Source: Ignatzschineria sp. RMDPL8A
GTDB lineage: Bacteria > Pseudomonadota > Gammaproteobacteria > Cardiobacteriales > Wohlfahrtiimonadaceae
Assembly (NCBI RefSeq): GCF_029815055.1
Contig: NZ_JAPPWA010000002.1
Location: 992,001 to 1,056,000, forward strand
Reading direction: 5' to 3'
DNA length: 64,000 nucleotides
Shown: positions 1-64,000 of the stretch, one piece after another
Numbering within the stretch: position 1 is the stretch's first letter
Layout: each line of letters starts with the position of its first letter
The notes under the pieces: generated by a model
What the model saw: only the letters and a program-made list of their open reading frames with translations
Database searches by the model: none
What the model was told of the DNA's origin: nothing
Position numbers and translations under genes: made by a program

Positions 1-1518
1 CGGAATTTCCTTCATAAAGTGGAGGCCAAACATAATCATGCGCGCCACCCAGAAGAAGATAATATCAAACCCGGTCACAAGCACAGAAGTAGGATAATAT
101 TTCTCAAGTTCAGGGGTTTTATCGGGCCAGCCTAAAGTTGAAAAAGGCCAGAGCGCCGATGAGAACCAAGTGTCTAATACGTCGTCATCTTGTTTAAGAG
201 TGATATCGCCTAAATCATATTTTGCGCGAACATCGGCTTCTGATTTGCCTACATAGATGTTGCCTTCCTCGTCAAACCACGCAGGAATTCGGTGACCCCA
301 CCAGAGCTGACGCGAAATACACCAATCTTGAATGTTGTTCATCCACTCAAAGTAGGTATTTTCCCAGTTTTGAGGAATGAATTTGATGTCGCCATTTTTA
401 ACCGCATCGATCGCCGGTTTAGCGAGCGTTTTCGCATCCACAAACCATTGGTCAGTGAGGTAAGGTTCGATAATTTGGTTCGTACGATCACAGCGTGGAA
501 TCATCAGCGTATGTGGCTCAATTTTCTCTAAAAGGCCGGCTTCTTTAAAGTCATTGACGAGTTGTTTACGTGCATCAAACCGATCAAGTCCGCGATAGGC
601 TTCCGGCATCTCATCGTTAATTTTCGCATCATCGGTAAAGATGTTAATGAGCGGGAGATTGTGGCGAACGCCCATCTCATAGTCATTAAAGTCGTGCGCA
701 GGGGTGATCTTAACGCAGCCGGTACCAAATTCAGGATCGACATATTCATCGGCAATGATCGGGATTTGACGATCGCAGAAAGGAAGATCAATCATTTTTC
801 CGATAAAGCTTGCGTAGCGCTCATCTTCAGGATGAACCGCAACGGCAGTATCCCCGAGCATGGTTTCAGGGCGCGTAGTTGCTACGATCATATGCTCATC
901 GGTGCCTGCGATCGGATAGCGTAGATGCCACATCGAGCCTTGCTCTTCGTTGGATTCCACTTCAATGTCCGACACAGCGGTTTTAAGAACAGGGTCCCAG
1001 TTAACAAGGCGTTTACCGCGATAGATTAAGCCCTCTTCATAGAGCTCAATAAAGACTTTATGCACCGCCGCCGATAGACCTTCATCCATGGTAAAGCGTT
1101 CGCGCGTCCAGTCGGGGCTTGCGCCCATACGGCGTAACTGTTTAGTGATGTTTCCGCCGGATTGCTCCTTCCATTCCCAAATTCGATCAACAAAGGCATC
1201 ACGGCCAAGATCGTGGCGCGTTTTTCCTTCCGCATTGAGTTGACGCTCGACCACCATCTGCGTTGCAATGCCCGCGTGGTCCGTTCCCGGTTGCCAGAGC
1301 GTGTTGTAGCCTTGCATACGATGATAGCGCGTTAAAAGGTCCATAATAGTATCTTGGAATGCGTGGCCCATATGGAGGCTACCGGTAATATTCGGCGGGG
1401 GAATTACGATACAGTAATTCGGTGCATTCTCGTCATTGGTGGGTTTAAAGAGATTTTTCTCTTCCCAATATTGATACCACTTTTTCTCAATATTTTGGGG
1501 TTGATAGGTCTGTTCCAT
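1..1518 (-). CDS. valS: Valine--tRNA ligase (N-terminal part, cut by window start)
   Basis: Charges tRNA-Val with valine in the cytoplasm. The minus-strand frame is open from an ATG at 1518 to the window edge (506 codons), so roughly the C-terminal half is missing. The N-terminus has the class I 'HIGH' signature as ITGSLHMGH near residue 45, preceded by IPPPN, and the editing (CP1) domain follows with [13 protein letters not shown] and [21 protein letters not shown] near the cut end is also ValS-like. The KMSKS loop and anticodon-binding domain lie outside the window. No codon is broken in the visible part. The gene sits alone, followed upstream by the convergent-side terminator of rpmB-rpmG. 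Identification is firm. Confidence 0.96.
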
Positions 1519-1622
1519 TTGATATTCCAAATCTAAAGATAAACGAAATGTACTCTTAAAATTAATCTTAAAAGTATATCATTTAAGAGGGGGTGGTGGG
1601 GGAATTCAGATTATTTTAGGCC

Positions 1623-1653
1623 AAAAAAAACTAGCTATAAAAGCTAGTTTTCT
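1623..1653 (-). terminator. Intrinsic terminator after rpmB-rpmG
   Basis: A perfect 10-bp stem (arms 1627-1636 and 1642-1651, loop of 5) is followed on the minus strand by a run of eight T. It lies 25 bp past the rpmG stop, so it ends the rpmB-rpmG transcript. Confidence 0.85.
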
Positions 1654-1677
1654 CACTATTGATCACTAAATTTGCGA

Positions 1678-1833
1678 TTATTTTAAGCGCGCTTCAGTGT
1701 AAAGAACGTGTTTACGGATCGTAGGATCGTATTTTTTAAGTTCTAATTTCTCAGTCATAGTACGTTTGTTTTTGGTCGTTGTGTAGAAATGACCGGTACC
1801 TGCTGATGATACTAATTTAATTTTTTCTCTCAT
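1678..1833 (-). CDS. rpmG: Large ribosomal subunit protein bL33
   Basis: A 51-residue basic protein of the large ribosomal subunit, starting [19 protein letters not shown] and ending ARLK. It matches the L33 family over its full length, including the TKNKR and KKYDP segments. It carries no CxxC zinc ribbon cysteines, so it is the zinc-independent form of L33. The start is the ATG at 1833, with AAGGAGT about 8 bp upstream. It lies 10 bp downstream of rpmB, the usual rpmB-rpmG operon, and is followed by a strong terminator. Confidence 0.96.
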
Positions 1834-1843
1834 GGTCTACTCC

Positions 1844-2080
1844 TTAGATTTTTTCGCCTTTCGCGCGAAGTTCAGCTAAAACCGCATCAATGCCTTTTTT
1901 ATCGATTGTGCGAAGACCTGCTGGAGATACACGTAATGATACAAAACGGTTCTCGCTCGCAACCCAAAGACGATGAGTCTGTAAGTTGGGAAGAAAACGA
2001 CGACGCGTTTTGTTATTTGCGTGGGATACGTGATTGCCGACTGCGGGCTTTTTCCCAGTTACTTGGCATACTTTACTCAT
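1844..2080 (-). CDS. rpmB: Large ribosomal subunit protein bL28
   Basis: A 78-residue structural protein of the 50S subunit. The N-terminal [20 protein letters not shown] and the following [12 protein letters not shown] stretch are the conserved L28 signature, and length is the same as in E. coli. No zinc-binding cysteine pairs are present. First gene of the rpmB-rpmG operon; the promoter should be in the A+T-rich region between it and pilT. Starts at the ATG at 2080. Confidence 0.97.
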
Positions 2081-2191
2081 GATGATTCACTAACCTTAAC
2101 TAATGATAATTTTTATCACAAAAATTACGAACGAACTAAACGTCATTATTGTAATTGAAAATAGAGCTTAATACAAATTAAATCTCGTGGG

Positions 2192-3238
2192 TTATTTCCC
2201 TGTTGCAAAGAGACTTGGGTTTTTCGCTTTACTTGCCGCGGTTTCTGCCGTGATAAGACCTGCTTTTACAAGCTGTTCAAGATGTTGGTCAAGGGTCTGC
2301 ATTCCGAATGATTGTCCGGTTTGGATCGTTGAATACATCTGTGCAATCTTATCTTCACGGATTAAGTTACGGATCGCATTCGTTCCCACCATGATCTCCC
2401 AAGCCGCCACTCGTCCGCCCCCAATTTTCTTAAGAAGAGTCTGAGAAACAACCGCTTGAAGCGATTCTGAGAGCATCGAACGAACGAGCGATTTCTCCCC
2501 TTCCGGGAATACGTCGATAATACGGTCGATGGTTTTTGCAGCTGATGTGGTGTGCAAGGTTCCGAATACTAAGTGACCGGTTTCGGCAGCGGTTAGCGCA
2601 AGCTGAATGGTCTCTAAGTCACGAAGCTCCCCAACTAAGATAACGTCCGGGTCTTCACGAAGTGCGGAGCGGAGCGCGTTTTCAAAGCTTAGCGTATCTC
2701 TATGAACTTCCCTTTGGTTAATAAGGGCTTTACGGGGCGGGTGAACGAACTCGATCGGGTCTTCAACGGTTAAGATATGGTAAGGATTGTTGCGGTTGAG
2801 GTAGTCAATCATCGCAGCGAGCGTGGTTGATTTACCCGAACCCGTTGGTCCTGTTACCAAGATTAATCCGCGAGGAACCGAGATCATTTGACGGAAGATC
2901 GCCGGCATGCCGAGCTCATCCATGGTCATAATGTCGGTTGGGATCGTTCTAAATACCGCACCCATACCACGGCTTTGTTGGAATGCGTTAACACGGAAAC
3001 GAGCAATTCCAGGGATTTCAATCGAGAAGTCGACTTCCATGTTGGCATCGAACGTTTTACGTTGCGAGTCGTTCATGACGCCATAGACTTGGTCATAAAC
3101 TTGATCGTGGCTAAGCGCCGGTAGGTTAATACGAGTAATATCCCCATCGATCCGCACAATCGGAGGCAGGCCTGCAGATAAGTGAAGGTCCGAACCGTTA
3201 TGCTTGACCACGAAGGCAAGTAAATCCGCTAAATTCAT
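2192..3238 (-). CDS. pilT: Type IV pilus retraction ATPase PilT
   Basis: A hexameric cytoplasmic ATPase that depolymerises the pilus for twitching motility and DNA uptake. The 348 residues hold the PAS-like N-terminal domain (about 1-100), Walker A GPTGSGKST (130-138), the Asp box around ILTVEDPIEF (155-164), Walker B with EDPDVILVGELRD (195-207), the His box AAETGHLVFGTLHT (217-230) and the PilT-specific AIRNLIRE (288-295) needed for retraction. Those features and the length assign it to PilT rather than PilB or PilU. The yggS gene that often lies next to pilT is absent; the upstream 200 bp hold only the rpe terminator. The rest of the pilus machine (pilMNOPQ) is 30 kb away in the same window. 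Confidence 0.96.
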   Translation of the reverse strand: MNLADLLAFVVKHNGSDLHLSAGLPPIVRIDGDITRINLPALSHDQVYDQVYGVMNDSQRKTFDANMEVDFSIEIPGIARFRVNAFQQSRGMGAVFRTIPTDIMTMDELGMPAIFRQMISVPRGLILVTGPTGSGKSTTLAAMIDYLNRNNPYHILTVEDPIEFVHPPRKALINQREVHRDTLSFENALRSALREDPDVILVGELRDLETIQLALTAAETGHLVFGTLHTTSAAKTIDRIIDVFPEGEKSLVRSMLSESLQAVVSQTLLKKIGGGRVAAWEIMVGTNAIRNLIREDKIAQMYSTIQTGQSFGMQTLDQHLEQLVKAGLITAETAASKAKNPSLFATGK

Positions 3239-3371
3239 AAATAGAAAACCTTTTGTAAGCTAAATAATGCAATTAAGACAATATGTTATCATTTAAATAT
3301 TGCGCGTAGGAGACAAAGTCACAAAAAATTGATCGTATGCTTCTTATCGGCGGCGCAGATATTATTGACTT

Positions 3372-3400
3372 AAAAAACCACCACTCAATAGGAGTGATGG
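3372..3400 (-). terminator. Intrinsic terminator after rpe
   Basis: A 9-bp stem (arms 3378-3386 and 3392-3400, one G-U pair in the minus-strand RNA) is followed by six T on the minus strand. It lies 38 bp past the rpe stop. The rest of the 3239-3437 gap is A+T-rich and I see no gene in it. Confidence 0.7.
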
Positions 3401-3437
3401 CTTAATTTTAAACAACATAAATATTAGCACTTCTTTA

Positions 3438-4112
3438 CTAAGATTTTACATTATTTTTCATCTGTCCGATAACATCTTGATATGTAAGCTCACTTCCGAA
3501 GATAGCACTGCCGGCGACGAAGGTATCGGCTCCCGCGGCTGAAATTTCAGCAATATTATCGAGGTTTACCCCGCCGTCAATCTCGAGACGAATCTCGCGA
3601 TCTTGTTGATCAATCATCGTGCGTAATGTCTTGAGTTTATCGAGTGCTGAGGGGATAAACTTCTGTCCGCCAAAGCCAGGATTAACACTCATTACTAGTA
3701 CCATATCTAAGTAATCCCAAACATGATCTAAGACATGAATTGGTGTGGCTGGATTGAGGACTAACCCCGCTTTACAGCCGAGTGATTTGATCAATTGAAG
3801 CGAGCGATCGACGTGAAGACTTGCCTCAGGGTGGAAGGTGATATAGGTCGCGCCCGCTTTAGCAAAGGCTTCAATCATGCGATCAACGGGAGAGACCATC
3901 AAGTGCACATCGATCGGAGCCGTCACGCCATAATTGCGTAGCGCTTTACAGATCGTCGGGCCGAAGGTTAAGTTTTCCACATAGTGATTATCCATTACGT
4001 CAAAATGGATAATGTCTGCGCCAGCATTGAGCACCGCATCCACTTCCTCTCCAAGGCGAGCAAAGTCCGCTGAGAGAATGGAAGGGGCGATCCAAGGCGT
4101 CTGTTTCATCAT
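3438..4112 (-). CDS. rpe: Ribulose-phosphate 3-epimerase
   Basis: Interconverts ribulose 5-phosphate and xylulose 5-phosphate in the pentose phosphate pathway. The 224-residue TIM barrel shows the family motifs in order: [13 protein letters not shown] (9-21), [17 protein letters not shown] with the metal-binding His and catalytic Asp, [25 protein letters not shown] and the second catalytic Asp in [11 protein letters not shown] codons at 4112 and 4109 are both possible starts. It follows hemL by 22 bp, so the two are probably co-transcribed, and a terminator follows. Confidence 0.96.
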
Positions 4113-4134
4113 TTAAATCTCCTAATGTTTATCG

Positions 4135-5412
4135 TTAGATCGATGCAAGTACGCGATCCATCGCGTTAATAGTTGCATCAAGATCATCATAGCTGTGCGC
4201 ATTTGAGACAAATCCCGCTTCAAACGCACTTGGCGCAAGGTAGATGCCTTCATTTAACATGCCGTGGTAGAATTTTTTGAAAAACTCGATATCGGAGCTC
4301 ATCGCGTCTTTGTAGCTTTCTACTTTACGGTCGGTAAAGAAGAGTCCAAACATTCCGCAAACGTGATTGGTTGAGATGGTTTTGCCATGTTTTTCAAAGA
4401 CCTTGTTGATGCCTTCGATGAGGTAATCGGTTTTCGCTTTAAGCTCATCGTAAAACCCTTCTTTTGACACAAGTTCTAAGGTTTTTAAACCGGCTGCCAT
4501 CGCAACGGGGTTTCCGGATAAGGTACCAGCTTGATAGACGGCACCGTTTGGTGAGAGGTGATCCATAATCTCCTGTTTTCCGCCAAATGCGCCAACAGGC
4601 ATTCCGCCACCGATCACTTTTCCGAAGGTGGAAAGATCGGGGGTAATATTATATAAGCCTTGTGCTGAGTGTTTGTGCACGCGGAAACCGGTCATCACTT
4701 CGTCCATAATAAAGACCGCGCCATGATCGGTACAGTTTTGACGAATCGCTTCCAAAAAGCCTTTTACCGGCGGAATACAGTTCATATTTCCGGCAACGGG
4801 CTCAACAATAACGCAGGCAATGGTATCGCCATATTTTTCAAAGGCGGCGTTGAGATCGTCAATGTTGTTATATTCTAAAACGAGCGTGTGCTGAGTGAGA
4901 TCGGCAGGAACGCCCGGTGATGAGGGTTCGGCAAAGGTTAGAAGGCCCGAGCCCGCTTTAACGAGTAACGAGTCTGAGTGGCCGTGATAGCACCCTTCAA
5001 ATTTGATGATTTTATCGCGTCCGGTGTATCCGCGAGCAAGACGAATCGCACTCATGGTCGCTTCCGTTCCAGAACTTACCATGCGCACGGAATCCATCGA
5101 AGGGATGATCTCAATGACGCGCTTTGCAAGCTCGGTTTCAAATACCGTTGGCGCACCAAATGAGAGGCCGTTTTTTGCCGTTTCAATCACCGCATCGATC
5201 ACTTCAGGATGAGCATGCCCAACGATCATCGGACCCCATGAACCGACATAATCGATATACTTTTTACCTTCTTCATCGTAAATGTAAGGACCTTCTCCTT
5301 TTTTGAAGAAGATCGGCGCGCCACCCACCTGTTTAAACGCGCGAACGGGAGAGTTCACACCGCCGGGAATGTATTTTTGGGCTTCTGCATATAAATTATC
5401 AAAATGACTCAT
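4135..5412 (-). CDS. hemL: Glutamate-1-semialdehyde 2,1-aminomutase
   Basis: A PLP enzyme that converts glutamate-1-semialdehyde to 5-aminolevulinate, the C5 route to haem. The PLP lysine is K265 in [18 protein letters not shown], and DEVMTGFR (237-244) holds the Asp that contacts the PLP nitrogen. [12 protein letters not shown]-type and SGTEATMSA segments are also canonical. I place the start at the ATG at 5412 (425 residues, like E. coli HemL); the frame could extend two codons to a TTG at 5418, but AAGGA upstream fits the ATG. Divergent from rsfS and probably co-transcribed with rpe. Confidence 0.96.
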
Positions 5413-5482
5413 ATTCAATTAATCCTTTTTATAACGATGAATCGATAAATTCTCTGACAATATTATGAAGGGAAAACTCCAT

Positions 5483-5511
5483 TTGTTCAATGCGATTAAA
5501 TTCACTACAAT
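5483..5511 (+). promoter_or_regulatory. Probable sigma-70 promoter for rsfS-rlmH
   Basis: TTGTTC at 5483-5488 and TACAAT at 5506-5511 are separated by 17 bp, 30 bp before the rsfS start, in the hemL/rsfS divergent gap. Confidence 0.5.
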
Positions 5512-5540
5512 AGGCGGAGTTATTTAGATAAGGACACTAT

Positions 5541-5861
5541 ATGGACGAAAATATTAAAGATGCACTCTTAAATGCGCTCGATGAGATGAAAGCGATCAAC
5601 CCGAAAGCGTATGATGTTAAAGATATTGTGAGTTATGCCGATTGGGTGTTAGTGGTATCAGGGACATCAGGCGCGCACATTGCATCGATGATTCGTAAAG
5701 CCGAAGAGGCAATGCTTAAAGAGGGCTATAAACCGATCGGAATCGAAGGTCAGCAACGTGGGGCAGACTGGATTTTGATCGACTTTGGCGATCTGGTGCT
5801 TCATGTGATGAGTGAAGAGAAGCGCGATTTTTATCAACTTGAAAAACTCTTCATGGTGTAA
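5541..5861 (+). CDS. rsfS: Ribosomal silencing factor RsfS
   Basis: Binds L14 on the 50S subunit and blocks subunit joining when nutrients are short. The 106-residue protein shows the family core: DIVSYADWVLVVSGTS, HIASMIRKAEE, GIEGQQRGADWILIDFGDLVLHVM and a C-terminal FYQLEKLF. Length is the same as E. coli YbeB. Its stop codon overlaps the rlmH start by one base (TAATG), so the two are translationally coupled. The usual upstream neighbour nadD is not present here. Confidence 0.95.
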   Translation: MDENIKDALLNALDEMKAINPKAYDVKDIVSYADWVLVVSGTSGAHIASMIRKAEEAMLKEGYKPIGIEGQQRGADWILIDFGDLVLHVMSEEKRDFYQLEKLFMV

Positions 5862-6331
5862 TGGTCATCTATCTCATTGCCGTCGGTCAAAATATGCCGG
5901 CGTGGGTAAAAACGGGCTATGACGAGTACGCCTCGCGTCTAAAACAAGAGGTGGAACTTAAATTGATTGAAGTCGCTCCCTCGCCGCGAAAGAAAAAGAG
6001 CGATCCGAAGAAGATTCTCAAAGAAGAGGCCGATCGAATTCGTAAAGCGATTCCGAAAAATGCCTATATCGTTGGGCTTGATGTTATCGGTAAAGCGGTT
6101 TCAACGCCGGAGTTAAGTCAGCGATTGGAAAATTGGATGCAGATGGGGCGCGATGTCGCCATCTTAATTGGCGGGCCCGAAGGATTTGATCCGGAGATTA
6201 AAAAAGAGTTTGAGACAAGTATCTCACTCTCAAAATTAACGCTGCCGCATCCGATGGTGCGCGTGATTATCGCCGAACAGCTCTTTAGAGCGTGGAGCAT
6301 TATTCACAATCATCCCTATCATCGTGAATGA
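5861..6331 (+). CDS. rlmH: 23S rRNA (pseudouridine1915-N3)-methyltransferase RlmH
   Basis: A SPOUT-fold, SAM-dependent enzyme that methylates pseudouridine 1915 in helix 69 of 23S rRNA after subunit joining. The 156 residues match family length and show the knot-forming segments LDVIGKAVSTPELSQRL, FLIGGPEGF-type ILIGGPEGFDPE, SLSKLTLPHPMVR and the C-terminal EQLFRAWSIIHNHPYHRE, in which the final YHR residues are catalytic in the family. Start overlaps the rsfS stop. A strong terminator follows. Confidence 0.96.
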   Translation: MVIYLIAVGQNMPAWVKTGYDEYASRLKQEVELKLIEVAPSPRKKKSDPKKILKEEADRIRKAIPKNAYIVGLDVIGKAVSTPELSQRLENWMQMGRDVAILIGGPEGFDPEIKKEFETSISLSKLTLPHPMVRVIIAEQLFRAWSIIHNHPYHRE

Positions 6332-6384
6332 TGGGTTTGTGGTTATAGCTGTACAAGATAAACAATGATCGAAGTGGTCAAAAT

Positions 6385-6423
6385 AAAAGAGAGCGGGGAA
6401 TCATCCTTCGCTCTCTTTTTTTT
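6385..6423 (+). terminator. Intrinsic terminator after rlmH (may work both ways)
   Basis: An 11-bp stem (left arm from about 6385, right arm ending about 6419) runs into eight or more T. It lies between convergent rlmH and rimO and has an A-run on its left, so it could also end rimO transcripts. Confidence 0.8.
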
Positions 6424-6454
6424 GCCTAAATATTTATTATGGGGTATAGGGATG

Positions 6455-7783
6455 TTACTCTTTAATTCCAACAAATTCACCAAACAGATCGTGTGATGAA
6501 TAATCATCAATGCGGGCAAGGACGATTTTGCCCTCAAGATTATCCGGTGCATTATCCACAAATACGACACCATCAATATCGGGAGCATCGGCTTTTGAGC
6601 GACCAATCGCGCCTTCAGCGTCATATTCATCAATGATCACTTCAATGGTGGTGCCAACGCGCGCTTCAAGTTTCGCTTCCGAGATCTCTGCCTGCACTTC
6701 CATAAAGCGAGCTAAGCGCTCTTCTTGGATCTCAGGATCGATGAGCTCAGCAATATCATTCGCTTTTGCGCCAGTAACCGGTGAATATTTAAAGGCGCCC
6801 ACGCGATCAAGTTTCGCTTCACGGAGGAAATCGAGAAGCTCTTCAAACTCTTCTTCCGTTTCGCCCGGGAAGCCGACGATAAAGGTGGAGCGAATCACAA
6901 TTTCTGGGCAAATTTCGCGCCATTTTTTAATGCGTTCGAGCATATTTTCGCTATTGGCGGGGCGTTTCATCGCTTTTAAAATACGCGGAGAGGCGTGCTG
7001 TAATGGCACATCTAAATAGGGAAGGATTTTTCCTTCGGCCATCAGTGGAATCAGTCTGTCTACGTGCGGATAGGGATAAACATAATGGAGGCGCACCCAA
7101 ACACCGAGCGTTGCAAGCTGTTCGCAAAGCTCTTGAATGTTTGATTTAACCGGGCGGCCATCCCAAAATCCGAGCTCATATTTCGTATCAACGCCGTAAG
7201 CGCTCGTATCTTGCGCCACCACTAATAGCTCTTTTACGCCGGCATGAACGAGCTGTTTTGCTTGCGTTAACACACGATCAATCGGGTAAGATTGATGCTT
7301 TCCGCGCATCGTTGGAATAATGCAGAAGGTGCAGGAATGATTGCATCCCTCTGAAATTTTAAGGTAGGCGTAGTGACGTGGGGTGAGCTTAATCCCGCCT
7401 TCAGGCACTAAATCGGTAAATGGATCGTGCGGGCGGGGCAGGTGCATGTGAATCGCATGCATCACTTCTTGGAACGCGTGCGCGCCGGTGATGGCTAAAA
7501 CGTTGGGATATTTTGCGAGAATCTCTTCTGAGCGGGCGCCAAGGCAACCGGTGACGATCACTTTACCATTCTCATCGAGGGCTTCGCCGATCGCGTCCAA
7601 ACTCTCTTGAACGGCCGAATCGATAAATCCACAGGTGTTCACCACCACAAGGTCCGCCGATTCATAATCGGGCACAATCTCGTACCCTTCGGTGCGAAGT
7701 TGCGTCAAAATATATTCAGAATCCACAAGGGCTTTCGGGCAACCAAGGGAGATAAAACCAACTTTTGGGGTATTGCTTTGCAT
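6455..7783 (-). CDS. rimO: Ribosomal protein uS12 methylthiotransferase RimO
   Basis: A radical SAM enzyme with two 4Fe-4S clusters that adds a methylthio group to Asp88 of ribosomal protein S12. The UPF0004 domain carries cluster-binding cysteines C15 ([12 protein letters not shown]), C51 (NTCGFI) and C80 (VTGCLG). The radical SAM triad is CNHSCTFC (147-154), followed by IPTMRG. A C-terminal TRAM domain covers about 375-440. SLGCPK and the LGFWDGRP-type spacer separate it from MiaB. Length (442) is normal. It lies downstream of the fabA-fabB terminator and so likely has its own promoter in the 135-bp gap. Confidence 0.95.
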
Positions 7784-7848
7784 AGAACGTTGCTTACATC
7801 GTTGTTGAAAAATAGGGCTCTATCATACTATAAATTAAAAAGGGCGGA

Positions 7849-7884
7849 CAAAAAAACGCCCCACTTTATGATAAATGGGGCGTT
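7849..7884 (-). terminator. Intrinsic terminator after fabB
   Basis: A perfect 9-bp G+C-rich stem (7855-7863 and 7876-7884) is followed on the minus strand by a T-run. It ends the fabA-fabB transcript 34 bp past the fabB stop. Confidence 0.85.
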
Positions 7885-7918
7885 GATTAACGAGGATTAA
7901 TTCCAGATTGTTTCTGGC

Positions 7919-9139
7919 TTAGCCTTTGTATTTACTGAGAACAACACACGCGTTCGTTCCACCAAATCCAAAGCTGTTGCTTAAGATATTATTGAGCTCG
8001 ATATTATCGATGCGCTCACGTACGATTGGATACTCAGCCACTTCAGTATCTAACTCATCGATATGCGCGCTTGCTGCGATAAAGTTGTTTTCCATCATTA
8101 AAAGTGAGTAGATCACTTCATTCACTCCAGCTGCGCCAAGTGCGTGACCGGTAAGTGATTTGGTTGAGGTCAGTTTCGGGAATTTATCGCCGAATACTTT
8201 ATTGATCGCGCGAACTTCCGGTAAGTCACCAGCGGGAGTTGACGTACCGTGTGCGTTGATGTAATCGATTTCGCCATCAACGGTAGCAATTGCTTGACGC
8301 ATACAGCGTTCAGCGCCTTCACCGCTTGGGGCAACCATGTCATATCCATCAGAAGTTGCGCCGTAACCGGTGATCTCTGCATAGATTTTTGCGCCGCGAG
8401 CAAGAGCGTGTTCAAGTTCTTCAACCACAACGATTCCGCCACCGCCTGAGATCACAAAGCCATCACGATCTTTATCGTAGGCACGTGAGGCAACGGAAGG
8501 ATTGTCATTGTATTTTGATGAGAGTGCGCCCATCGCGTCAAACATCGCGCTCATGTAAGGGTGAAGTTCTTCACCGCCGCCGGCAAATACGATATCTTGT
8601 TTACCGAGTTGAATCTGTTCAACGGCATTTCCGATACAGTGTGCTGAGGTTGAGCAAGCGGAACTGATTGAGTAGTTCACGCCTTTAATTTTGAAAGGTG
8701 TCGCTAAACACGCTGACACCGTTGAGCCCATGGTACGAGTGACCATGTATGGTCCAATACGGCGTGTAGAGCCGTTTTTGCGTAGAGTATCGATCGCATC
8801 GATTTGGTTTTTCGTAGATGCACCGCCTGAGCCGACGATAATTCCGGTGCGCTCATTTGAAACGAGCTCTTCAGGTAATCCTGCATCTTCGATCGCTTGT
8901 TGCATTGCAATGTAAGCATATGCGGCAGCGTCTGCCATAAAGCGGTAGGTTTTACGGTCAATCAACGACGGAAGGTCAATGTCGAGTGCGCCGTGAACTT
9001 GGGAACGAAAACCCATCTCAGCCATCTCTTCAGAGAACTTGATACCAGACTTCCCCTCTTTAAGAGACTCTAGTACCTCCGCTTTGTTGTTACCGATGCT
9101 TGATACAATACCAAGGCCTGTGATAACGACACGTTTCAT
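7919..9139 (-). CDS. fabB: 3-oxoacyl-ACP synthase I
   Basis: Condensing enzyme that elongates unsaturated acyl-ACPs made by FabA. The catalytic triad is visible as C162 in [13 protein letters not shown]297 in [12 protein letters not shown] and H332 in [12 protein letters not shown]. The 406-residue length and the pairing with fabA mark it as FabB rather than Fab[12 protein letters not shown] near the C-terminus is the conserved glycine-rich segment. It lies 22 bp downstream of fabA on the same strand, with a terminator behind it. Confidence 0.96.
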
Positions 9140-9161
9140 TATAGTTTAACTCCTAAATTTA

Positions 9162-9677
9162 TTAAAAATTCTCTGTTGATGTGAAAAGACCTACTTTTAA
9201 GTCTTCACCAACATAAATTTCTTTTCCATCAACTTCCATAGTCGCATCCGCGATTCCCATGGTAAGTTGTCTTAAAATAACACGTTTCATATGGATTCTA
9301 TAGGTTATTTTTTTGGCAGTAGGGAGCACTTGACCAGAGAATTTTACCTTCCCAGCACCAAGTGCACGGCCACGACCTTGACCGCCTTTCCAGCCTAAAT
9401 AGAAGCCAACGAGCTGCCACATTGCGTCTAAACCAAGACAGCCAGGCATGACGTTATCGCCAACGAAATGGCATGGGAAGAACCAAAGATCGGGGCTAAG
9501 ATCAAATTCAGCAGTGATCGAACCTTTATTGTATTTACCACCATCTTCGGTGATTGAGGTGATGCGATCGAACATTAACATCGGAGGCATGGGAAGTTGT
9601 GCGTTGCCTTCGCCAAAAAGATTACCTTGTGCGCATTCGATTAACTCTTCACGAGTAAAGCTTGATTGTTTAGTCAC
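9162..9677 (-). CDS. fabA: 3-hydroxydecanoyl-ACP dehydratase/isomerase
   Basis: Dehydrates 3-hydroxydecanoyl-ACP and isomerises trans-2 to cis-3-decenoyl-ACP, the branch point to unsaturated fatty acids. The 171 residues show the hot-dog fold signature [20 protein letters not shown] with active-site H70 and D84, and [10 protein letters not shown] after it. First gene of fabA-fabB. The upstream region has an imperfect direct repeat (9716-9749) that could be a regulator site. Confidence 0.96.
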
Positions 9678-9932
9678 TATTCGTTCCTATCTTTATATAT
9701 AAGTTGTACGGGTAGGGATGACAGAGCCCCTGTATGCAAGACCCCTAATATTATCATTCCCTTAGGTTTAATTTAAGATAAAAGTCAGAAATTCCCTCTT
9801 TTGCCCACGTCCTCATAATGGTGTGGTTTGGTGTGATTTCAATCTTTTACCTAAAAAGAAATTTTTATGGATTGCGATCAAAATTTTAATGTCGCGAGTT
9901 AACGTTTCTGTTTCAATCCGATCGCAAACCCC

Positions 9933-10838
9933 TTAGTCGTAGAGACTTTTCTCGCCTTCAGGACGAGATTTAAAACGTCGGTGCGCCCAGAGATATTGCT
10001 CCGGCGCTTCCATAATCCACTCTTCGAACATTTGATTGAGGCGTAAGGTATCGGCCTCTAAATCATCGGTTGGGAAGTTTTCGAGCGGTGCTAAGAATTT
10101 CACATGATATTTGCCATTTTTACGAATGCAAAAATAGGGCAAGGCTCTCGCTTTTCCTAAACGGGTGAGCGTTGAGGTGGCGGTAATGGTGAGGGTATTC
10201 ACCCCAAAAAAAGGGATAAAGACGTGATCGATATTGCCGTAGTTTTGGTCGGGCGCATACCAGATAAGATCCCCTTTACGTAGCAGTTTAATCAACCGGC
10301 GCGTCTCATCGCGGGTGATGGGCTCAAGGCCTGATTGATCAAAACGCATCTGATATTGCACATGTTCATAATATTCATTTTCATGCGGGCGATACATGCC
10401 GCGTACCGGTGTCATGAGACTCACTCCTCGTCCCCCAATCTCAAGTGGGCAAAAGTGAGCGGTTAAAAGCAGCGCGCCTTGGCCACTTTCGCGGAGTTTT
10501 TCCACATGCTCAAGGCCTTCGTAGACAAAGAGTTTTTTAATTTGACGATCCGGCTTCCACCACGCCACAATTACCTCAAAAATCCCCATGCCCATCGCGC
10601 GGAAATTGGCTTTCACAAGGGCTTTTTGCTCATCTTTGGAAAGATCGGGGAAACAGAGCTCAATATTGCGCTCAACAATGCGCCGACGGCTTTTCGCGAC
10701 ATAATAGGAGGCGCGCCCAATTTGGCGACCTAGCCAGAGCAGAAAGGGCATCGGCAGGAGCGCTACCCATTTGGCACAAAAAATTCCAAAGGCGAGGAGC
10801 TTATGATCAGAGGCCTTTGGTGGAATACGGTTACTCAT
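9933..10838 (-). CDS. lpxL: Lipid A biosynthesis (KDO)2-lipid IVA acyltransferase, LpxL/HtrB family
   Basis: Transfers a fatty acyl chain from ACP to lipid A at the inner face of the cytoplasmic membrane. There is an N-terminal hydrophobic segment (about 14-40), the HX4E catalytic motif with H128 and E133 in TAHFCPLEIGGR, then GMYRPHEN, ITRDETRRLIKLLRKGD and WYAPDQNYG, all typical of the LPLAT-like family. Start is taken as the ATG at 10838 (301 residues); an upstream TTG at 10844 is the alternative and neither has a good ribosome site. LpxL, LpxM and LpxP are hard to tell apart by eye, so the acyl chain is unknown. Confidence 0.85.
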   Translation of the reverse strand: MSNRIPPKASDHKLLAFGIFCAKWVALLPMPFLLWLGRQIGRASYYVAKSRRRIVERNIELCFPDLSKDEQKALVKANFRAMGMGIFEVIVAWWKPDRQIKKLFVYEGLEHVEKLRESGQGALLLTAHFCPLEIGGRGVSLMTPVRGMYRPHENEYYEHVQYQMRFDQSGLEPITRDETRRLIKLLRKGDLIWYAPDQNYGNIDHVFIPFFGVNTLTITATSTLTRLGKARALPYFCIRKNGKYHVKFLAPLENFPTDDLEADTLRLNQMFEEWIMEAPEQYLWAHRRFKSRPEGEKSLYD

Positions 10839-11016
10839 ACACAAATCACGCGAGATCGTTATCGATCCTATAAAATAAAATGATTAAAACAAATTATGAT
10901 ATCACACTCTTTAGGTGAAAAAATGGTCATTGTATTTGAGGACGGAATCTATGCAAAAATCAAATGGTTAATTTTTAGACGCAAGAGAAATATGTGATGG
11001 AGTGCCAATTATGGTC

Positions 11017-11022
11017 TATAAT
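11017..11022 (+). promoter_or_regulatory. Possible -10 element upstream of the fimX-like operon
   Basis: TATAAT at 11017-11022 lies 100 bp before the start of the FimX-like gene. No convincing -35 box is seen. The transcript would carry a leader with short inverted segments (GGGCG near 11047 with CGCCC near 11091). Confidence 0.35.
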
Positions 11023-11122
11023 AATCTCAAAATTTCTATCTTTGGTGGGCGGTGACGGGTAATTCTCAACAGGGTTGCCAGGTTCTCGCCCTTCAATTAT
11101 CCATTATTTTTAGTGAACCATT

Positions 11123-13177
11123 ATGAGTGAAAAGAAAGTATATAGACTAATTTACGTCGATACGGACGAAGCAGCCATTACCCGATTAAAGCAGATTATC
11201 CGTACCTACGGCATAAATAGTGATCTTTTAATCGATGTCGCGAGTTTTAGCCAACTTTCTGATATTGATCAACATATCCAGACTCAAGGGTGTGATCTGC
11301 TCTTGTTAAAACACGCCGATGGACTCCCTTCGGTGAAAGAGGTGAGTGCGCTAGTTGATGTTACCAATGTGTCGATCTTCTCAATTGTTAATAAAGGCGA
11401 GCTTGAAGCGGGCCAATTCTTGCTTGAAGAGGGCGCCGATTTTGTCACCACGCTCGCAACGCCTAATGCACTCTACAAATATGTGGTTTACTCCCTTCAT
11501 ACTCGAAAAGTGCGCCTTGATTTTCGTGAAACGAAACGGGAATTAGTACAACTTCGAGAACAATCGGAACAGTTTTTAAGTAAAACTAAAAATGCCATCG
11601 CGTACTCCACCGATGGACTTTTTGTTTACGCCAATGAGGCCTTTTTAGATCTCTTTGGGATCGAAAACGCTGAGAAACTCTCGGGTATTTTACTGCTTGA
11701 TCTATTTAGCCCCAATTACCTCTCCGAGTTTAAGAAAGTGAACCGTAAGGTGAGCCGTTCAGAAAAACCGGTTGAACAGAAAGGGGAATTTAAAAATCTG
11801 AAAACAGGTGCGCTCTTTAGCCATGATTACATTGCCCGCATGGTCAATTATGAAGGCGAGATGCGTCTTGAGATCTCAATTCCGGTATTGGATGAAGATC
11901 AATCAGCGCCAGCGACAACTGCACAGAGTGGTACTGCAGGGGGCGTACGCGTTCCGACGAAACTTGATTTTATCAAATCGATTAAAAATGATTTAGGGTC
12001 AGGAAACTGGCTTCTTTGCGTCACCATGACCGACTATCTCCGCATTTGGGGGCAAAAAGGGGTGGAAGCCTTTGAGAGCTATTTCCAAGGCGTGATGAGT
12101 AATATTAAAGGTCAATTCCACGATCTTAATATGGTGCGTTACAGTGCCGGCGCGTTATTGATGGTTATTAATGATTGTGATATCACCACGATCGACCGAA
12201 TCGGCAATACCATCTCCAATACCGTGCGTAGCCATGTGCTCGAATTTAACGGTGAAGAGATTCAGTCAGAGAGTGATTACACCTACACCAGTTTAGCGAT
12301 TCAAGAAGATCAAATTTTTGATGCGCTTCGTACCATTGAACGTAACTCGCGCATCATTCCGGCAGAGCTTATTGATCAAACCGGCGCGGTGGTTGAGATC
12401 GAAAGTACGGAAGATTTAGAGGGCGATAACCTCGGGGTCTTCTCGGTGCTTGGCGATGCACTTAAAGAGAATCGCGTTAAAGTGGCTTTTAGTCCGATTT
12501 CAGGCTTTAGTGGCGAAGCGAAAGATCGCTATCTCGCTGAATATGAAATTTATGATGCAAACGGCAATATTTTATCGTGGAACAAAGCGCATCTTTACGG
12601 TTTAAGTAACCCCGCAGGGGGCGAACTTGACCTACTCATTTTAAATACCGCACTTGCACGCATTGCCGAGCCCGGTAATGAAGAGAAAGAGGTCTTTTGC
12701 CTATTAACGGCGCGCATTGTGGATGAAAAAGAGATGGCCAATCGCGTCTTTAGCGCCATTGAAGGCAAATCGATTGTGGTTGGAATCAATAAGGATCTGC
12801 TCACAACCAACCGTGAAAAAGCATTAACGTTCCTCCGTGATATGAAAGCGCGTGGCATTAAAGGGGTGCTCTATGGTGGCGATAACGAAGATTTTGTTGA
12901 TGAGATTTTAGAAGGCTTAAACTTTGTCGATTATGTGACCCTTGCATCGAACTTTGTATCGCGCTTGAGCCGTTTAACCGATCGCCGTATGAAAGAGAAA
13001 ATCGTGTCGCTTTTTAGCGATATTGAAAACCGCAACGTGATGCTAATGGCAGAAGGGGTAGACAATCCATCGGCGATGGCGATGGTGTGGGAATATGCGA
13101 TTCCTCTGGCAAGTGGGCGCATGCTGGGACAGCCGTCGGACAGTCTTGATTTTGATTTCGACCAAATGGTGATTTAA
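11123..13177 (+). CDS. FimX-like degenerate REC-PAS-GGDEF-EAL protein
   Basis: Probably a cyclic-di-GMP effector for type IV pili. Order by eye: a receiver-like domain (1-130) with an acidic YVDTD but LLLLKHAD where the phospho-acceptor Asp should be; a PAS domain (145-255; AIAYSTDGLFVYANEAFLDL); a GGDEF-type fold (275-425) whose signature is reduced to RYSAGALLM; and an EAL fold (435-680) with SPISGFSG and YEIYD instead of QPI..YEALLR, lacking the catalytic EAL. The C-terminal MAEGVDNPSAMA and GRMLGQPSD keep the EAL end. The same architecture with dead active sites is known in Pseudomonas/Xanthomonas FimX, which binds c-di-GMP in the EAL domain. First gene of a probable six-gene operon, 3 bp before lptE. 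Binding ability cannot be read from sequence. Confidence 0.75.
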   Translation: MSEKKVYRLIYVDTDEAAITRLKQIIRTYGINSDLLIDVASFSQLSDIDQHIQTQGCDLLLLKHADGLPSVKEVSALVDVTNVSIFSIVNKGELEAGQFLLEEGADFVTTLATPNALYKYVVYSLHTRKVRLDFRETKRELVQLREQSEQFLSKTKNAIAYSTDGLFVYANEAFLDLFGIENAEKLSGILLLDLFSPNYLSEFKKVNRKVSRSEKPVEQKGEFKNLKTGALFSHDYIARMVNYEGEMRLEISIPVLDEDQSAPATTAQSGTAGGVRVPTKLDFIKSIKNDLGSGNWLLCVTMTDYLRIWGQKGVEAFESYFQGVMSNIKGQFHDLNMVRYSAGALLMVINDCDITTIDRIGNTISNTVRSHVLEFNGEEIQSESDYTYTSLAIQEDQIFDALRTIERNSRIIPAELIDQTGAVVEIESTEDLEGDNLGVFSVLGDALKENRVKVAFSPISGFSGEAKDRYLAEYEIYDANGNILSWNKAHLYGLSNPAGGELDLLILNTALARIAEPGNEEKEVFCLLTARIVDEKEMANRVFSAIEGKSIVVGINKDLLTTNREKALTFLRDMKARGIKGVLYGGDNEDFVDEILEGLNFVDYVTLASNFVSRLSRLTDRRMKEKIVSLFSDIENRNVMLMAEGVDNPSAMAMVWEYAIPLASGRMLGQPSDSLDFDFDQMVI

Positions 13178-13180
13178 ATA

Positions 13181-13708
13181 ATGATACAGTGGTTAAAACG
13201 CTTTTCACTGCTTACGCTACTGCTGACCTTTTTGGTGGGCTGTGGCTTTCATCTGCGCGGGAATATTGCACTGCCGCCTGAGTATCAAACACTCTATGTG
13301 ACGAGCAATAATAATTTAAACGATAGTTCCAATATGGCCAATGTGATTAAAACTCGCTTAGGCCGAGCACTTCGCGTGGTGGATACGCCTGAAGATGCCG
13401 ATCTATATGTCTCGATCGAGGAGAGCTATCATTCACGTACGCTCGCAAGTAACGCCGGCGGTGAAACCCGTGAATATACGCAAACCTATGTGGCCGATGT
13501 TAAAGTGACAGACCAAAATGATGAGATCGTTTTGGATCAAGTCTTCCAAAAGAGCAAGGCCTTCACTCATGCTGAGAGCGATGTATTAGGGCGCGCAGCG
13601 AGTGAAAATCAATTGAAAAAAGAGTTAGCCGACGAGATGGGAATGATGTTTGTGCGTCGTCTCAGCGCGGTATTAAAATCGACCCCCAATCAACCTTTGA
13701 AAAACTAG
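13181..13708 (+). CDS. lptE: LPS-assembly lipoprotein LptE
   Basis: Outer-membrane lipoprotein that plugs the LptD barrel and helps insert LPS. A type II signal peptide ends in the lipobox FLVGC (C21), followed by the family-typical GFHLRGNIALPPEYQTLYV. The remaining 150 residues are a mixed alpha/beta LptE fold. Length 175. It begins 3 bp after the FimX-like stop, so it is translated from the same message. In E. coli lptE lies between leuS and holA; neither is here. Confidence 0.9.
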   Translation: MIQWLKRFSLLTLLLTFLVGCGFHLRGNIALPPEYQTLYVTSNNNLNDSSNMANVIKTRLGRALRVVDTPEDADLYVSIEESYHSRTLASNAGGETREYTQTYVADVKVTDQNDEIVLDQVFQKSKAFTHAESDVLGRAASENQLKKELADEMGMMFVRRLSAVLKSTPNQPLKN

Positions 13709-13733
13709 AGCGTGAAAAAGGATTTTCGCAAGA

Positions 13734-14513
13734 ATGAATGATGTACAGGCGTACCAAGATCTACGCAATATTGAGATCACTAAAGTAGGCATTAAAGGGC
13801 TTAAATTGCCGCTTGTTTTTGTTAACGATACGGTCAAAAATCACACCGTGATGGAAGCAGAGCTCACCGTTAATTTACAGGCGGAGCGTAAAGGCACTCA
13901 CATGTCGCGTTTTATTGAGACGTGGCACAATTTTACCGATGAATTTTCCCTTGCGCGCGTTGACGAGCTGCTCGATCAACTCATTGAGCGTTTAGATGCG
14001 GAAAATGCGCAGTGCCATATGGCATTCCCGCTCTTTTATGAGCGTATTTCTCCGGTGACAAATGTCGCGAGCATTATGGATTTTGAGTGTGAAATCCGCG
14101 CGGATAAACGTCGTAATCTTTACGAGCTTACTTTGATGGCGCCGGTAACAAGCCTCTGTCCGTGCTCTAAAGAGATCTCGCGCTTTAGTGCGCACTCACA
14201 ACGTTCGCATTTGAAGATTAAGCTTCGCTTTAAAGATGCCGCATCAATTGGCGCATTTTCGATCGACAAGATGCTCCACGCGATGGAAGATATCGGTTCA
14301 TCCAAACTCTATCCGCTTTTGAAACGTGAAGATGAGAAATATGTGACCGAGCACGCTTATGATAATCCCAAATTTGTGGAGGATCTGGTGCGTGATCTTG
14401 TGTTAATCTTAAAAGAGCGCGAAGATTTAGCGTCGTTTACGGTGGAATCTGAGAATTTTGAATCGATTCATAATCATCAGGCGTACGCGGAAATCGTCTA
14501 CTCATTTGAATAA
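13734..14513 (+). CDS. folE2: GTP cyclohydrolase FolE2 (type IB)
   Basis: Converts GTP to 7,8-dihydroneopterin triphosphate, the first step of folate and queuosine synthesis. The 259-residue T-fold protein shows the type IB signatures ERKGTHMSRF and VTSLCPCSKEIS with C142/C144, plus IHNHQAYAEI at the C-terminus. In many bacteria FolE2 is the zinc-independent backup under Zur control, but I see no Zur-box-like palindrome here and it sits inside an operon, so it may be the housekeeping or only GTP cyclohydrolase. Starts at ATG 13734, 25 bp after lptE. Confidence 0.93.
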   Translation: MNDVQAYQDLRNIEITKVGIKGLKLPLVFVNDTVKNHTVMEAELTVNLQAERKGTHMSRFIETWHNFTDEFSLARVDELLDQLIERLDAENAQCHMAFPLFYERISPVTNVASIMDFECEIRADKRRNLYELTLMAPVTSLCPCSKEISRFSAHSQRSHLKIKLRFKDAASIGAFSIDKMLHAMEDIGSSKLYPLLKREDEKYVTEHAYDNPKFVEDLVRDLVLILKEREDLASFTVESENFESIHNHQAYAEIVYSFE

Positions 14514-14530
14514 CCAATTAGGATACCTCT

Positions 14531-15541
14531 ATGATTGAATCGGATCGTTTAATGGTCAGTGGTGATTCACTGCCTGAAGAAAAGGTGATTGATCGGGCGA
14601 TACGCCCCCAAACCTTAGACGATTACACGGGGCAATCGAGTATCCGTGAGCAGTTAAAAATATTTATCCAGGCGGCAAAAAACCGTGAAGAGGCGCTCGA
14701 CCATGTGCTTCTTTACGGCCCGCCAGGTTTAGGAAAAACTACACTTGCGCACATTATTGCCCACGAGATGGGAGTCGGTTTGCAACAAACCTCAGGACCT
14801 GTCTTAGAAAAACCGGGTGATTTAGCAGCGATTTTAACCAATCTTCAAGAAAACGATATTCTCTTTGTCGATGAGATTCACCGCTTAGGCGCCGTTGTCG
14901 AAGAGGTGCTCTATCCTGCGATGGAGGATTTCAAACTCGATATTATGATTGGTGAAGGGCCGGCAGCCCGTTCAATTCAGATCGATCTGCCACACTTTAC
15001 CCTAATTGGTGCCACCACGCGGGCGGGGCTACTCTCCTCACCGCTTCGAGATCGTTTTGGCATTGTATCGCGCCTTATGTTCTATTCCCATGAAGAGCTC
15101 ACCACCATTGTCAAACGCTCGTCCAATCTTTTAAATGTGGCGATCACCGATGATGGCGCTCATGAGATTGGTCGCCGTTCACGGGGAACCCCTCGAATTG
15201 CCAATCGTCTGTTACGCCGCGTTCGAGATGTGGCTGAAGTAAAAGGGAATGGTAACGTCACCAGTGATATTGCCGATACGGCGCTGAATATGCTCGATAT
15301 CGACAAATATGGGTTTGATGAGCATGACCGTAATTTTCTTCGCTTGATTGTGAAAAAGTTTGATGGCGGCCCCGTTGGAATCGACACACTTTCAGCGGCG
15401 CTTGGGGAAGAGAAAGGGACGCTCGAAGATATGATTGAGCCATTTCTCATTCAAGAAGGCTTTATTATGCGCACCCCTCGCGGACGCGTTGCCACCAAAA
15501 CCTGTTGGGAATATTTTGGATTAACCCCTGACGGAGAATAG
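14531..15541 (+). CDS. ruvB: Holliday junction branch migration helicase RuvB
   Basis: Hexameric AAA+ motor that drives branch migration of Holliday junctions with RuvA. N-terminal [11 protein letters not shown], Walker A GPPGLGKT (63-70), Walker B FVDEIHRL (112-119), sensor 1 LIGATTRAG and the arginine-containing FGIVSRL segment are all present. The C-terminal winged helix ends with TPRGRVAT. Length 336 is usual. ruvA and ruvC are not adjacent. Ribosome site AGGA lies before ATG 14531. Confidence 0.97.
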
Positions 15542-15572
15542 TTTTACCGATCGAATCTCGTAAGGAAACGAT

Positions 15573-16379
15573 ATGACTCAACCGGATTTTTATGTGGCGG
15601 TGGGCAAGGCCCTTTATGAAACCGATGTCGCCGCGAAACTCTCGCAAGTCTATGCGCTATATGATGCTATTACTCAGGGCGAGATTGCGCCTTATGCGGC
15701 CGATGATTTAACCGAAATTTTACCTTCAGGACGACCGGAAAAGCCGGAGCTTGTCTCCCCGCGGGATGTGCCACGCCGTAAAATTGGCTCAGAAGAGGGC
15801 GTGCATGCGCTCATTCATTCCATCTGTCACATTGAATTTAATGCCATTAATTTGGGGCTTGATGCGGCGTATCGCTTTCGTTCGATGCCGGAGCGTTTCT
15901 ATCGCGATTGGCTTTTGGTCGCGAAAGAGGAGGCGGATCACTTTTCGATGTTAGCGGATTATCTAACTTCGGTGGGTTCAAGCTATGGCGCGTTTACCGC
16001 GCACAATGGTTTATGGGATTCGGCGGAACGCACCGCTCACGACCCCCTTATCCGCATGGCGCTGGTGCCTAGAGTGCTTGAGGCGCGCGGCCTTGATGTC
16101 ACTCCCGGAATTATTAATCGTTTAAAAGAGGTGGGGCAAACTGGTGTGGTTGCCATGCTTAAGCGCATTGTGCGGGAAGAAGAAGGGCATGTGATTATCG
16201 GCAATCGCTGGTATCAATATCTCTGTCGTGAGCGAAATCTCGATCCCAAAGAGACCTTTTTTAGCTTGCTTGATGAGTACGAGCAGACCATTCGCGCGCC
16301 GATTAATACCGAAGCTCGACTTCGTTCAGGATTTACCGAAGAGGAGATCGCGCTGTTGTTAGAGTCGATCGACCTATAA
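15573..16379 (+). CDS. DUF455 ferritin-like protein
   Basis: A 268-residue protein of the DUF455 family, which has a ferritin-like four-helix fold; function unknown. Possible metal ligands are arranged as in a di-metal site: HIEFNAINLGLD (H86, E88), KEEADHF (E119/E120, H123), VLEARGLD (E170) and REEEGHV (E203/E204, H206). No signal peptide or membrane segment. It lies 31 bp after ruvB and 37 bp before nagZ in a co-directional run. The metal site is my inference from the spacing of Glu and His. Confidence 0.85.
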   Translation: MTQPDFYVAVGKALYETDVAAKLSQVYALYDAITQGEIAPYAADDLTEILPSGRPEKPELVSPRDVPRRKIGSEEGVHALIHSICHIEFNAINLGLDAAYRFRSMPERFYRDWLLVAKEEADHFSMLADYLTSVGSSYGAFTAHNGLWDSAERTAHDPLIRMALVPRVLEARGLDVTPGIINRLKEVGQTGVVAMLKRIVREEEGHVIIGNRWYQYLCRERNLDPKETFFSLLDEYEQTIRAPINTEARLRSGFTEEEIALLLESIDL

Positions 16380-16416
16380 CGATCTTCCCACCGCTATTTA
16401 AGAGTAAGAGGATGCA

Positions 16417-17325
16417 ATGAACGCCATTCAATCACAATTATTATCGCTCACCGGTAAAGTCTTTATCGGGATTTCAGGGCTATCGCTCACAGAGGAAGAG
16501 GCTAACTGGCTACGCTCAGAGAAAGTGGGTGGGGTGATTTTATTTGCCCGGAATTATGAGTCAAAAGCGCAGTTAAAAGCGCTCACCGATTCGATTAAAG
16601 CGGTGCGTTCAGAACTTCTTATTTCAGTGGATCATGAAGGCGGGCGCGTGCAACGTTTTCGGGACGGATTTACTCACATTCCGCCAATGCGAACGCTTGG
16701 CGACGCTTATGATTTTGATCCTGAAAAAGCGCTGTTAGAGGCGACAGAGTATGGTGAAACGATCGGGCGGGAGCTGCAAGATGTGGGGGTTGATTTTAGT
16801 TATACGCCAGTATGCGATCTTGATTTTGGGCTCAATAGTGCCATTGGTGATCGCGCGTTTCATTATGATCCGTATGTGGTGGCAAAACTCACGATTGCGC
16901 TCCATCAAGGGCTTAACAGAGCTGGGTCAGTGGGGATTGCAAAACATTTTCCGGGGCATGGATATGTAGCCGCTGACACACATTTAGAGACAGCGCGCGA
17001 TACGCGAACCCTCGATGAGTTGTGGCAATTTGATCTTATTCCATTTCGTGAAATTATTAACGCCGGGATTGAAGGAGTGATGCCGTCGCACATTATTTAT
17101 GATGCGATCGATCCGGATTATAGTGCAGTGTCATCGAAAAAATGCATGGCATTTCTGCGGGAAGAGCTCGATTTTCAGGGCGTTATTATTAGTGATGATC
17201 TCGATATGAAGGCGGCGGATGCGCTTGGCGATGTGCACGATAAAGTCGCGGCGTGCTTTAATGCCGGCATCGATATTGTGTTGCTCTGTAATGATTTTGA
17301 TGCGATTCGAGCCTATTTAGCTTAG
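16417..17325 (+). CDS. nagZ: Beta-N-acetylhexosaminidase NagZ
   Basis: Cytosolic family 3 glycosidase that removes GlcNAc from anhydro-muropeptides during cell-wall recycling. Motifs in order: VDHEGGRVQRF (71-81), AKHFPGHGYVAADTH (175-189) with the catalytic His-containing flexible loop, and the nucleophile Asp in ISDDLDM (D260/D261). At 302 residues it is shorter than E. coli NagZ (341), mostly at the C-terminus; all active-site motifs are kept. Last gene of the fimX-like operon, with a terminator behind it. Confidence 0.95.
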   Translation: MNAIQSQLLSLTGKVFIGISGLSLTEEEANWLRSEKVGGVILFARNYESKAQLKALTDSIKAVRSELLISVDHEGGRVQRFRDGFTHIPPMRTLGDAYDFDPEKALLEATEYGETIGRELQDVGVDFSYTPVCDLDFGLNSAIGDRAFHYDPYVVAKLTIALHQGLNRAGSVGIAKHFPGHGYVAADTHLETARDTRTLDELWQFDLIPFREIINAGIEGVMPSHIIYDAIDPDYSAVSSKKCMAFLREELDFQGVIISDDLDMKAADALGDVHDKVAACFNAGIDIVLLCNDFDAIRAYLA

Positions 17326-17340
17326 ATAAAAGCCAGAGTA

Positions 17341-17374
17341 AGCCCGAACGTAGCATTAACACTTCGGGCTTTTT
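17341..17374 (+). terminator. Intrinsic terminator after nagZ
   Basis: An 8-bp G+C-rich stem (17341-17348 and 17363-17370) is followed by T-rich sequence. It ends the six-gene run that starts at the FimX-like gene. Confidence 0.8.
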
Positions 17375-17398
17375 AATGTCTGTTTTTTGTGGGTAGGG

Positions 17399-17794
17399 TT
17401 AATTACCGCGTTCGATCACTTCTTGTTGGAAGTGCTCAAACTGTGCAGGAGTGATCTCATTAATCTCAAGCAGATGCGCTTCAAATTCATCTTTTTCATC
17501 GGCCTCTTTCATGCCATCAATGCCGTCGGGATCGAGATAAACCATGGCGCGAATTTCACCGTTATAATTAAGCCCTAAGACTGCCTCACCATCTTCGGTG
17601 CCGGCCCAATCACGCTCGGGATAGGGGCAAAACGTGGCAAAAAACTGCAGCGCTTTTTGGGCGTAATGTTCGCGGTCGGCGGTGTAGGCTTCCACATCTT
17701 CTTTCATAATGTAAAACACATCGACGAGCACCATTCCATCGACTTCACGGGGATATTCTTCCCCATCAATTAAGACCATTTCAGCATCGCTCAT
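17399..17794 (-). CDS. Hypothetical acidic protein
   Basis: I do not recognise this 131-residue protein. It is strongly acidic (many Asp/Glu, ending EHFQQEVIERGN), has no signal peptide, membrane span or obvious motif, and has two cysteines at most. FFATFCPYPERDW is its most distinctive segment. It is flanked by terminators on both sides, so it is a single-gene unit. A GGAAT ribosome site precedes ATG 17794. Base composition and codon use look like the neighbours, which supports a real gene. Confidence 0.75.
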   Translation of the reverse strand: MSDAEMVLIDGEEYPREVDGMVLVDVFYIMKEDVEAYTADREHYAQKALQFFATFCPYPERDWAGTEDGEAVLGLNYNGEIRAMVYLDPDGIDGMKEADEKDEFEAHLLEINEITPAQFEHFQQEVIERGN

Positions 17795-17892
17795 AGGGAT
17801 TCCTTTGTTGGATATGTAAGAGAGGTATTTACAGGCGATTGTAGCAGAAAGAGAGGGGGTGTTTCAGAATAAAGCACCCACCGAACGGGCAT

Positions 17893-17935
17893 AAAAAAGC
17901 CTTTGAACTTAGGGGGTAACCCAAGATTCAAAGGC
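17893..17935 (-). terminator. Intrinsic terminator after typA
   Basis: A 9-bp stem (17899-17907 and 17927-17935), extendable through an internal CTT/AAG, is followed on the minus strand by six T. It lies 57 bp past the typA stop. Confidence 0.8.
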
Positions 17936-17991
17936 ATTTAAATGAACGCTGATCAAATATGATGATCAGATACGTTGATCAATTTTGTAGA

Positions 17992-19818
17992 TTAATCTTC
18001 GTCTTTGTGTGAACGGTAGAAACGTTTACGATCGTTCTCGGTGAGGTAACGCTTACGAATACGGATTGATTTTGGCGTTACTTCTACTAACTCATCGTCA
18101 TCGATAAACTCGATGGCGCGCTCAAGCGTTAACTTAATAGGCGGTGAAAGCGTTAAAGCTTCGTCACTTCCCGCGGCACGCATGTTGGTGAGCTGTTTAC
18201 CTTTAAGGGCATTGACTACAAGGTCATTATCGCGTGAGTGAACCCCGATAATTTGGCCTTCGTAAATATCATCCCCATGTGATGCGAAGAGGCGACCGCG
18301 TTCTTGTAAGTTAAAGAGGGCGTAAGCAAGGGCTTTCCCTTCACCGTTTGAGATTAATACCCCATTTTTACGGCGACCGACTTCCCCTTTTTTATAAGGG
18401 CCATAATGTGAGAAGTTATGATACATCAAGCCCGTTCCGCTAGTGAGCGTCATAAATTCCGTTTGGAAACCGATTAAACCACGCGATGGAATGATGTAAT
18501 CGATACGAATACGGCCTTTTCCGTCCGGCATCATATCTTGCAGTTCTGCAAAACGCTCACCCATCTGTTGCATGATTGCCCCTTGATGGTTTTCGTCGAT
18601 ATCAAAGGTTAATGTTTCGTAAGGTTCGGTTTTAACGCCGTTCTCTTCACGAATAATAACCTCAGGACGACCCACGGCTAATTCATAGCCTTCACGGCGC
18701 ATATTTTCGATTAAGATTGATAAGTGAAGCTCACCACGACCGGACACTTTAAAGCGGTCAGGGTTATCGGTATCTTCCACGCGAAGCGCAACGTTATGCA
18801 CAAGCTCTTGGTCTAAACGCTCACGAATTTGGCGTGAGGTAATAAATTTACCCTCTTTACCGGCAAATGGTGAGGTATTGACTTGGAAGCTCATCGATAC
18901 GGTAGGCTCGTCAACGGTTAATACAGGCAGCGCTTCAGGGTGATTAGGATCACAGAGCGTATCTGAAATATAGAGCGGCTCAATCCCGGTAAAGGAGATG
19001 ATGTCGCCTGCTTGCGCCGATTCAAATTCGACTTTTTCAAGTCCACGGAAGCCCAAAATTTGTTGCATACGCGCGGTACGAATGTTGCCTTCACGGTCGA
19101 TCACTTTAACCGGTGAGTTTTTAGTGATTTTACCGCGTTGAATACGGCCAACCCCAATAACACCCACGTATGAGTTGTAGTCAAGCGATGATACTTGTAA
19201 TTGGAACGGTGCATCCACTTCCACATTCGGTGGATCAACGTGGTCGATAATCGCTTGGAAAAGCGGGTCCATGTTGCCATCGCGAACGTCAGAAGTTAGG
19301 CCTGCAAAGCCATTGAGGCCCGATGCGTAGATCACAGGGAAGTCGAGCTGTTCGTCAGTTGCGCCAAGTTTGTCAAAAAGTTCAAACGTTTGGTCAAGCA
19401 CCCAATCAGGACGCGCGCCCGGGCGGTCAATCTTGTTGATCACCACGATTGGTTTAAAGCCCATTGCAAACGCTTTTTGCGTTACAAAGCGGGTTTGTGG
19501 CATCGGTCCTTCAACAGAATCCACAAGTAATAATACCGAATCGACCATGGAGAGAACGCGTTCTACTTCACCACCAAAGTCGGCGTGACCTGGGGTGTCC
19601 ACAATGTTGATGCGATAATCTTTCCACTCGATCGCTGTATTTTTAGCAAGAATGGTAATGCCGCGCTCTTTCTCGATTTGACCTGAGTCCATTACGCGAT
19701 CTGCAACTTTTTCGTGTTCCTTAAAGGTCCCCGAAAGTTTTAAAAGTTGGTCCACCAGCGTTGTTTTACCATGGTCAACGTGGGCAATAATGGCTATATT
19801 TCGTAAATTTTGTATCAT
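17992..19818 (-). CDS. typA: Ribosome-associated GTPase TypA/BipA
   Basis: Translational GTPase of the EF-G/LepA group that binds ribosomes and is needed for 50S assembly and growth under stress or cold. G1 is [15 protein letters not shown] (13-27), switch II region [16 protein letters not shown], and [10 protein letters not shown] is G4. Domains III, V and the BipA-specific C-terminal domain follow, with [11 protein letters not shown] and the terminal [11 protein letters not shown] characteristic of BipA. Length 608 (E. coli 607). Divergent from the alaC-type gene. Confidence 0.97.
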
Positions 19819-19922
19819 CTAAATATCTTATGTTATTTGTATAAAAAACTACCAGCTCCATATTCTACTCTTTTTTTCATTTTTTTTCTCTAAAAATGGT
19901 AAAGAATAGGGGGCTTAGAGAG

Positions 19923-19951
19923 TTGACAACGTCTCGAAACGCTTGTAACTT
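19923..19951 (+). promoter_or_regulatory. Possible promoter for the alaC-type gene
   Basis: TTGACA at 19923-19928 is followed after 17 bp by TAACTT (19946-19951), a weak -10. It lies about 50 bp before the start codon in the typA/alaC divergent gap. Confidence 0.4.
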
Positions 19952-19997
19952 TGCTATTGATATGGATCATTTATTTTATTAATTAGAGAGGCTAACA

Positions 19998-21200
19998 ATG
20001 TCCGTCAAACCATCCACTTCCTTTAAACGAATTGATAATCTTCCTCCGTATGTCTTTAGCGTGATTGATGAACTCAAAGCCAAAGCCAAAGCCGCCGGAC
20101 AGGAAGTGATCGATTTTGGTATGGGTAACCCAGATCAACCTACGCCAAAGCATATTGTGGATGCCTTAATTGAAGCCGCCAAGGTGGGTGAAAATCACCG
20201 TTACTCTCAATCGCGCGGGGTGCTAGAACTCCGTGAAGCGATCGCTCTTTGGTATAAAAAACGTTTCGATGTTGCCCTCGATGCGGAAACGGAAACCATC
20301 TATACCATCGGTTCGAAAGAAGGGCTTGCGGATTTAACTTTAGCAACGCTCTCTGAGGGCGACACCATTTTAGCACCAAATCCTGCATATCCGATCCATC
20401 CGTACGGACCTATTATAGCAGGTGCAAAAGTAATTCATGTAGAAACTGGCCCCGATACAAATTTTGAGGCAAATCTCTTAGAAGCGATTGAATCAGCAAG
20501 CCCTAAACCGAAGATGATGTTTCTCAATTTCCCAAGTAATCCGACGACCGAATGTGTCGATCTTGATTTTTTTGAGCGTATTGTAAAGATCGCCAAAGAG
20601 CACGGCATTTGGATTGTGCACGATCTTGCTTACGCCGACCTTGCCTTTGATGGCTATAAAGCGCCCTCCATCATGCAGGTGGAAGGGGCAAAAGAGATTG
20701 CGGTGGAATCGTTTACGCTATCAAAAAGTTATAATATGCCTGGCTGGCGCGTTGGGTTTATGGTGGGCAATCCCATCTTAATTGCCGCGCTTGCGAAAAT
20801 GAAATCTTATCTTGATTACGGCACCTTTGCCCCGATTCAAATGGCTGCGATTGAAGCGCTCACCGGCCCGCAAGAGTGTGTGCAAGAGATCTCTGATCTT
20901 TACGAGCATCGCCGTAATGTGCTTTGTGATGGATTAAATGCGATTGGTTGGCCTGTTGAAAAACCGAAAGCGTCGATGTTTGTTTGGGCGAAAATTCCGG
21001 AAGCCTATCGCGACATGGGCTCGATGGAGTTTGCTAAAAAGCTGATTAACGAAGCGTCCGTTGCCGTCTCTCCCGGGATTGGGTTTGGTGAGAAGGGCGA
21101 TCATTTTGTGCGTTTAGGCTTAATTGTCGATGATGAGCGCACTGCGATTGCGTTAGAGAGCATTCGCGCTATGTTTGAAAAAGATGGCGTTGTGGCGTAA
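19998..21200 (+). CDS. alaC: Alanine-type aminotransferase (AlaC family)
   Basis: Class I/II PLP aminotransferase that most likely makes alanine from pyruvate and glutamate. The PLP lysine is K243 in TLSKSYNMPGWRVGF; the SNPTTE and HDLAYADLAFDG segments and the substrate-binding Arg region near FVRLGLI are typical of AlaC. Length 400 (E. coli AlaC 412). GAGAGG lies upstream of ATG 19998. A terminator follows. LL-diaminopimelate aminotransferase-like members look similar, so the exact substrate is not certain. Confidence 0.82.
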   Translation: MSVKPSTSFKRIDNLPPYVFSVIDELKAKAKAAGQEVIDFGMGNPDQPTPKHIVDALIEAAKVGENHRYSQSRGVLELREAIALWYKKRFDVALDAETETIYTIGSKEGLADLTLATLSEGDTILAPNPAYPIHPYGPIIAGAKVIHVETGPDTNFEANLLEAIESASPKPKMMFLNFPSNPTTECVDLDFFERIVKIAKEHGIWIVHDLAYADLAFDGYKAPSIMQVEGAKEIAVESFTLSKSYNMPGWRVGFMVGNPILIAALAKMKSYLDYGTFAPIQMAAIEALTGPQECVQEISDLYEHRRNVLCDGLNAIGWPVEKPKASMFVWAKIPEAYRDMGSMEFAKKLINEASVAVSPGIGFGEKGDHFVRLGLIVDDERTAIALESIRAMFEKDGVVA

Positions 21201-21261
21201 GTATATAAGTGTATACTGGTCTTAGTCGTGTTAAACGATTAAGAATGTAGCGGAAAAAAGA

Positions 21262-21297
21262 AAAGGTCATGGAGGGAACTCGATGGCCTTTTTTTGT
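21262..21297 (+). terminator. Intrinsic terminator after the alaC-type gene
   Basis: A 9-bp stem (21262-21270 and 21283-21291, one G-U pair) is followed by six to seven T. Confidence 0.75.
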
Positions 21298-21436
21298 TAG
21301 CAAAATTTTATGGGGAAACGCGGTGAAACGATCCGTTAAAAACCACAAAAAATCGAATCGAGCGGACAATTGAATCGCTATGTAATTGAATTGTAGTAAA
21401 TAGATGAAATCATAGGAATAAATTAGGCGTTTTGGT

Positions 21437-21466
21437 TGAAGTTTGGCGTGATAAAACGGTAGAATA
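21437..21466 (+). promoter_or_regulatory. Possible promoter for fba
   Basis: TTGAAG at 21437-21442 and TAGAAT at 21461-21466 are 18 bp apart, about 35 bp before the fba start. Confidence 0.4.
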
Positions 21467-21500
21467 TGGGTGTTTTAAATTTATGTAGGAGAAATGTAGT

Positions 21501-22577
21501 ATGTCAACGATTCTTGATGTAGTAAAGCCAGGCGTTCTCTATGGCGATGATGTTCAAAAAGTCTTTAAAATCGCGAAAGAAAACGGATTTGCGCTTCCTG
21601 CCATTAACGTTGTAAACACAGAATCTGTGAATGGCGTTTTAGAAGCGGCAGCAAAAGCCAAATCACCGGTTATTATTCAGTTCTCAAACGGCGGTGCAAA
21701 ATTCTATGCCGGCCGTGGTCTTAAACTTGATGGCGATGAAGCGGCTATTTTAGGCGCGGTTGCCGGTGCAAAACATGTGCACATGATGGCGGAAGCGTAC
21801 GGCGTTCCGGTAATTTTACATACCGACCACGCAGCGCGTAAACTCCTTCCATGGATTGACGGGCTTTTAGAAGCGGGTAAAAAATTCAAAGAAGAGACGG
21901 GCAAACCACTCTTTTCATCACACATGATCGACCTATCGGCAGAGCCTTTAGAAGATAATATCGCGACCTGTGTTGAGTATATGGAAAAACTTCATGCTCT
22001 TGATATGACGCTTGAAATCGAGCTTGGTATTACCGGCGGCGAAGAAGATGGCGTGGATAACACTGCGATCGATAACGCCCTTCTCTACACGCAACCTGAG
22101 CACGTTGCTTACGCGTACGAAGCGCTTAGCAAAGTGAGCCACAGATTCACGATTGCGGCATCGTTTGGTAACGTCCACGGCGTATATAAGCCTGGTAACG
22201 TAGAGCTTTCTCCGATCATTCTCGACAATTCACAAAAATATGTTTCTGAGAAATTTGATCTTCCTGCAAAATCACTTGATTTCGTATTCCACGGCGGTTC
22301 AGGCTCAAGCTTAGAAGATATCCGTGAAGCGATCAGCTACGGCGTGATCAAAATGAATATCGATACCGATACACAGTGGGCAACGTGGGAAGGGGTATTA
22401 AACTTCTATAACGAGAAGAAAGATTACCTCCAAGGCCAACTCGGTAACCCTGAAGGCGAACATGCGCCGAACAAAGCATTCTATGATCCACGCACTTGGT
22501 TACGTGCCGGTCAAGAGAGCATGGTGAATCGCGTATTGAAAGCATTTGAAGATCTAAATGCGATGAATCGTTTCTAA
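21501..22577 (+). CDS. fba: Class II fructose-bisphosphate aldolase
   Basis: Zinc-dependent aldolase that cleaves fructose 1,6-bisphosphate in glycolysis and makes it in gluconeogenesis. The HTDHAARKLL segment holds catalytic D109 and zinc ligand H110; further motifs are EIELGITGGEEDG, ASFGNVHGVYKPG (second zinc His), DFVFHGGSGSS (third) and MNIDTDTQWA. 358 residues, the E. coli FbaA length. GTAGGAGA lies 8-9 bp before ATG 21501. A terminator lies in the fba-rlmB gap. Confidence 0.96.
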   Translation: MSTILDVVKPGVLYGDDVQKVFKIAKENGFALPAINVVNTESVNGVLEAAAKAKSPVIIQFSNGGAKFYAGRGLKLDGDEAAILGAVAGAKHVHMMAEAYGVPVILHTDHAARKLLPWIDGLLEAGKKFKEETGKPLFSSHMIDLSAEPLEDNIATCVEYMEKLHALDMTLEIELGITGGEEDGVDNTAIDNALLYTQPEHVAYAYEALSKVSHRFTIAASFGNVHGVYKPGNVELSPIILDNSQKYVSEKFDLPAKSLDFVFHGGSGSSLEDIREAISYGVIKMNIDTDTQWATWEGVLNFYNEKKDYLQGQLGNPEGEHAPNKAFYDPRTWLRAGQESMVNRVLKAFEDLNAMNRF

Positions 22578-22625
22578 TTTAAGTCTAATTAGATTCTAAT
22601 TAAACGGTAAATCCTTTACACTATA

Positions 22626-22663
22626 AGCCGTCCTCGCGAGTGATTCGATGAGGGCGGTTTTTT
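22626..22663 (+). terminator. Intrinsic terminator after fba
   Basis: An 8-bp stem (22628-22635 and 22650-22657, one G-U pair) is followed by six T. It overlaps the long in-frame extension upstream of rlmB and so argues for the downstream rlmB start. Confidence 0.8.
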
Positions 22664-22686
22664 ATTTTACGGGTATTGAGTTAACA

Positions 22687-23430
22687 ATGATGAAGCAAAA
22701 AGAGTGGATTTTTGGATTCCACGCGATCGAAGCCGCACTCGATGAGGGCGAAATTTTACAAGTGGTGATTGATAAAACGCGCCGCGATAAACGGATGAAT
22801 CAGCTCTTAGAGAAAGCCTATGCAAAGAGCGTTGTGGTCAATTATGGCGATGGAAGATTGCTCGATGAGACGGCAGACGATGTGCGTCACCAAGGCATTA
22901 TGGCGGAAGTATTAGTGCGCGCGCCAGAAAATGAAGATTTTATCTATAACTTACTTGAATCGATCGGTCATCCGCCTTTTTTACTCATTTTAGATGAAGT
23001 GCAAGACCCGCATAATGTGGGCGCGTGTCTGCGTACGGCAGAGGCGTTTGGGATCGATGCCGTGATTGTTCCGAAAGATAATTCCTGTGGATTAACGCCG
23101 ATTGTGCGTAAAGTCTCAAGTGGTAGTTCTGAGCGTGTGCCCTTTGTGGAAGTGACTAATATCTCGCGCTTTTTAGAGAGCATTAAAGAGCAGGGTATCT
23201 GGACCTATGGATTGGCTGGCGGCGGCGAAGGAACGGTCTATTCCACCGATTTCCGCGGTCCGGTTGCGATTGTGATGGGGTCAGAAGGAAAGGGGCTGCG
23301 CCGATTAACGGAAAAGCAGTGCGATTTCATCGTAAAAATCCCGATGGAAGGCAAAATTGAGAGCTTAAATGTCTCGGTTGCAACGGCGGTTACTCTGGGT
23401 GAAGCGTACCGTCAGCGCCAAGGCTTATAG
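22687..23430 (+). CDS. rlmB: 23S rRNA (guanosine2251-2'-O)-methyltransferase RlmB
   Basis: SPOUT-class methyltransferase that modifies G2251 in the 23S P-loop. The substrate-binding N-terminal domain begins GFHAIEAALDEGE, and the knot carries the three SPOUT motifs: DPHNVGACLRTAEAFG, AIVMGSEGKGLRRL and IPMEGKIESLNVSVATAV. The frame is open to an ATG at 22648, but those codons lie in the fba terminator hairpin; the ATG pair at 22687/22690 gives 247 residues, close to E. coli RlmB (243). Followed by a bidirectional terminator. Confidence 0.95.
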   Translation: MMKQKEWIFGFHAIEAALDEGEILQVVIDKTRRDKRMNQLLEKAYAKSVVVNYGDGRLLDETADDVRHQGIMAEVLVRAPENEDFIYNLLESIGHPPFLLILDEVQDPHNVGACLRTAEAFGIDAVIVPKDNSCGLTPIVRKVSSGSSERVPFVEVTNISRFLESIKEQGIWTYGLAGGGEGTVYSTDFRGPVAIVMGSEGKGLRRLTEKQCDFIVKIPMEGKIESLNVSVATAVTLGEAYRQRQGL

Positions 23431-23467
23431 GTTGTCAGTTACTCAATAAGTAATTATTGGAAACACT

Positions 23468-23517
23468 AAAAAAGCACATGGTTGACCTCAAAATTGAGGA
23501 ATTCATGTGCTTTTTTA
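23468..23517 (+). terminator. Bidirectional intrinsic terminator between rlmB and the small membrane protein gene
   Basis: Long hairpin with outer arms AAAAAGCACATG / CATGTGCTTTTT and an inner CCTCAA/TTGAGG pairing. A-run on the left and T-run on the right let it end transcripts from both convergent genes. Confidence 0.8.
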
Positions 23518-23593
23518 TTTCATCTAAAATGATGATTATTTTATGTCGATTGCCTTTGTCGGATTGCCGTTTATCGGTGCGAAGATCGCATCT

Positions 23594-23845
23594 CTAATCG
23601 GGCACTTGGCGATGATACACCTTCTCTTCATCTTCTTTACGATACTCATTCGGGCGAATCAATTGGTATGCGGTAAAGCCTGAGAACCAGAGTAAAAATC
23701 CAAAGGGCACCACCATGGTGACCATATATTTCCCGATCTCATAGATGAAATTCTCTCCGAACATCAGCATCGGCAAGCCCAAAACGCACCCAACGGTGGT
23801 GAGAATAATGCCGAGATAATAGACAAACATATTAAACTTTAACAT
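23594..23845 (-). CDS. Small hypothetical membrane protein, two spans
   Basis: An 83-residue protein I do not recognise. It has two hydrophobic spans (about 7-28 and 40-62) and a charged C-terminal tail rich in Arg, Glu and Lys. The N-terminal MLKFN lacks a cleavage site, so it is probably integral in the inner membrane. It stands alone between a terminator and the ghrA-like gene 51 bp upstream on the same strand and may be co-transcribed with it. Confidence 0.65.
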   Translation of the reverse strand: MLKFNMFVYYLGIILTTVGCVLGLPMLMFGENFIYEIGKYMVTMVVPFGFLLWFSGFTAYQLIRPNEYRKEDEEKVYHRQVPD

Positions 23846-23896
23846 AACGAACGCCTTTACACTGCGGTGAGAACGGCTCTTACTATAGCATAATTT

Positions 23897-24832
23897 TTAA
23901 TAGCCCTTCACGGCATCAATCAAATTTAATGGCGCTTTATTTTCCATAATTTGATGGATGTTTTGCAGGACCTGTTCTGCTGCAGTACGAGGATTAGTGC
24001 TCGCTGCAATGTGCGGGGTCATCTCGATATCGGGGTATTGCCAGAAAGGGTGTGTTTGTGGAAGCGGTTCCTCATTGAACACATCAAGAAGTGCGCCACT
24101 TAAGTGACCAGAATCGAGCAATTCAAGAAGATCATTTTCAACAAGATGTTCGCCGCGGGCGGGATTGATTAAAAAAGCGCCGGGCGCTAATTTTGATAAG
24201 GTATCGCAGTTTAAAATGCCCGTCGTTTCGGGGGTGAGCGGTAATAGACAGATCAGCACCTGAAGCTCATTTAAAAAGGCATTGAGCTCGTCACTTCCGG
24301 CATAAGAGAGCGCCATTTTGGTGCGTTTTTTACTTCTCGACCAGACGTGCAGATTGGTAAATCCATTTTTATAGAGCCGTGCGGTAATGGCAGAGCCAAG
24401 TTCTCCAAAACCTAAAATCCCGATGGAAAATTGATCGTGGAAATTCCGCGAAAGCGGCTCCCAGATTTGATCCTTTTGTTGACGCTGATAGAGATGAAAT
24501 TTACGAAAGGCTTTGAGCGTGCCGTAGAGGGCATATTCGCACATCTGCTCGGTCATATCGGGGTCGATAATGCGGCTAATGGGAATATCTTTAGGAAGAT
24601 CGGGGCATTTAAAGAGATGATCGACGCCCATGCCGAGCGACTGGATCAATTTTAAGTTATTTAACTGAGGGAAAACCCCTTCGGGAGGTTGCCATGCAAG
24701 GACGATTTCAATCGAATCAAGATCGGGATTATCCGTGAGATTGACCAGTTGAATCCGTGAATCGAGCGCTGAAAGTTGGTCCCTCCAGCGCGCAAAACTC
24801 TTCTCGTTTGTCGAGGTAAATAGAACCCGCAT
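23897..24832 (-). CDS. ghrA: Glyoxylate/hydroxypyruvate reductase A-like dehydrogenase
   Basis: D-isomer-specific 2-hydroxyacid dehydrogenase that reduces glyoxylate or hydroxypyruvate with NAD(P)H. The Rossmann fingerprint is GILGFGELGSAI (about 138-149), the catalytic Arg is in INPARGEHLVEND, Glu in DVFNEEPLP and His in TPHIAAST. WSRSKK after the second beta strand suggests NADPH preference, as in GhrA. 311 residues matches the GhrA subgroup (312 in E. coli). The exact substrate is an inference from subgroup resemblance. Confidence 0.82.
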   Translation of the reverse strand: MRVLFTSTNEKSFARWRDQLSALDSRIQLVNLTDNPDLDSIEIVLAWQPPEGVFPQLNNLKLIQSLGMGVDHLFKCPDLPKDIPISRIIDPDMTEQMCEYALYGTLKAFRKFHLYQRQQKDQIWEPLSRNFHDQFSIGILGFGELGSAITARLYKNGFTNLHVWSRSKKRTKMALSYAGSDELNAFLNELQVLICLLPLTPETTGILNCDTLSKLAPGAFLINPARGEHLVENDLLELLDSGHLSGALLDVFNEEPLPQTHPFWQYPDIEMTPHIAASTNPRTAAEQVLQNIHQIMENKAPLNLIDAVKGY

Positions 24833-24859
24833 GGCACTCCTTTAATTTACATTAGATGA

Positions 24860-25279
24860 TTATTTTTGATTGCTCTCTTTAAGTAGATCGCGAATTTCAC
24901 CTAAAAGCAATTCCTCTTTTGAAGGGGTTGGTTCTGCAGGCGCTGCAGCCGCTTCTTCCTCTTTTTTGCTATGGAGCTTGTTGAGCACTTTAATCGCAAT
25001 AAAGATTGAGAAGGCAACGATGGTGAAGTCGAAGATATTTTGGATAAAGAGTCCGTAATTGAGCACCACTTCCGGCGCTTCTTCGGTGGCGGCTTTTAAG
25101 ACGAGCGAGAAATCTTTAAAGTCGATTCCGCCAATTAAAATCCCGAGTGGGGGCATGATAATGTCCGCAACGAGTGAGGAGACGATTTTGTTAAACGCCG
25201 CCCCAATGATCACCCCAACGGCGAGGTCGATCACATTACCGCGCATCGCAAACTCTTTGAACTCTTTAAATAATTTCAT
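24860..25279 (-). CDS. mscL: Large-conductance mechanosensitive channel MscL
   Basis: Pentameric inner-membrane channel that opens under hypo-osmotic shock. N-terminal amphipathic helix [17 protein letters not shown]1 with the pore-lining [21 protein letters not shown] (about 21-41), periplasmic loop, TM2 near 75-98 ([13 protein letters not shown]) and a cytoplasmic helix ending [12 protein letters not shown]. 139 residues, a normal length. Alanine/glutamate-rich linker ([11 protein letters not shown]) before the C-terminal helix. Start ATG 25279. Confidence 0.96.
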
Positions 25280-25596
25280 TGAAAAATCCTTTGATAAAAT
25301 AAATAAATGGAAATAACGCTCGTAGTGTAGCTAATAAACGTAAAATTTCGTAAATTTTATAAGAAATATTCGCCTAAAAACAGCTCACTATTTGCACGTT
25401 TTGGGTTAAAAAAGGAGATATAGAAGCAAATTTGAAGCCAATTCACTCCATTTTATGATTTTTATTTTTTTTATTTGACGAAATTATAGATTAGGGAGGA
25501 AGATAGGGTGTTTGAGCGCGAATTTGATGAAAAAAGAATCCTCGCGTAAAAACATTCGTCTCGTAGAATAATTATCAATACTAAAAAGGAAGAAGA
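25280..25596 (+). other. Intergenic region mscL/arcC, no gene seen
   Basis: 317 bp, A+T-rich, between the divergent mscL and arcC genes. It must hold promoters for both, but I cannot point to a convincing pair of boxes. No RNA gene, repeat or strong hairpin seen. Confidence 0.6.
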
Positions 25597-26520
25597 ATGA
25601 AAATTGTCGTGGCATTAGGTGGAAACGCCCTCGGATACAGCGTTTCAGAGCAGCATGAAAACTTAAAAAGCACCGTGGTTCCCTTAGTGGATTTGATCGC
25701 TGATGGGCATGATGTGGTGTTTACGCACGGAAATGGGCCACAAGTGGGCATGATTAAACTTGCGATGGATGCTGCCACCCAACACATTAATGCAGAGGCC
25801 ATGCCGATCACCGAGTGTGGGGCGATGAGCCAAGGGTATATCGGTTATCATTTACAGCGCTACCTACGAGACGAACTAGCACGACGCCGTATTGATAAAG
25901 AAGTGGTTACTGTGATTACCGAGGTGGAAGTGGATCCGAATGACCCCGCGTTTGAGAATCCGACAAAACCGATTGGCGCGTTTTATAGTAAAGAAGAGGC
26001 CGATCAATTGATGGCAAAAGGCTATAACATGATTGAAGATGCGGGCCGTGGTTATCGTACCGTGGTGGCATCGCCGATTCCGCAAAATATTATTCAAAAG
26101 AAAACGATCGAAGCGCTGATTGATGCCGGTGAAATTGTGATTACCGTCGGCGGTGGCGGGATTCCGGTGACGGTTTCAAGTGGCATCACCGATACCAAAC
26201 CTGCGGTAATTGACAAAGATTACGCCTCATCGAAACTTGCTGAAATTATCGATGCCGATTATCTAGTCATTTTAACTGCGGTAGAAAAAGTGGCGATCAA
26301 TTTTGGGAAACCCAATCAAGTGGAGCTCGATGTTTTAACGCCGGGTGAAGCGGAAGGATTTATCCAAAGCGGTGAATTTGCGCCGGGCTCAATGCTCCCT
26401 AAAGTGAAAGCGGCGATTAGTTTTGCCAATAGTAAACCGGGCCGTAAAGCGCTGATTACCTCCCTTGAAAAAGCCAAAGATGGATTAGCAGGACGTACCG
26501 GAACGGTGGTGATTGCCTAA
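25597..26520 (+). CDS. arcC: Carbamate kinase
   Basis: Amino-acid kinase fold enzyme that makes ATP from carbamoyl phosphate and ADP. VVALGGNAL (4-12), FTHGNGPQVG, VASPIPQNII, TVGGGGIPV, VIDKDYASSKLAEII and LTAVEKVAINFGKP follow in the canonical order, and 307 residues is normal. No arcA, arcB or arcD is adjacent, and the gene is flanked by its own gap and a terminator, so this is a single-gene unit. It may serve allantoin/agmatine or carbamoyl phosphate turnover instead of the arginine deiminase pathway, which cannot be told from here. AAAGGAAGAAG is a good ribosome site. Confidence 0.93.
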   Translation: MKIVVALGGNALGYSVSEQHENLKSTVVPLVDLIADGHDVVFTHGNGPQVGMIKLAMDAATQHINAEAMPITECGAMSQGYIGYHLQRYLRDELARRRIDKEVVTVITEVEVDPNDPAFENPTKPIGAFYSKEEADQLMAKGYNMIEDAGRGYRTVVASPIPQNIIQKKTIEALIDAGEIVITVGGGGIPVTVSSGITDTKPAVIDKDYASSKLAEIIDADYLVILTAVEKVAINFGKPNQVELDVLTPGEAEGFIQSGEFAPGSMLPKVKAAISFANSKPGRKALITSLEKAKDGLAGRTGTVVIA

Positions 26521-26556
26521 GTATTGATCTAATCAATCAAGAATCAGAACCGAGAG

Positions 26557-26589
26557 AAAAGCTAGCGTTTCATGCGCTGGCTTTTTTTG
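26557..26589 (+). terminator. Intrinsic terminator after arcC
   Basis: A 10-bp stem (about 26558-26567 and 26574-26583, one G-U pair) runs into seven T. Confidence 0.8.
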
Positions 26590-26690
26590 TGCGCCAAATA
26601 TATGCTACTATTTGCTCAGTTTGCCCCGATCGCGGGGTTGAACGTATTAAACTTAAAATTTAAAAATCTCGAGATAATTACACGATTGCT

Positions 26691-27224
26691 ATGGCTCTTT
26701 CAGATGACGATAAAGCGCTTTTTCGCACCACGCTCGGCAGTATTAAGCCGATCAAAAACGATAAAGTGGTTCACGCGCGCCGAAAAATTTCGGTGAAGGT
26801 GCGTCGTGCGTTGCCGGAAAATCAAAAAACGATCGATATGATGAGCGATGCCTCCCATTGGCTTGATCTTGATCCCGATGTGGAGATGCGTTACGCAAAA
26901 CCGGGCATTCAGCGCAGGCTCTTGAAAACACTGGCGCAAGGGCGGATTGAACCGGAAGCAGGGATCGATCTTCACGGGCTTACGGTGGAAGAGGCGCGCG
27001 ATGAACTGAGTGCCTTTTTATACGATTCGCTACGAGATAATTGTTATTGCGTTATTGTGGTGCATGGGCAGGGCTATAATTCGCCGGAAGGGCCTATTAT
27101 TCGCGGATTTGTCAATAAGTGGCTACGCCTTAAAAATGAGGTGCTCGCCTTTAGTAATGCTCCTCAATATATGGGCGGACGCGGGGCAACGCTCGTGCTG
27201 CTTCGTCGCGGTTATGAGTTTTAA
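26691..27224 (+). CDS. Smr-domain protein (SmrA/SmrB-like endonuclease)
   Basis: Predicted nuclease with a C-terminal Smr domain (about 88-177). Smr signatures: DLHGLTVEEARDEL, VVHGQGYNS (in place of the usual HGKG) and GGRGATLVLLRR. The basic N-terminal half (DDKALFRTTLGSIKP, KVVHARRKIS) matches stand-alone bacterial SmrA/SmrB proteins. E. coli SmrB (183 residues) cleaves mRNA between collided ribosomes and SmrA is a DNA/RNA nuclease of similar size; I cannot decide between them by eye. Gene alone between a terminator and the VUT-type gene. Confidence 0.85.
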   Translation: MALSDDDKALFRTTLGSIKPIKNDKVVHARRKISVKVRRALPENQKTIDMMSDASHWLDLDPDVEMRYAKPGIQRRLLKTLAQGRIEPEAGIDLHGLTVEEARDELSAFLYDSLRDNCYCVIVVHGQGYNSPEGPIIRGFVNKWLRLKNEVLAFSNAPQYMGGRGATLVLLRRGYEF

Positions 27225-27342
27225 GGTCGCACACTCGATTAAAAACGAGTAGAATACGATTTCACATACATTGTTTTACGGTAATTCATTGCAATTACGT
27301 TTGGGTTCCCTCACCCCCAAATCTAAATAAAAAGGTTTAAAG

Positions 27343-27897
27343 ATGCGTTATATCTATTTGGCCGCTTATGTCGGCTCGATCTTGATTGCGAACCTCGTAC
27401 TCGATCGATTTATTGAACTCCCCATGTTTGGTCTTTTAAGCTACGGTACGATTTTTTTCGCCTTTGTCTTTACCTTGCGCGATCACCTTCATCGCTATGG
27501 GCTTAAATTTGCACTCCTTGGGATCGCCATTGCCATTGTGGTCAATACACTCTGTTCCCTCTGGTTTGAGATTCCCCCGCGATTTTTGATCGCCTCATTT
27601 CTCTCAATTTTACTCAGTGAGCTCGCCGATACGGCAATTTTCGAACGCTTACGCGGTAGGACGTGGCCGGTGAAAGTGCTGGCAAGTAATGCGGTGAGCG
27701 TGCCCCTTGATAGTGCGCTATTCACCATGATCGCCTTTTTAGGCGTGTTTGAGTTTTCCATGATGATTGAGATTATCTTTGCCGATGTGATCGCTAAATA
27801 TCTGATCGCCACAAGCGTTATGGGGCGTGCCCTCTTTAAAGATTGGCGGAAAAAGCCGGTTAACTCCGATCCGCAAAAATTGTCGGTATCGGCTTAA
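27343..27897 (+). CDS. VUT/YhhQ-like membrane transporter (DUF165), short form
   Basis: Probable inner-membrane transporter for a queuosine precursor (preQ0/preQ1). About five to six hydrophobic spans in 184 residues, with VUT landmarks: ANLVLDRFIELPMFG, YGTIFFAFVFTLRDHLHRYG, SELADTAIFERLRGRTWPV and SNAVSVPLDSALFTMIAFLG. E. coli YhhQ is 221 residues; this matches the shorter VUT forms. The next gene, 63 bp on, encodes a QueF-like T-fold protein, which supports a deazapurine link. The transported compound is inferred from family and context only. Confidence 0.75.
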   Translation: MRYIYLAAYVGSILIANLVLDRFIELPMFGLLSYGTIFFAFVFTLRDHLHRYGLKFALLGIAIAIVVNTLCSLWFEIPPRFLIASFLSILLSELADTAIFERLRGRTWPVKVLASNAVSVPLDSALFTMIAFLGVFEFSMMIEIIFADVIAKYLIATSVMGRALFKDWRKKPVNSDPQKLSVSA

Positions 27898-27960
27898 TCA
27901 TCACGATCGATTACTCTGTGTTTCTCTCTTTTTTGTTATCTATTTTTAGGATTATATCTT

Positions 27961-28377
27961 ATGAAAGCGCCCATTATTGGCACCGTTGTGCTTCAATACC
28001 CTTCTCGATATCACGATTATCCGATTGATCTAATTCGCAATCGATTCCCAACCTTAAAGGCGGAAGAGATTCACGAGATTGATCTGCCGATCTTATGCCA
28101 CGCGAGTAAAAATCCGGGAGCGGGCTCAACCCTTTCGATACGATATTGTGCGGGGGAGACTTTTTTAGAACTCTTCGCGCTTGAAAACTATATTAAGGGA
28201 TTTATTAATCATATGGAGGTGCGGGATATTGAGTATTTAGTGCAAGTGGCCGCACTTGAAACGGCTCATGCACTGAAAGTGCCAGTGGAAGTGACGGCGA
28301 CGGTGAATTTAGCGGGGCTTAATCAACGTCAAATCGTCCGAGTTGAGGCATCGCCTGAGGCGTTATCAGCGCGCTAA
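27961..28377 (+). CDS. Divergent QueF-like T-fold protein
   Basis: QueF reduces preQ0 to preQ1 in queuosine synthesis; this 138-residue protein aligns by eye to the unimodular B. subtilis type but is altered. C46 (LPILCHASK) fits catalytic Cys55, and GETFLELFALENYIKGFINH fits the segment with E78, Y85 and FRNH. The Asp seven residues after the Cys is missing (Gly-Ala-Gly there), the NADPH motif E(S/L)K(S/A)xK becomes E-L-F-A-L-E, and the Glu97 position is Asp89. So the fold looks right and the reductase chemistry looks doubtful. It follows the VUT-type gene by 63 bp with AGGATTA before the ATG. Not identified with any named enzyme. Confidence 0.6.
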   Translation: MKAPIIGTVVLQYPSRYHDYPIDLIRNRFPTLKAEEIHEIDLPILCHASKNPGAGSTLSIRYCAGETFLELFALENYIKGFINHMEVRDIEYLVQVAALETAHALKVPVEVTATVNLAGLNQRQIVRVEASPEALSAR

Positions 28378-28393
28378 TTTTTGTGTAGGTTTG

Positions 28394-28411
28394 AAAAATT
28401 GCGCAATTTTT
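28394..28411. repeat. Perfect 18-bp palindrome upstream of rlmD
   Basis: AAAAATT-GCGC-AATTTTT reads the same on both strands. It lies 17 bp after the QueF-like stop and 65 bp before rlmD. It could be a weak terminator or an operator. Confidence 0.5.
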
Positions 28412-28475
28412 ATCTTTGAAGCATGATTATGATAATATGCTCTTCTTTAGAATTTGTTAGCAAAGAGAGAATAGC

Positions 28476-29825
28476 GTGAGTCGAAGAAGAGGACGCGGTC
28501 GTCGCAATCGTGTGCCGGCAGAGCCGATTGAATTAGTCATTCAGGACCTTGCCCACGATGGGCGAGGCGTTGCCAAGTTGGATGAAAAGGTGATCTTCGT
28601 CGATGGCGGGTTGCCCGGCGAGCGTGTGGTGTGTCAATACACAAAAACGCGTAAAGATTATGATGAAGCGCAGGTGACCGAGGTGTTAGAAGCCTCTGAA
28701 GATCGCGTGGCGCCGATTTGTGATGTATACGGCATGTGTGGCGGTTGTAGACTGCAACATTTAGATCCGAATCGTCAAATTGAATTTAAGGCGATGCAAC
28801 TTGAGAGTAATCTCGAAAGACAAGCGGGATTAACCGAATATGAGCGTTTAGCGCCTCTTCGAAGTGCGTCAGAAGGCTATCGTTATAAAGCCCGTCTTGG
28901 CGTTAAAAATGTTCCGGCGAAAGGGCGGGTGTTAGTCGGTTTTCGTGAGCGTTTAACGCCCTTTATTGTGGATATGAAACGTTGCCCCATCTTGGAAGAT
29001 AAGATCGATTCACTTATTGAACCGCTCTCTGAAATGATTGGCAAACTCACCATTGCCGGCGCGCTTCCGCAAATTGAAGTGGCGGTCGGTGAATCGGTCC
29101 ATGCGTTAAGTCTGCGGGTTTTAGAAACGCCTACGGAAGAGGATCTTGCAATTTTAAAAGCCTTTGAGGCAGAGCACGATCTCATTTTATATCTGCAGCC
29201 TGGCAATGAATCGACTACCGTGTCGCTCTCTGAGCGGGGTGAGTCGGATCAGGCGATCTCCTATTCGCTTCTCGATTCCTTAACGCTCTACTTTAAGCCG
29301 TATCACTTCACGCAGGTCAATCCTGTGATGAATGATAAGATGGTGCGTCAAGCGCTCGACCTTCTTGATCTAAAAGGCGATGAACATGTGCTCGACCTTT
29401 TCTGCGGCCTTGGGAATTTTACCTTAGCGTTAGCGACACAGGCAAAATCTGTGATCGGCGTTGAGGGCGATAAGAGTCTTACCGATTGGGCAGGGCGTAA
29501 CGCAGGCTTTAACAGCATTGATAACGTTGAGTTCCATTGTGCGGATTTAACGAAAGATCAATCATCAGAGCCGTGGATGAATCAGATGTACGATGTCTTA
29601 TTGATCGATCCGCCTCGTTCCGGTGCGCTTGAGATGATGGCTTATATTGGTCAGCTTGCGCCGAAGAAAATTTTATATGTATCGTGCCATCCGGCAACGC
29701 TTGCGCGAGATTTGGGCCTGCTCACCAAAGAGCATCCTTATAAGCTCGTTTCTGCCGGCGTGATGGATATGTTTCCGCATACCGCCCATGTGGAATCAAT
29801 GGCACTTTTAGTGAAAGATGAATAA
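28476..29825 (+). CDS. rlmD: 23S rRNA (uracil1939-C5)-methyltransferase RlmD
   Basis: SAM-dependent enzyme with a 4Fe-4S cluster that makes m5U1939. N-terminal TRAM domain (about 15-70), cluster ligands CDVYGMCGGC (82-91) plus a later Cys (KRCPILED), SAM motif VLDLFCGLGNFTL, DPPRSGA and catalytic Cys in YVSCHPATLARDL. 449 residues. Start is the GTG at 28476 with AAAGAGAGA upstream; the basic N-terminus SRRRGRGRRNR is typical of RlmD/RumA. Three bases separate it from rdgC. Confidence 0.94.
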   Translation: MSRRRGRGRRNRVPAEPIELVIQDLAHDGRGVAKLDEKVIFVDGGLPGERVVCQYTKTRKDYDEAQVTEVLEASEDRVAPICDVYGMCGGCRLQHLDPNRQIEFKAMQLESNLERQAGLTEYERLAPLRSASEGYRYKARLGVKNVPAKGRVLVGFRERLTPFIVDMKRCPILEDKIDSLIEPLSEMIGKLTIAGALPQIEVAVGESVHALSLRVLETPTEEDLAILKAFEAEHDLILYLQPGNESTTVSLSERGESDQAISYSLLDSLTLYFKPYHFTQVNPVMNDKMVRQALDLLDLKGDEHVLDLFCGLGNFTLALATQAKSVIGVEGDKSLTDWAGRNAGFNSIDNVEFHCADLTKDQSSEPWMNQMYDVLLIDPPRSGALEMMAYIGQLAPKKILYVSCHPATLARDLGLLTKEHPYKLVSAGVMDMFPHTAHVESMALLVKDE

Positions 29826-29827
29826 TT

Positions 29828-30712
29828 ATGCGTCTATTTAAAAACTTTTTAGTCTACCAATTTGAAGAACCGCTTGAGCTCACGCTGTCTGAGCTTGAAG
29901 AAGCCCTTGCCGAGCGTCCTCTTGTGGGATGTTTTGAGCAGGAGATGGAATCCTTTGGTTGGCTAACGGCCTTCAATAGCGGAAAAACCTTTGTTGAGGC
30001 CGTGGATGGCGCGTATTTTATTCGCATGGGCGTTGAGCGTAAAAAACTGCCCCGTTTAGCGATTAAAACCGCCGTTGAAAAGCGCGCGGAAGAGCGAGAG
30101 CTTAAAATCGAAACGCGCAGCCAATATAAAGAGGTGGAAGAGGTCATTATTAATGAATTGATGGCTAATGCACTTCCGGAGCGTAGCTCGCTATCGGCCT
30201 ATATCGATATCGACAAAAATTGGCTCGTGATCGATGCAACGAGCGTGAAAAAGGCATCGGAATTAACCGGGCTTTTGCGTAAAACGCTCGGCACACTGCC
30301 CGTTGTTGCGCTTGCGCCAAAAGTTGCGCTTGCGAGCGTGATGACCGAATGGGTGCAAAAAGGGATTACCAATGAGCGATTCACCCTTCTTGATGAAATT
30401 GAGATGAAAGAGCTCACTAAAGAAGAGGGCGGTACGGCGCGTTATAAAGGCATTCCGGCGATGTCAAAAGAGATTTTACAAAATCTTGAAGATGGTTGGG
30501 ATGTGACGCGTTTATCACTTTTGTTTAATGAAGCGGTGAGTTTTTCACTCGGGGAAGATTTCATTTTAAAACGCGTTAAATATTTAGAGACCTTTCATGA
30601 AGAGCTTGATGAGAGTGATGATCTCTACACCATCGCTGCCGGCAGTGCGCAATTACAAGTTTTAATGTTTCGTGAATTAATGAGTGAGCTATATCAGCTT
30701 TGCCATCCATAA
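29828..30712 (+). CDS. rdgC: Recombination-associated protein RdgC
   Basis: Ring-shaped dsDNA-binding protein that limits RecA promotion of recombination and helps replication fork restart. The 294 residues begin with FKNFLVYQFEEP, continue with GWLTAF and end with ELMSELYQLCHP, all RdgC-like, and length is close to E. coli (303). Translational start is 2 bp after the rlmD stop, so the genes are coupled. Terminator follows. Confidence 0.93.
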   Translation: MRLFKNFLVYQFEEPLELTLSELEEALAERPLVGCFEQEMESFGWLTAFNSGKTFVEAVDGAYFIRMGVERKKLPRLAIKTAVEKRAEERELKIETRSQYKEVEEVIINELMANALPERSSLSAYIDIDKNWLVIDATSVKKASELTGLLRKTLGTLPVVALAPKVALASVMTEWVQKGITNERFTLLDEIEMKELTKEEGGTARYKGIPAMSKEILQNLEDGWDVTRLSLLFNEAVSFSLGEDFILKRVKYLETFHEELDESDDLYTIAAGSAQLQVLMFRELMSELYQLCHP

Positions 30713-30743
30713 ATCACGTAAAATAACTAGATTATCCCATCTG

Positions 30744-30769
30744 AAAGCGATCTTGCATCGCTTTTTTTA
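30744..30769 (+). terminator. Intrinsic terminator after rdgC
   Basis: An 8-bp stem (30744-30751 and 30757-30764) followed by T-run. Confidence 0.8.
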
Positions 30770-30812
30770 TCCGATCAATGAACGACTTTAAGAGTAAGAG
30801 TTACAAACAACT

Positions 30813-32711
30813 ATGAGCAATAAAGAGTATACCGCCACGTCGATAGAAGTGTTATCCGGTCTCGATCCTGTGCGCAAACGCCCAGGAATGTATACCGACA
30901 CGTCGCGTCCGAATCATATTTTGCAGGAGGTGATCGACAACTCCGTCGATGAGGCGCTCGCAGGATATGCCGATGAGGTGGTGGTAACGCTCTATGAAAA
31001 TGGATTTTTAGGGGTGAAAGATAATGGGCGCGGGATGCCGGTTGATATTCACCCAGAGCACGGTGTCAGCGGGGTTGAACTGATTTTAGCAACGCTTCAC
31101 GCCGGCGGGAAATTCAATAGTGATAACTACCAGTTTTCAGGCGGACTTCACGGGGTTGGCGTTTCGGTCGTGAATGCGCTTTCCGAGGTGTTTGAGGTCT
31201 ATGTTAAACGCGATGGAAAAGAGCATAAGATCGTCTTTAACGATGGAAATAAAGCCAGTGATTTGGAAGTGATCGGCACCGTCGGGAAAAATAATCGCGG
31301 GACCGATATCCGTTTTCTCCCCGATCCCAAATATTTTGATTCCCCAAAAATTGCTAAAAAGTCGCTCTGCGATCTCCTTAAAGCTAAAGCGATTTTATGC
31401 GCAGGGCTCACCATTAAACTCATCGATGAGACCGCAAAAGAATCGGATCAACAAGAGATTGTTTGGCATTATGAATCGGGCGTTGAAGAGTATCTTTATG
31501 ATTCACTCAAAAATGTCGATCATGTGCCAAGTGAAATTATTTTCGGCGAATTTAAAGCCGACAATGAAGAGATTATTTGGGGATTGGCGTGGAATGAAGA
31601 GGGCGCGCCGGTGATGGCAGAGAGCTACGTAAACCTCATTCCTACAACGCTTGGCGGAACGCACGTTAACGGTCTTAAAGCCGGATTAACTGATGCGCTT
31701 CGTGAATTTTGCGATCAAAGAAGTCTACTGCCACGCGGGGTGAAAATTGCGCCGGACGATCTCTTTGCGCAGCTCAATTATCTATTGTCAGTCAAGATGC
31801 AAGAGCCTCAATTTGCAGGGCAAACGAAAGAGCGTCTAAGTTCGCGCGATATTGCGGGCGTGATTACCAATGCGGTGCGCGACTTTTTTGCACTTTGGCT
31901 CAATAATCATGTGGAAGAGGCAGAAGCGATCGCTGATGTGGTAATCCGAAGTGCGCAAGCCCGTCTTAAAAGTTCCAAAACCGTTTCCCGTAAACGGGTT
32001 TCACAAGGGCCAAAACTTCCGGGAAAATTGGCAGATTGCGTTAGTACCGATGTGAATCTCACCGAGCTCTTTTTAGTGGAAGGGGATTCGGCAGGCGGAT
32101 CGGCAAAGCAGGCGCGAGATCGTGACACGCAAGCAGTAATGGCGCTTCGCGGGAAAATCTTAAATACCTGGGAAGTGGCGAGCTCGGAGATTTTAGCGTC
32201 AAAAGAGATTCATGATATTTCTGTTGCCATTGGGGTTGATCCTGATACCGACGATATTTCTGGGCTTCGGTACGGTAAAATCTGTATATTGGCGGATGCG
32301 GATTCCGATGGGCTTCACATTGCGACCTTAATTTGTGCACTTTTTGTGAAACATTTCGAAAAATTAGTTGAGTCAGGTCATATTTTTGTTGCTTTACCAC
32401 CACTCTATCGCGTTGACGTGGGAAAAGAGGTCTTTTATGCGCTCGATGAGGAAGAAAAGAATCAGATAATGCATAAGAATGCAGGGTCTCGCAGTAAAGT
32501 CACGGTTACCCGATTTAAAGGGCTTGGGGAGATGAATCCCATTCAATTGCGTGAAACAACGATGAATTATAAGACTAGACGGTTAGTTCAATTGACTGTC
32601 GAAGATTTCAAAGATGTGTCCTCTGTATTTGATAAGTTGCTCGCTCGCGGAGAACGTGAAGCGCGGAAACGTTGGATCGAAGATACTCAATTTTCTCAAG
32701 TAGTTAACTAA
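30813..32711 (+). CDS. parE: DNA topoisomerase IV subunit B
   Basis: ATPase subunit of topoisomerase IV, which decatenates daughter chromosomes. GHKL ATPase motifs: EVIDNSVDEALAGYAD, DNGRGMPVDIHPEHG, and SGGLHGVGVSVVNALS. TOPRIM domain: LFLVEGDSAGGSAKQ with the catalytic Glu and DADSDGLHIATL. At 632 residues it matches ParE (630 in E. coli) and lacks the 165-residue insert of proteobacterial GyrB. parC is not adjacent. AAGAGTAAGAG upstream of ATG 30813. Confidence 0.95.
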   Translation: MSNKEYTATSIEVLSGLDPVRKRPGMYTDTSRPNHILQEVIDNSVDEALAGYADEVVVTLYENGFLGVKDNGRGMPVDIHPEHGVSGVELILATLHAGGKFNSDNYQFSGGLHGVGVSVVNALSEVFEVYVKRDGKEHKIVFNDGNKASDLEVIGTVGKNNRGTDIRFLPDPKYFDSPKIAKKSLCDLLKAKAILCAGLTIKLIDETAKESDQQEIVWHYESGVEEYLYDSLKNVDHVPSEIIFGEFKADNEEIIWGLAWNEEGAPVMAESYVNLIPTTLGGTHVNGLKAGLTDALREFCDQRSLLPRGVKIAPDDLFAQLNYLLSVKMQEPQFAGQTKERLSSRDIAGVITNAVRDFFALWLNNHVEEAEAIADVVIRSAQARLKSSKTVSRKRVSQGPKLPGKLADCVSTDVNLTELFLVEGDSAGGSAKQARDRDTQAVMALRGKILNTWEVASSEILASKEIHDISVAIGVDPDTDDISGLRYGKICILADADSDGLHIATLICALFVKHFEKLVESGHIFVALPPLYRVDVGKEVFYALDEEEKNQIMHKNAGSRSKVTVTRFKGLGEMNPIQLRETTMNYKTRRLVQLTVEDFKDVSSVFDKLLARGEREARKRWIEDTQFSQVVN

Positions 32712-32885
32712 AACTAAAGAAATGTAAATACCTTTTGAAAACTGATGATTATATTGACTTGAGTGTTTGATTTTTACCTGACTTCGATAGTATCATCACA
32801 ATGCAAGAAATAAGATAATTAGAATTAGCTATTTTAAAATTTTAAATAAAGAATTTTATCAATTTATTTTGTAAGGAAATTCACT

Positions 32886-33917
32886 GTGGCAAGACGACCT
32901 AATAAAGCTGTAGGAATCGATATCGGCACGACTTCGATCCGAATAGTCGAAGGAAACCGACGAGGAACAGACTTCTCGATCGATCGTGCGTATGAATATA
33001 TGTTTAATGAAGAAGTCATGCGAGACGGTCTTCCGGAAGAAGTGGATGTTTTAGGGATCCATCTACAACGGGCGATGAAACAGCTTGGCGGCAGTAAAGA
33101 GGTGACAATGTCTGTGCCCTCCACTGCAATTATGACCTATAACGCGGTGATCGATGAAAACCTTAAAGGCGATGAGCTATTTACTACGCTCGAAGCGAAC
33201 TTAGGGCAATATATCCCATTTTCGGCCGATGAGGTAATGATGGATTGCCAGATTATTGGCTCATCAATTGAAGAAGAGTATAAAAATGAAGTGCTCATTG
33301 TTGCAGCGGAAAAAGAGTTTGTAAACTCACGCTCGCTCTCATCAGAAATTGCAGGGCTTGAGGTTAAAATTGTGGATGCGGATATCTATGCGCTCACAAC
33401 GCTCCTCGGGCTTAAATATGATTTCTCAAATTTTATTAAACAAGATGCGATTGTCTACATCGAGTCGGGCGTTTTTCGTACTGGATTTTTCATTTTAAAA
33501 GGTGACGGAACAATCTACGCGCGTGAGATGCCGATTGGCGGTGACCGTTTAACAGAGATGATCTCAGATGAGCTTGATATCTCTATGGATGATGCGGAAA
33601 TTCAAAAACTGAATGCCGATTGGGAAAGCAATCCGATCTTAGCGAAATGCAAAGAGGCCTTTATCGAAGAGATGGTGATTCAGGTTCAATCTGCAATGCA
33701 TGCCTATGTGCCCAATAACCCACAAGTGAGTTTAAAACAGATTTTTGTAACCGGTGGTGGCGCGCTGGTACCGGGCTTTGTTGAAGCGCTTTCAGGATCC
33801 CTTGATCGCGCGGTTGAGCGAATCAATCCGAGCGATATGGTTCAATTTAATGTACCTGGCGTTCAAGCTGAGAAATTTGCCATTGCGTGCGGTTTAGCGG
33901 TAAGGAGTATGCTCTAA
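32886..33917 (+). CDS. pilM: Type IV pilus inner-membrane platform protein PilM
   Basis: Actin-like cytoplasmic protein that binds the PilN N-terminus and links the pilus motors to the alignment complex. VGIDIGTTSIRIVE (about 9-22) is the phosphate-1 motif, with IPFSADEVMMD and VTGGGALVPGFVEAL typical of PilM. 343 residues; start GTG at 32886 with TAAGGAAA upstream. First gene of pilMNOPQ, and its stop overlaps the pilN ATG by one base. Confidence 0.94.
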   Translation: MARRPNKAVGIDIGTTSIRIVEGNRRGTDFSIDRAYEYMFNEEVMRDGLPEEVDVLGIHLQRAMKQLGGSKEVTMSVPSTAIMTYNAVIDENLKGDELFTTLEANLGQYIPFSADEVMMDCQIIGSSIEEEYKNEVLIVAAEKEFVNSRSLSSEIAGLEVKIVDADIYALTTLLGLKYDFSNFIKQDAIVYIESGVFRTGFFILKGDGTIYAREMPIGGDRLTEMISDELDISMDDAEIQKLNADWESNPILAKCKEAFIEEMVIQVQSAMHAYVPNNPQVSLKQIFVTGGGALVPGFVEALSGSLDRAVERINPSDMVQFNVPGVQAEKFAIACGLAVRSML

Positions 33918-34489
33918 TGAATAATATTCGGATTAACTTATTGCCTTGGCGTGAAGCGCTTCAGTTCGAACGCGAAGACCGCTTAAAGAAAACGCTCGCA
34001 GTAGCGGTACTGTTTGGGATTTTAATTGGGATTGCGGCGTGGTATGCGGCTGGCATGTATTATGACAGCCAAACCTATCGCGTTACCACTATTGAAACTG
34101 AGATGAATAAGCCTAAATATGCGCAAGCGGCTGCCAACTTAAGACAGCGTGAGGCACTGATTAAGGATCTATCGAATAAGCTTGAGGTGTTGAATGGCCT
34201 TAATACACAACGGGCTGAGATGGTGACTATATTAGAGCAACTCGCGTCGTCAAAAGAGAGCGGTGTATCGATTCACATTCTTGACTTTAAACCTACAGAG
34301 ATCTCTTTTGTAGGGGCGGCGTTGTCTCAAGAGCGTCTAATTTCATTTACAGAGCGTCTTGAAACAGAGGTTGGACTTGCGCCAATTCCTTACTCTCAAG
34401 AGCATCGTGTGGGAAATGCAAAATTGACCCTGTTTGGGATCAAAATTCACCCCGAAGTTAAACGTAAAAAAGCAGAGTCAAAGGAGTAA
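33917..34489 (+). CDS. pilN: Type IV pilus alignment protein PilN
   Basis: Bitopic inner-membrane protein. The conserved N-terminal INLLPWREA (4-12) is the PilM-binding peptide; one transmembrane span (about 30-50) is followed by a periplasmic coiled-coil and ferredoxin-like domain. The frame is open 10 codons further upstream inside pilM, but ATG 33917 (TAATG overlap) gives the standard N-terminus and 190 residues. Confidence 0.94.
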   Translation: MNNIRINLLPWREALQFEREDRLKKTLAVAVLFGILIGIAAWYAAGMYYDSQTYRVTTIETEMNKPKYAQAAANLRQREALIKDLSNKLEVLNGLNTQRAEMVTILEQLASSKESGVSIHILDFKPTEISFVGAALSQERLISFTERLETEVGLAPIPYSQEHRVGNAKLTLFGIKIHPEVKRKKAESKE

Positions 34490-34492
34490 GCC

Positions 34493-35152
34493 GTGAATAA
34501 AGATATATTAAGCTTAAGTGGCCTTGCAAAACTGAAAGCGCCGATTCGTTATGGTGTGGTGGTTGTGGTATTTATTATCAGTGCGGTAGTTGCGGCGCTC
34601 GGATTGATCTATTCATACAGTGCTTATCCTGAAAAGTTTGAGCAATTAGCTCGTGATGAGGAGAGCAAGCTTGATGAGTTAGAACGCCGTCAACGCGCAT
34701 CTCTATTAGTTGAGCACTACGAGAGTTCGATCGAAGAGGCGGAAAAAACGCTTGATGAGATTAAATTGATGTTGCCAGAGACTGTTGAAGCATCGAACTT
34801 CATGGCGGAACTTCATCGTAACGCAACTGAAAATGATATCTATCTTACGCGCCGTACCCCGCTTGCGATGAAAAAGCATAAAAGTGGCTTTGTTGAAGAG
34901 ATTCCCGTTTTGATTGAAGGGTGTGCATCGTATCACCGCATTGGTGACTTTGTTGCGAATCTATCTAACTTACAACGGATTATTACGCTCGATGAATTTA
35001 CGATGAGCGATCCTGATCTATTAAATAATCGTCAGGTGAGTTTTGGGAATTTAGGTGTCAATATTCGTGTGTCTAATCGCGTCAACTGTGAGCAAGTAGG
35101 GGGAGGCTACCCTTTTTCAGCGACCATCTCTACTTATAAATACGTAGAGTAG
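34493..35152 (+). CDS. pilO: Type IV pilus alignment protein PilO
   Basis: Partner of PilN with the same topology: short cytoplasmic segment, one transmembrane span (about 20-42), coiled-coil with many Glu/Arg (DELERRQRASLLVEHYESS) and a periplasmic alpha/beta domain. 219 residues. The start is GTG 34493 with AGGAG 6 bp upstream, 3 bp after pilN. Confidence 0.93.
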   Translation: MNKDILSLSGLAKLKAPIRYGVVVVVFIISAVVAALGLIYSYSAYPEKFEQLARDEESKLDELERRQRASLLVEHYESSIEEAEKTLDEIKLMLPETVEASNFMAELHRNATENDIYLTRRTPLAMKKHKSGFVEEIPVLIEGCASYHRIGDFVANLSNLQRIITLDEFTMSDPDLLNNRQVSFGNLGVNIRVSNRVNCEQVGGGYPFSATISTYKYVE

Positions 35153-35170
35153 TCGAGGGTGAAAAAAGAT

Positions 35171-35761
35171 ATGAAAAAAGTATTGATAGCAGTGGCTCTA
35201 CCTGCCTTATTAACGGGATGTTTTTTTGATACAGACAAGCCCGATGTAGAGGAATTAATTAATGAGCGCTTTCAAAAAGCGTCACAACAAGTGAATCTTA
35301 CGGTCAAACGTGAGCCAATCATTCCGATGAAGATTGAAAATTTCTCAAGACCCTATGAAGGAAAGGAATATCCAGATCCTTTTGAGATTGAGGCTGAGTT
35401 AAGCGATATCTTAAATCCGAAAGGGGGGCCTGATAGCTATGGAACGCATACACTGAATGTGGATCCAGAGCGCCCAGAGGGTTATATTCCTGGCTTATTA
35501 GAACAGTACTCCTTACAAGAGCTTACTCTAATAGGAACTATTGGAACGACCGAGAATCCAAAAGTGTTGGTGAAGGTGATGGGTGAAAATCCACTGGCGA
35601 CACAAACCGTTGGACTTGGTGATTATATGGGAACCAATTTTGGACGGGTAGTGCAGATTGTTCCTGATCAATATGTGCGAATTGTAGAGAAATTTGCTTC
35701 AGATAAGACCGAAGAAGGTTGGGAAGCAAAAGAACGAATTATTAATTTAGAGATTAAGTAA
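35171..35761 (+). CDS. pilP: Type IV pilus lipoprotein PilP
   Basis: Lipoprotein that connects PilN/PilO to the PilQ secretin. Signal peptide ends in the lipobox LLTGC, then an unstructured N-terminal part and the C-terminal HR beta domain (YSLQELTLIGTIG, then NFGRVVQIVPDQYVRI). I set the start at ATG 35171 (196 residues); a GTG at 35159 adds four residues but overlaps its would-be ribosome site GAGG. 18 bp after pilO. Confidence 0.92.
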   Translation: MKKVLIAVALPALLTGCFFDTDKPDVEELINERFQKASQQVNLTVKREPIIPMKIENFSRPYEGKEYPDPFEIEAELSDILNPKGGPDSYGTHTLNVDPERPEGYIPGLLEQYSLQELTLIGTIGTTENPKVLVKVMGENPLATQTVGLGDYMGTNFGRVVQIVPDQYVRIVEKFASDKTEEGWEAKERIINLEIK

Positions 35762-35789
35762 AGGCTATTGTATTTAGGAGCTGTTGGTT

Positions 35790-37832
35790 ATGTTATTGAA
35801 AAGATATGCATCTAATATCACAAAAACCGGTGCGGTTTTACTGCTGTTAAGCGGGTTTTTAAGTGCGTCTGCTCAGACGCTTCAAAACGTTGAAGCCGTT
35901 GATTTGCAAGACGGAACGCAAACATTAAAATATTACTTTGATCAGTCAGTAGCGGCGCCAAGCCATTACTATATTAAAGAGCGCGATGTACTTGTATTTG
36001 ATTTTAACGCAAAAGGCGTTTATCAAAATGCAAAAAACCGAGTGCTTGATACGCGTTTAATCGATAACGTTCAAAACGTTTATATGAATAATCGTCTTCG
36101 TTCAACGGTGAATCTAAGTGGCAAAACCGATTATACAGTCGCAGTAAAAAACAATGTAGTCACGGTTCACTTAACTAACACTGCAAAATTAACAAAAGCG
36201 AATTGGGACAACCTTGTTGACCAAAACCAAAAAGTTGATAACGTTGCGCCATTAAACGATATTAACTTTATGCGCAATTCAGCAGGCGCGGGCGTGATTG
36301 ATGTGTTTTTACCTAGCAGTCAAACACCGGTTAATGTTGTAGAAGAGCGTAACAAGATTCGCTTAATGGTAGGTGGACATACTTGGGATCCATCACAAAA
36401 TCGTCGTATTGATGTGACGGATTTTGCAACGCCGGTATCTGCGGTTGAAGTGGTGAATATTGCAGGACGTGCTTACGTTGATATCATGACGCATTCATCC
36501 TATGACTACACAGCGCAACAAATTAACGGAAATAAATATCGTTTAACGGTATCACCGAAGATTGAAGCGAAAGTGGCAAGTCTTGATGAGGGCAGTGCGC
36601 TTAAACGTGACCAATGGTCTGGTGAGCCGATCTCTATTAACTTCCAAGACATTGATGTGCGTGCGGTACTACAAATTATTGCGGACTACACTGGCTTAAA
36701 CATTGTAGTGAGCGATACCGTTAACAGCCGCATTACCATTAAACTTACCAATGTGCCTTGGGACCAAGCGCTTGATACGGTTCTTCTCTATTCAGGTTTA
36801 GGTCAAGCCCGTGATGGAAATGTAATTTTTATCGCTCCGCAAGATCAATTAACTCGTTTTGAAGGCGTTAACTTAAGAACTGAGCTGGTTCAAATTAACT
36901 ATGCTGATGCATCTGATTTAGCACAAGTGATTGCAACCCGTGTTGGCGCGCAACAAAACGTAGATGCAGTGGGTGCTGGATTATCAAAACATGGATCGGT
37001 GAGCGTTGACCGTCGCACAAACATGCTCATTATCCAAGATACCAATCGTCAAATTAAAATCATTAAAGATTTAATTGCAGAGCTTGACCGTCCTGTACGT
37101 CAAGTGCAAATTTCAGCACAAATCGTAGCGGCATTTGATAACTTTGCTCGCGACTTAGGTGTTGTTTGGGGGGGCGGTTACCAAAAAGGTAAAGCACAAG
37201 GGGGCGGAAGCCTACAAAGTGACGGAGCTGAAGGTGGCGTTTTAGGTGGACTTGATACAGGGATTAATCTGGGCGCGAGTAATAAGACCTTTGGACTTCA
37301 ATATATGGTTTTAGGAAAAGAACTTCAGTTGGGCCTAGAACTTTCTGCGATGCAGACTGAAAATAAAGGTGAGACCTTAGCATCGCCAGTTGTATTAACA
37401 ACGGATCGTCAAACAGCGTATATTAAGCAAGGTTCTGAGATTTCATATAGTGTGACATCGAATGATGGGGTAGCAAATGTTGAGTTTAAAGAAGTGGTTA
37501 TGGAGCTTAACGTAACGCCACAGATCACCCCTGATAATAAAATTATTATGGATCTTTTGATCACTAAAGATGAGCTTGCAGGGTATGCACAAAACCAAGA
37601 GCCAATTATTGCGAAGAAAGAGTTAAAAACTCAGGCACTGGTTTCTGATGGAGAAACGATTGTTCTAGGCGGTATCTATGAACAAGAGAGCTCTAAGATT
37701 GATAGTAAAGTACCTTTCTTTGGTGATTTGCCGATCTTAGGAAATCTCTTCAAACGTCAAGAGAACAGCAATCGTAAGGCTGAGTTACTTATCTTTGTAA
37801 CCCCTAATATTATTGATCTTCAAGAGTATTAA
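35790..37832 (+). CDS. pilQ: Type IV pilus secretin PilQ
   Basis: Outer-membrane ring through which the pilus passes. Signal peptide to about residue 29 (LSASAQ), two AMIN domains (about 30-230) that bind peptidoglycan, an STN/N0 domain (ISINFQDIDVRAVLQIIADY, 280-350), a secretin N1 domain and the C-terminal secretin barrel with VEFKEVVMELNVTPQI and GLGGIYEQE-type LVLGGIYEQES and VPFFGDLPILGNLFK. AGGAG at 35776-35780 fits ATG 35790 (680 residues) better than the TTG at 35784. Six bases separate it from the aroK frame. Confidence 0.95.
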   Translation: MLLKRYASNITKTGAVLLLLSGFLSASAQTLQNVEAVDLQDGTQTLKYYFDQSVAAPSHYYIKERDVLVFDFNAKGVYQNAKNRVLDTRLIDNVQNVYMNNRLRSTVNLSGKTDYTVAVKNNVVTVHLTNTAKLTKANWDNLVDQNQKVDNVAPLNDINFMRNSAGAGVIDVFLPSSQTPVNVVEERNKIRLMVGGHTWDPSQNRRIDVTDFATPVSAVEVVNIAGRAYVDIMTHSSYDYTAQQINGNKYRLTVSPKIEAKVASLDEGSALKRDQWSGEPISINFQDIDVRAVLQIIADYTGLNIVVSDTVNSRITIKLTNVPWDQALDTVLLYSGLGQARDGNVIFIAPQDQLTRFEGVNLRTELVQINYADASDLAQVIATRVGAQQNVDAVGAGLSKHGSVSVDRRTNMLIIQDTNRQIKIIKDLIAELDRPVRQVQISAQIVAAFDNFARDLGVVWGGGYQKGKAQGGGSLQSDGAEGGVLGGLDTGINLGASNKTFGLQYMVLGKELQLGLELSAMQTENKGETLASPVVLTTDRQTAYIKQGSEISYSVTSNDGVANVEFKEVVMELNVTPQITPDNKIIMDLLITKDELAGYAQNQEPIIAKKELKTQALVSDGETIVLGGIYEQESSKIDSKVPFFGDLPILGNLFKRQENSNRKAELLIFVTPNIIDLQEY

Positions 37833-37837
37833 TCGAA

Positions 37838-38422
37838 ATGATGTATACAAATGATCAAACTGTCTTCCCTTTGGAAGACAGTTTTTTTTTGATAGGGCCA
37901 ATGGGGTCGGGCAAAAGTACTATTGGGAAGCTACTAGCACGCCGGTTAAAGTGCACATTTAAAGATAGTGATGAAGCGATTGTCGAGCGGTCAGGCGTCA
38001 CCATTCCCCATATTTTTGATGTGGAAGGGGAGGTCGGATTTCGAAAACGAGAAACGGCGATGATCGATGAGCTTACGCAAATATCTCCGATGATTTTATC
38101 AACCGGGGGTGGCGCGGTCGTCACTAAAGAAAATCGTGAGCTGTTAAAGGCACGTGGGCAGGTGATCTATCTGAATGTGTCGCCACAAGAGCAATTTAAT
38201 CGAGTGCGATATGATACCAATCGCCCGCTTTTGCAAAATGAGGATCCGCTGAAGGTTTTAGAAACGCTCTATAGCATCCGTGATCCGCTTTATCGTGAGT
38301 GCTCAAATTATATGATCTTTTCAGATAAACTGCCTCCGAAAGTTGTGGTTGATGGTATTATAGAGCATATTATAAACAATGATAGACCTTACCCTGACTG
38401 GTTAGTTGAGATAAATAGATGA
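37838..38422 (+). CDS. aroK: Shikimate kinase
   Basis: Phosphorylates shikimate at the 3-OH in the aromatic pathway. P-loop GPMGSGKS (20-27), the shikimate-binding DSDEAI, VGFRKRE, STGGGAV and LNVSPQEQFNRVR lid segments are present. 194 residues from ATG 37838 (E. coli 173); the first 18 residues are extra to the family and are weakly supported. Codons 7-18 lie in a strong terminator hairpin (see 37857-37890); the real start could be later (TTG at 37871, codon 12). The stop overlaps aroB by four bases (ATGA). Confidence 0.9.
   Translation: MMYTNDQTVFPLEDSFFLIGPMGSGKSTIGKLLARRLKCTFKDSDEAIVERSGVTIPHIFDVEGEVGFRKRETAMIDELTQISPMILSTGGGAVVTKENRELLKARGQVIYLNVSPQEQFNRVRYDTNRPLLQNEDPLKVLETLYSIRDPLYRECSNYMIFSDKLPPKVVVDGIIEHIINNDRPYPDWLVEINR
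37857..37890 (+). terminator. Strong intrinsic terminator inside the 5' end of aroK
   Basis: A perfect 12-bp stem (37857-37868 and 37873-37884, loop CTTT) is followed by nine T (37882-37890). By every rule this is a pilQ-side transcription terminator, but it lies in the aroK frame, 25 bp past the pilQ stop. See findings. Confidence 0.85.
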
Positions 38423-39495
38423 AAAAATTAACGATCGATTTAGGCACGCGCTCTTATCCCATTTTGATGGCTGAAAATTTATTGGAGCGTGAAGAGATCA
38501 CCTCTTTTTTAAACCCATCACAGCGTCTAGTGGTTACCAATGATACGATTTATGACTATCATAAAGAGACTATTTTAAAACTGGTGGATCAAGATGCTTC
38601 GCGCGTATTGATTTTGCCTGATGGTGAGCGTTATAAAAGCGCCGAATCGCTCAATACAATTTTAACCGAACTTCTTACGCTTGAATTTAATCGAAATAGT
38701 CAGCTGATTGCTTTTGGCGGTGGCGTGATTGGTGACCTTGTGGGCTTTGCTGCAAGTATCTATCAACGCGGCATTGATTTTATTCAAGTGCCGACAACGC
38801 TTCTAGCGCAAGTCGATAGCTCTGTAGGTGGGAAAACGGCGATCAATCACCCTTTAGGGAAAAATATGATCGGCAGTTTTTATCAGCCAAGCGCTGTCTT
38901 AATGGACCTCACGCTTCTTAAAACACTCCCCAAACGGGAATATTTAAGTGGTTTAGCCGAAGTCTTAAAGTACGGTTTTATCTTAAGCGATGAGTTTTTA
39001 ATCTGGCTCGAGGTCAATCGTGAGAAAATTTTAGCGCTTGATTTTGAGGTGGTCTCTGAGATGATCTACCGTGCGTGTAGTTTTAAGCGAGATGTGGTCA
39101 ATCAAGATGAAACAGAGCAGGGCGTTCGTGCGCTCCTCAATCTTGGGCATACGTTTGGGCATGCGATTGAGCGAAATATGAAGTATCAAGGCGTTTTGCA
39201 TGGCGAAGCGGTGTCGATTGGTACGGTAATGGCTGGGAAACTCTCTGAGCTTGCAGGCTTTATTTCTCATGCGGATTTTGCTCGATTGGAGTCACTCCTT
39301 GATGAATTTGGTTTACCTATTCGTCAAGAAACGGTGATTGAGATGGATGCGATGATGAGCGCGATGCGTCTTGATAAGAAAAATCGTGATAAAAAAATTC
39401 GCTTTGTTCTCCTAAAATCAATGGGATCGGCTGAGGTAGTTGATGCGATAGAGGAAGGTCTAATTTTAGCAGCAATCAAATACGGAATGGTTTAA
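38419..39495 (+). CDS. aroB: 3-dehydroquinate synthase
   Basis: NAD- and zinc-dependent second enzyme of the shikimate pathway. DGERYKSAESLN, GGGVIGDLVGFAA, PTTLLAQVDSSVGGKTAIN and the zinc site segments NLGHTFGHAIE and HGEAVSIG are clear. 358 residues, usual length. Coupled to aroK (ATGA overlap) and to damX, whose ATG overlaps the aroB stop by one base. Confidence 0.96.
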   Translation: MKKLTIDLGTRSYPILMAENLLEREEITSFLNPSQRLVVTNDTIYDYHKETILKLVDQDASRVLILPDGERYKSAESLNTILTELLTLEFNRNSQLIAFGGGVIGDLVGFAASIYQRGIDFIQVPTTLLAQVDSSVGGKTAINHPLGKNMIGSFYQPSAVLMDLTLLKTLPKREYLSGLAEVLKYGFILSDEFLIWLEVNREKILALDFEVVSEMIYRACSFKRDVVNQDETEQGVRALLNLGHTFGHAIERNMKYQGVLHGEAVSIGTVMAGKLSELAGFISHADFARLESLLDEFGLPIRQETVIEMDAMMSAMRLDKKNRDKKIRFVLLKSMGSAEVVDAIEEGLILAAIKYGMV

Positions 39496-40952
39496 TGAGT
39501 AGAGTAACGTTACTGCGCGATTTGCCGTGGCTCGATTTAATGCCGACGCAACGCGTATTGGATCGTCTTTATGAAAATATCATGTCGGGTCGGCATGATT
39601 TTTGCAGTGTGCATGGGGCATCGGGATCGGGAAAAACCCGCATGATGCTCGAGCTGGGTAAGCGTCTACGTCAAAATGACGAGATTGTGCTGACCATGAT
39701 TAATGGTGAAGAGACCGATGTCTTAACGCTTTTTCGTCGCTCCCTTGGCGATGAGATGACTCAATCGAATTTCCTGCGTGATGATGTGTTGTCGATTTTG
39801 CAAGCGCTTATTGCAGAGGGTAAAAAGATCGTCCTGTTGATTGATGCTTCCGAGAATTTAAATGCTACCGAGCTTAAACTTCTCGACCAACTTCGCGTTG
39901 CTTGTAATGAGCAGTCCCGCCACTTCTTCCTCTTTCTGTTTATGGATATCCACCAGAAAGATCTCTTTATTAAGCGCATTTTAAATCGCTCAACGAACTA
40001 TACGCTATCGCCGGTTAATGCGATGCAGTTAAAACGCCTCATTGATCATGCCAATGCCTTTTTCGGTAAAACGGATGATGAGCTTAGCCATGCCGAAGTG
40101 AACCGGCTTCATTCGCTCTCTTATGGTTATCCGGGGCGTGTGCTTAAATTAATTACGCCTCAACCGAAACGATTTTTAACACTGCGCAATGTGATGGCAT
40201 CGGTGATTGTGCTTGGGCTGTTAATTGCGGGAACGGCGTGGTTTTATCTAATTAAAGAACCAGAAATTACCGATGCGATGGCGCAGCAGAAAAAAAATGC
40301 CAACGTTACCGTGAGCTCGGTGGTGGATGGCGATGAGCCCAATGTAAAAGCGCGCGTAGAACAGTTAGCGGGAAATAATGAAAAAAACGGAAATGCCGGA
40401 AATGCTGATCAGGTTGCTACAGTAGAAACAATTGAGGCTGAAGCGAATAATCCTCCTGCGATGTTGCCGGTTAAAATTGAGACCATTAAAGTGGATCGCG
40501 CGCCTGAATCTGATGAAGAAAAGTTCGTTAAAAAAGCTCCCATTGTGGTGGCGATAAAAGGCGATTCTCAAACGGCGAAGCCTCAAGAAACAGTTACGGT
40601 AAAACAGGAGGAAAAGCCGGACGAGTCAGTGGTAAATCGAGGACAAACTGAGACGAAGCTTCTTAAAGAGACAGTAGCAAAATCGGTGACAAAACCGGTG
40701 ACAAAACCAGCGACTGATTCCAAATACTACATTCAACTTGCGGAAGGAAATAGTAAACAAGTCGTTGAAAATCATCTGAAAGGGCGAACCATTCCCGGTG
40801 CGCCAATTATTAAACAGGTGGGCAATCGATGGGTTGCGGTGATCGGGCCATACGGCAGTGAAGCTCTGGCTAAAACGGGTATTCAGCATCTTCCGAGCAG
40901 TGTGAAGGCCCTTAATTTATCGGTTGTTTCAGGCAATCGAATTGGTGAATAA
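39495..40952 (+). CDS. damX: DamX-like AAA ATPase/SPOR-domain membrane protein
   Basis: Bitopic protein likely to work at the division site. A cytoplasmic AAA-type domain (about 15-225) has Walker A GASGSGKT (41-48) and a Walker B-like KIVLLIDASENL (112-123). One membrane span lies at about 234-254, then a long low-complexity periplasmic linker with repeats (VTKPVTKPAT), and a C-terminal SPOR domain (about 405-480; YYIQLAEG, WVAVIGPYGS) that binds denuded septal peptidoglycan. Position after aroKB is conserved with E. coli damX, whose N-terminal part lacks a functional ATPase; the AAA-SPOR form occurs in Vibrio and Pseudomonas. Confidence 0.85.
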   Translation: MSRVTLLRDLPWLDLMPTQRVLDRLYENIMSGRHDFCSVHGASGSGKTRMMLELGKRLRQNDEIVLTMINGEETDVLTLFRRSLGDEMTQSNFLRDDVLSILQALIAEGKKIVLLIDASENLNATELKLLDQLRVACNEQSRHFFLFLFMDIHQKDLFIKRILNRSTNYTLSPVNAMQLKRLIDHANAFFGKTDDELSHAEVNRLHSLSYGYPGRVLKLITPQPKRFLTLRNVMASVIVLGLLIAGTAWFYLIKEPEITDAMAQQKKNANVTVSSVVDGDEPNVKARVEQLAGNNEKNGNAGNADQVATVETIEAEANNPPAMLPVKIETIKVDRAPESDEEKFVKKAPIVVAIKGDSQTAKPQETVTVKQEEKPDESVVNRGQTETKLLKETVAKSVTKPVTKPATDSKYYIQLAEGNSKQVVENHLKGRTIPGAPIIKQVGNRWVAVIGPYGSEALAKTGIQHLPSSVKALNLSVVSGNRIGE

Positions 40953-40967
40953 TTTTAAAGAGACACG

Positions 40968-42893
40968 ATGTCAATAATCCAATTACATAACATTCATTTA
41001 GCTTATGGTTCTACGCCCCTTTTAAACGGCGCTTCACTCTCGATTGAGCGGGGCGATCGGATTGCGATTATTGGACGAAATGGCGAAGGAAAATCCTCCC
41101 TTTTAAAAGTGGTGGGTGGACGCATTACGCCGGACGATGGTCGTCTTATTTTTGATAAAAATTTAAAAATCGCTACACTTGAGCAAGAGATTCCCACTGA
41201 TTTAACGGGTACGGTGTATGAGCTTGTGTCGGAGGGGCTCGGCGTTATCGGTGAAAAGCTAAAAGCCTATTACGCACTATTAGAGGATGCGACAACAGAT
41301 GTAGCGCTCAATCAGCTGGGTATCTTGCAACAAGAGCTCGATCAATTAAATGGTTGGAATAGCGATCAGGCCATTGATGAGATTTTAACCCGTCTTGAAC
41401 TCGATGGGAAAACTCGTCTCAATACGCTATCTGGGGGTTGGATTCGCCGGGCACTTCTTGCGAAAGCCTTGGTATCAAAGCCCGATCTCCTTCTACTTGA
41501 TGAGCCGACAAACCATCTGGATATTGAGATGATTCGCTGGCTTGAAGAGCGTCTACTTGAGGTGCATCAAGGCGCGATTTTATTTGTGTCCCATGACCGA
41601 GCTTTTTTAGGGCGCATCGCGACCAAAATAGTGGAGCTCGATCGCGGTAATTTAAGCGAATATCCGGGTAATTATGATGAATATCTCAAGCGTAAAGCAA
41701 TTGAACTGTATAACGAAGAGCAAGAAAATCGAGCCTTTGATAAAAAGCTTGCAAGTGAAGAGGTATGGATTAAAAAAGGGGTAAAAGCCCGAAGAACTCG
41801 TAGTGAAGCTCGCGTGCAGGCACTTCTTAAAATGCGCGAAGAGCGGGCGGAGCGCGTCAATCGTCAGGGAACGGCAACGCTTCATTTTGAAGAGGCAGGC
41901 GTGACTGGTGCGAAAGTGATTGAAGCGACCGATATGAGTTACGCAATTGGCGGGAAAACCATTGTCGATCAGCTCAATTTAACGGTAATGCGCGGTGATC
42001 GTATCGGAATTATTGGCCCCAATGGTGTGGGGAAATCGACACTCATTAAACTGCTTCTTGGTCAATTATCGCCGGATAAGGGTGAGGTAAAATTAGGTAC
42101 GCAACTTGAAGTAGCCTATTTTGATCAGCTTCGTTCGGATTTAGAGCTTGATAAAACGGTGCTGGAAAATGTGGGTGAAGGCAGTGATTTTATCGAGATT
42201 AATGGTAAAAAACGCCATGTGATGGGCTGGCTTCAAGATTTTATGTTCTCCCCAGATCGTGCTCGATCATCCGTGAATGCGCTTTCAGGCGGTGAGCGAA
42301 ATCGCCTCCTTCTTGCCAAACTTTTCACGAAACCGTGCAACTTTTTAGTAATGGACGAGCCGACGAATGATCTTGATATTGAGACACTCGAGCTACTTGA
42401 AGATTTGCTATTACAATTTAATGGCACGCTCCTGTTAATCTCCCATGACCGCGCCTTTATCGATCAAGTGGTGACATCGCTCCTTATTTTAGAGGGCGAG
42501 GGTAAAATTACTGAATCGATTGGCGGTTATAGCGATTGGGAAGCCTACCGTGATGCGCGCGATAAAAAAGCAGAATCGAGCACTGAAAATAGAGTAAAAT
42601 CAGAGACACAGACGGAAGCTGAGCATAAAACGTCTGTGAATGAGGCGAAACCTACTCAATCGCAAGGGAAAAAGCTCTCCTATCATGAGGTGCGCGAGCT
42701 TGAAAGTTTGCCGGAGCTTATCGCGAATTTAGAGAGTGAAATTGAGGTGCTTACTAATGAGGTTCAGACCGTCGAATTTTACGAAACATCGCATGCGTAT
42801 CAGCAAGAACGTCTGCATCATTTAACAGAATTAAACGAAACGCTCGAACAAAAATATGAGCGCTGGTTAGATTTAGAGAGTCGTGTTGGATAG
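40968..42893 (+). CDS. uup: ABC-F ATPase Uup
   Basis: Twin-cassette ABC-F protein that works on ribosomes or branched DNA; no membrane domain. Walker A GRNGEGKSS and GPNGVGKST, signatures LSGGWIRRALLAKAL and LSGGERNRLLLAKLF, Walker B LLLLDEPTNHLD and FLVMDEPTNDLD. The P-site-type linker lies between cassettes, and the C-terminal coiled coil (about 560-640) is the Uup DNA-binding domain. 641 residues (E. coli 635). 15 bp after damX. Confidence 0.92.
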   Translation: MSIIQLHNIHLAYGSTPLLNGASLSIERGDRIAIIGRNGEGKSSLLKVVGGRITPDDGRLIFDKNLKIATLEQEIPTDLTGTVYELVSEGLGVIGEKLKAYYALLEDATTDVALNQLGILQQELDQLNGWNSDQAIDEILTRLELDGKTRLNTLSGGWIRRALLAKALVSKPDLLLLDEPTNHLDIEMIRWLEERLLEVHQGAILFVSHDRAFLGRIATKIVELDRGNLSEYPGNYDEYLKRKAIELYNEEQENRAFDKKLASEEVWIKKGVKARRTRSEARVQALLKMREERAERVNRQGTATLHFEEAGVTGAKVIEATDMSYAIGGKTIVDQLNLTVMRGDRIGIIGPNGVGKSTLIKLLLGQLSPDKGEVKLGTQLEVAYFDQLRSDLELDKTVLENVGEGSDFIEINGKKRHVMGWLQDFMFSPDRARSSVNALSGGERNRLLLAKLFTKPCNFLVMDEPTNDLDIETLELLEDLLLQFNGTLLLISHDRAFIDQVVTSLLILEGEGKITESIGGYSDWEAYRDARDKKAESSTENRVKSETQTEAEHKTSVNEAKPTQSQGKKLSYHEVRELESLPELIANLESEIEVLTNEVQTVEFYETSHAYQQERLHHLTELNETLEQKYERWLDLESRVG

Positions 42894-42912
42894 CGATATC
42901 ACAGGAGATAAT

Positions 42913-43239
42913 ATGAAAAAAATCGGAATGATTGGAATCCTCGCCGTACTTTTAGTGGGATGCGCTAAAATGCCTGGGATGCATCAGTTTGATATTTTAC
43001 AGGGCAACTATGTTGACGCATCGCGCCTTGAAAATGTAAAGCCGGGAATGAGTGAGCGTGAAGTGCTTCATATTCTCGGTACCCCTATGATTAAAGATAG
43101 TTTTGATGATACAGTATGGCATTATGTCTTTGCACATTATCGTTCAGACGGAGAAAAATTAGAACATTATCGCATCGCGGTTCAGTTCGATAAAAATCGT
43201 CGTGTTGTGAGTGTGAATCAAGAAGATCTCGATTCATAA
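42913..43239 (+). CDS. bamE: Outer membrane assembly lipoprotein BamE
   Basis: Small lipoprotein of the BAM complex. Signal peptide with lipobox LLVGC, then GNYVDASRLENVKPGMSEREVLHILGTP, the classic SmpA/OmlA signature, and VWHYVFAH. The frame extends 10 codons upstream into uup, but AGGAG lies just before ATG 42913, giving 108 residues. Confidence 0.94.
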   Translation: MKKIGMIGILAVLLVGCAKMPGMHQFDILQGNYVDASRLENVKPGMSEREVLHILGTPMIKDSFDDTVWHYVFAHYRSDGEKLEHYRIAVQFDKNRRVVSVNQEDLDS

Positions 43240-43254
43240 TAAGAGAGAATAGGT

Positions 43255-43554
43255 ATGACAGATAAACGTTATCAGGTAATTTTTGAGGGGAAATTGATTC
43301 CTCCCATCAATCAAATGACGGCTCTTCGTAGACTAGCGGCGCTCTATAATGTTAAAAAAGAGCAACTTCGCTATCTGTTCGATGGAGCGAGTTATTGCAT
43401 AAAATCCGGTGAGAAGCGTGGCGATGTGATGCCTTATTTTGTTGCATGTCGGAAAATTGGATTGGACGTGCAATTGCTGATCGATGGAAAAGCGGTACGC
43501 GATGAAAAAGAGATCAACGCGGCGGTTACCGAGATGGATCAGGTATTAAATTAA
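43255..43554 (+). CDS. Small hypothetical protein (possible stand-alone N-terminal domain)
   Basis: A 99-residue cytoplasmic protein. YQVIFEGKLIPPINQM, LAALYNVKKEQLRYLFDGASY and CRKIGLDVQLLIDG resemble a small domain often found at the N-terminus of proteobacterial membrane proteins (pattern: F.G.l.pg...V...La.lf......l..lF.g). I know no function for it. It lies between bamE and kdsA in a run of essential genes, 15 bp after bamE with AAGAGAGAATAGG upstream. Confidence 0.7.
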   Translation: MTDKRYQVIFEGKLIPPINQMTALRRLAALYNVKKEQLRYLFDGASYCIKSGEKRGDVMPYFVACRKIGLDVQLLIDGKAVRDEKEINAAVTEMDQVLN

Positions 43555-43596
43555 CGGCTCTATTTTAAGTAGAGACGAGGCTAGGAGAGCAAAGAG

Positions 43597-44409
43597 ATGA
43601 GTAAATTTTATGAGATGATTGGTAACGATGCCCCCTTTTTCCTCATTGCGGGAACGTGTGTAGTGGAATCAGAAGCGATGACCTTTGATGTTGCGGCGGC
43701 GCTTAAAGAGCTCACCGATGAGTTGGGCATTCCGTTTATCTATAAATCCTCTTTTGATAAAGCGAATCGCTCCTCTGAAAAGAGCTATCGTGGCCCAGGT
43801 CTTGAAAAGGGGCTTGCGATTTTAGAGAAAGTGAAAAAAGAGCTCGGGGTGATGATTTTGACCGATGTGCATGAAGATACCCCGCTCGATGAAGTGGCGT
43901 CTGTTGTGGATGTTCTGCAAACGCCCGCGTTTTTATGCCGTCAAACTAATTTTATCCAAAATGTGGCGCGCACAATGAAACCGGTGAATATCAAAAAGGG
44001 GCAATTTTTAGCGCCTTGGGATATGAAGCATGTGGTACAAAAAGCGCGTAGCGTCGGTAATGATGAAATTATGGTGTGTGAGCGCGGTGTTAGCTTTGGC
44101 TATAACAATTTAGTTTCTGATATGCGTTCGCTTGAAATTATGAAAGAGACGGGCTGTCCCGTGGTTTATGATGCAACCCATTCGGTTCAGCTTCCAGGCG
44201 GGCAAGGCACATCCTCAGGTGGGCAACGTGAATTTGTTCCTCCACTTGCGCGCGCTGCGGCAGCGGTCGGGGTTGCGGGCTTTTTTATGGAGACGCACCC
44301 AAATCCTGATGAAGCACTTTCAGATGGGCCAAACTCCATGCCTCTATCTGAGATGAAAGCACTGTTAACTCAGATTAAAGCCATTGATGCCATTGTAAAA
44401 GGGTTATAA
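43597..44409 (+). CDS. kdsA: 3-deoxy-8-phosphooctulonate synthase
   Basis: Condenses arabinose 5-phosphate and phosphoenolpyruvate to Kdo8P for LPS inner core. [10 protein letters not shown]-type [32 protein letters not shown]-type [46 protein letters not shown] and [10 protein letters not shown] are all diagnostic. 270 residues (E. coli 284). N26 of the usual GPC motif region cannot be checked further by eye; C26 in GTC is present. Followed with no gap by maf. Confidence 0.96.
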
Positions 44410-45051
44410 TTGGGTACGGTTCCTCACATTATTTTAGCCTCGCAATCCCCACGACGCCGGGAGCTTCTTGCGTTGATGGGATTGCCCTTCGAGGTATTAA
44501 AGGCGCAGATCGACGAAGATACTGCGCCTTTTACTGATCCTAAAACCTATGTCTTAGCGATGGCGCGCGGCAAAGCAGAGCTTGCGTTAGATACGCTTAA
44601 AAAAGAGGGAAGAGGATTAGAGAGTCATGAATTATTACTTTCGTCAGATACCGCGATTGCGATTGATGATGAAATTTTAGGCAAGCCGGTCGATTTTGCT
44701 GATTTTAAAGCGATGATGGCGCGTCTTTCAGGGCGCACCCACATTGTCTATTCAGCGATTGCACTCTATGGCATTGAGGATGATCAGGATGGCACAATTC
44801 GTTCTTCTATTAAGTTAAGCGAAAATCATGTGACCTTTATGACGCTTCCAGATGGGTTTGCCGAATATTATTGGGAAACCGGTGAGCCGCAGGATAAAGC
44901 CGGTGGTTATGCGATCCAAGGACTGATGGCGCCGATGATTGAAAAGATTGAAGGCTCATTTCATGCCATTATGGGATTGCCGCTCTATGAATTAAGGGAA
45001 GCACTCGCCGAGTTAGGGTATAATTATCCCATTCAAATTGCTAAAAACTGA
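44410..45051 (+). CDS. maf: Nucleoside triphosphate pyrophosphatase Maf (YhdE type)
   Basis: House-cleaning enzyme that hydrolyses dTTP/UTP or modified nucleotides. ASQSPRRRELL is the Maf signature, with SSDTAIAIDDEILGKP and DKAGGYAIQG. The DKAG and HAIMGLPLYE segments resemble E. coli YhdE (dTTP/UTPase) more than YceF (m7GTPase). Start is the TTG at 44410, immediately after the kdsA stop, with AAGGG about 8 bp upstream; no ATG fits before the conserved motif. 213 residues. Confidence 0.9.
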   Translation: MGTVPHIILASQSPRRRELLALMGLPFEVLKAQIDEDTAPFTDPKTYVLAMARGKAELALDTLKKEGRGLESHELLLSSDTAIAIDDEILGKPVDFADFKAMMARLSGRTHIVYSAIALYGIEDDQDGTIRSSIKLSENHVTFMTLPDGFAEYYWETGEPQDKAGGYAIQGLMAPMIEKIEGSFHAIMGLPLYELREALAELGYNYPIQIAKN

Positions 45052-45068
45052 TGAGATGTTAAGTTGAT

Positions 45069-45965
45069 ATGTTAAAAGTTACACCGCCCAAGCAATCCCC
45101 TAAAGCGAAAACCGATGGCGTGACCACTGCCAGTCAAAAGCAGAGTCCTGAAGCTCAAAAAAAAGCGAGTAAGCCAAAGAAGAAGCGTAAAGCATCGGGC
45201 TCATCGCTCGGATGGGGTTTTTTCCAAGGATTTAATCTATTTTTAACCTTTGTGATCCTGCTCGGGCTCGGCATTGTGACCTATATTATGGTGGGCGGTG
45301 AAAATCGTCATCAAGGGTTGCCAAAATATGTGCTCGATCAAGCGACGGATAACGGTCAGGTGATTTTTAATCCGCAAATTCCTGAAGAGGTGCGCCAAAG
45401 TTATATCTATGTGCCACCGGTGAAAGAGGAGATCAATGCAGAAGAGCTCGAGCAGATCGAGCAGATTGCCAAAGCCCCTGATTTTGATCTAAAACTCTCA
45501 AGTGTAGGGGAAACAGTGGGGCAAGGTGAAGGGTCATCAACTGCAACTGATGATCAAGATTCGCTCCCTAAGTTATCACTTACCTCTGTTGGTAGTGATG
45601 CACTGAATGATGCAAATGCTGAAGATTTTGAGTTGGAACGGGCGCAAGTTCAAATCGAAAGTTTTATCGATCAAGCGCAACATGCGATGTCTGAGGGGCG
45701 TTATGTTGGCGTGAATCATGATGATGCGTACTATTTTTATACGCAAGTACTCTTTTTAGATGTCGAGAATCCAGTCGCGAAAGCAGGGCTTCATGACATT
45801 GCCAATCTCTACTTCCAAAATGCGCAAAAAGCGCTTTATGAAGGGGATCTCACCAATGCAGAGACCTTTATTAAGGTGGGGCTAGTAGTGATGCCAAATC
45901 ATCGTGAACTCTTGCAGCTTGAAGATGAGTTTAAACGCTATTTAGAAACCATGCGCCTCAATTAG
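45069..45965 (+). CDS. Hypothetical membrane protein with C-terminal helical repeat
   Basis: 298 residues I do not recognise. The N-terminal 45 are Lys/Pro/Ser-rich and cytoplasmic; one membrane span lies at about 55-76 (FLTFVILLGLGIVTYIMVGG); a long acidic linker follows; and a C-terminal TPR-like helical domain (about 195-298) has AMSEGRYVGVNHDDAYYFY, NAQKALYEGDLTNAETF and pairs of helices. It ends the run from pilM and is followed by a terminator. The domain type is my reading of the helix pattern. Confidence 0.7.
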   Translation: MLKVTPPKQSPKAKTDGVTTASQKQSPEAQKKASKPKKKRKASGSSLGWGFFQGFNLFLTFVILLGLGIVTYIMVGGENRHQGLPKYVLDQATDNGQVIFNPQIPEEVRQSYIYVPPVKEEINAEELEQIEQIAKAPDFDLKLSSVGETVGQGEGSSTATDDQDSLPKLSLTSVGSDALNDANAEDFELERAQVQIESFIDQAQHAMSEGRYVGVNHDDAYYFYTQVLFLDVENPVAKAGLHDIANLYFQNAQKALYEGDLTNAETFIKVGLVVMPNHRELLQLEDEFKRYLETMRLN

Positions 45966-45987
45966 TTTGTGTTTTAAGATTTAAATA

Positions 45988-46031
45988 AAAACACCCAAAG
46001 GATCGATGAATGGCTCTTTGGGTGTTTTTTT
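45988..46031 (+). terminator. Intrinsic terminator after the pil-aro-bamE-kdsA run
   Basis: A 12-13-bp stem (45988-46000 and 46015-46027) is followed by seven T. It ends the long co-directional run that starts at pilM. Confidence 0.85.
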
Positions 46032-46081
46032 ATGTCGTGTGATTAAATTTTAATATTCACTATCTAGTCTAGCTGAACTAT

Positions 46082-47689
46082 CTATTCAATCGGATCGGCA
46101 AGTGCGCCGGTATATTTTCGGTGTAGATCATGCCACGATTTTGAAAGTGCTTTTGTGGTGAAATAGGGCCCTGGTAATCGATAGCGGTTATAAAGATTAT
46201 TAAGATCGATCTGTTTAGCGATGCGAGTGACAAGCTCAAGATCATGATCAAACTGGGCGATATACTCTTCCGTTTCACGGCGATCAAGATAACGAAACAG
46301 GATCTGATCGACCTCTTTAAAGGAGAGTTCAGCCCCGTCACACACATTCGGGTGGCGGAAAATCTCACTTTTTGCACCAGCCATCACCTCTTTGTTTAAA
46401 AGTTTGCCTTCAAGATCACGATAATCGGCAAGGCGTAAAATATCCGTGCGGTACAGGTCAATAAAAGGCATATAGTGGCCGGCTGCGGTCATTCCGTGAC
46501 CTTTAAGTTTCAGCTTAATTTGGGTTTTATTAATCGGCCCGAGCACAATGGCGTTATGCAGATCACTAAAGGCAAGGAGTAATCCTTTTTTGTAGCGGTC
46601 AACGCTCTCTTCTGCCCAATTAATTGGGGGATCGATTGAGGCATCTTTCCGTTTTGACATTAATGCATTGCGTAGGTGATCTTTATTGATGTCATATTCA
46701 TAAAGACGTACGTTGAGGCGTTTACAGAGCGTACGAATATTTTTAAGATCGCTTGGAAGATCATCGGCGGTGGTAAAGTGAACGGGATAAACCTTATCAG
46801 CTCCGAGCGCATCGACGGCAAGCGTTAACAGAAGATGGGATTCTAAGCATTTACCGATATAGAGTGTTACTTTATCTTCTGGTACATAATTGAGCATCTC
46901 TTGGAGACCAAACATCAGTGCGCGGTAGAGCGTTGCATCTAAATGTTCTTGCACCTCTAACGGTGGCAATTTGTTAATGGTATCAATATCAAAGAGCACG
47001 TGCCCTTCGTTAAACCGTTTGCCCCCACCGACCTGTTCGCCTCGGTCATTAATCACCATGGCATAGCCTGAAAAAATAAATTGATCGCAGGAGGTGAGCG
47101 CATTGGAGATAATGATGGGAGTTTGAATGGTTTTTGCGGTAGTTTGAAAGGCATTTCGATTGGTAAGATGGCGACGATTACTCCAGTGAAACGCACTCAT
47201 CAATAAAAGCGCATCGCATTTTGGGAGACGATTAGGGTCGAGGAAGTCTTCGCTGATTGCAATCCCGATTGTCTTGCCTTTAATGGTGAAAGTGGTTGGC
47301 TTATCGCCCTGCGAAATATAGTAATTTTCCATCACAAGCTCAGTGGAGGAGAGTGTGCCTTTTCGGTGAATTCCAAGGATTTGCCCATTTTTGACAATCG
47401 CAGCGCTACTATAGAGAGAATGATGATCGCGCTCAGGGAAGCCAACGATGGCCACAATATCGGTGGAATGATGGGCGATCTCATAGAGTGCCTCGCGAGC
47501 GTCATCGATAAACTTAGGTTTTAAGAGATAATCGCTGGCCCCGTAGCCTGAAATCGTCAGTTCAGGGAAGAGGATAATATCGGCATTTGATTGTTTTGCC
47601 TGTGTGATCGCAGCTAAAATGCGCTTTTTATTATACTCGATATGTCCCGGCACGGTTTTCAATTGGGTCACTGCAATGGTTAATGTCAT
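46082..47689 (-). CDS. NadE-like two-domain protein, both active sites degenerate
   Basis: Has the length (535) and domain order of glutamine-dependent NAD synthetase: N-terminal nitrilase-like glutaminase (1-245) and C-terminal synthetase (255-535). The glutaminase keeps E43 (FPELTISGYG) and K110 but the nucleophile Cys is S146 (GIAISEDF). In the synthetase the pyrophosphate loop SGGIDS is GKCLES (279-284) and the TTGNKSE and LYGDMAGGF motifs are GPINKTQ and GHGMTAAGH. AVDALGADKV (291-300) next to the loop is perfectly kept, so the alignment is safe. No frameshift or stop, so it is not a simple pseudogene. A pseudoenzyme or a new activity is inferred; a working nadE must exist elsewhere if NAD is made this way. 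Confidence 0.85.
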   Translation of the reverse strand: MTLTIAVTQLKTVPGHIEYNKKRILAAITQAKQSNADIILFPELTISGYGASDYLLKPKFIDDAREALYEIAHHSTDIVAIVGFPERDHHSLYSSAAIVKNGQILGIHRKGTLSSTELVMENYYISQGDKPTTFTIKGKTIGIAISEDFLDPNRLPKCDALLLMSAFHWSNRRHLTNRNAFQTTAKTIQTPIIISNALTSCDQFIFSGYAMVINDRGEQVGGGKRFNEGHVLFDIDTINKLPPLEVQEHLDATLYRALMFGLQEMLNYVPEDKVTLYIGKCLESHLLLTLAVDALGADKVYPVHFTTADDLPSDLKNIRTLCKRLNVRLYEYDINKDHLRNALMSKRKDASIDPPINWAEESVDRYKKGLLLAFSDLHNAIVLGPINKTQIKLKLKGHGMTAAGHYMPFIDLYRTDILRLADYRDLEGKLLNKEVMAGAKSEIFRHPNVCDGAELSFKEVDQILFRYLDRRETEEYIAQFDHDLELVTRIAKQIDLNNLYNRYRLPGPYFTTKALSKSWHDLHRKYTGALADPIE

Positions 47690-47701
47690 CTTCTTACCTT
47701 T

Positions 47702-47718
47702 ATTGACAAGTCGTCAAT
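47702..47718. promoter_or_regulatory. Inverted repeat upstream of the NadE-like gene
   Basis: ATTGAC-N5-GTCAAT, 13-29 bp before the start codon on the minus strand. It may be an operator or a leader hairpin; function unknown. Confidence 0.3.
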
Positions 47719-47870
47719 GCATATCAACACGAAAGTATATATAATTATAGGTTATTACCATTATTATCATTATATTACATTGTCGACGATATAGCTTTAA
47801 ATAGTGTGGTATTGATTAGAATCGTATGCAGTTTTTTGAGAAGGGTTAAGTATTGATGATAAGCATGCAT

Positions 47871-47922
47871 AAAAAAGCCTCGATTTTGATGGGATATCAT
47901 CATAAATCGAGGCTTTTTTTTA
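47871..47922 (-). terminator. Intrinsic terminator after ftsY
   Basis: A 12-13-bp stem (outer arms AAAGCCTCGATTT / AAATCGAGGCTTT) is followed on the minus strand by six T (from the A-run at 47871) and lies 14 bp past the ftsY stop. The T-run on the right makes it usable in both directions. Confidence 0.85.
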
Positions 47923-47935
47923 CAGAAATATTAAC

Positions 47936-49465
47936 TTATGCTTTGTATTGAATAAGCGCTTCCACAAACTCTTTTGCATTAAAGGGACGAAGATCATCGA
48001 TCCCTTCACCCACGCCGATAAAGCGCACCGGAATCTTAAGCTCATCCGCAATGGCAAAGATAATTCCGCCTTTTGCCGTTCCGTCCATTTTGGTAAATGA
48101 GATGCCCGATAGGGGGACAAATTCATTAAATTGACGGGCTTGGTTGAGCGCATTTTGCCCCGTTCCCGCATCAACGACGAGCATCACTTCATGAGGCGCA
48201 GTCTCATCTAAACGTTTTGTGACGCGGTGAATTTTCTCAAGTTCTTTCATAAGGCCTGAATCGGTATGGAGGCGACCGGCGGTATCGGCAATTAAGATAT
48301 CGACCTTTTTCGCTTTCGCCGATTCGATCGCATCAAAAATTACTGACGCAGGGTCAGCGCCATCTTTTTGTGACACGACGGGAATATGATTGCGCTCGCC
48401 CCATACTTTTAGCTGTTCAACGGCGGCAGCACGGAAAGTATCGCCAGCGGCAAGCATGACAGATTTACCTTCAGCTTGGAATTTTTTCGCCAATTTTCCA
48501 ATGGTGGTGGTTTTACCCACGCCATTAACGCCCACCATTAAGATTATATAGGGCGCTTTAGTATTGTCGATTACGAGCGGTTCTTCCACCGGCGTTAAAA
48601 TCTCTTCCATTTTGTGGCTGAGCGCCTTAAAGAGTTCATCTTGATTTGATAACGCTTTACGCGAAACTTCTTCGCGGATCGATTCAAGCATGCGTTCGGT
48701 GGCGTTAATGCCAACATCTGCAAGGAGAAGGCGGGTTTCGAGCTCTTCTAAAATCTCATCATCAATCTCTTTTTTCCCTAAGAAGAGATCGGCAAAGCCT
48801 TCAGTAAGGCCAGCGCTTGTTTTCGCGAGTTGTTTTTTAAGGCGTGCAAAAAAGCCCTGTTTTTTCGGTTTTTCTTGGGTTTCCTGTGTGGGCGCAGGCG
48901 TTTCGGGTTCGGGATCAACCTCGGTCTCTACTTCAGTTTTAGTGACGGATTCAGTTACTGTAGACTCGATAGCTGCAGGCTCATCTGGATCTTCGGCAAT
49001 AGGCTCAGGCGTTGACGGCTCGTCCTGAATCTTTTCAATCTCTACAATCTCCTCATCTGAATCATCTTCGAGCGCTTCTAGATCGTCCTCTGATTCTTCA
49101 TCTGTATCATCATCAGCGGAATCATCAAACATAAATGCATCGGTGAGTTCATTGGCAAATGCATTAAGATCGCGAGGGGATTCCGTTTCGCTCATCTCTT
49201 CGAGAGTTTTGTCTAAAACTTGTTCAGCTTCATCGACTGTTTCGGGCGATGATTCGAATGAATCTGGTTCAGGGGTGATCGCTTCAGGCGCGGTTTCCGT
49301 TCCAATATCTGTGGAAGAAGGGGCGTCTGAAACCGCTTTTTCTTCTGAAACGGGCGCGAAATCAGCATCATTTTTGACTGAATCTTCTACAACTTCAGGG
49401 GCTTCATCTTTTGAAGAACCGCCAAATAATCGGCTAAACCAGCCTCTTTTCGTTTTTTTTGTCAT
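47936..49465 (-). CDS. ftsY: Signal recognition particle receptor FtsY
   Basis: GTPase that docks SRP-ribosome complexes at the inner membrane. A basic N-terminal KKTKRGWFSRLFG leads into a long acidic A domain (about 20-215, rich in Glu/Asp/Thr), then the NG domain. G1 is GVNGVGKTTTIGKLA, G2/I-box AGDTFRAAAVEQL, G3 DTAGRLHTDSGLMKEL, G4 TKMDGTAKGG and the C-terminal GVGEGIDDLRPF. The frame is open to 49510 but ATG 49465 gives the standard start and 509 residues. No ftsE/ftsX follows. Confidence 0.95.
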   Translation of the reverse strand: MTKKTKRGWFSRLFGGSSKDEAPEVVEDSVKNDADFAPVSEEKAVSDAPSSTDIGTETAPEAITPEPDSFESSPETVDEAEQVLDKTLEEMSETESPRDLNAFANELTDAFMFDDSADDDTDEESEDDLEALEDDSDEEIVEIEKIQDEPSTPEPIAEDPDEPAAIESTVTESVTKTEVETEVDPEPETPAPTQETQEKPKKQGFFARLKKQLAKTSAGLTEGFADLFLGKKEIDDEILEELETRLLLADVGINATERMLESIREEVSRKALSNQDELFKALSHKMEEILTPVEEPLVIDNTKAPYIILMVGVNGVGKTTTIGKLAKKFQAEGKSVMLAAGDTFRAAAVEQLKVWGERNHIPVVSQKDGADPASVIFDAIESAKAKKVDILIADTAGRLHTDSGLMKELEKIHRVTKRLDETAPHEVMLVVDAGTGQNALNQARQFNEFVPLSGISFTKMDGTAKGGIIFAIADELKIPVRFIGVGEGIDDLRPFNAKEFVEALIQYKA

Positions 49466-49633
49466 CGACAATCCTAATAACAGTTGAAAATATAAAAAAA
49501 TGTGTAACAATATAGACCTACTGTATTTTAACAGGTTGCACTTTGAATTGTTACTCCGAATTCAGCACGAATCGGATGACAAATTAGAAATTTGAACATA
49601 TTGTTCGATTTTTGATAAAAGGGCATAAAAGTC

Positions 49634-49662
49634 TTGATTACAGAGCTCGGACGTTATATACT
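49634..49662 (+). promoter_or_regulatory. Promoter for tRNA-Val/tRNA-Ile2
   Basis: TTGATT at 49634-49639 and TATACT at 49657-49662 are exactly 17 bp apart, ending 16 bp before the tRNA-Val 5' end. Confidence 0.65.
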
Positions 49663-49678
49663 TTAACGCCTTTACAGT

Positions 49679-49755
49679 AGGCATATAGCTCAGCTGGTTA
49701 GAGCACCACCTTGACATGGTGGGGGTCGTTGGTTCGAATCCAATTATGCCTACCA
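49679..49755 (+). tRNA. tRNA-Val (GAC)
   Basis: 77 nt, full cloverleaf: acceptor AGGCATA/TATGCCT, discriminator A and encoded CCA, D-arm GCTCAGCTGGTTAGAGC, anticodon loop TTGACAT in stem CCACC/GGTGG giving GAC, and a T-arm with GGTTCGAAT. Confidence 0.95.
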
Positions 49756-49759
49756 ATTT

Positions 49760-49836
49760 GGGCCTTTAGCTCAGTTGGTTAGAGCTCTCGACTCATAATC
49801 GAGCGGTCGCTGGTTCGATTCCAGCAAGGCCCACCA
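49760..49836 (+). tRNA. tRNA with CAT anticodon, probably tRNA-Ile2 (lysidine)
   Basis: 77 nt with acceptor GGGCCTT/AAGGCCC, discriminator A and encoded CCA, anticodon loop CTCATAA in stem CTCGA/TCGAG. It is 4 nt behind tRNA-Val. C4-G69 and C5-G68 in the acceptor and the GGTCGCTGGTTC...CCAGC T-arm match E. coli ileX and TilS recognition more than elongator tRNA-Met, so I call it Ile2; elongator Met is the alternative. Confidence 0.85.
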
Positions 49837-49875
49837 TCCTACCTAATCTGTTAATCTTCCCCCCTCAGGTCTCAC

Positions 49876-50445
49876 ATGAAAGTTTTAAAAGATAGAGTGA
49901 TCAAAGATGGTGTTGCATTTGATGATGGCACGCTCAAAGTCGATAGTTTCATCAATCACCAAATGGATCCTATTTTAATGAAATCGATTGCGGTCGAGTT
50001 CGTTAGACGTTTCGCAAATCTCCCCATTAACAAAATCATCACGATTGAAGCAAGCGGTATTGCGCCGGCGATTATGCTCGGTTATCTGCTTGAGCTTCCG
50101 GTGGTGTTTGTGAAAAAGAAAACCCCCAAAACCATGGAAAAAATGTACACTTCATCGGTCTATTCATTCACGAAAGATCGTCGTTATGATGTGTGCATTA
50201 GCCAAGAATACCTTTCAAGTGAAGATAATGTGGTCTTTATTGACGACTTCCTTGCCAACGGTAATGCGGCGCTTGGGGTTAAAGATCTGATCGATCAAGC
50301 AGGCGCGAACCTCTTTGGAATGGGGTTTGTGCTCGAAAAAAGTTTCCAAGTAGGCCGTTCACGCTTAGAAGAGCACAACATCAATGTTGAGTCGCTCGTG
50401 CGCGTTAAATCGTTAAAAGATGACGAAATCGAATTTATCGATTAA
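49876..50445 (+). CDS. xpt: Xanthine phosphoribosyltransferase (Xpt type)
   Basis: Salvages xanthine to XMP with PRPP. The 189-residue protein is of the Gram-positive Xpt type, not E. coli Gpt: N-terminal [31 protein letters not shown], and the PRPP loop [16 protein letters not shown] with Asp-Asp. Only 39 bp separate it from the tRNA, so no purine riboswitch fits. Followed after 15 bp by the radical SAM gene. Confidence 0.9.
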
Positions 50446-50460
50446 TCCTTGATTTGACGT

Positions 50461-51993
50461 ATGGTGGACATTCTCTTAATTACGCTTAATGCGCGATATA
50501 CTCACGCTTCGCTCGGGCTCCGTTATTTAAAAGCGAACCTTGGCGAGCTTGAATCGCGTGCGGAAATTTTAGAATTCACCATTTCGCAAAGTAAAGAAGA
50601 GATGCTTGAGGCGATCTATCGGCACTCACCGAAAATGCTCACCTTTGGTATCTATATCTGGAACTTCCTCGAAACCACTTCGCTCATTAAAGATCTGCGC
50701 GAATTGATGCCTGAGCTGATTATTTCCATTGGCGGGCCAGAAGTCTCCTATGAATATCGAGATACGGAGGTGTTTAACGCCGCCGATTATCTCATTACCG
50801 GTTGGGGCGATGTGAGTTTTTATGAGCTCTGCCGTTCGATTTTTATCGATAAAACCCCGCATCCTGAAAAAGTGATCATTGGAAAACAGCCACCGCTCGA
50901 TCAAATTAAACTTCCCTATCATCTCTATACCGATGAGGACATTGCCCATCGCACCGTCTATGTTGAGGCGTCGCGCGGGTGTCCCTATAAATGTGAGTTT
51001 TGTTTGTCGAGCCTAGATAAAACGGCGTGGCGTTTTCCGCTTGAAACGTTTTTAGATGCGATGGATTCGCTCTATCAGCGAGGGTTACGCCAATTTAAAT
51101 TTATTGATCGCACCTTTAATCTTAAAAAAGATTTTACCCTTGCGATTTTAGATTTCTTCTTAGATAAAATTGAAGAAAATCCCGATGATCCGCTCTTTTT
51201 GCACTTTGAATTAGTACCCGATGTGATCTCCGATGAGCTTAAAGCGAAGATTTTAGAATTCCCGGATGGCTCAATGCAGTTTGAGGTGGGGATTCAGACG
51301 CTTAATCCGGTTACGCAAAAACTCATTTCGCGTCGCACCGATCTTGTTAAAGCGAAAGAGAATATCAGTTGGCTCTCCAATCATACCGATGTCCATCTTC
51401 ACGTGGATCTCATTGTCGGGCTTCCCGATGAGACGATTGACGAATTTGGCAAGGGCTTTAATGAGCTCTGGTCGTGGGATCCACAAGAGATTCAAGTGGG
51501 GATTTTAAAGCGTCTAAAAGGGACGCCGATTATTCGCCATACGACGGAATATCAATTTAAATATAGCCAAGAGCCGCCATATTCGGTGCTCGAAAATCGC
51601 AATATGCCCTTTTTAGTGGTGCAGGAGTTGGAACGATTTGCGAAGTTTTGGGACCTCATTTCAAACTCGGGGCGCTTTCAAACAACGCTTCCCCTAATTT
51701 TAAAAGAGGATGCCTTTGCCGAATTTCGGGCGCTCTCTAATGCGCTCTATGCGGAATTAAAACGCACGCACAGTATTTCTCTTGACCGGTTATTTCGCTC
51801 GGTGTTTCGTTATTTAGTTGAACGGGAAAAAGATCCCAAAGAGAGCATTATCCGCGCGATGGCTGATGATTTTTCTCGCACGGGAATTAAGGGTTGGCCG
51901 AAGTATTTAGGCGAGCGTCCTGAGCCAAAGGTTGAGGAGCTTTCACCGGAACTTGCCGCGCTTCCAAAACGTCAACAACAGCATCGCCGCTAA
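50461..51993 (+). CDS. B12-binding-type radical SAM protein (DUF4080)
   Basis: Unknown function. An N-terminal cobalamin-binding-like Rossmann domain (about 1-140; LITLNARYTHASLGLRYLK, IGGPEVSYEY) lacks the usual DxHxxG for base-off B12. The radical SAM domain carries CPYKCEFC (178-185) after EASRG, and LHVDLIVGLPDET is typical. The C-terminal DUF4080 region ends with a basic tail (KRQQQHRR). 510 residues. It may be co-transcribed with xpt. Bacterial members have no assigned substrate to my knowledge. Confidence 0.82.
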   Translation: MVDILLITLNARYTHASLGLRYLKANLGELESRAEILEFTISQSKEEMLEAIYRHSPKMLTFGIYIWNFLETTSLIKDLRELMPELIISIGGPEVSYEYRDTEVFNAADYLITGWGDVSFYELCRSIFIDKTPHPEKVIIGKQPPLDQIKLPYHLYTDEDIAHRTVYVEASRGCPYKCEFCLSSLDKTAWRFPLETFLDAMDSLYQRGLRQFKFIDRTFNLKKDFTLAILDFFLDKIEENPDDPLFLHFELVPDVISDELKAKILEFPDGSMQFEVGIQTLNPVTQKLISRRTDLVKAKENISWLSNHTDVHLHVDLIVGLPDETIDEFGKGFNELWSWDPQEIQVGILKRLKGTPIIRHTTEYQFKYSQEPPYSVLENRNMPFLVVQELERFAKFWDLISNSGRFQTTLPLILKEDAFAEFRALSNALYAELKRTHSISLDRLFRSVFRYLVEREKDPKESIIRAMADDFSRTGIKGWPKYLGERPEPKVEELSPELAALPKRQQQHRR

Positions 51994-52063
51994 CCGATCA
52001 TTGATAACGGACAGACAATGGTCAGGCATCCATCTATTCACTAACGCCCTCAAGGATTGAGAC

Positions 52064-53428
52064 ATGAGTGAACCTTCATTTCAGCAAGGCTTGAAAAAAC
52101 GCCATATCTACTTAATTGCGCTCGGTTCCGCGATCGGAACGGGGCTTTTTTACGGCTCAAGTAATGCAATTCAACTGGCAGGACCTTCGGTGTTGCTCGC
52201 CTATGTGATTGCGGGGCTTGCGGTCTTTTTTGTAATGCGCTCACTTGGTGAGATGGCGCTCCGTAAGCCGCTTTCAGGCTCCTTTGGCAGTTATGCAACC
52301 CTCTATATTTCGCCGCTCGCAGGATTTATCACCGGCTGGTCCTATGTCTTTGAGATGGCGTTGGTTTGCCTTGCCGATATCACTGCATTTGCAACCTATA
52401 TGAAGTTTTGGTACCCGAGTGTCGATCCGTGGATTTGGACGCTCGGGGTGACCTTTTTAATCGGCGGATTTAATCTTATGCCGGTTAAAGTCTATGGGGA
52501 ATTTGAATTTTGGCTCTCGATGATTAAAGTGCTCGCGATTGTCGGCATGATTGTGGCGGGTGTCTCCATTTTACTCTTTGGATTTGGGTATCATGGAGAG
52601 GGGAGTGGATATGCGCCAACGCTCACCAATCTCTGGAAAGAGGGTGGCTTTTTCCCCAATGGCGTGACCGGATTTTTAATGGCGCTCTCGGTCGTTGTTT
52701 TTGCGTTTGGCGGGATTGAGGTGATCGGGCTCACTATTATCGAAGCGAAAGATTCCCACGAGAGCATTCCCAAAGCGATCAACACCATTCCGTTTCGGAT
52801 TCTCCTTTTTTATGTGATGGCGATCGGCATTATTATGGCGCTCATTCCATGGCATCAAATCGGCATTGATGGCAGTCCATTTGTGCTGATTTTTGAGCGA
52901 TTAGGGATTCATTGGGCGGCAGATCTGCTTAATTTTGTGGTGGTCACCGCGGCGGTTTCCGCGATTAATAGTGACCTCTATGGCGCAGGGCGGATGATTC
53001 ACGGGCTTTCGGAGCAAAATCAAGCGCCGAGCTGGCTCGGGAAATTATCGCAAAAAGGAGTGCCGAGCAATGCGGTATTTGTGATGAGTGGAACATTAAT
53101 TGTCGGTGTGGTGCTCAATTATTTCTATCACGATGGTCTCTTCTTTATTATTGCTGCGCTGGCGACCTTTGCAACGGTATTGGTTTGGTTGATGATTCTG
53201 TTATCGCAGATGGCGATGCGGTTAAAAATGTCAAAAAATGAGGTGAATCAGCTCGCGTTTCCGGTACTTTTTTGGCCGATCGGACCGATCATCGCGCTAC
53301 TTTTTATTCTATTTACCATCGTAATGCTGGGGGTGTACGATAATACTCGCAGTGCGCTTTGGGTGGGATTATTATGGATTGCGTTATTGATCGGCGTTTA
53401 CGGGATTTTCTATCGTAAACGTGCATAA
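52064..53428 (+). CDS. APC-family amino-acid permease (ProY/AroP-like)
   Basis: Inner-membrane amino-acid/proton symporter with about 12 spans. KKRHIYLIALGSAIGTGLFYGSS (about 10-32) is the APC TM1 signature, AGPSVLLAYVIAG TM2, and FGGIEVIGLTIIEAKDSHESIPKAIN the loop conserved in the AAT family. 454 residues. It most resembles proline-specific ProY and AroP relatives; the substrate cannot be set by eye. Stop is followed at once by the terminator of the broken lipoprotein gene on the other strand. Confidence 0.85.
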   Translation: MSEPSFQQGLKKRHIYLIALGSAIGTGLFYGSSNAIQLAGPSVLLAYVIAGLAVFFVMRSLGEMALRKPLSGSFGSYATLYISPLAGFITGWSYVFEMALVCLADITAFATYMKFWYPSVDPWIWTLGVTFLIGGFNLMPVKVYGEFEFWLSMIKVLAIVGMIVAGVSILLFGFGYHGEGSGYAPTLTNLWKEGGFFPNGVTGFLMALSVVVFAFGGIEVIGLTIIEAKDSHESIPKAINTIPFRILLFYVMAIGIIMALIPWHQIGIDGSPFVLIFERLGIHWAADLLNFVVVTAAVSAINSDLYGAGRMIHGLSEQNQAPSWLGKLSQKGVPSNAVFVMSGTLIVGVVLNYFYHDGLFFIIAALATFATVLVWLMILLSQMAMRLKMSKNEVNQLAFPVLFWPIGPIIALLFILFTIVMLGVYDNTRSALWVGLLWIALLIGVYGIFYRKRA

Positions 53429-53458
53429 AAAAAGCCCAAAGAGTGATTCCTTTGAGCG
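53429..53458 (-). terminator. Intrinsic terminator of the broken lipoprotein gene
   Basis: On the minus strand an 8-bp stem (GCTCAAAG / CTTTGGGC, one G-U pair) runs into seven T, just after the pseudogene stop. On the plus strand the stem has a mismatch and no T-run, so it belongs to the minus strand. Confidence 0.65.
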
Positions 53459-53465
53459 ATTTGCA

Positions 53466-53690
53466 TCAATTAAAATGCTGACTTTTTATTTCTCGTCGAT
53501 CTTTTTTTTCTTTCCAATAATGGGGCGAGTACGGGCCGTGGAGAATGTTGTTGCGATAACCGGCTGAGAGTAGGGTGCGACTCGTTTTTTGCCCAACTTC
53601 ATAGCTGTAATCTGAAACGGTGGCGCTAATTTGGCTCACAACCGGTTAAAATGAGTGCGCCCATCATGATCGAGAGGAGTTGCTTTTCAT
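53466..53690 (-). pseudogene. Frameshifted small lipoprotein gene
   Basis: ATG 53690 is preceded by AAGGA (spacing 6). From ATG the frame stops after 8 codons, but adding one base in the A-run gives MKKQLLSIMMGALILTGC, a clean lipoprotein signal peptide. It then returns to the first frame to read SQISATVSDYSYEVGQKTSR and on to a stop at 53466, about 56 residues after the Cys. So start, signal peptide, mature part and terminator are all present with two compensating frame changes. Real decay or a sequencing error in the A-run are both possible. Mature part not recognised. Confidence 0.6.
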
Positions 53691-53841
53691 AGAGTTCCTT
53701 GTTTAAAGAGGTAGAGGGTAAAAATTAGGAGAAGTGATTTGAGCGTTAAAAGGAATGTGTTTGTCTATAAATGTAAAGAATTATAGAGAAGCGTCAGTAA
53801 TTACGGCCTTTGATTCACTTATTCCGCTTATTTTAGGCAAT
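53691..53841. other. Gap between ispE terminator and the broken gene
   Basis: About 150 bp, A+T-rich; presumably holds the promoter of the broken lipoprotein gene. No other gene or repeat seen. Confidence 0.5.
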
Positions 53842-53872
53842 AAAAACCCCGAAGTAGGGTGACTGTCGGGGT
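53842..53872 (-). terminator. Intrinsic terminator after ispE
   Basis: A 7-bp G+C-rich stem (53846-53852 and 53866-53872) followed by five T on the minus strand, 14 bp past ispE. Confidence 0.75.
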
Positions 53873-53885
53873 GGTATAAAATAGT

Positions 53886-54722
53886 TTAATTGAGCTCGTC
53901 AAGGAGCGGCGATTGATTTATCGCGTTAAAAGGGTGGAGTGTCCAGTCATTCTCGCTCGCCAGAGCCTTAATTTTCGTTAAGGTATCGGCATCTGGTTTC
54001 GCTATATATATAGAGGCGCCGGTTCCGGTAATAAATGGATCGGTATTCATCGCCGTTAATTGCTCCATATAGCGCTTCATTTTGGGGTAATGATGGAAAA
54101 TTGCCGATTCACAATCATTAATTTTGCGCGACTCATCAAAATAGATCCCCTCAAGGCGCGGATTGTGACGCGAGAGATGCTCGCTCTCAAAGACTTTGCG
54201 CGTACTAATGGGGATATTAGGCACAATGAGTAGCATCTCCTCTTCCGGGAGTGAAATCGGTTGTAGTTTCTCGCCGATTCCTTCTGCCCAGGCAGATTTC
54301 CCGTAGATAAAGATAGGGACATCGGCCCCAAGTTTTGCGCCAAGCTCGATCAATTTTTCGGTCGAGAGCTCAAGATCATAAAGATGATTGAGAACGAGTA
54401 GGGTCGTGGCTGCATTGGAACTCCCACCACCGACACCACCGCCCATAGGGAGATTTTTAATAAGATCGATCTCAAGGTGGAAGGTTTGTCCGCTCTCTTT
54501 TTCCAATAACACAATGGCGCGATAGATTAAATCCTCATCGAGTGAGAAATTATCATGAGGATAATGGAAAATCACGCCACCGTGGGCGCGTTTTTTAAAG
54601 CCGATCTGATCATTTAATGTGGTGAATTGGAAAATGGTCTGCAGATAGTGATAGCCATTAGCCTCGCGGCGTACCACTTTCAACATCCGATTAATTTTTG
54701 CAGGTGAGGAGTAGTATTTCAT
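53886..54722 (-). CDS. ispE: 4-diphosphocytidyl-2-C-methyl-D-erythritol kinase
   Basis: GHMP kinase of the MEP isoprenoid pathway. SPAKINRMLKVV at the N-terminus, the ATP-binding PMGGGVGGGSSNAATTLL (about 91-108) and ITGTGASIYIA at the C-terminus. Start at ATG 54722, whose A overlaps the lolB stop (TAATG), giving 278 residues; a second ATG five codons upstream is possible. Downstream of lolB and divergent to the tRNA-Gln-prs unit, the order seen in E. coli without hemA. Confidence 0.94.
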   Translation of the reverse strand: MKYYSSPAKINRMLKVVRREANGYHYLQTIFQFTTLNDQIGFKKRAHGGVIFHYPHDNFSLDEDLIYRAIVLLEKESGQTFHLEIDLIKNLPMGGGVGGGSSNAATTLLVLNHLYDLELSTEKLIELGAKLGADVPIFIYGKSAWAEGIGEKLQPISLPEEEMLLIVPNIPISTRKVFESEHLSRHNPRLEGIYFDESRKINDCESAIFHHYPKMKRYMEQLTAMNTDPFITGTGASIYIAKPDADTLTKIKALASENDWTLHPFNAINQSPLLDELN

Positions 54723-55297
54723 TATTGAATGATCCAACGTTCGATGAGAAGACGGAGGCGAATGTCATCGCCACGGGAGAGGGTCATGCGCTCAGGAAGG
54801 GTTAAGCCTGCCTTGCGAACCCACGATTGATATTCTACGTGCCAGCCCGCTTCGTTAAAAGAGCTAAGTCGCTTTTGTTTGTCATAGATTAATTCGGTGG
54901 CGCTATTTATATCGGCGGGTTTCCCTGAGAGCCACGCTTTGGTACCTGAAATGGGCCATTTAAAATCCGTTAATGCGTAAAAGAGCTCGTCGGGGGATTC
55001 GCCTTTATAGGTTTGTCCGTCCGTTGTGATCGATGTGACGACGGGGGTAATCTTAATATCGGTTTTTCCTTGGCCAAATGCGCCTTGAACGGTGATGTTC
55101 GTTTCATCTTGATCTTTTTGATCCCAAATAATGCTCACTTGACCATTAAATTCGGGGGATTTTACTGCCGATCGAGCGATCGCTTTATAGTGATTGGCCT
55201 CATTTAACGAGGTGTAATTAGTGGTTGCGCAAGATGCAAGAATAAAACCAGAAAAAATTAAGGGGACTAAACGACTGAATTTGATTGGGTTTGTCAT
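54722..55297 (-). CDS. lolB: Outer membrane lipoprotein receptor LolB
   Basis: Takes lipoproteins from LolA and inserts them into the outer membrane. Signal peptide with lipobox ILASC (C23), then FNGQVSIIWDQKDQDE, GQTYKGESPDEL and LPERMTLSRGDDIRLRLLIE, typical of the LolB beta-barrel half. 191 residues. Directly coupled to ispE. Identification rests on position as well as on the weakly conserved motifs. Confidence 0.85.
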   Translation of the reverse strand: MTNPIKFSRLVPLIFSGFILASCATTNYTSLNEANHYKAIARSAVKSPEFNGQVSIIWDQKDQDETNITVQGAFGQGKTDIKITPVVTSITTDGQTYKGESPDELFYALTDFKWPISGTKAWLSGKPADINSATELIYDKQKRLSSFNEAGWHVEYQSWVRKAGLTLPERMTLSRGDDIRLRLLIERWIIQ

Positions 55298-55425
55298 AGT
55301 TTATAGTAGTTGTATAAAAATTAATCTTGAAGAAAACAGAATTGATGGTATTATTTCACACGTCGGTTAGGAACGGCAAACGAAAAAGCCCTCCCCACTG
55401 GTTAATAATTAAACAGTAAATCGAC

Positions 55426-55453
55426 TAGACAAGCTGAAAATTATCTATATAAT
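55426..55453 (+). promoter_or_regulatory. Promoter for tRNA-Gln
   Basis: TAGACA at 55426-55431 and a perfect TATAAT at 55448-55453 are 16 bp apart, ending 14 bp before the tRNA. Confidence 0.65.
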
Positions 55454-55467
55454 AGATGTTCCTCAGA

Positions 55468-55542
55468 TGGGCTATAGCCAAGCGGTAAGGCAGCGGGTTT
55501 TGATCCCGCCATTCCCAGGTTCGAATCCTGGTAGCCCAGCCA
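55468..55542 (+). tRNA. tRNA-Gln (TTG)
   Basis: 75 nt: acceptor TGGGCTA/TAGCCCA, discriminator G and encoded CCA, anticodon loop TTTTGAT in stem GCGGG/CCCGC giving TTG, and T-arm CCAGGTTCGAATCCTGG. The weak U1-A72 pair is normal for tRNA-Gln. Confidence 0.96.
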
Positions 55543-55604
55543 ACTTTTTTAGGTATTGCGCCTGTAATTATTTTCTAACATATGATCTAAAATGAAAATG
55601 CCCC

Positions 55605-55633
55605 TTTACATGCCTCAGCAATGCCTATATTCT
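55605..55633 (+). promoter_or_regulatory. Possible promoter for prs
   Basis: TTTACA at 55605-55610 and TATTCT at 55628-55633 are 17 bp apart, 50 bp before the prs start. TATATT at 55626 is an alternative -10. Confidence 0.4.
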
Positions 55634-55683
55634 AATATACAATTCCCAACAATCTACAACAGAAACAAAAAGGAATCTTTGTC

Positions 55684-56640
55684 ATGAGCAAAGAGCAGAT
55701 GATGGTGTTTGCCGGAAACGCCAATCCTGAACTCGCTAAGAAAGTGGTCAAACATTTAGGGCTTGAGTTAGGGGATGCTACTGTCGGTCGTTTTTCTGAT
55801 GGGGAAGTAATGATCTCCATAAATGAGAATGTTCGCGGTAAGGATGTCTTTTTTATTCAGCCTACCTGTTATCCAACCAATGACAATATTATGGAATTAA
55901 TGGTAGCGTTAGATGCTATGCGTCGCGCGTCCGCTCGCAGAATTACTGCGGTTATCCCATATTTTGGCTACTCTCGTCAAGATCGTCGTCCACGTTCAGC
56001 GCGTGTTCCGATCTCTGCAAAAGTTGTGGCAAACATGCTCACAAGCGTTGGCTGTGACCGTGTTCTTACCATCGACCTTCACGCAGACCAAATCCAAGGA
56101 TTCTTTGAAATCCCCGTAGATAACATCTACGCATCTCCTGTAATCCATGAAGATATCATGGCGTGCGCGGGTGAAAATGTGGCCGTTGTGTCACCGGATG
56201 TTGGTGGTGTGCTTCGTGCGCGTGCAGTAGCAAAACAGATTCCAGGTGCTGATTTAGTGATTATCGATAAACGTCGTCCTGCGCCAAACGTAGCGGAAGT
56301 GATGAATATTATCGGTGATGTGAAAGGCAAAAACTGCATTATTGTTGATGACATTGTAGATACAGCGGGAACGCTTTCATCAGCCTCGAAAATCCTTAAA
56401 GAGAAGGGTGCAGCATCGGTTAAAGCATACTGTACTCATCCAATCTTCTCAGGAAAAGCAATTGAGAATATTGCTAATTCAGGATTAGATGAGATGGTGG
56501 TAACGGATACAATTCCATTACGAGATGCGGCAAGAGAGTGCCCGAAAATCCGTGTGATTTCAATCTCAAACATCATCGCTGAAACGATTGAACGTATTCA
56601 TAACGAAGAATCGGTCAGTACACTGTTCGCAAACGCGTAA
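55684..56640 (+). CDS. prs: Ribose-phosphate pyrophosphokinase
   Basis: Makes PRPP from ribose 5-phosphate and ATP for nucleotide, His and Trp synthesis. [47 protein letters not shown] (metal-binding His) and the PRPP loop [14 protein letters not shown] are clear. 318 residues, close to E. coli (315). AAAGGAA upstream of ATG 55684. Confidence 0.97.
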
Positions 56641-56684
56641 TAAAGATGGGCTCAAACCCAACGAAATGTTTGTGATTAAGAGGG

Positions 56685-56714
56685 GAAGACGCTATATTGC
56701 GTCTTCTTTTGTTT
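56685..56714 (+). terminator. Intrinsic terminator after prs
   Basis: An 8-bp stem (56685-56692 and 56699-56706) followed by TTTTGTTT. Confidence 0.8.
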
Positions 56715-56734
56715 ATAACGATAGGAGATAAGAT

Positions 56735-57004
56735 ATGAGTCGCGAAGTTGAGTGCGTAAAGTTAAAAAAACGAGCAGCAGGCTTAGCTCGCTTACCTTAT
56801 CCAGGTGAGCTTGGTAAACGTATTTTTGAGCAAGTTTCACAAGAAGCGTGGAACGATTGGCTCCGTCATCAAACCATTTTAATTAATGAGTATCGTATCG
56901 ATCCTATGGATCCTCAAGCACGTGCATTTGTTGAGAAACAGATGGAAGAATTTTTCTTCGGAACGGGCGGCGATCTTCCGGATGAATTTGTCCCTGAAAA
57001 ATAA
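56735..57004 (+). CDS. yggX: Fe(2+)-trafficking protein YggX
   Basis: Small cytosolic protein linked to iron handling and protection of Fe-S clusters from oxidation. YPGELGKRIFEQVSQEAWNDWL and QTILINEYRIDP match the YggX family, 89 residues (E. coli 91). It normally carries one conserved Cys near position 7; here C7 in REVECVK. GATAGGAGATAAG is a strong ribosome site. It is not next to mutY. Confidence 0.94.
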   Translation: MSREVECVKLKKRAAGLARLPYPGELGKRIFEQVSQEAWNDWLRHQTILINEYRIDPMDPQARAFVEKQMEEFFFGTGGDLPDEFVPEK

Positions 57005-57028
57005 TTTCGTAAAAAGCCCTTAAAAGGC

Positions 57029-57057
57029 TTGACGATTGTCTGAAATAGCTTTAATGT
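57029..57057 (+). promoter_or_regulatory. Possible promoter of the leucine leader
   Basis: TTGACG at 57029-57034 and a weak TAATGT at 57052-57057 are 17 bp apart. If used, transcription would begin at about 57063-57065, at the leader peptide's own ATG. Confidence 0.4.
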
Positions 57058-57064
57058 AAAAGTT

Positions 57065-57115
57065 ATGAAGACAAAAATAGAAATCAACCAATTACTACGA
57101 CTTATCCTGCTGTAA
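57065..57115 (+). CDS. leuL: leu operon leader peptide
   Basis: A 16-codon frame, MKTKIEINQLLRLILL, with five Leu codons (TTA, CTA, CTT, CTG, CTG) plus one Arg and one Ile codon in its last seven sense codons. Ending directly in a terminator stem upstream of leuA, this is the hallmark of transcription attenuation by leucine. I see no ribosome binding site before the ATG. Different from the E. coli leader (four consecutive Leu codons). Confidence 0.75.
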   Translation: MKTKIEINQLLRLILL

Positions 57116-57144
57116 TTAGCACACTTTGCTAGTTACAGCTTTTT
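57109..57144 (+). terminator. Attenuator (intrinsic terminator) of leuA
   Basis: A 13-bp stem (57109-57121 and 57127-57139, one G-U pair, loop CACTT) followed by five T. The left arm includes the last Leu codon and stop of the leader. AATTAC at 57090-57095 can pair with GTAATT at 57112-57117 and compete with it. Confidence 0.85.
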
Positions 57145-57422
57145 ATTGGATTTAATTTAGTTGTTTTAATGGTTGGTTTTTTATTGTGAAAAAAATACAT
57201 ATAAGTAGAGTCTCTTTAACTCCCCCCCGATTTGATTACATTTTTCTAAAAGTCATTCGCTGGTTTGCCATTACGATGTGGCAGCGACTTAGGAGCGTTT
57301 TGTCTTAATTTTGCCGTAATAATAATTATGCAGAATTAAGGGTTAGGCGCTAACAAATATTTACACTAAAAATCCCCTAAGTAACGATACAGACGAATTT
57401 AAACCATACTGGAGAAAGAAAA
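57145..57422 (+). other. Long leader of leuA downstream of the attenuator
   Basis: 278 bp without a gene. It includes a run of seven C near 57224, a small TGCCA/TGGCA hairpin near 57270 and an 11-bp hairpin (57304-57314 and 57330-57340, one G-U pair) with no T-run. CTGGAGAAAG before ATG 57423 is the leuA ribosome site. A second promoter may lie here. Confidence 0.55.
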
Positions 57423-59114
57423 ATGATTAAGAATCCTCAAACCAAATACGAACGTTTCCAAGTCCCCAATTACAAAAACCGTACCTGGCCCGATAATGAG
57501 ATTGAAAAGGCACCACGCTGGTTAAGTTCTGACTTACGTGATGGAAATCAGTCGCTTGTTGAGCCGATGAGCGTTGAGCAAAAAATCCGGATGTTTGATC
57601 TTTTACTTGAGTGCGGATTTAAAGAGATTGAAGTCGGCTTCCCGTCAGCCTCAGATACTGAATTTAACTTTGTGCGTAAATTAATCGATGAAAATCGCAT
57701 TCCTGAGGATGTGACAATTCAAGTGTTAACTCAATCGCGCCAAGATTTGATTGAGCGCACCTTTGAAGCATTAAAAGGGTGTAAAACTGCGATTATTCAT
57801 AGCTATAACGCCACTTCGCCCACATTCCGCCGAGTCGTATTTAATATGGAGATGGATGAGGTGAAAGCGCTTGCGGTAAAAGGCGCGACATTAATTAAAG
57901 CGGAAGCGGAAAAATATCCTGAAACCGATTGGTTCTTTGAGTATTCGCCTGAGGTTTTCTGCGATACTGAGCTTCCTTTTGCGTTAGAGGTGTGTGAAGC
58001 GGTGATTGATGTTTACCAGCCAACGCCTGAAAAACCGCTTATTTTAAACTTACCAGCAACGATTGAAGTGGCAACACCGAACGTTTATGCTGACCAAATT
58101 GAGTGGTTCTGCGATCATATCTCATGCCGTGATTCGGTGGTGATTAGTGCGCACGTACATAATGACCGAGGCTGCGCGGTGGCGGCAACAGAGCTTGCTT
58201 TAATGGCGGGTGCTGACCGTGTTGAAGGTTGCTTATTTGGTCATGGTGAGCGTACGGGGAATGTGGATTTAGTCACCGTTGCGATGAATATGTACTCTCA
58301 AGGGATCGATCCTCAGCTTGATTTTAGCAAGATGAACACAATTGTTCGCGAGGTTGAGCACTGTACTGATATTAAAGTTCACCCGCGTCATCCGTATGCG
58401 GGAGAGCTTGTCTTTACCGCGTTCTCAGGCTCGCACCAAGATGCGATTCGTAAAGGCTTAGCAATTATGAAAGCTAATCCCGAGCAAAAATGGCGCGTTC
58501 CCTATTTACCAATTGACCCATTTGATGTTGGGCGTTCGTATGAGGCGGTGATTCGCGTTAATAGTCAGTCCGGAAAAGGTGGCGTTGCTTATCTTTTAGA
58601 AGAAGATCACGGCATTGAAATGCCCCGTCGTTTACAGATCGAATTTAGCCGAATTGCGCAATATCATGCCGATAGTGAAGGGGTGGAATTAACCTCACAA
58701 CGCATTTTCGATATCTTCGAGCGCGAATATTTTAAAGATTTAAATGATGTGGTCATTAAACAGCCGTTAGAGCTTAAAGAAGATGCCGATGGCAATGCCT
58801 GTGCCGATGTGACCTTCATTGTGCGAGGTGATAAAGAGGTGACAGCACACGGCCGCGGAAATGGTCCGATTGCGGCATTAGTAAGCGCATTAAACAGCGG
58901 CTTTAACAAAGGTGTGGACGTGATTGATTATAACGAACACGCACGCAGTACCGGGTCTGAAGCGGAAGCGGTGGCTTATGTTGAGATGCAGGTGGGTGCA
59001 AAAACGATCTTCGGTGCCGGCGCACACTCAAATACGTCGCGCTCATCGATTCAAGCAGTGATGTCAGCGTTTAACCGTGCGATCAAAAAAGGCTTAATCG
59101 AGCTTGATGCATAA
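57423..59114 (+). CDS. leuA: 2-isopropylmalate synthase (LeuA2 type)
   Basis: First committed step of leucine synthesis, condensing 2-oxoisovalerate and acetyl-CoA. LSSDLRDGNQSLVEPM (metal-binding Asp and RDGNQ), EVGFPSASDTEF, SAHVHNDRGCAVAATELA (metal His pair) and GCLFGHGERTGNVDLV are family motifs. At 563 residues, with the N-terminal YERFQVPNYKNRTWPDN, it belongs to the longer LeuA2/yeast-like class, not the 520-residue E. coli type. The C-terminal leucine-binding regulatory domain (about 440-563) is present. No leuBCD follows. Confidence 0.94.
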   Translation: MIKNPQTKYERFQVPNYKNRTWPDNEIEKAPRWLSSDLRDGNQSLVEPMSVEQKIRMFDLLLECGFKEIEVGFPSASDTEFNFVRKLIDENRIPEDVTIQVLTQSRQDLIERTFEALKGCKTAIIHSYNATSPTFRRVVFNMEMDEVKALAVKGATLIKAEAEKYPETDWFFEYSPEVFCDTELPFALEVCEAVIDVYQPTPEKPLILNLPATIEVATPNVYADQIEWFCDHISCRDSVVISAHVHNDRGCAVAATELALMAGADRVEGCLFGHGERTGNVDLVTVAMNMYSQGIDPQLDFSKMNTIVREVEHCTDIKVHPRHPYAGELVFTAFSGSHQDAIRKGLAIMKANPEQKWRVPYLPIDPFDVGRSYEAVIRVNSQSGKGGVAYLLEEDHGIEMPRRLQIEFSRIAQYHADSEGVELTSQRIFDIFEREYFKDLNDVVIKQPLELKEDADGNACADVTFIVRGDKEVTAHGRGNGPIAALVSALNSGFNKGVDVIDYNEHARSTGSEAEAVAYVEMQVGAKTIFGAGAHSNTSRSSIQAVMSAFNRAIKKGLIELDA

Positions 59115-59137
59115 CCCTATCTATCATTAGTATGATC

Positions 59138-59165
59138 AAAAAAGGCGTCTTCGGGCGCTTTTTTT
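59138..59165 (+). terminator. Intrinsic terminator after leuA (UUCG tetraloop)
   Basis: Stem GCGTC/GGCGC (59145-59149 and 59154-59158) closed by a TTCG tetraloop, flanked by an A-run and followed by seven T. Confidence 0.8.
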
Positions 59166-59191
59166 ATTGCCTTTAGGAATCGAAATAGAGC

Positions 59192-59219
59192 ATGACAAGC
59201 GAGATGGATTCGCTATAAT
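59192..59219 (+). promoter_or_regulatory. Promoter for the first secreted four-cysteine protein
   Basis: ATGACA at 59192-59197 and a perfect TATAAT at 59214-59219 are 16 bp apart, 40 bp before the start codon. Confidence 0.6.
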
Positions 59220-59258
59220 GACGTTACTTCGTTCATCAAACTATTAGGAGAGCGTATT

Positions 59259-59534
59259 ATGAAAAAACTATTAACCTTATCAGGCGTCGCGGCGGTAATG
59301 TTGTTTAGCGCAGCGCAGGCGGGATACAGTGATGAGTTCAAAGAGTCGTTTAAAAAAGAGTGCGAAAAAGGTGAATCAAAAGCCTATTGTGAGTGCGCAT
59401 TAACTGAATTTGAACAGCGTGTTGATGAAAAACGTCTCACAGAGTTTTATAAAGCGGAAGATCGTGCGAGCCAAGATAAACTCAACGATCTACTCAATAC
59501 GGTACAAACTCGTTGTACTGCAAAAGTTAAATAA
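59259..59534 (+). CDS. Small secreted four-cysteine protein, copy 1
   Basis: 91 residues with a Sec signal peptide (cleavage probably after AAQA, residue 21). The mature part is charged and helical with cysteines 35, 44, 46 and 86 in the pattern C-x8-C-x-C-x39-C; YSDEFKESF and AYCEC are key segments. Copy 2 downstream has the same pattern. Likely periplasmic with two disulfides; function unknown. Own promoter and TAGGAGAG ribosome site. Confidence 0.8.
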   Translation: MKKLLTLSGVAAVMLFSAAQAGYSDEFKESFKKECEKGESKAYCECALTEFEQRVDEKRLTEFYKAEDRASQDKLNDLLNTVQTRCTAKVK

Positions 59535-59670
59535 CGATAACAACTAGACCTATCAGACGATCGGCGTCATCTTGTGGTTTTAAAGAGTAAAATCATCAGA
59601 TGACGTTTTTATTTGTCACAGCAAATCAAAAAGGCGAATTAAGGAAGGTGAATCAATGAGGGGAGATTCA

Positions 59671-59991
59671 ATGAAACAGTTATTTAAATGGATTAGTGCG
59701 GTGATGGTAGGCGTATTATTGAGCAGCATATCGTTTGCACAAACGAAACATCCTGACTATTCTCCACAGATTAAAGAGAGCTTTTTGTCGGGATGTATTT
59801 TAGATCCAGAGCTCACCAATTATTGCCATTGCATCATTAATGATCTTCCCAATCACTTAAGTGAAAAGGCGTTTGGCCGGGCGAGTGAAGCGTTGATGCG
59901 CGGCGAGATGACAGCTGAAACTGAAGGCGTGGCGAAATCGATCAGTCGCTGCTTGCCAGAGGTGCCCGAAACGTTAATGCAGCCTCAATAA
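59671..59991 (+). CDS. Small secreted four-cysteine protein, copy 2
   Basis: 106 residues from ATG 59671 (an ATG at 59656 with its own ribosome site adds five residues, including an acidic one before the signal's basic end, so I prefer the later start). Signal peptide to about SFAQ (24). Cysteines 42, 52, 54 and 94 in C-x9-C-x-C-x39-C, and YSPQIKESF and NYCHC match copy 1. Clearly a diverged tandem paralogue. Function unknown. Confidence 0.75.
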   Translation: MKQLFKWISAVMVGVLLSSISFAQTKHPDYSPQIKESFLSGCILDPELTNYCHCIINDLPNHLSEKAFGRASEALMRGEMTAETEGVAKSISRCLPEVPETLMQPQ

Positions 59992-60045
59992 TGAGCGGGT
60001 AAGTGGTTGAAGTGATCTAAAAGCGCGGGATCGGCCCGAATTAAA

Positions 60046-60076
60046 TTGGGCAATGCGTGGCAAAAACTGCTAAAAT
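60046..60076 (+). promoter_or_regulatory. Possible promoter for metK
   Basis: TTGGGC at 60046-60051 and TGC-TAAAAT (60068-60076, an extended -10) with 19 bp spacing, 45 bp before the metK start. No MetJ box or recognisable SAM riboswitch is seen between 59992 and 60120. Confidence 0.4.
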
Positions 60077-60120
60077 TACCAATCATTTATTTCTAAGTAT
60101 TGTCAAATAAGAGAGTTAGA

Positions 60121-61323
60121 ATGAAATATCTTTTTACCTCGGAATCTGTCTCCGAAGGGCATCCTGATAAAGTTGCCGATCAGATTTCAGACGCGATATT
60201 AGATGCCATCCTTACCGAAGATAAAGACGCGCGCGTTGCGTGTGAAACCTTAATCAAAACGGGGGTTGCCATCATAGCAGGTGAAGTGACCACCTCTGCA
60301 TGGGTGGATCTTGAAGATCTCGTGCGCGGTGTGATTACCGATATCGGCTACAACTCATCGGCGGTAGGATTCGATGGGGATACCTGCGGGGTCTTAAATC
60401 TAATCGGTAAACAGAGTGTTGATATTGCTCAAGGGGTCGATCGTACGATTCCAGAAGAGCAGGGCGCGGGCGACCAAGGATTGATGTTTGGATTTGCCTC
60501 CAACGAAACCGATGTCTTAATGCCAGCACCGATTACTTATGCGCACCGTTTAATGGAGCGTCAAGCTGAGGTAAGAAAATCGAAACAACTCGCTTGGTTA
60601 CGCCCCGATGCGAAAAGTCAGGTCACCTTTGCGTATAACGAAGATGGCACGATTTCGCACATCGATGCGGTGGTATTATCAACGCAACATAGCCCTGAAG
60701 TAACGCAAAAAGATGTCAAAGAAGCGGTGATGGAACTCATCATTAAGAAAGTGCTTCCGGCGGAATGGCTCACTAAAGAGACGAAATATCACATCAACCC
60801 TACCGGGATTTTTGTGATCGGCGGACCTGTGGGCGACTGCGGTTTAACCGGCCGTAAAATTATTGTTGATACCTATGGCGGTATGGCTCGTCACGGCGGC
60901 GGTGCATTTTCTGGAAAAGATCCCTCGAAAGTGGACCGTTCTGCGGCGTATGCTGGCCGTTATGTGGCTAAAAATATTGTGGCAGCAGGGCTTGCTGACA
61001 AGTGTGAAATTCAAGTATCGTATGCGATTGGTGTGGCAGAGCCGACATCAATTTCCATTACGACTTTTGGAACGAATCATGTTCCAGAAGAGACGATCGA
61101 AGCGCTCGTGCGCAAACATTTTGACCTCCGTCCATACGGAATCACCAAAATGCTCGATCTTCTACACCCCATCTATCGCCCAACAGCGAGCTATGGTCAT
61201 TTCGGACGGGATCCTTACGAGGTGAACTACACCGGAAATGATGGCGTATTGCAACGTTGTATGGCATTTAGCTGGGAACAAACCGATAAGGCGGATCTAT
61301 TACGTGCCGAGGCGGGACTCTAA
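60121..61323 (+). CDS. metK: S-adenosylmethionine synthase
   Basis: Makes SAM from methionine and [57 protein letters not shown] and [21 protein letters not shown] are diagnostic. Start is ATG 60121 (400 residues); the frame runs to a TTG at 60100 but AAGAGAG fits the ATG. 16 residues longer than E. coli MetK. A weak 8-bp hairpin (61327-61347) follows with no strong T-run. Confidence 0.96.
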
Positions 61324-61412
61324 TCGCCGTTTTTAGGATAAAAACGGTAAACTTTAGAGATAAATGAAAGGTATGGAGAAGGCTTTTTCTAAAGCACGCT
61401 CCGCCTTTTAAC

Positions 61413-61440
61413 TTGACTTTTTGACATAAAAAGCTAAAAT
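61413..61440 (+). promoter_or_regulatory. Promoter for rpmH
   Basis: TTGACT at 61413-61418 and TAAAAT at 61435-61440 are 16 bp apart. A second TTGACA at 61421 is too close to the -10 to be its partner. The dnaA gene and its promoter, usual here in gammaproteobacteria, are absent. Confidence 0.55.
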
Positions 61441-61531
61441 TAGCTGTTGTCTTATTGTGAATTATAGACTTTTGAGAAAAAGTAACCTGAAAAAAGTCTA
61501 GAGAAACGTTTAAATAGAAAGGAATTTAGGG

Positions 61532-61666
61532 ATGAAACGTACATTTCAACCAAGCATTATCAAAAGAAAACGTAACCACGGTTTCCGCGCACGTATGGCT
61601 ACTAAAGGTGGTCGTCAAGTGATTAATCGTCGTCGCGCTCGCGGTCGTGCTCGTTTATCTGCTTAA
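61532..61666 (+). CDS. rpmH: Large ribosomal subunit protein bL34
   Basis: 44-residue, very basic 50S protein, MKRTFQPS...[12 protein letters not shown]...[12 protein letters not shown], invariant in the family. ATG 61532 with GAAAGGAA upstream. A terminator/attenuator separates it from rnpA. Confidence 0.97.
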
Positions 61667-61711
61667 TTATCGATAGATTATTCGATATTTAACTCTATTA
61701 TTTAACTAAAG

Positions 61712-61751
61712 AGCGCTTGTTATGAAAATAATAGGCGCTTTTTTGTTTTTT
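61712..61751 (+). terminator. Terminator between rpmH and rnpA
   Basis: A 12-bp stem (61712-61723 and 61728-61739, including G-U pairs) closed by a GAAA tetraloop, followed by a T-rich run. It would lower rnpA transcription relative to rpmH. Confidence 0.8.
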
Positions 61752-61788
61752 TGTCTATCTCATTCTTGATAAATTCATTAGGTGCTCC

Positions 61789-62163
61789 TTGACTGATCAA
61801 AGCTTTACGCGTGACAAACGTCTCTTAACGCCCGCCGATTATGCTGCTGTATTTGAGAAAAATCGCCGCTCGCGAGATGGCTCATTTATGGTCTTAGCGC
61901 ATCGGCGAAAAGGTACGAAAGAGGCTCGTCAAGGCGCGCGTCTTGGGCTTGCGATCGCGAAGAAAAACCTAAAACGTGCGGTGGATCGAAATTTAGTGAA
62001 GCGCATTGTGCGTGAATCATTTCGGCATTCACAAATGCAGTTAGAGGGATTAGACATTGTGGTGTTGGTTCAACGAAATGTGAATCTCACCGATAGAGCA
62101 GCACTTCATCAATCGTTACAGATGCATTGGAACAAAGTCGAGGAATTATGCGGACGCTCATGA
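61789..62163 (+). CDS. rnpA: Ribonuclease P protein component
   Basis: Protein subunit of RNase P that helps process tRNA 5' ends. FTRDKRLLTPADYAAVF at the N-terminus and the RNR motif KKNLKRAVDRNLVKRIVRESFR (about 63-84) are diagnostic. 124 residues. The start is TTG 61789; AGG lies about 7 bp upstream and no ATG or GTG is in frame before the conserved region. yidD overlaps its 3' end. Confidence 0.93.
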   Translation: MTDQSFTRDKRLLTPADYAAVFEKNRRSRDGSFMVLAHRRKGTKEARQGARLGLAIAKKNLKRAVDRNLVKRIVRESFRHSQMQLEGLDIVVLVQRNVNLTDRAALHQSLQMHWNKVEELCGRS

Positions 62164-62357
62164 TTTGGCTCATTAAAGGGTATAAATACTTTTTAAGTCC
62201 ATTTTTTGGCAGTCAGTGCCGTTTTGAGCCGACCTGTTCAACCTATGCCATTCAAGCGATTGAAAAATATGGCGCAATTAAAGGGGGCTGGCTGATGATT
62301 AAACGTCTGGTGCGGTGCCAACCTTGTTGTGAAGGGGGAAAAGATCCGGTGCCGTAG
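62148..62357 (+). CDS. yidD: Membrane protein insertion efficiency factor YidD
   Basis: Small inner-membrane-associated protein aiding YidC-dependent insertion. IKGYKYFLSPFFGSQCRFEPTCSTYAIQAI and the following CQPCCEGGKDPVP segments are the family signature (residue blocks about 7-36 and 57-69). ATG 62148 has GAGG 5-6 bp upstream and overlaps rnpA by 16 bp; an earlier ATG at 62127 lacks a ribosome site. 69 residues. Confidence 0.93.
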   Translation: MRTLMIWLIKGYKYFLSPFFGSQCRFEPTCSTYAIQAIEKYGAIKGGWLMIKRLVRCQPCCEGGKDPVP

Positions 62358-62425
62358 AATAAAGGTATCGGTTTTTTCATTTGATTGTTAAAATAAGGCT
62401 TTTTATAAAGTAAAGAATTCTATCT

Positions 62426-64000
62426 ATGCAGAGCAGTAATCAATACCGGCTTATTTTATGGGCATCGCTTGTCGTTGTTGCCTATCTTCTATATTCCAAT
62501 TGGGTGACGGCGAATAATCCGGCGCCTGAGAAGCCTGTCGTAGCGGAGATGACGACTGGAAATGCGGTGAATGCGGTGAATGGCGATATTCCAACGTTAA
62601 GCACGGAAGATGCGACCAATTCCATTATTCACGTGCGCACCAATGTGTATGATATTAAAATTCAAACACAGGGCGGTGATATCGTTGAAATGGGGCTTAC
62701 CTCATATCCAGAATCGCTTGAAAACGACGATAAACCCTATAAATTAATGGGGCATGATTCGGAGCGTTTCCGTCTTAATAAAACCGGCCTTCTCAATACC
62801 GATGGTAGCGCCGCAAATCACAATACACTCTATGTCGCAGAAGCGAGTGAGTTTGTGATGAAAGAGGGCGAAAATTCGCTTGTTGTGCCACTTTATTATG
62901 AAGATAAAGCGAACAACATCACCTATGTGAAGCGTTATATTTTCGAGCGTGATTCGTTCAACATCCACTTTGAGCAAGAGGTGATTAACCACTCGGATTC
63001 AGTGTGGAGCGGTAAAGAGTATCGTCAGCTGGTTGAAAAAGAGATGACGCAAGAATCCTCTGGCTTTATCGGCGCGCAGAGCTATCGCGGGCCTGTAATT
63101 TCATTCCCGAATGATGATTACAAATATGAGAAAATCAAATACAAAAACATGGTGAAAAAAGAGGGTAAAACCTTTGTTCCCCGTGAATTTAGCGGTCAAG
63201 ATGGTTGGATGGCACTCATTGAGCAATACTTTGTGGTTGCGTGGGTTCCTGGTAAATCAAAAGAAGATGTCGGCCATTTAAGTACGATCGAAACCCGTCA
63301 TGATCAAAATGGTAATAACGCCGCTGATACTGAATATGTGCTGCGCATGTACGATCAGTACAATACCGAGATCGCACCGGGTAAAAGTCATATCTTTGAG
63401 AGCCGTTTTTATGCCGGTCCTAAAGATAAAGATCAGTTAGCGGCAACCGCTGAGAAGCTTGATCTTACCCTTGACTACGGCTGGTTAAGCCCGATTTCAA
63501 ACATCATGCTTAAAATCCTTAAGTTCTACCATAGCTTTACCGGGAACTGGGGTTGGTCGATCATTTTATTAACGATCACCGCGAAAGTGGCACTGCTCTA
63601 TTTTGCGAATAAAGGGTATGTATCGATGGCGAGAATGCGTCATGTGACCCCTAAATTGCAATTGATTCGTGAGCAATATGCTGATGATAAAATGAAGCTT
63701 CAAGAAGAGATGATGAAGCTCTATCGCCAAGAAAAGATTAATCCGTTAGGGGGATGCTGGCCGATCATCATTCAGATCCCGATCTTCATTGCACTCTTCT
63801 GGATGTTAAAAGAGAGCGTTGAACTTCGCCAAGCGCCTTGGATCTTCTGGATTAAAGACTTATCACAAATGGACCCATATTTCGTATTGCCGATTCTCAT
63901 GGGGGTGACGATGTTCTTCCAACAACGCCTCAACCCAGCGCCAACGGATCCTACGCAAGCGAAAATTATTAAGTGGATGCCATTTGTCTTTACCTTTATG
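62426..64000 (+). CDS. yidC: Membrane protein insertase YidC (C-terminal end cut)
   Basis: Inserts proteins into the inner membrane alone or with SecYEG. N-terminal span (about 8-26), a large periplasmic beta domain (about 60-330), then the conserved core starting GWLSPISNIMLKILKFYHSF, TGNWGWSIILLTI and GGCWPIIIQIPIFIALFWML, with the cytoplasmic coiled coil before it. The frame is open at the window end inside the core (525 codons seen), so about the last two spans are missing. An ATG at 62426 starts it; the codons for GNAVNAVNG form a short 9-bp tandem repeat. Confidence 0.96.
   Translation, partial: MQSSNQYRLILWASLVVVAYLLYSNWVTANNPAPEKPVVAEMTTGNAVNAVNGDIPTLSTEDATNSIIHVRTNVYDIKIQTQGGDIVEMGLTSYPESLENDDKPYKLMGHDSERFRLNKTGLLNTDGSAANHNTLYVAEASEFVMKEGENSLVVPLYYEDKANNITYVKRYIFERDSFNIHFEQEVINHSDSVWSGKEYRQLVEKEMTQESSGFIGAQSYRGPVISFPNDDYKYEKIKYKNMVKKEGKTFVPREFSGQDGWMALIEQYFVVAWVPGKSKEDVGHLSTIETRHDQNGNNAADTEYVLRMYDQYNTEIAPGKSHIFESRFYAGPKDKDQLAATAEKLDLTLDYGWLSPISNIMLKILKFYHSFTGNWGWSIILLTITAKVALLYFANKGYVSMARMRHVTPKLQLIREQYADDKMKLQEEMMKLYRQEKINPLGGCWPIIIQIPIFIALFWMLKESVELRQAPWIFWIKDLSQMDPYFVLPILMGVTMFFQQRLNPAPTDPTQAKIIKWMPFVFTFM

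Follow-up and report, generated by a model that had tools for sequence, protein, structure and literature searches.

The P0001 gene and its surroundings

The window analysed here is a stretch of 64,000 nucleotides from Ignatzschineria sp. RMDPL8A. On its minus strand, at positions 46082-47689, lies an open reading frame that begins with ATG and encodes a protein of 535 residues (P0001), followed by a stop codon and interrupted by no internal stops. A preliminary description of this DNA had assigned to the frame the domain order of glutamine-dependent NAD synthetase (NadE-Gln), and profile searches bear this out: an N-terminal CN_hydrolase domain is fused to a C-terminal NAD_synthase domain. 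The Pfam match to CN_hydrolase covers residues 4-236 with 63 bits, above the cut-off of 23.2, which places this half in the nitrilase-superfamily fold; the match to NAD_synthase covers residues 257-497 with 44.9 bits, also above its cut-off. The nitrilase-like domain, a former glutaminase, is delimited here as residues 3-238 (46976-47683, minus strand), and the former NAD synthetase domain as residues 252-510 (46160-46936, minus strand). The best solved relative is the glutamine-dependent NAD synthetase of A. baumannii (5kha), which aligns over residues 4-518 and hence essentially the full length of P0001 (E 3.5e-42). In length, domain order, predicted fold, alignment register and the Glu/Lys/Glu residues of the glutaminase site, P0001 resembles the NadE-Gln proteins as a group (NF010588/PRK13981; 5kha, 4f4h, 3n05). 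However, against the NCBIfam NAD+ synthase model NF010588 it scores 224.6 bits, less than half of the curated cut-off of 479 bits; its homologues in genus g4 of the same family score 250-308 bits, and a canonical control scores 761.

With canonical NadEs included in the alignment, an AlphaFold model has a pLDDT of 85.6 and resembles solved NAD synthetases, with a TM-score of about 0.85 to 3n05. When the alignment was limited to the seven distinct sequences of the clade to which P0001 belongs, the pLDDT fell to 75.8, so that the claim for the fold rests mainly on homology.

Upstream of the P0001 gene lies ftsY (47936-49510, minus strand), whose product is extended at the N-terminus by a long acidic segment, about 200 residues in length, ahead of its SRP54_N domain. 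The possibility that the two genes form an operon was rejected, since ftsY is followed by a strong hairpin and T-run (AAAAAAAGCCTCGATTT...AAAATCGAGGCTTTTTT; 47871-47920, minus strand) that, on inspection, has the form of a terminator parting the two genes; because of this terminator, the setting of the P0001 gene is judged to be monocistronic. Just upstream of the AAGG Shine-Dalgarno sequence of the gene is a perfect palindrome, ATTGAC-N5-GTCAAT (47702-47718). It is the sole copy in the window, where 0.25 copies are expected by chance at no more than one mismatch, and it could be an operator or a chance occurrence. Elsewhere nearby, positions 45069-45965 of the plus strand encode a protein of 298 residues with an apparent single membrane span and, by eye, a repeat-like C-terminus, which has no Pfam or NCBIfam matches.

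The neighbours of the gene are not conserved. In genus g1, that of the window, the gene lies beside ftsY, whereas in g4 it lies beside the Bax inhibitor-1 (BI-1) gene and recN; no gene neighbourhood is common to the two genera. Consequently, synteny yields no hint of function. (In one g4 genome, G014, the Bax inhibitor-1 gene at positions 8713-9739 of L057 seems to be partly duplicated or misassembled, and an ambiguous base is present.) A role in phage defence was also considered and set aside, as PADLOC gave no matches and the PHROG match is to an ordinary NadE.

The glutaminase and synthetase sites

Within the N-terminal domain, the residue that aligns with the nucleophilic Cys of the ICED motif in 5kha is Ser146 (codon AGC, 47252-47254, this and the following residues being encoded on the minus strand). 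This position is Cys in 29 of 29 canonical NadEs and Ser in all eight clade genomes. The remainder of the site is kept. Glu43 (47561-47563), the catalytic Glu of the nitrilase triad, is invariant in the seven clade proteins and the 29 canonical ones, and Tyr49 (47543-47545), the catalytic Lys110 (47360-47362), Glu121 (47327-47329), which is the second Glu and lies in the YRE loop, and Glu147 are likewise invariant across all clade homologues. Thus, of the Glu-Lys-Glu-Cys set of active nitrilases, only the nucleophile has been exchanged, and always for Ser. By our own alignment to the published numbering, Glu43, Tyr49, Lys110, Glu121 and Glu147 correspond to Glu52, Tyr58, Lys121, Glu132 and Glu177 of M. 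tuberculosis NadE, for which the roles of Tyr58, Lys121 and Glu132 have been described (PMC6946656). One further change distinguishes this pocket: the Ser of the NASP motif, present in 29 of 29 canonical NadEs, is replaced by Phe167 (47189-47191) in all seven clade proteins.

The C-terminal domain has fared differently. The sequence GKCLES (residues 279-284; 46838-46855, minus strand) aligns on the SGGIDS pyrophosphate loop of 5kha, with AVDALGADKV in register downstream, and because the alignment to 5kha extends across residues 4-518, the positions assigned to the lost motifs can be relied on. In addition, GDMAGG is replaced by MTAAGH (46475-46492, minus strand) and NKSE by NKTQ (46520-46531, minus strand). 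The loop reads GKCLES in g1 versus MDG[ST][LI][NS][SC]Q in g4; there is therefore no common replacement motif. Arg365, Lys388 and Asp411 of this domain are still invariant in the clade. Overall, P0001 keeps 19 of 41 canonical-invariant positions in the N-terminal domain and 22 of 74 in the C-terminal domain; a comparison of catalytic-residue retention between the domains on a residue set picked by hand gives p = 0.05, which is only suggestive.

These alignments uphold the earlier reading of Ser146 alongside a retained Glu43 and Lys110, and that of GKCLES in place of SGGIDS. The statement that both NKSE and GDMAGG are lost holds for GDMAGG, but the Asn and Lys of NKSE are kept. Similarly, the view that both active sites are destroyed applies to the synthetase and not to the glutaminase, which has exchanged its nucleophile alone. 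As for conservation across the clade, Ser146 is found in all eight genomes, but GKCLES is not, since the g4 loop differs.

Distribution, NAD supply and constraint

Full-length homologues, 535-538 residues long, are present in eight of eight genomes of genera g1 and g4 (two g1 genomes of one species and six g4 genomes, giving seven distinct sequences). SGGxDS is absent from every one of these homologues, whereas Cys and SGG[IV]DS are both present in all 29 of the canonical NadEs drawn from the class. P0001 is therefore not a lone decayed copy among normal homologues, a possibility that the preliminary description had named as fatal to its proposal. Identity is 29% between g1 and g4 and 50-95% within g4. 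A tree places the eight clade members on one side of a fully supported branch, although, with branches this long, attraction could play a part. Twelve clade-specific switches, each to the same residue in all seven distinct sequences (G50, A51, K57, S94, S146, C158, F167, D310, D364, K367, T389 and G452), argue for a shared ancestor that had already diverged. More distant members of the clade were not found: there were none over an E-value of 1e-86 among 278 relatives, and across 369 genomes of the class the next score below the query was 284 bits, from a canonical NadE. A 726-residue protein of G018 was considered as another possible degenerate NadE of this order, but it carries both SGGLDS and ICED and belongs to the canonical long type.

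In genus g3, none of the nine genomes has the gene. In a quick tree of FtsY, g3 stands beside g1 with g4 outside (SH-aLRT 94), making g3 the likely sister of g1. With this topology, the simplest history would be that the gene was present in the common ancestor and was then lost in g3. Since g3 does without the gene, its role is dispensable in the family.

The NAD supply of these organisms appears to be met by another protein. The window's genome encodes an intact ammonia-dependent NadE of 250 residues with SGGVDS, scoring above the TIGR00552 cut-off, and its gene adjoins pncB (nicotinate phosphoribosyltransferase). This short NadE shares the NAD_synthase fold with the C-terminal half of P0001 but, unlike it, retains the loop motif and has no nitrilase domain; it is likely to be a working NAD synthetase. 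It is also present in the g3 and g4 genomes. The search for a second, intact nadE that had been proposed earlier thus succeeds. In contrast, no canonical NadE matching NF010588 was found in any genome of the order, so that the term paralogue, applied to P0001 earlier, does not strictly fit: no full-length NadE is left for it to be a paralogue of. The short NadE probably displaced the full-length gene, which was then repurposed. (In G031, a genome of the same order but of family f4 that is listed as 100% complete, no convincing NAD synthetase was found; that organism may use a NadE-independent route to NAD.)

Selection on the gene is purifying. For G012 and G015, the only inter-species pair with unsaturated dS (the remaining g4 pairs are saturated), dN/dS is 0.047 by NG86 and 0.050 by YN00 at a protein identity of 94.8%; the two g1 genomes differ by three synonymous and two non-synonymous changes. 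Together with the presence of the gene in eight of eight genomes and the second NadE, these values agree with the earlier proposal of a NadE derivative that is maintained by selection without the synthetase motifs. By sequence, the combination of clade-wide loss of catalytic residues and persisting coding constraint is that expected of a pseudoenzyme, although Ser146 might itself act as a nucleophile. Moreover, the constraint now falls more heavily on the N-terminal domain, the reverse of what is seen in canonical NadEs. Pairs of canonical proteins have a mean identity of 46.3% in the N-terminal domain and 58.6% in the C-terminal domain, whereas P0001 and the g4 proteins share 34.9% and 22.9%, respectively. 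The clade has 58 invariant columns in the N-terminal domain versus 36 in the C-terminal domain; random sets of seven canonical proteins (300 draws) average 55 versus 87, with an N/C ratio that is never above 0.81.

The codon at position 146 bears on how the Ser arose. The g1 genomes use AGC at this position, and the g4 genomes TCT or TCG. The AGC and TCN boxes of Ser are not connected by a single base change, while each is one step from the TGY codons of Cys. Such switches between boxes are rare: at six (nearly) invariant Ser sites of canonical NadEs, the minority box accounts for 2 of 173 codons. Because the boxes differ between g1 and g4, the change from Cys to Ser probably happened twice, this being favoured over a single change followed by a codon switch. 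As a caveat, the Ser at position 170 is likewise divided between codon boxes in the clade; the S167F and N94S changes use the same box throughout. If there were two separate swaps, the g1/g4 ancestor may still have had Cys146 at a time when S167F and N94S were already in place. Among the residues one step away from Cys, Ser is the commonest, and it is also the most accessible replacement, so its arising twice is not very improbable, and the double change would be moderate evidence of selection on Ser itself.

What the protein may do

The reading we prefer, to which we give a probability of about one half, is that P0001 descends from glutamine-dependent NAD synthetase, persists under selection in one family as a pseudoenzyme, and uses its nitrilase-like pocket to bind a ligand that it does not turn over. 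Once the short NadE had taken over NAD synthesis, the long protein would have been freed. Its kept pocket (Glu43, Tyr49, Lys110, Glu121, Glu147 and Ser146) could then hold a ligand that has an amide or carboxylate group and leave it unhydrolysed, the glutamine side having been reshaped by Phe167, and the former synthetase domain would serve as a scaffold or a partner surface. We infer that such a protein, an amidotransferase no longer, would act as a sensor or regulatory subunit. A bolder reading, which we offer tentatively, is that two lineages of the family separately swapped Cys for Ser in a displaced NAD synthetase, and that the relic glutaminase became a nitrilase-fold protein of a new kind. 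It would either hydrolyse substrates through its Ser nucleophile or sense a ligand, and the synthetase domain would provide its output.

The main rival is a hydrolase or acyl-transferase in which Glu43, Lys110 and Glu121 activate Ser146 on an ester, a thioester or an activated amide, glutamine being no longer a substrate because Ser167 has become Phe. It would account for the retention of the catalytic frame in all homologues, for a replacement that is also nucleophilic and probably arose twice, and for the N-terminal domain being the more constrained half. Nevertheless, Cys-to-Ser variants in the nitrilase superfamily serve structural studies as inactive mutants that trap ligands; the C158S entries of N-carbamoylputrescine amidohydrolase (5h8k/5h8l), which are among the fold matches of the P0001 model, are an example. 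A nitrilase with a natural Ser nucleophile is not known to us, and searches of the openly accessible literature yielded descriptions of neither such an enzyme nor a NadE pseudoenzyme. We consider this rival unlikely.

Slightly less probable is a role confined to the protein's surface, for instance in a structural complex with the short NadE or some other enzyme, with the pocket residues retained for stability of the fold. Canonical NadEs are oligomeric, ranging from dimers to octamers, and both the intact predicted fold and the invariant Arg365, Lys388 and Asp411 would suit such a role. However, the glutaminase frame persists while other canonical invariants in both domains are freely lost, and g3 carries this short NadE but lacks the P0001 gene.

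Continued NAD synthesis by means of the altered motifs, or a role as glutaminase subunit for the short NadE, is very improbable: the domain order and several synthetase positions are retained and certain NadE systems do consist of two subunits (PMC3376133), but SGGxDS, GDMAGG and the nucleophile are gone, Ser167 is Phe in all homologues, the window's genome encodes an intact NadE besides, and g3 lives on the short NadE alone. A neutrally decaying relic in which a stop codon has yet to arise would fit the fast divergence between g1 and g4 and the loss in g3, but is already contradicted by the low dN/dS, the full-length frames and the invariant pocket.

A regulatory role would not be without precedent, as NadE-Gln is regulated by PII, and control by way of its glutaminase domain has been described (PMC7196632; PMC7646526). 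In this case, however, the partner cannot be PII itself, for searches of the window's genome and 16 further genomes of the family gave no match to PII (GlnB/GlnK, PF00543). The absence of PII from these 17 genomes contrasts with most genomes of the order's other families.

Pseudoenzymes of central cofactor metabolism are rarely caught with a clear history. Here a single family would display the enzyme that took over, its dead relative, a sister genus with loss of the gene and two routes to the nucleophile swap. The annotation of the clade proteins as NAD+ synthase is cautioned against. Compared with the amidases of the nitrilase superfamily (Nit2, N-carbamoylputrescine amidohydrolase), they share the Glu-Lys-Glu frame and the alpha-beta-beta-alpha fold, but differ in having Ser for the catalytic Cys in every member and in their fusion to a former synthetase domain; they thus offer this superfamily a natural Cys-to-Ser test case.
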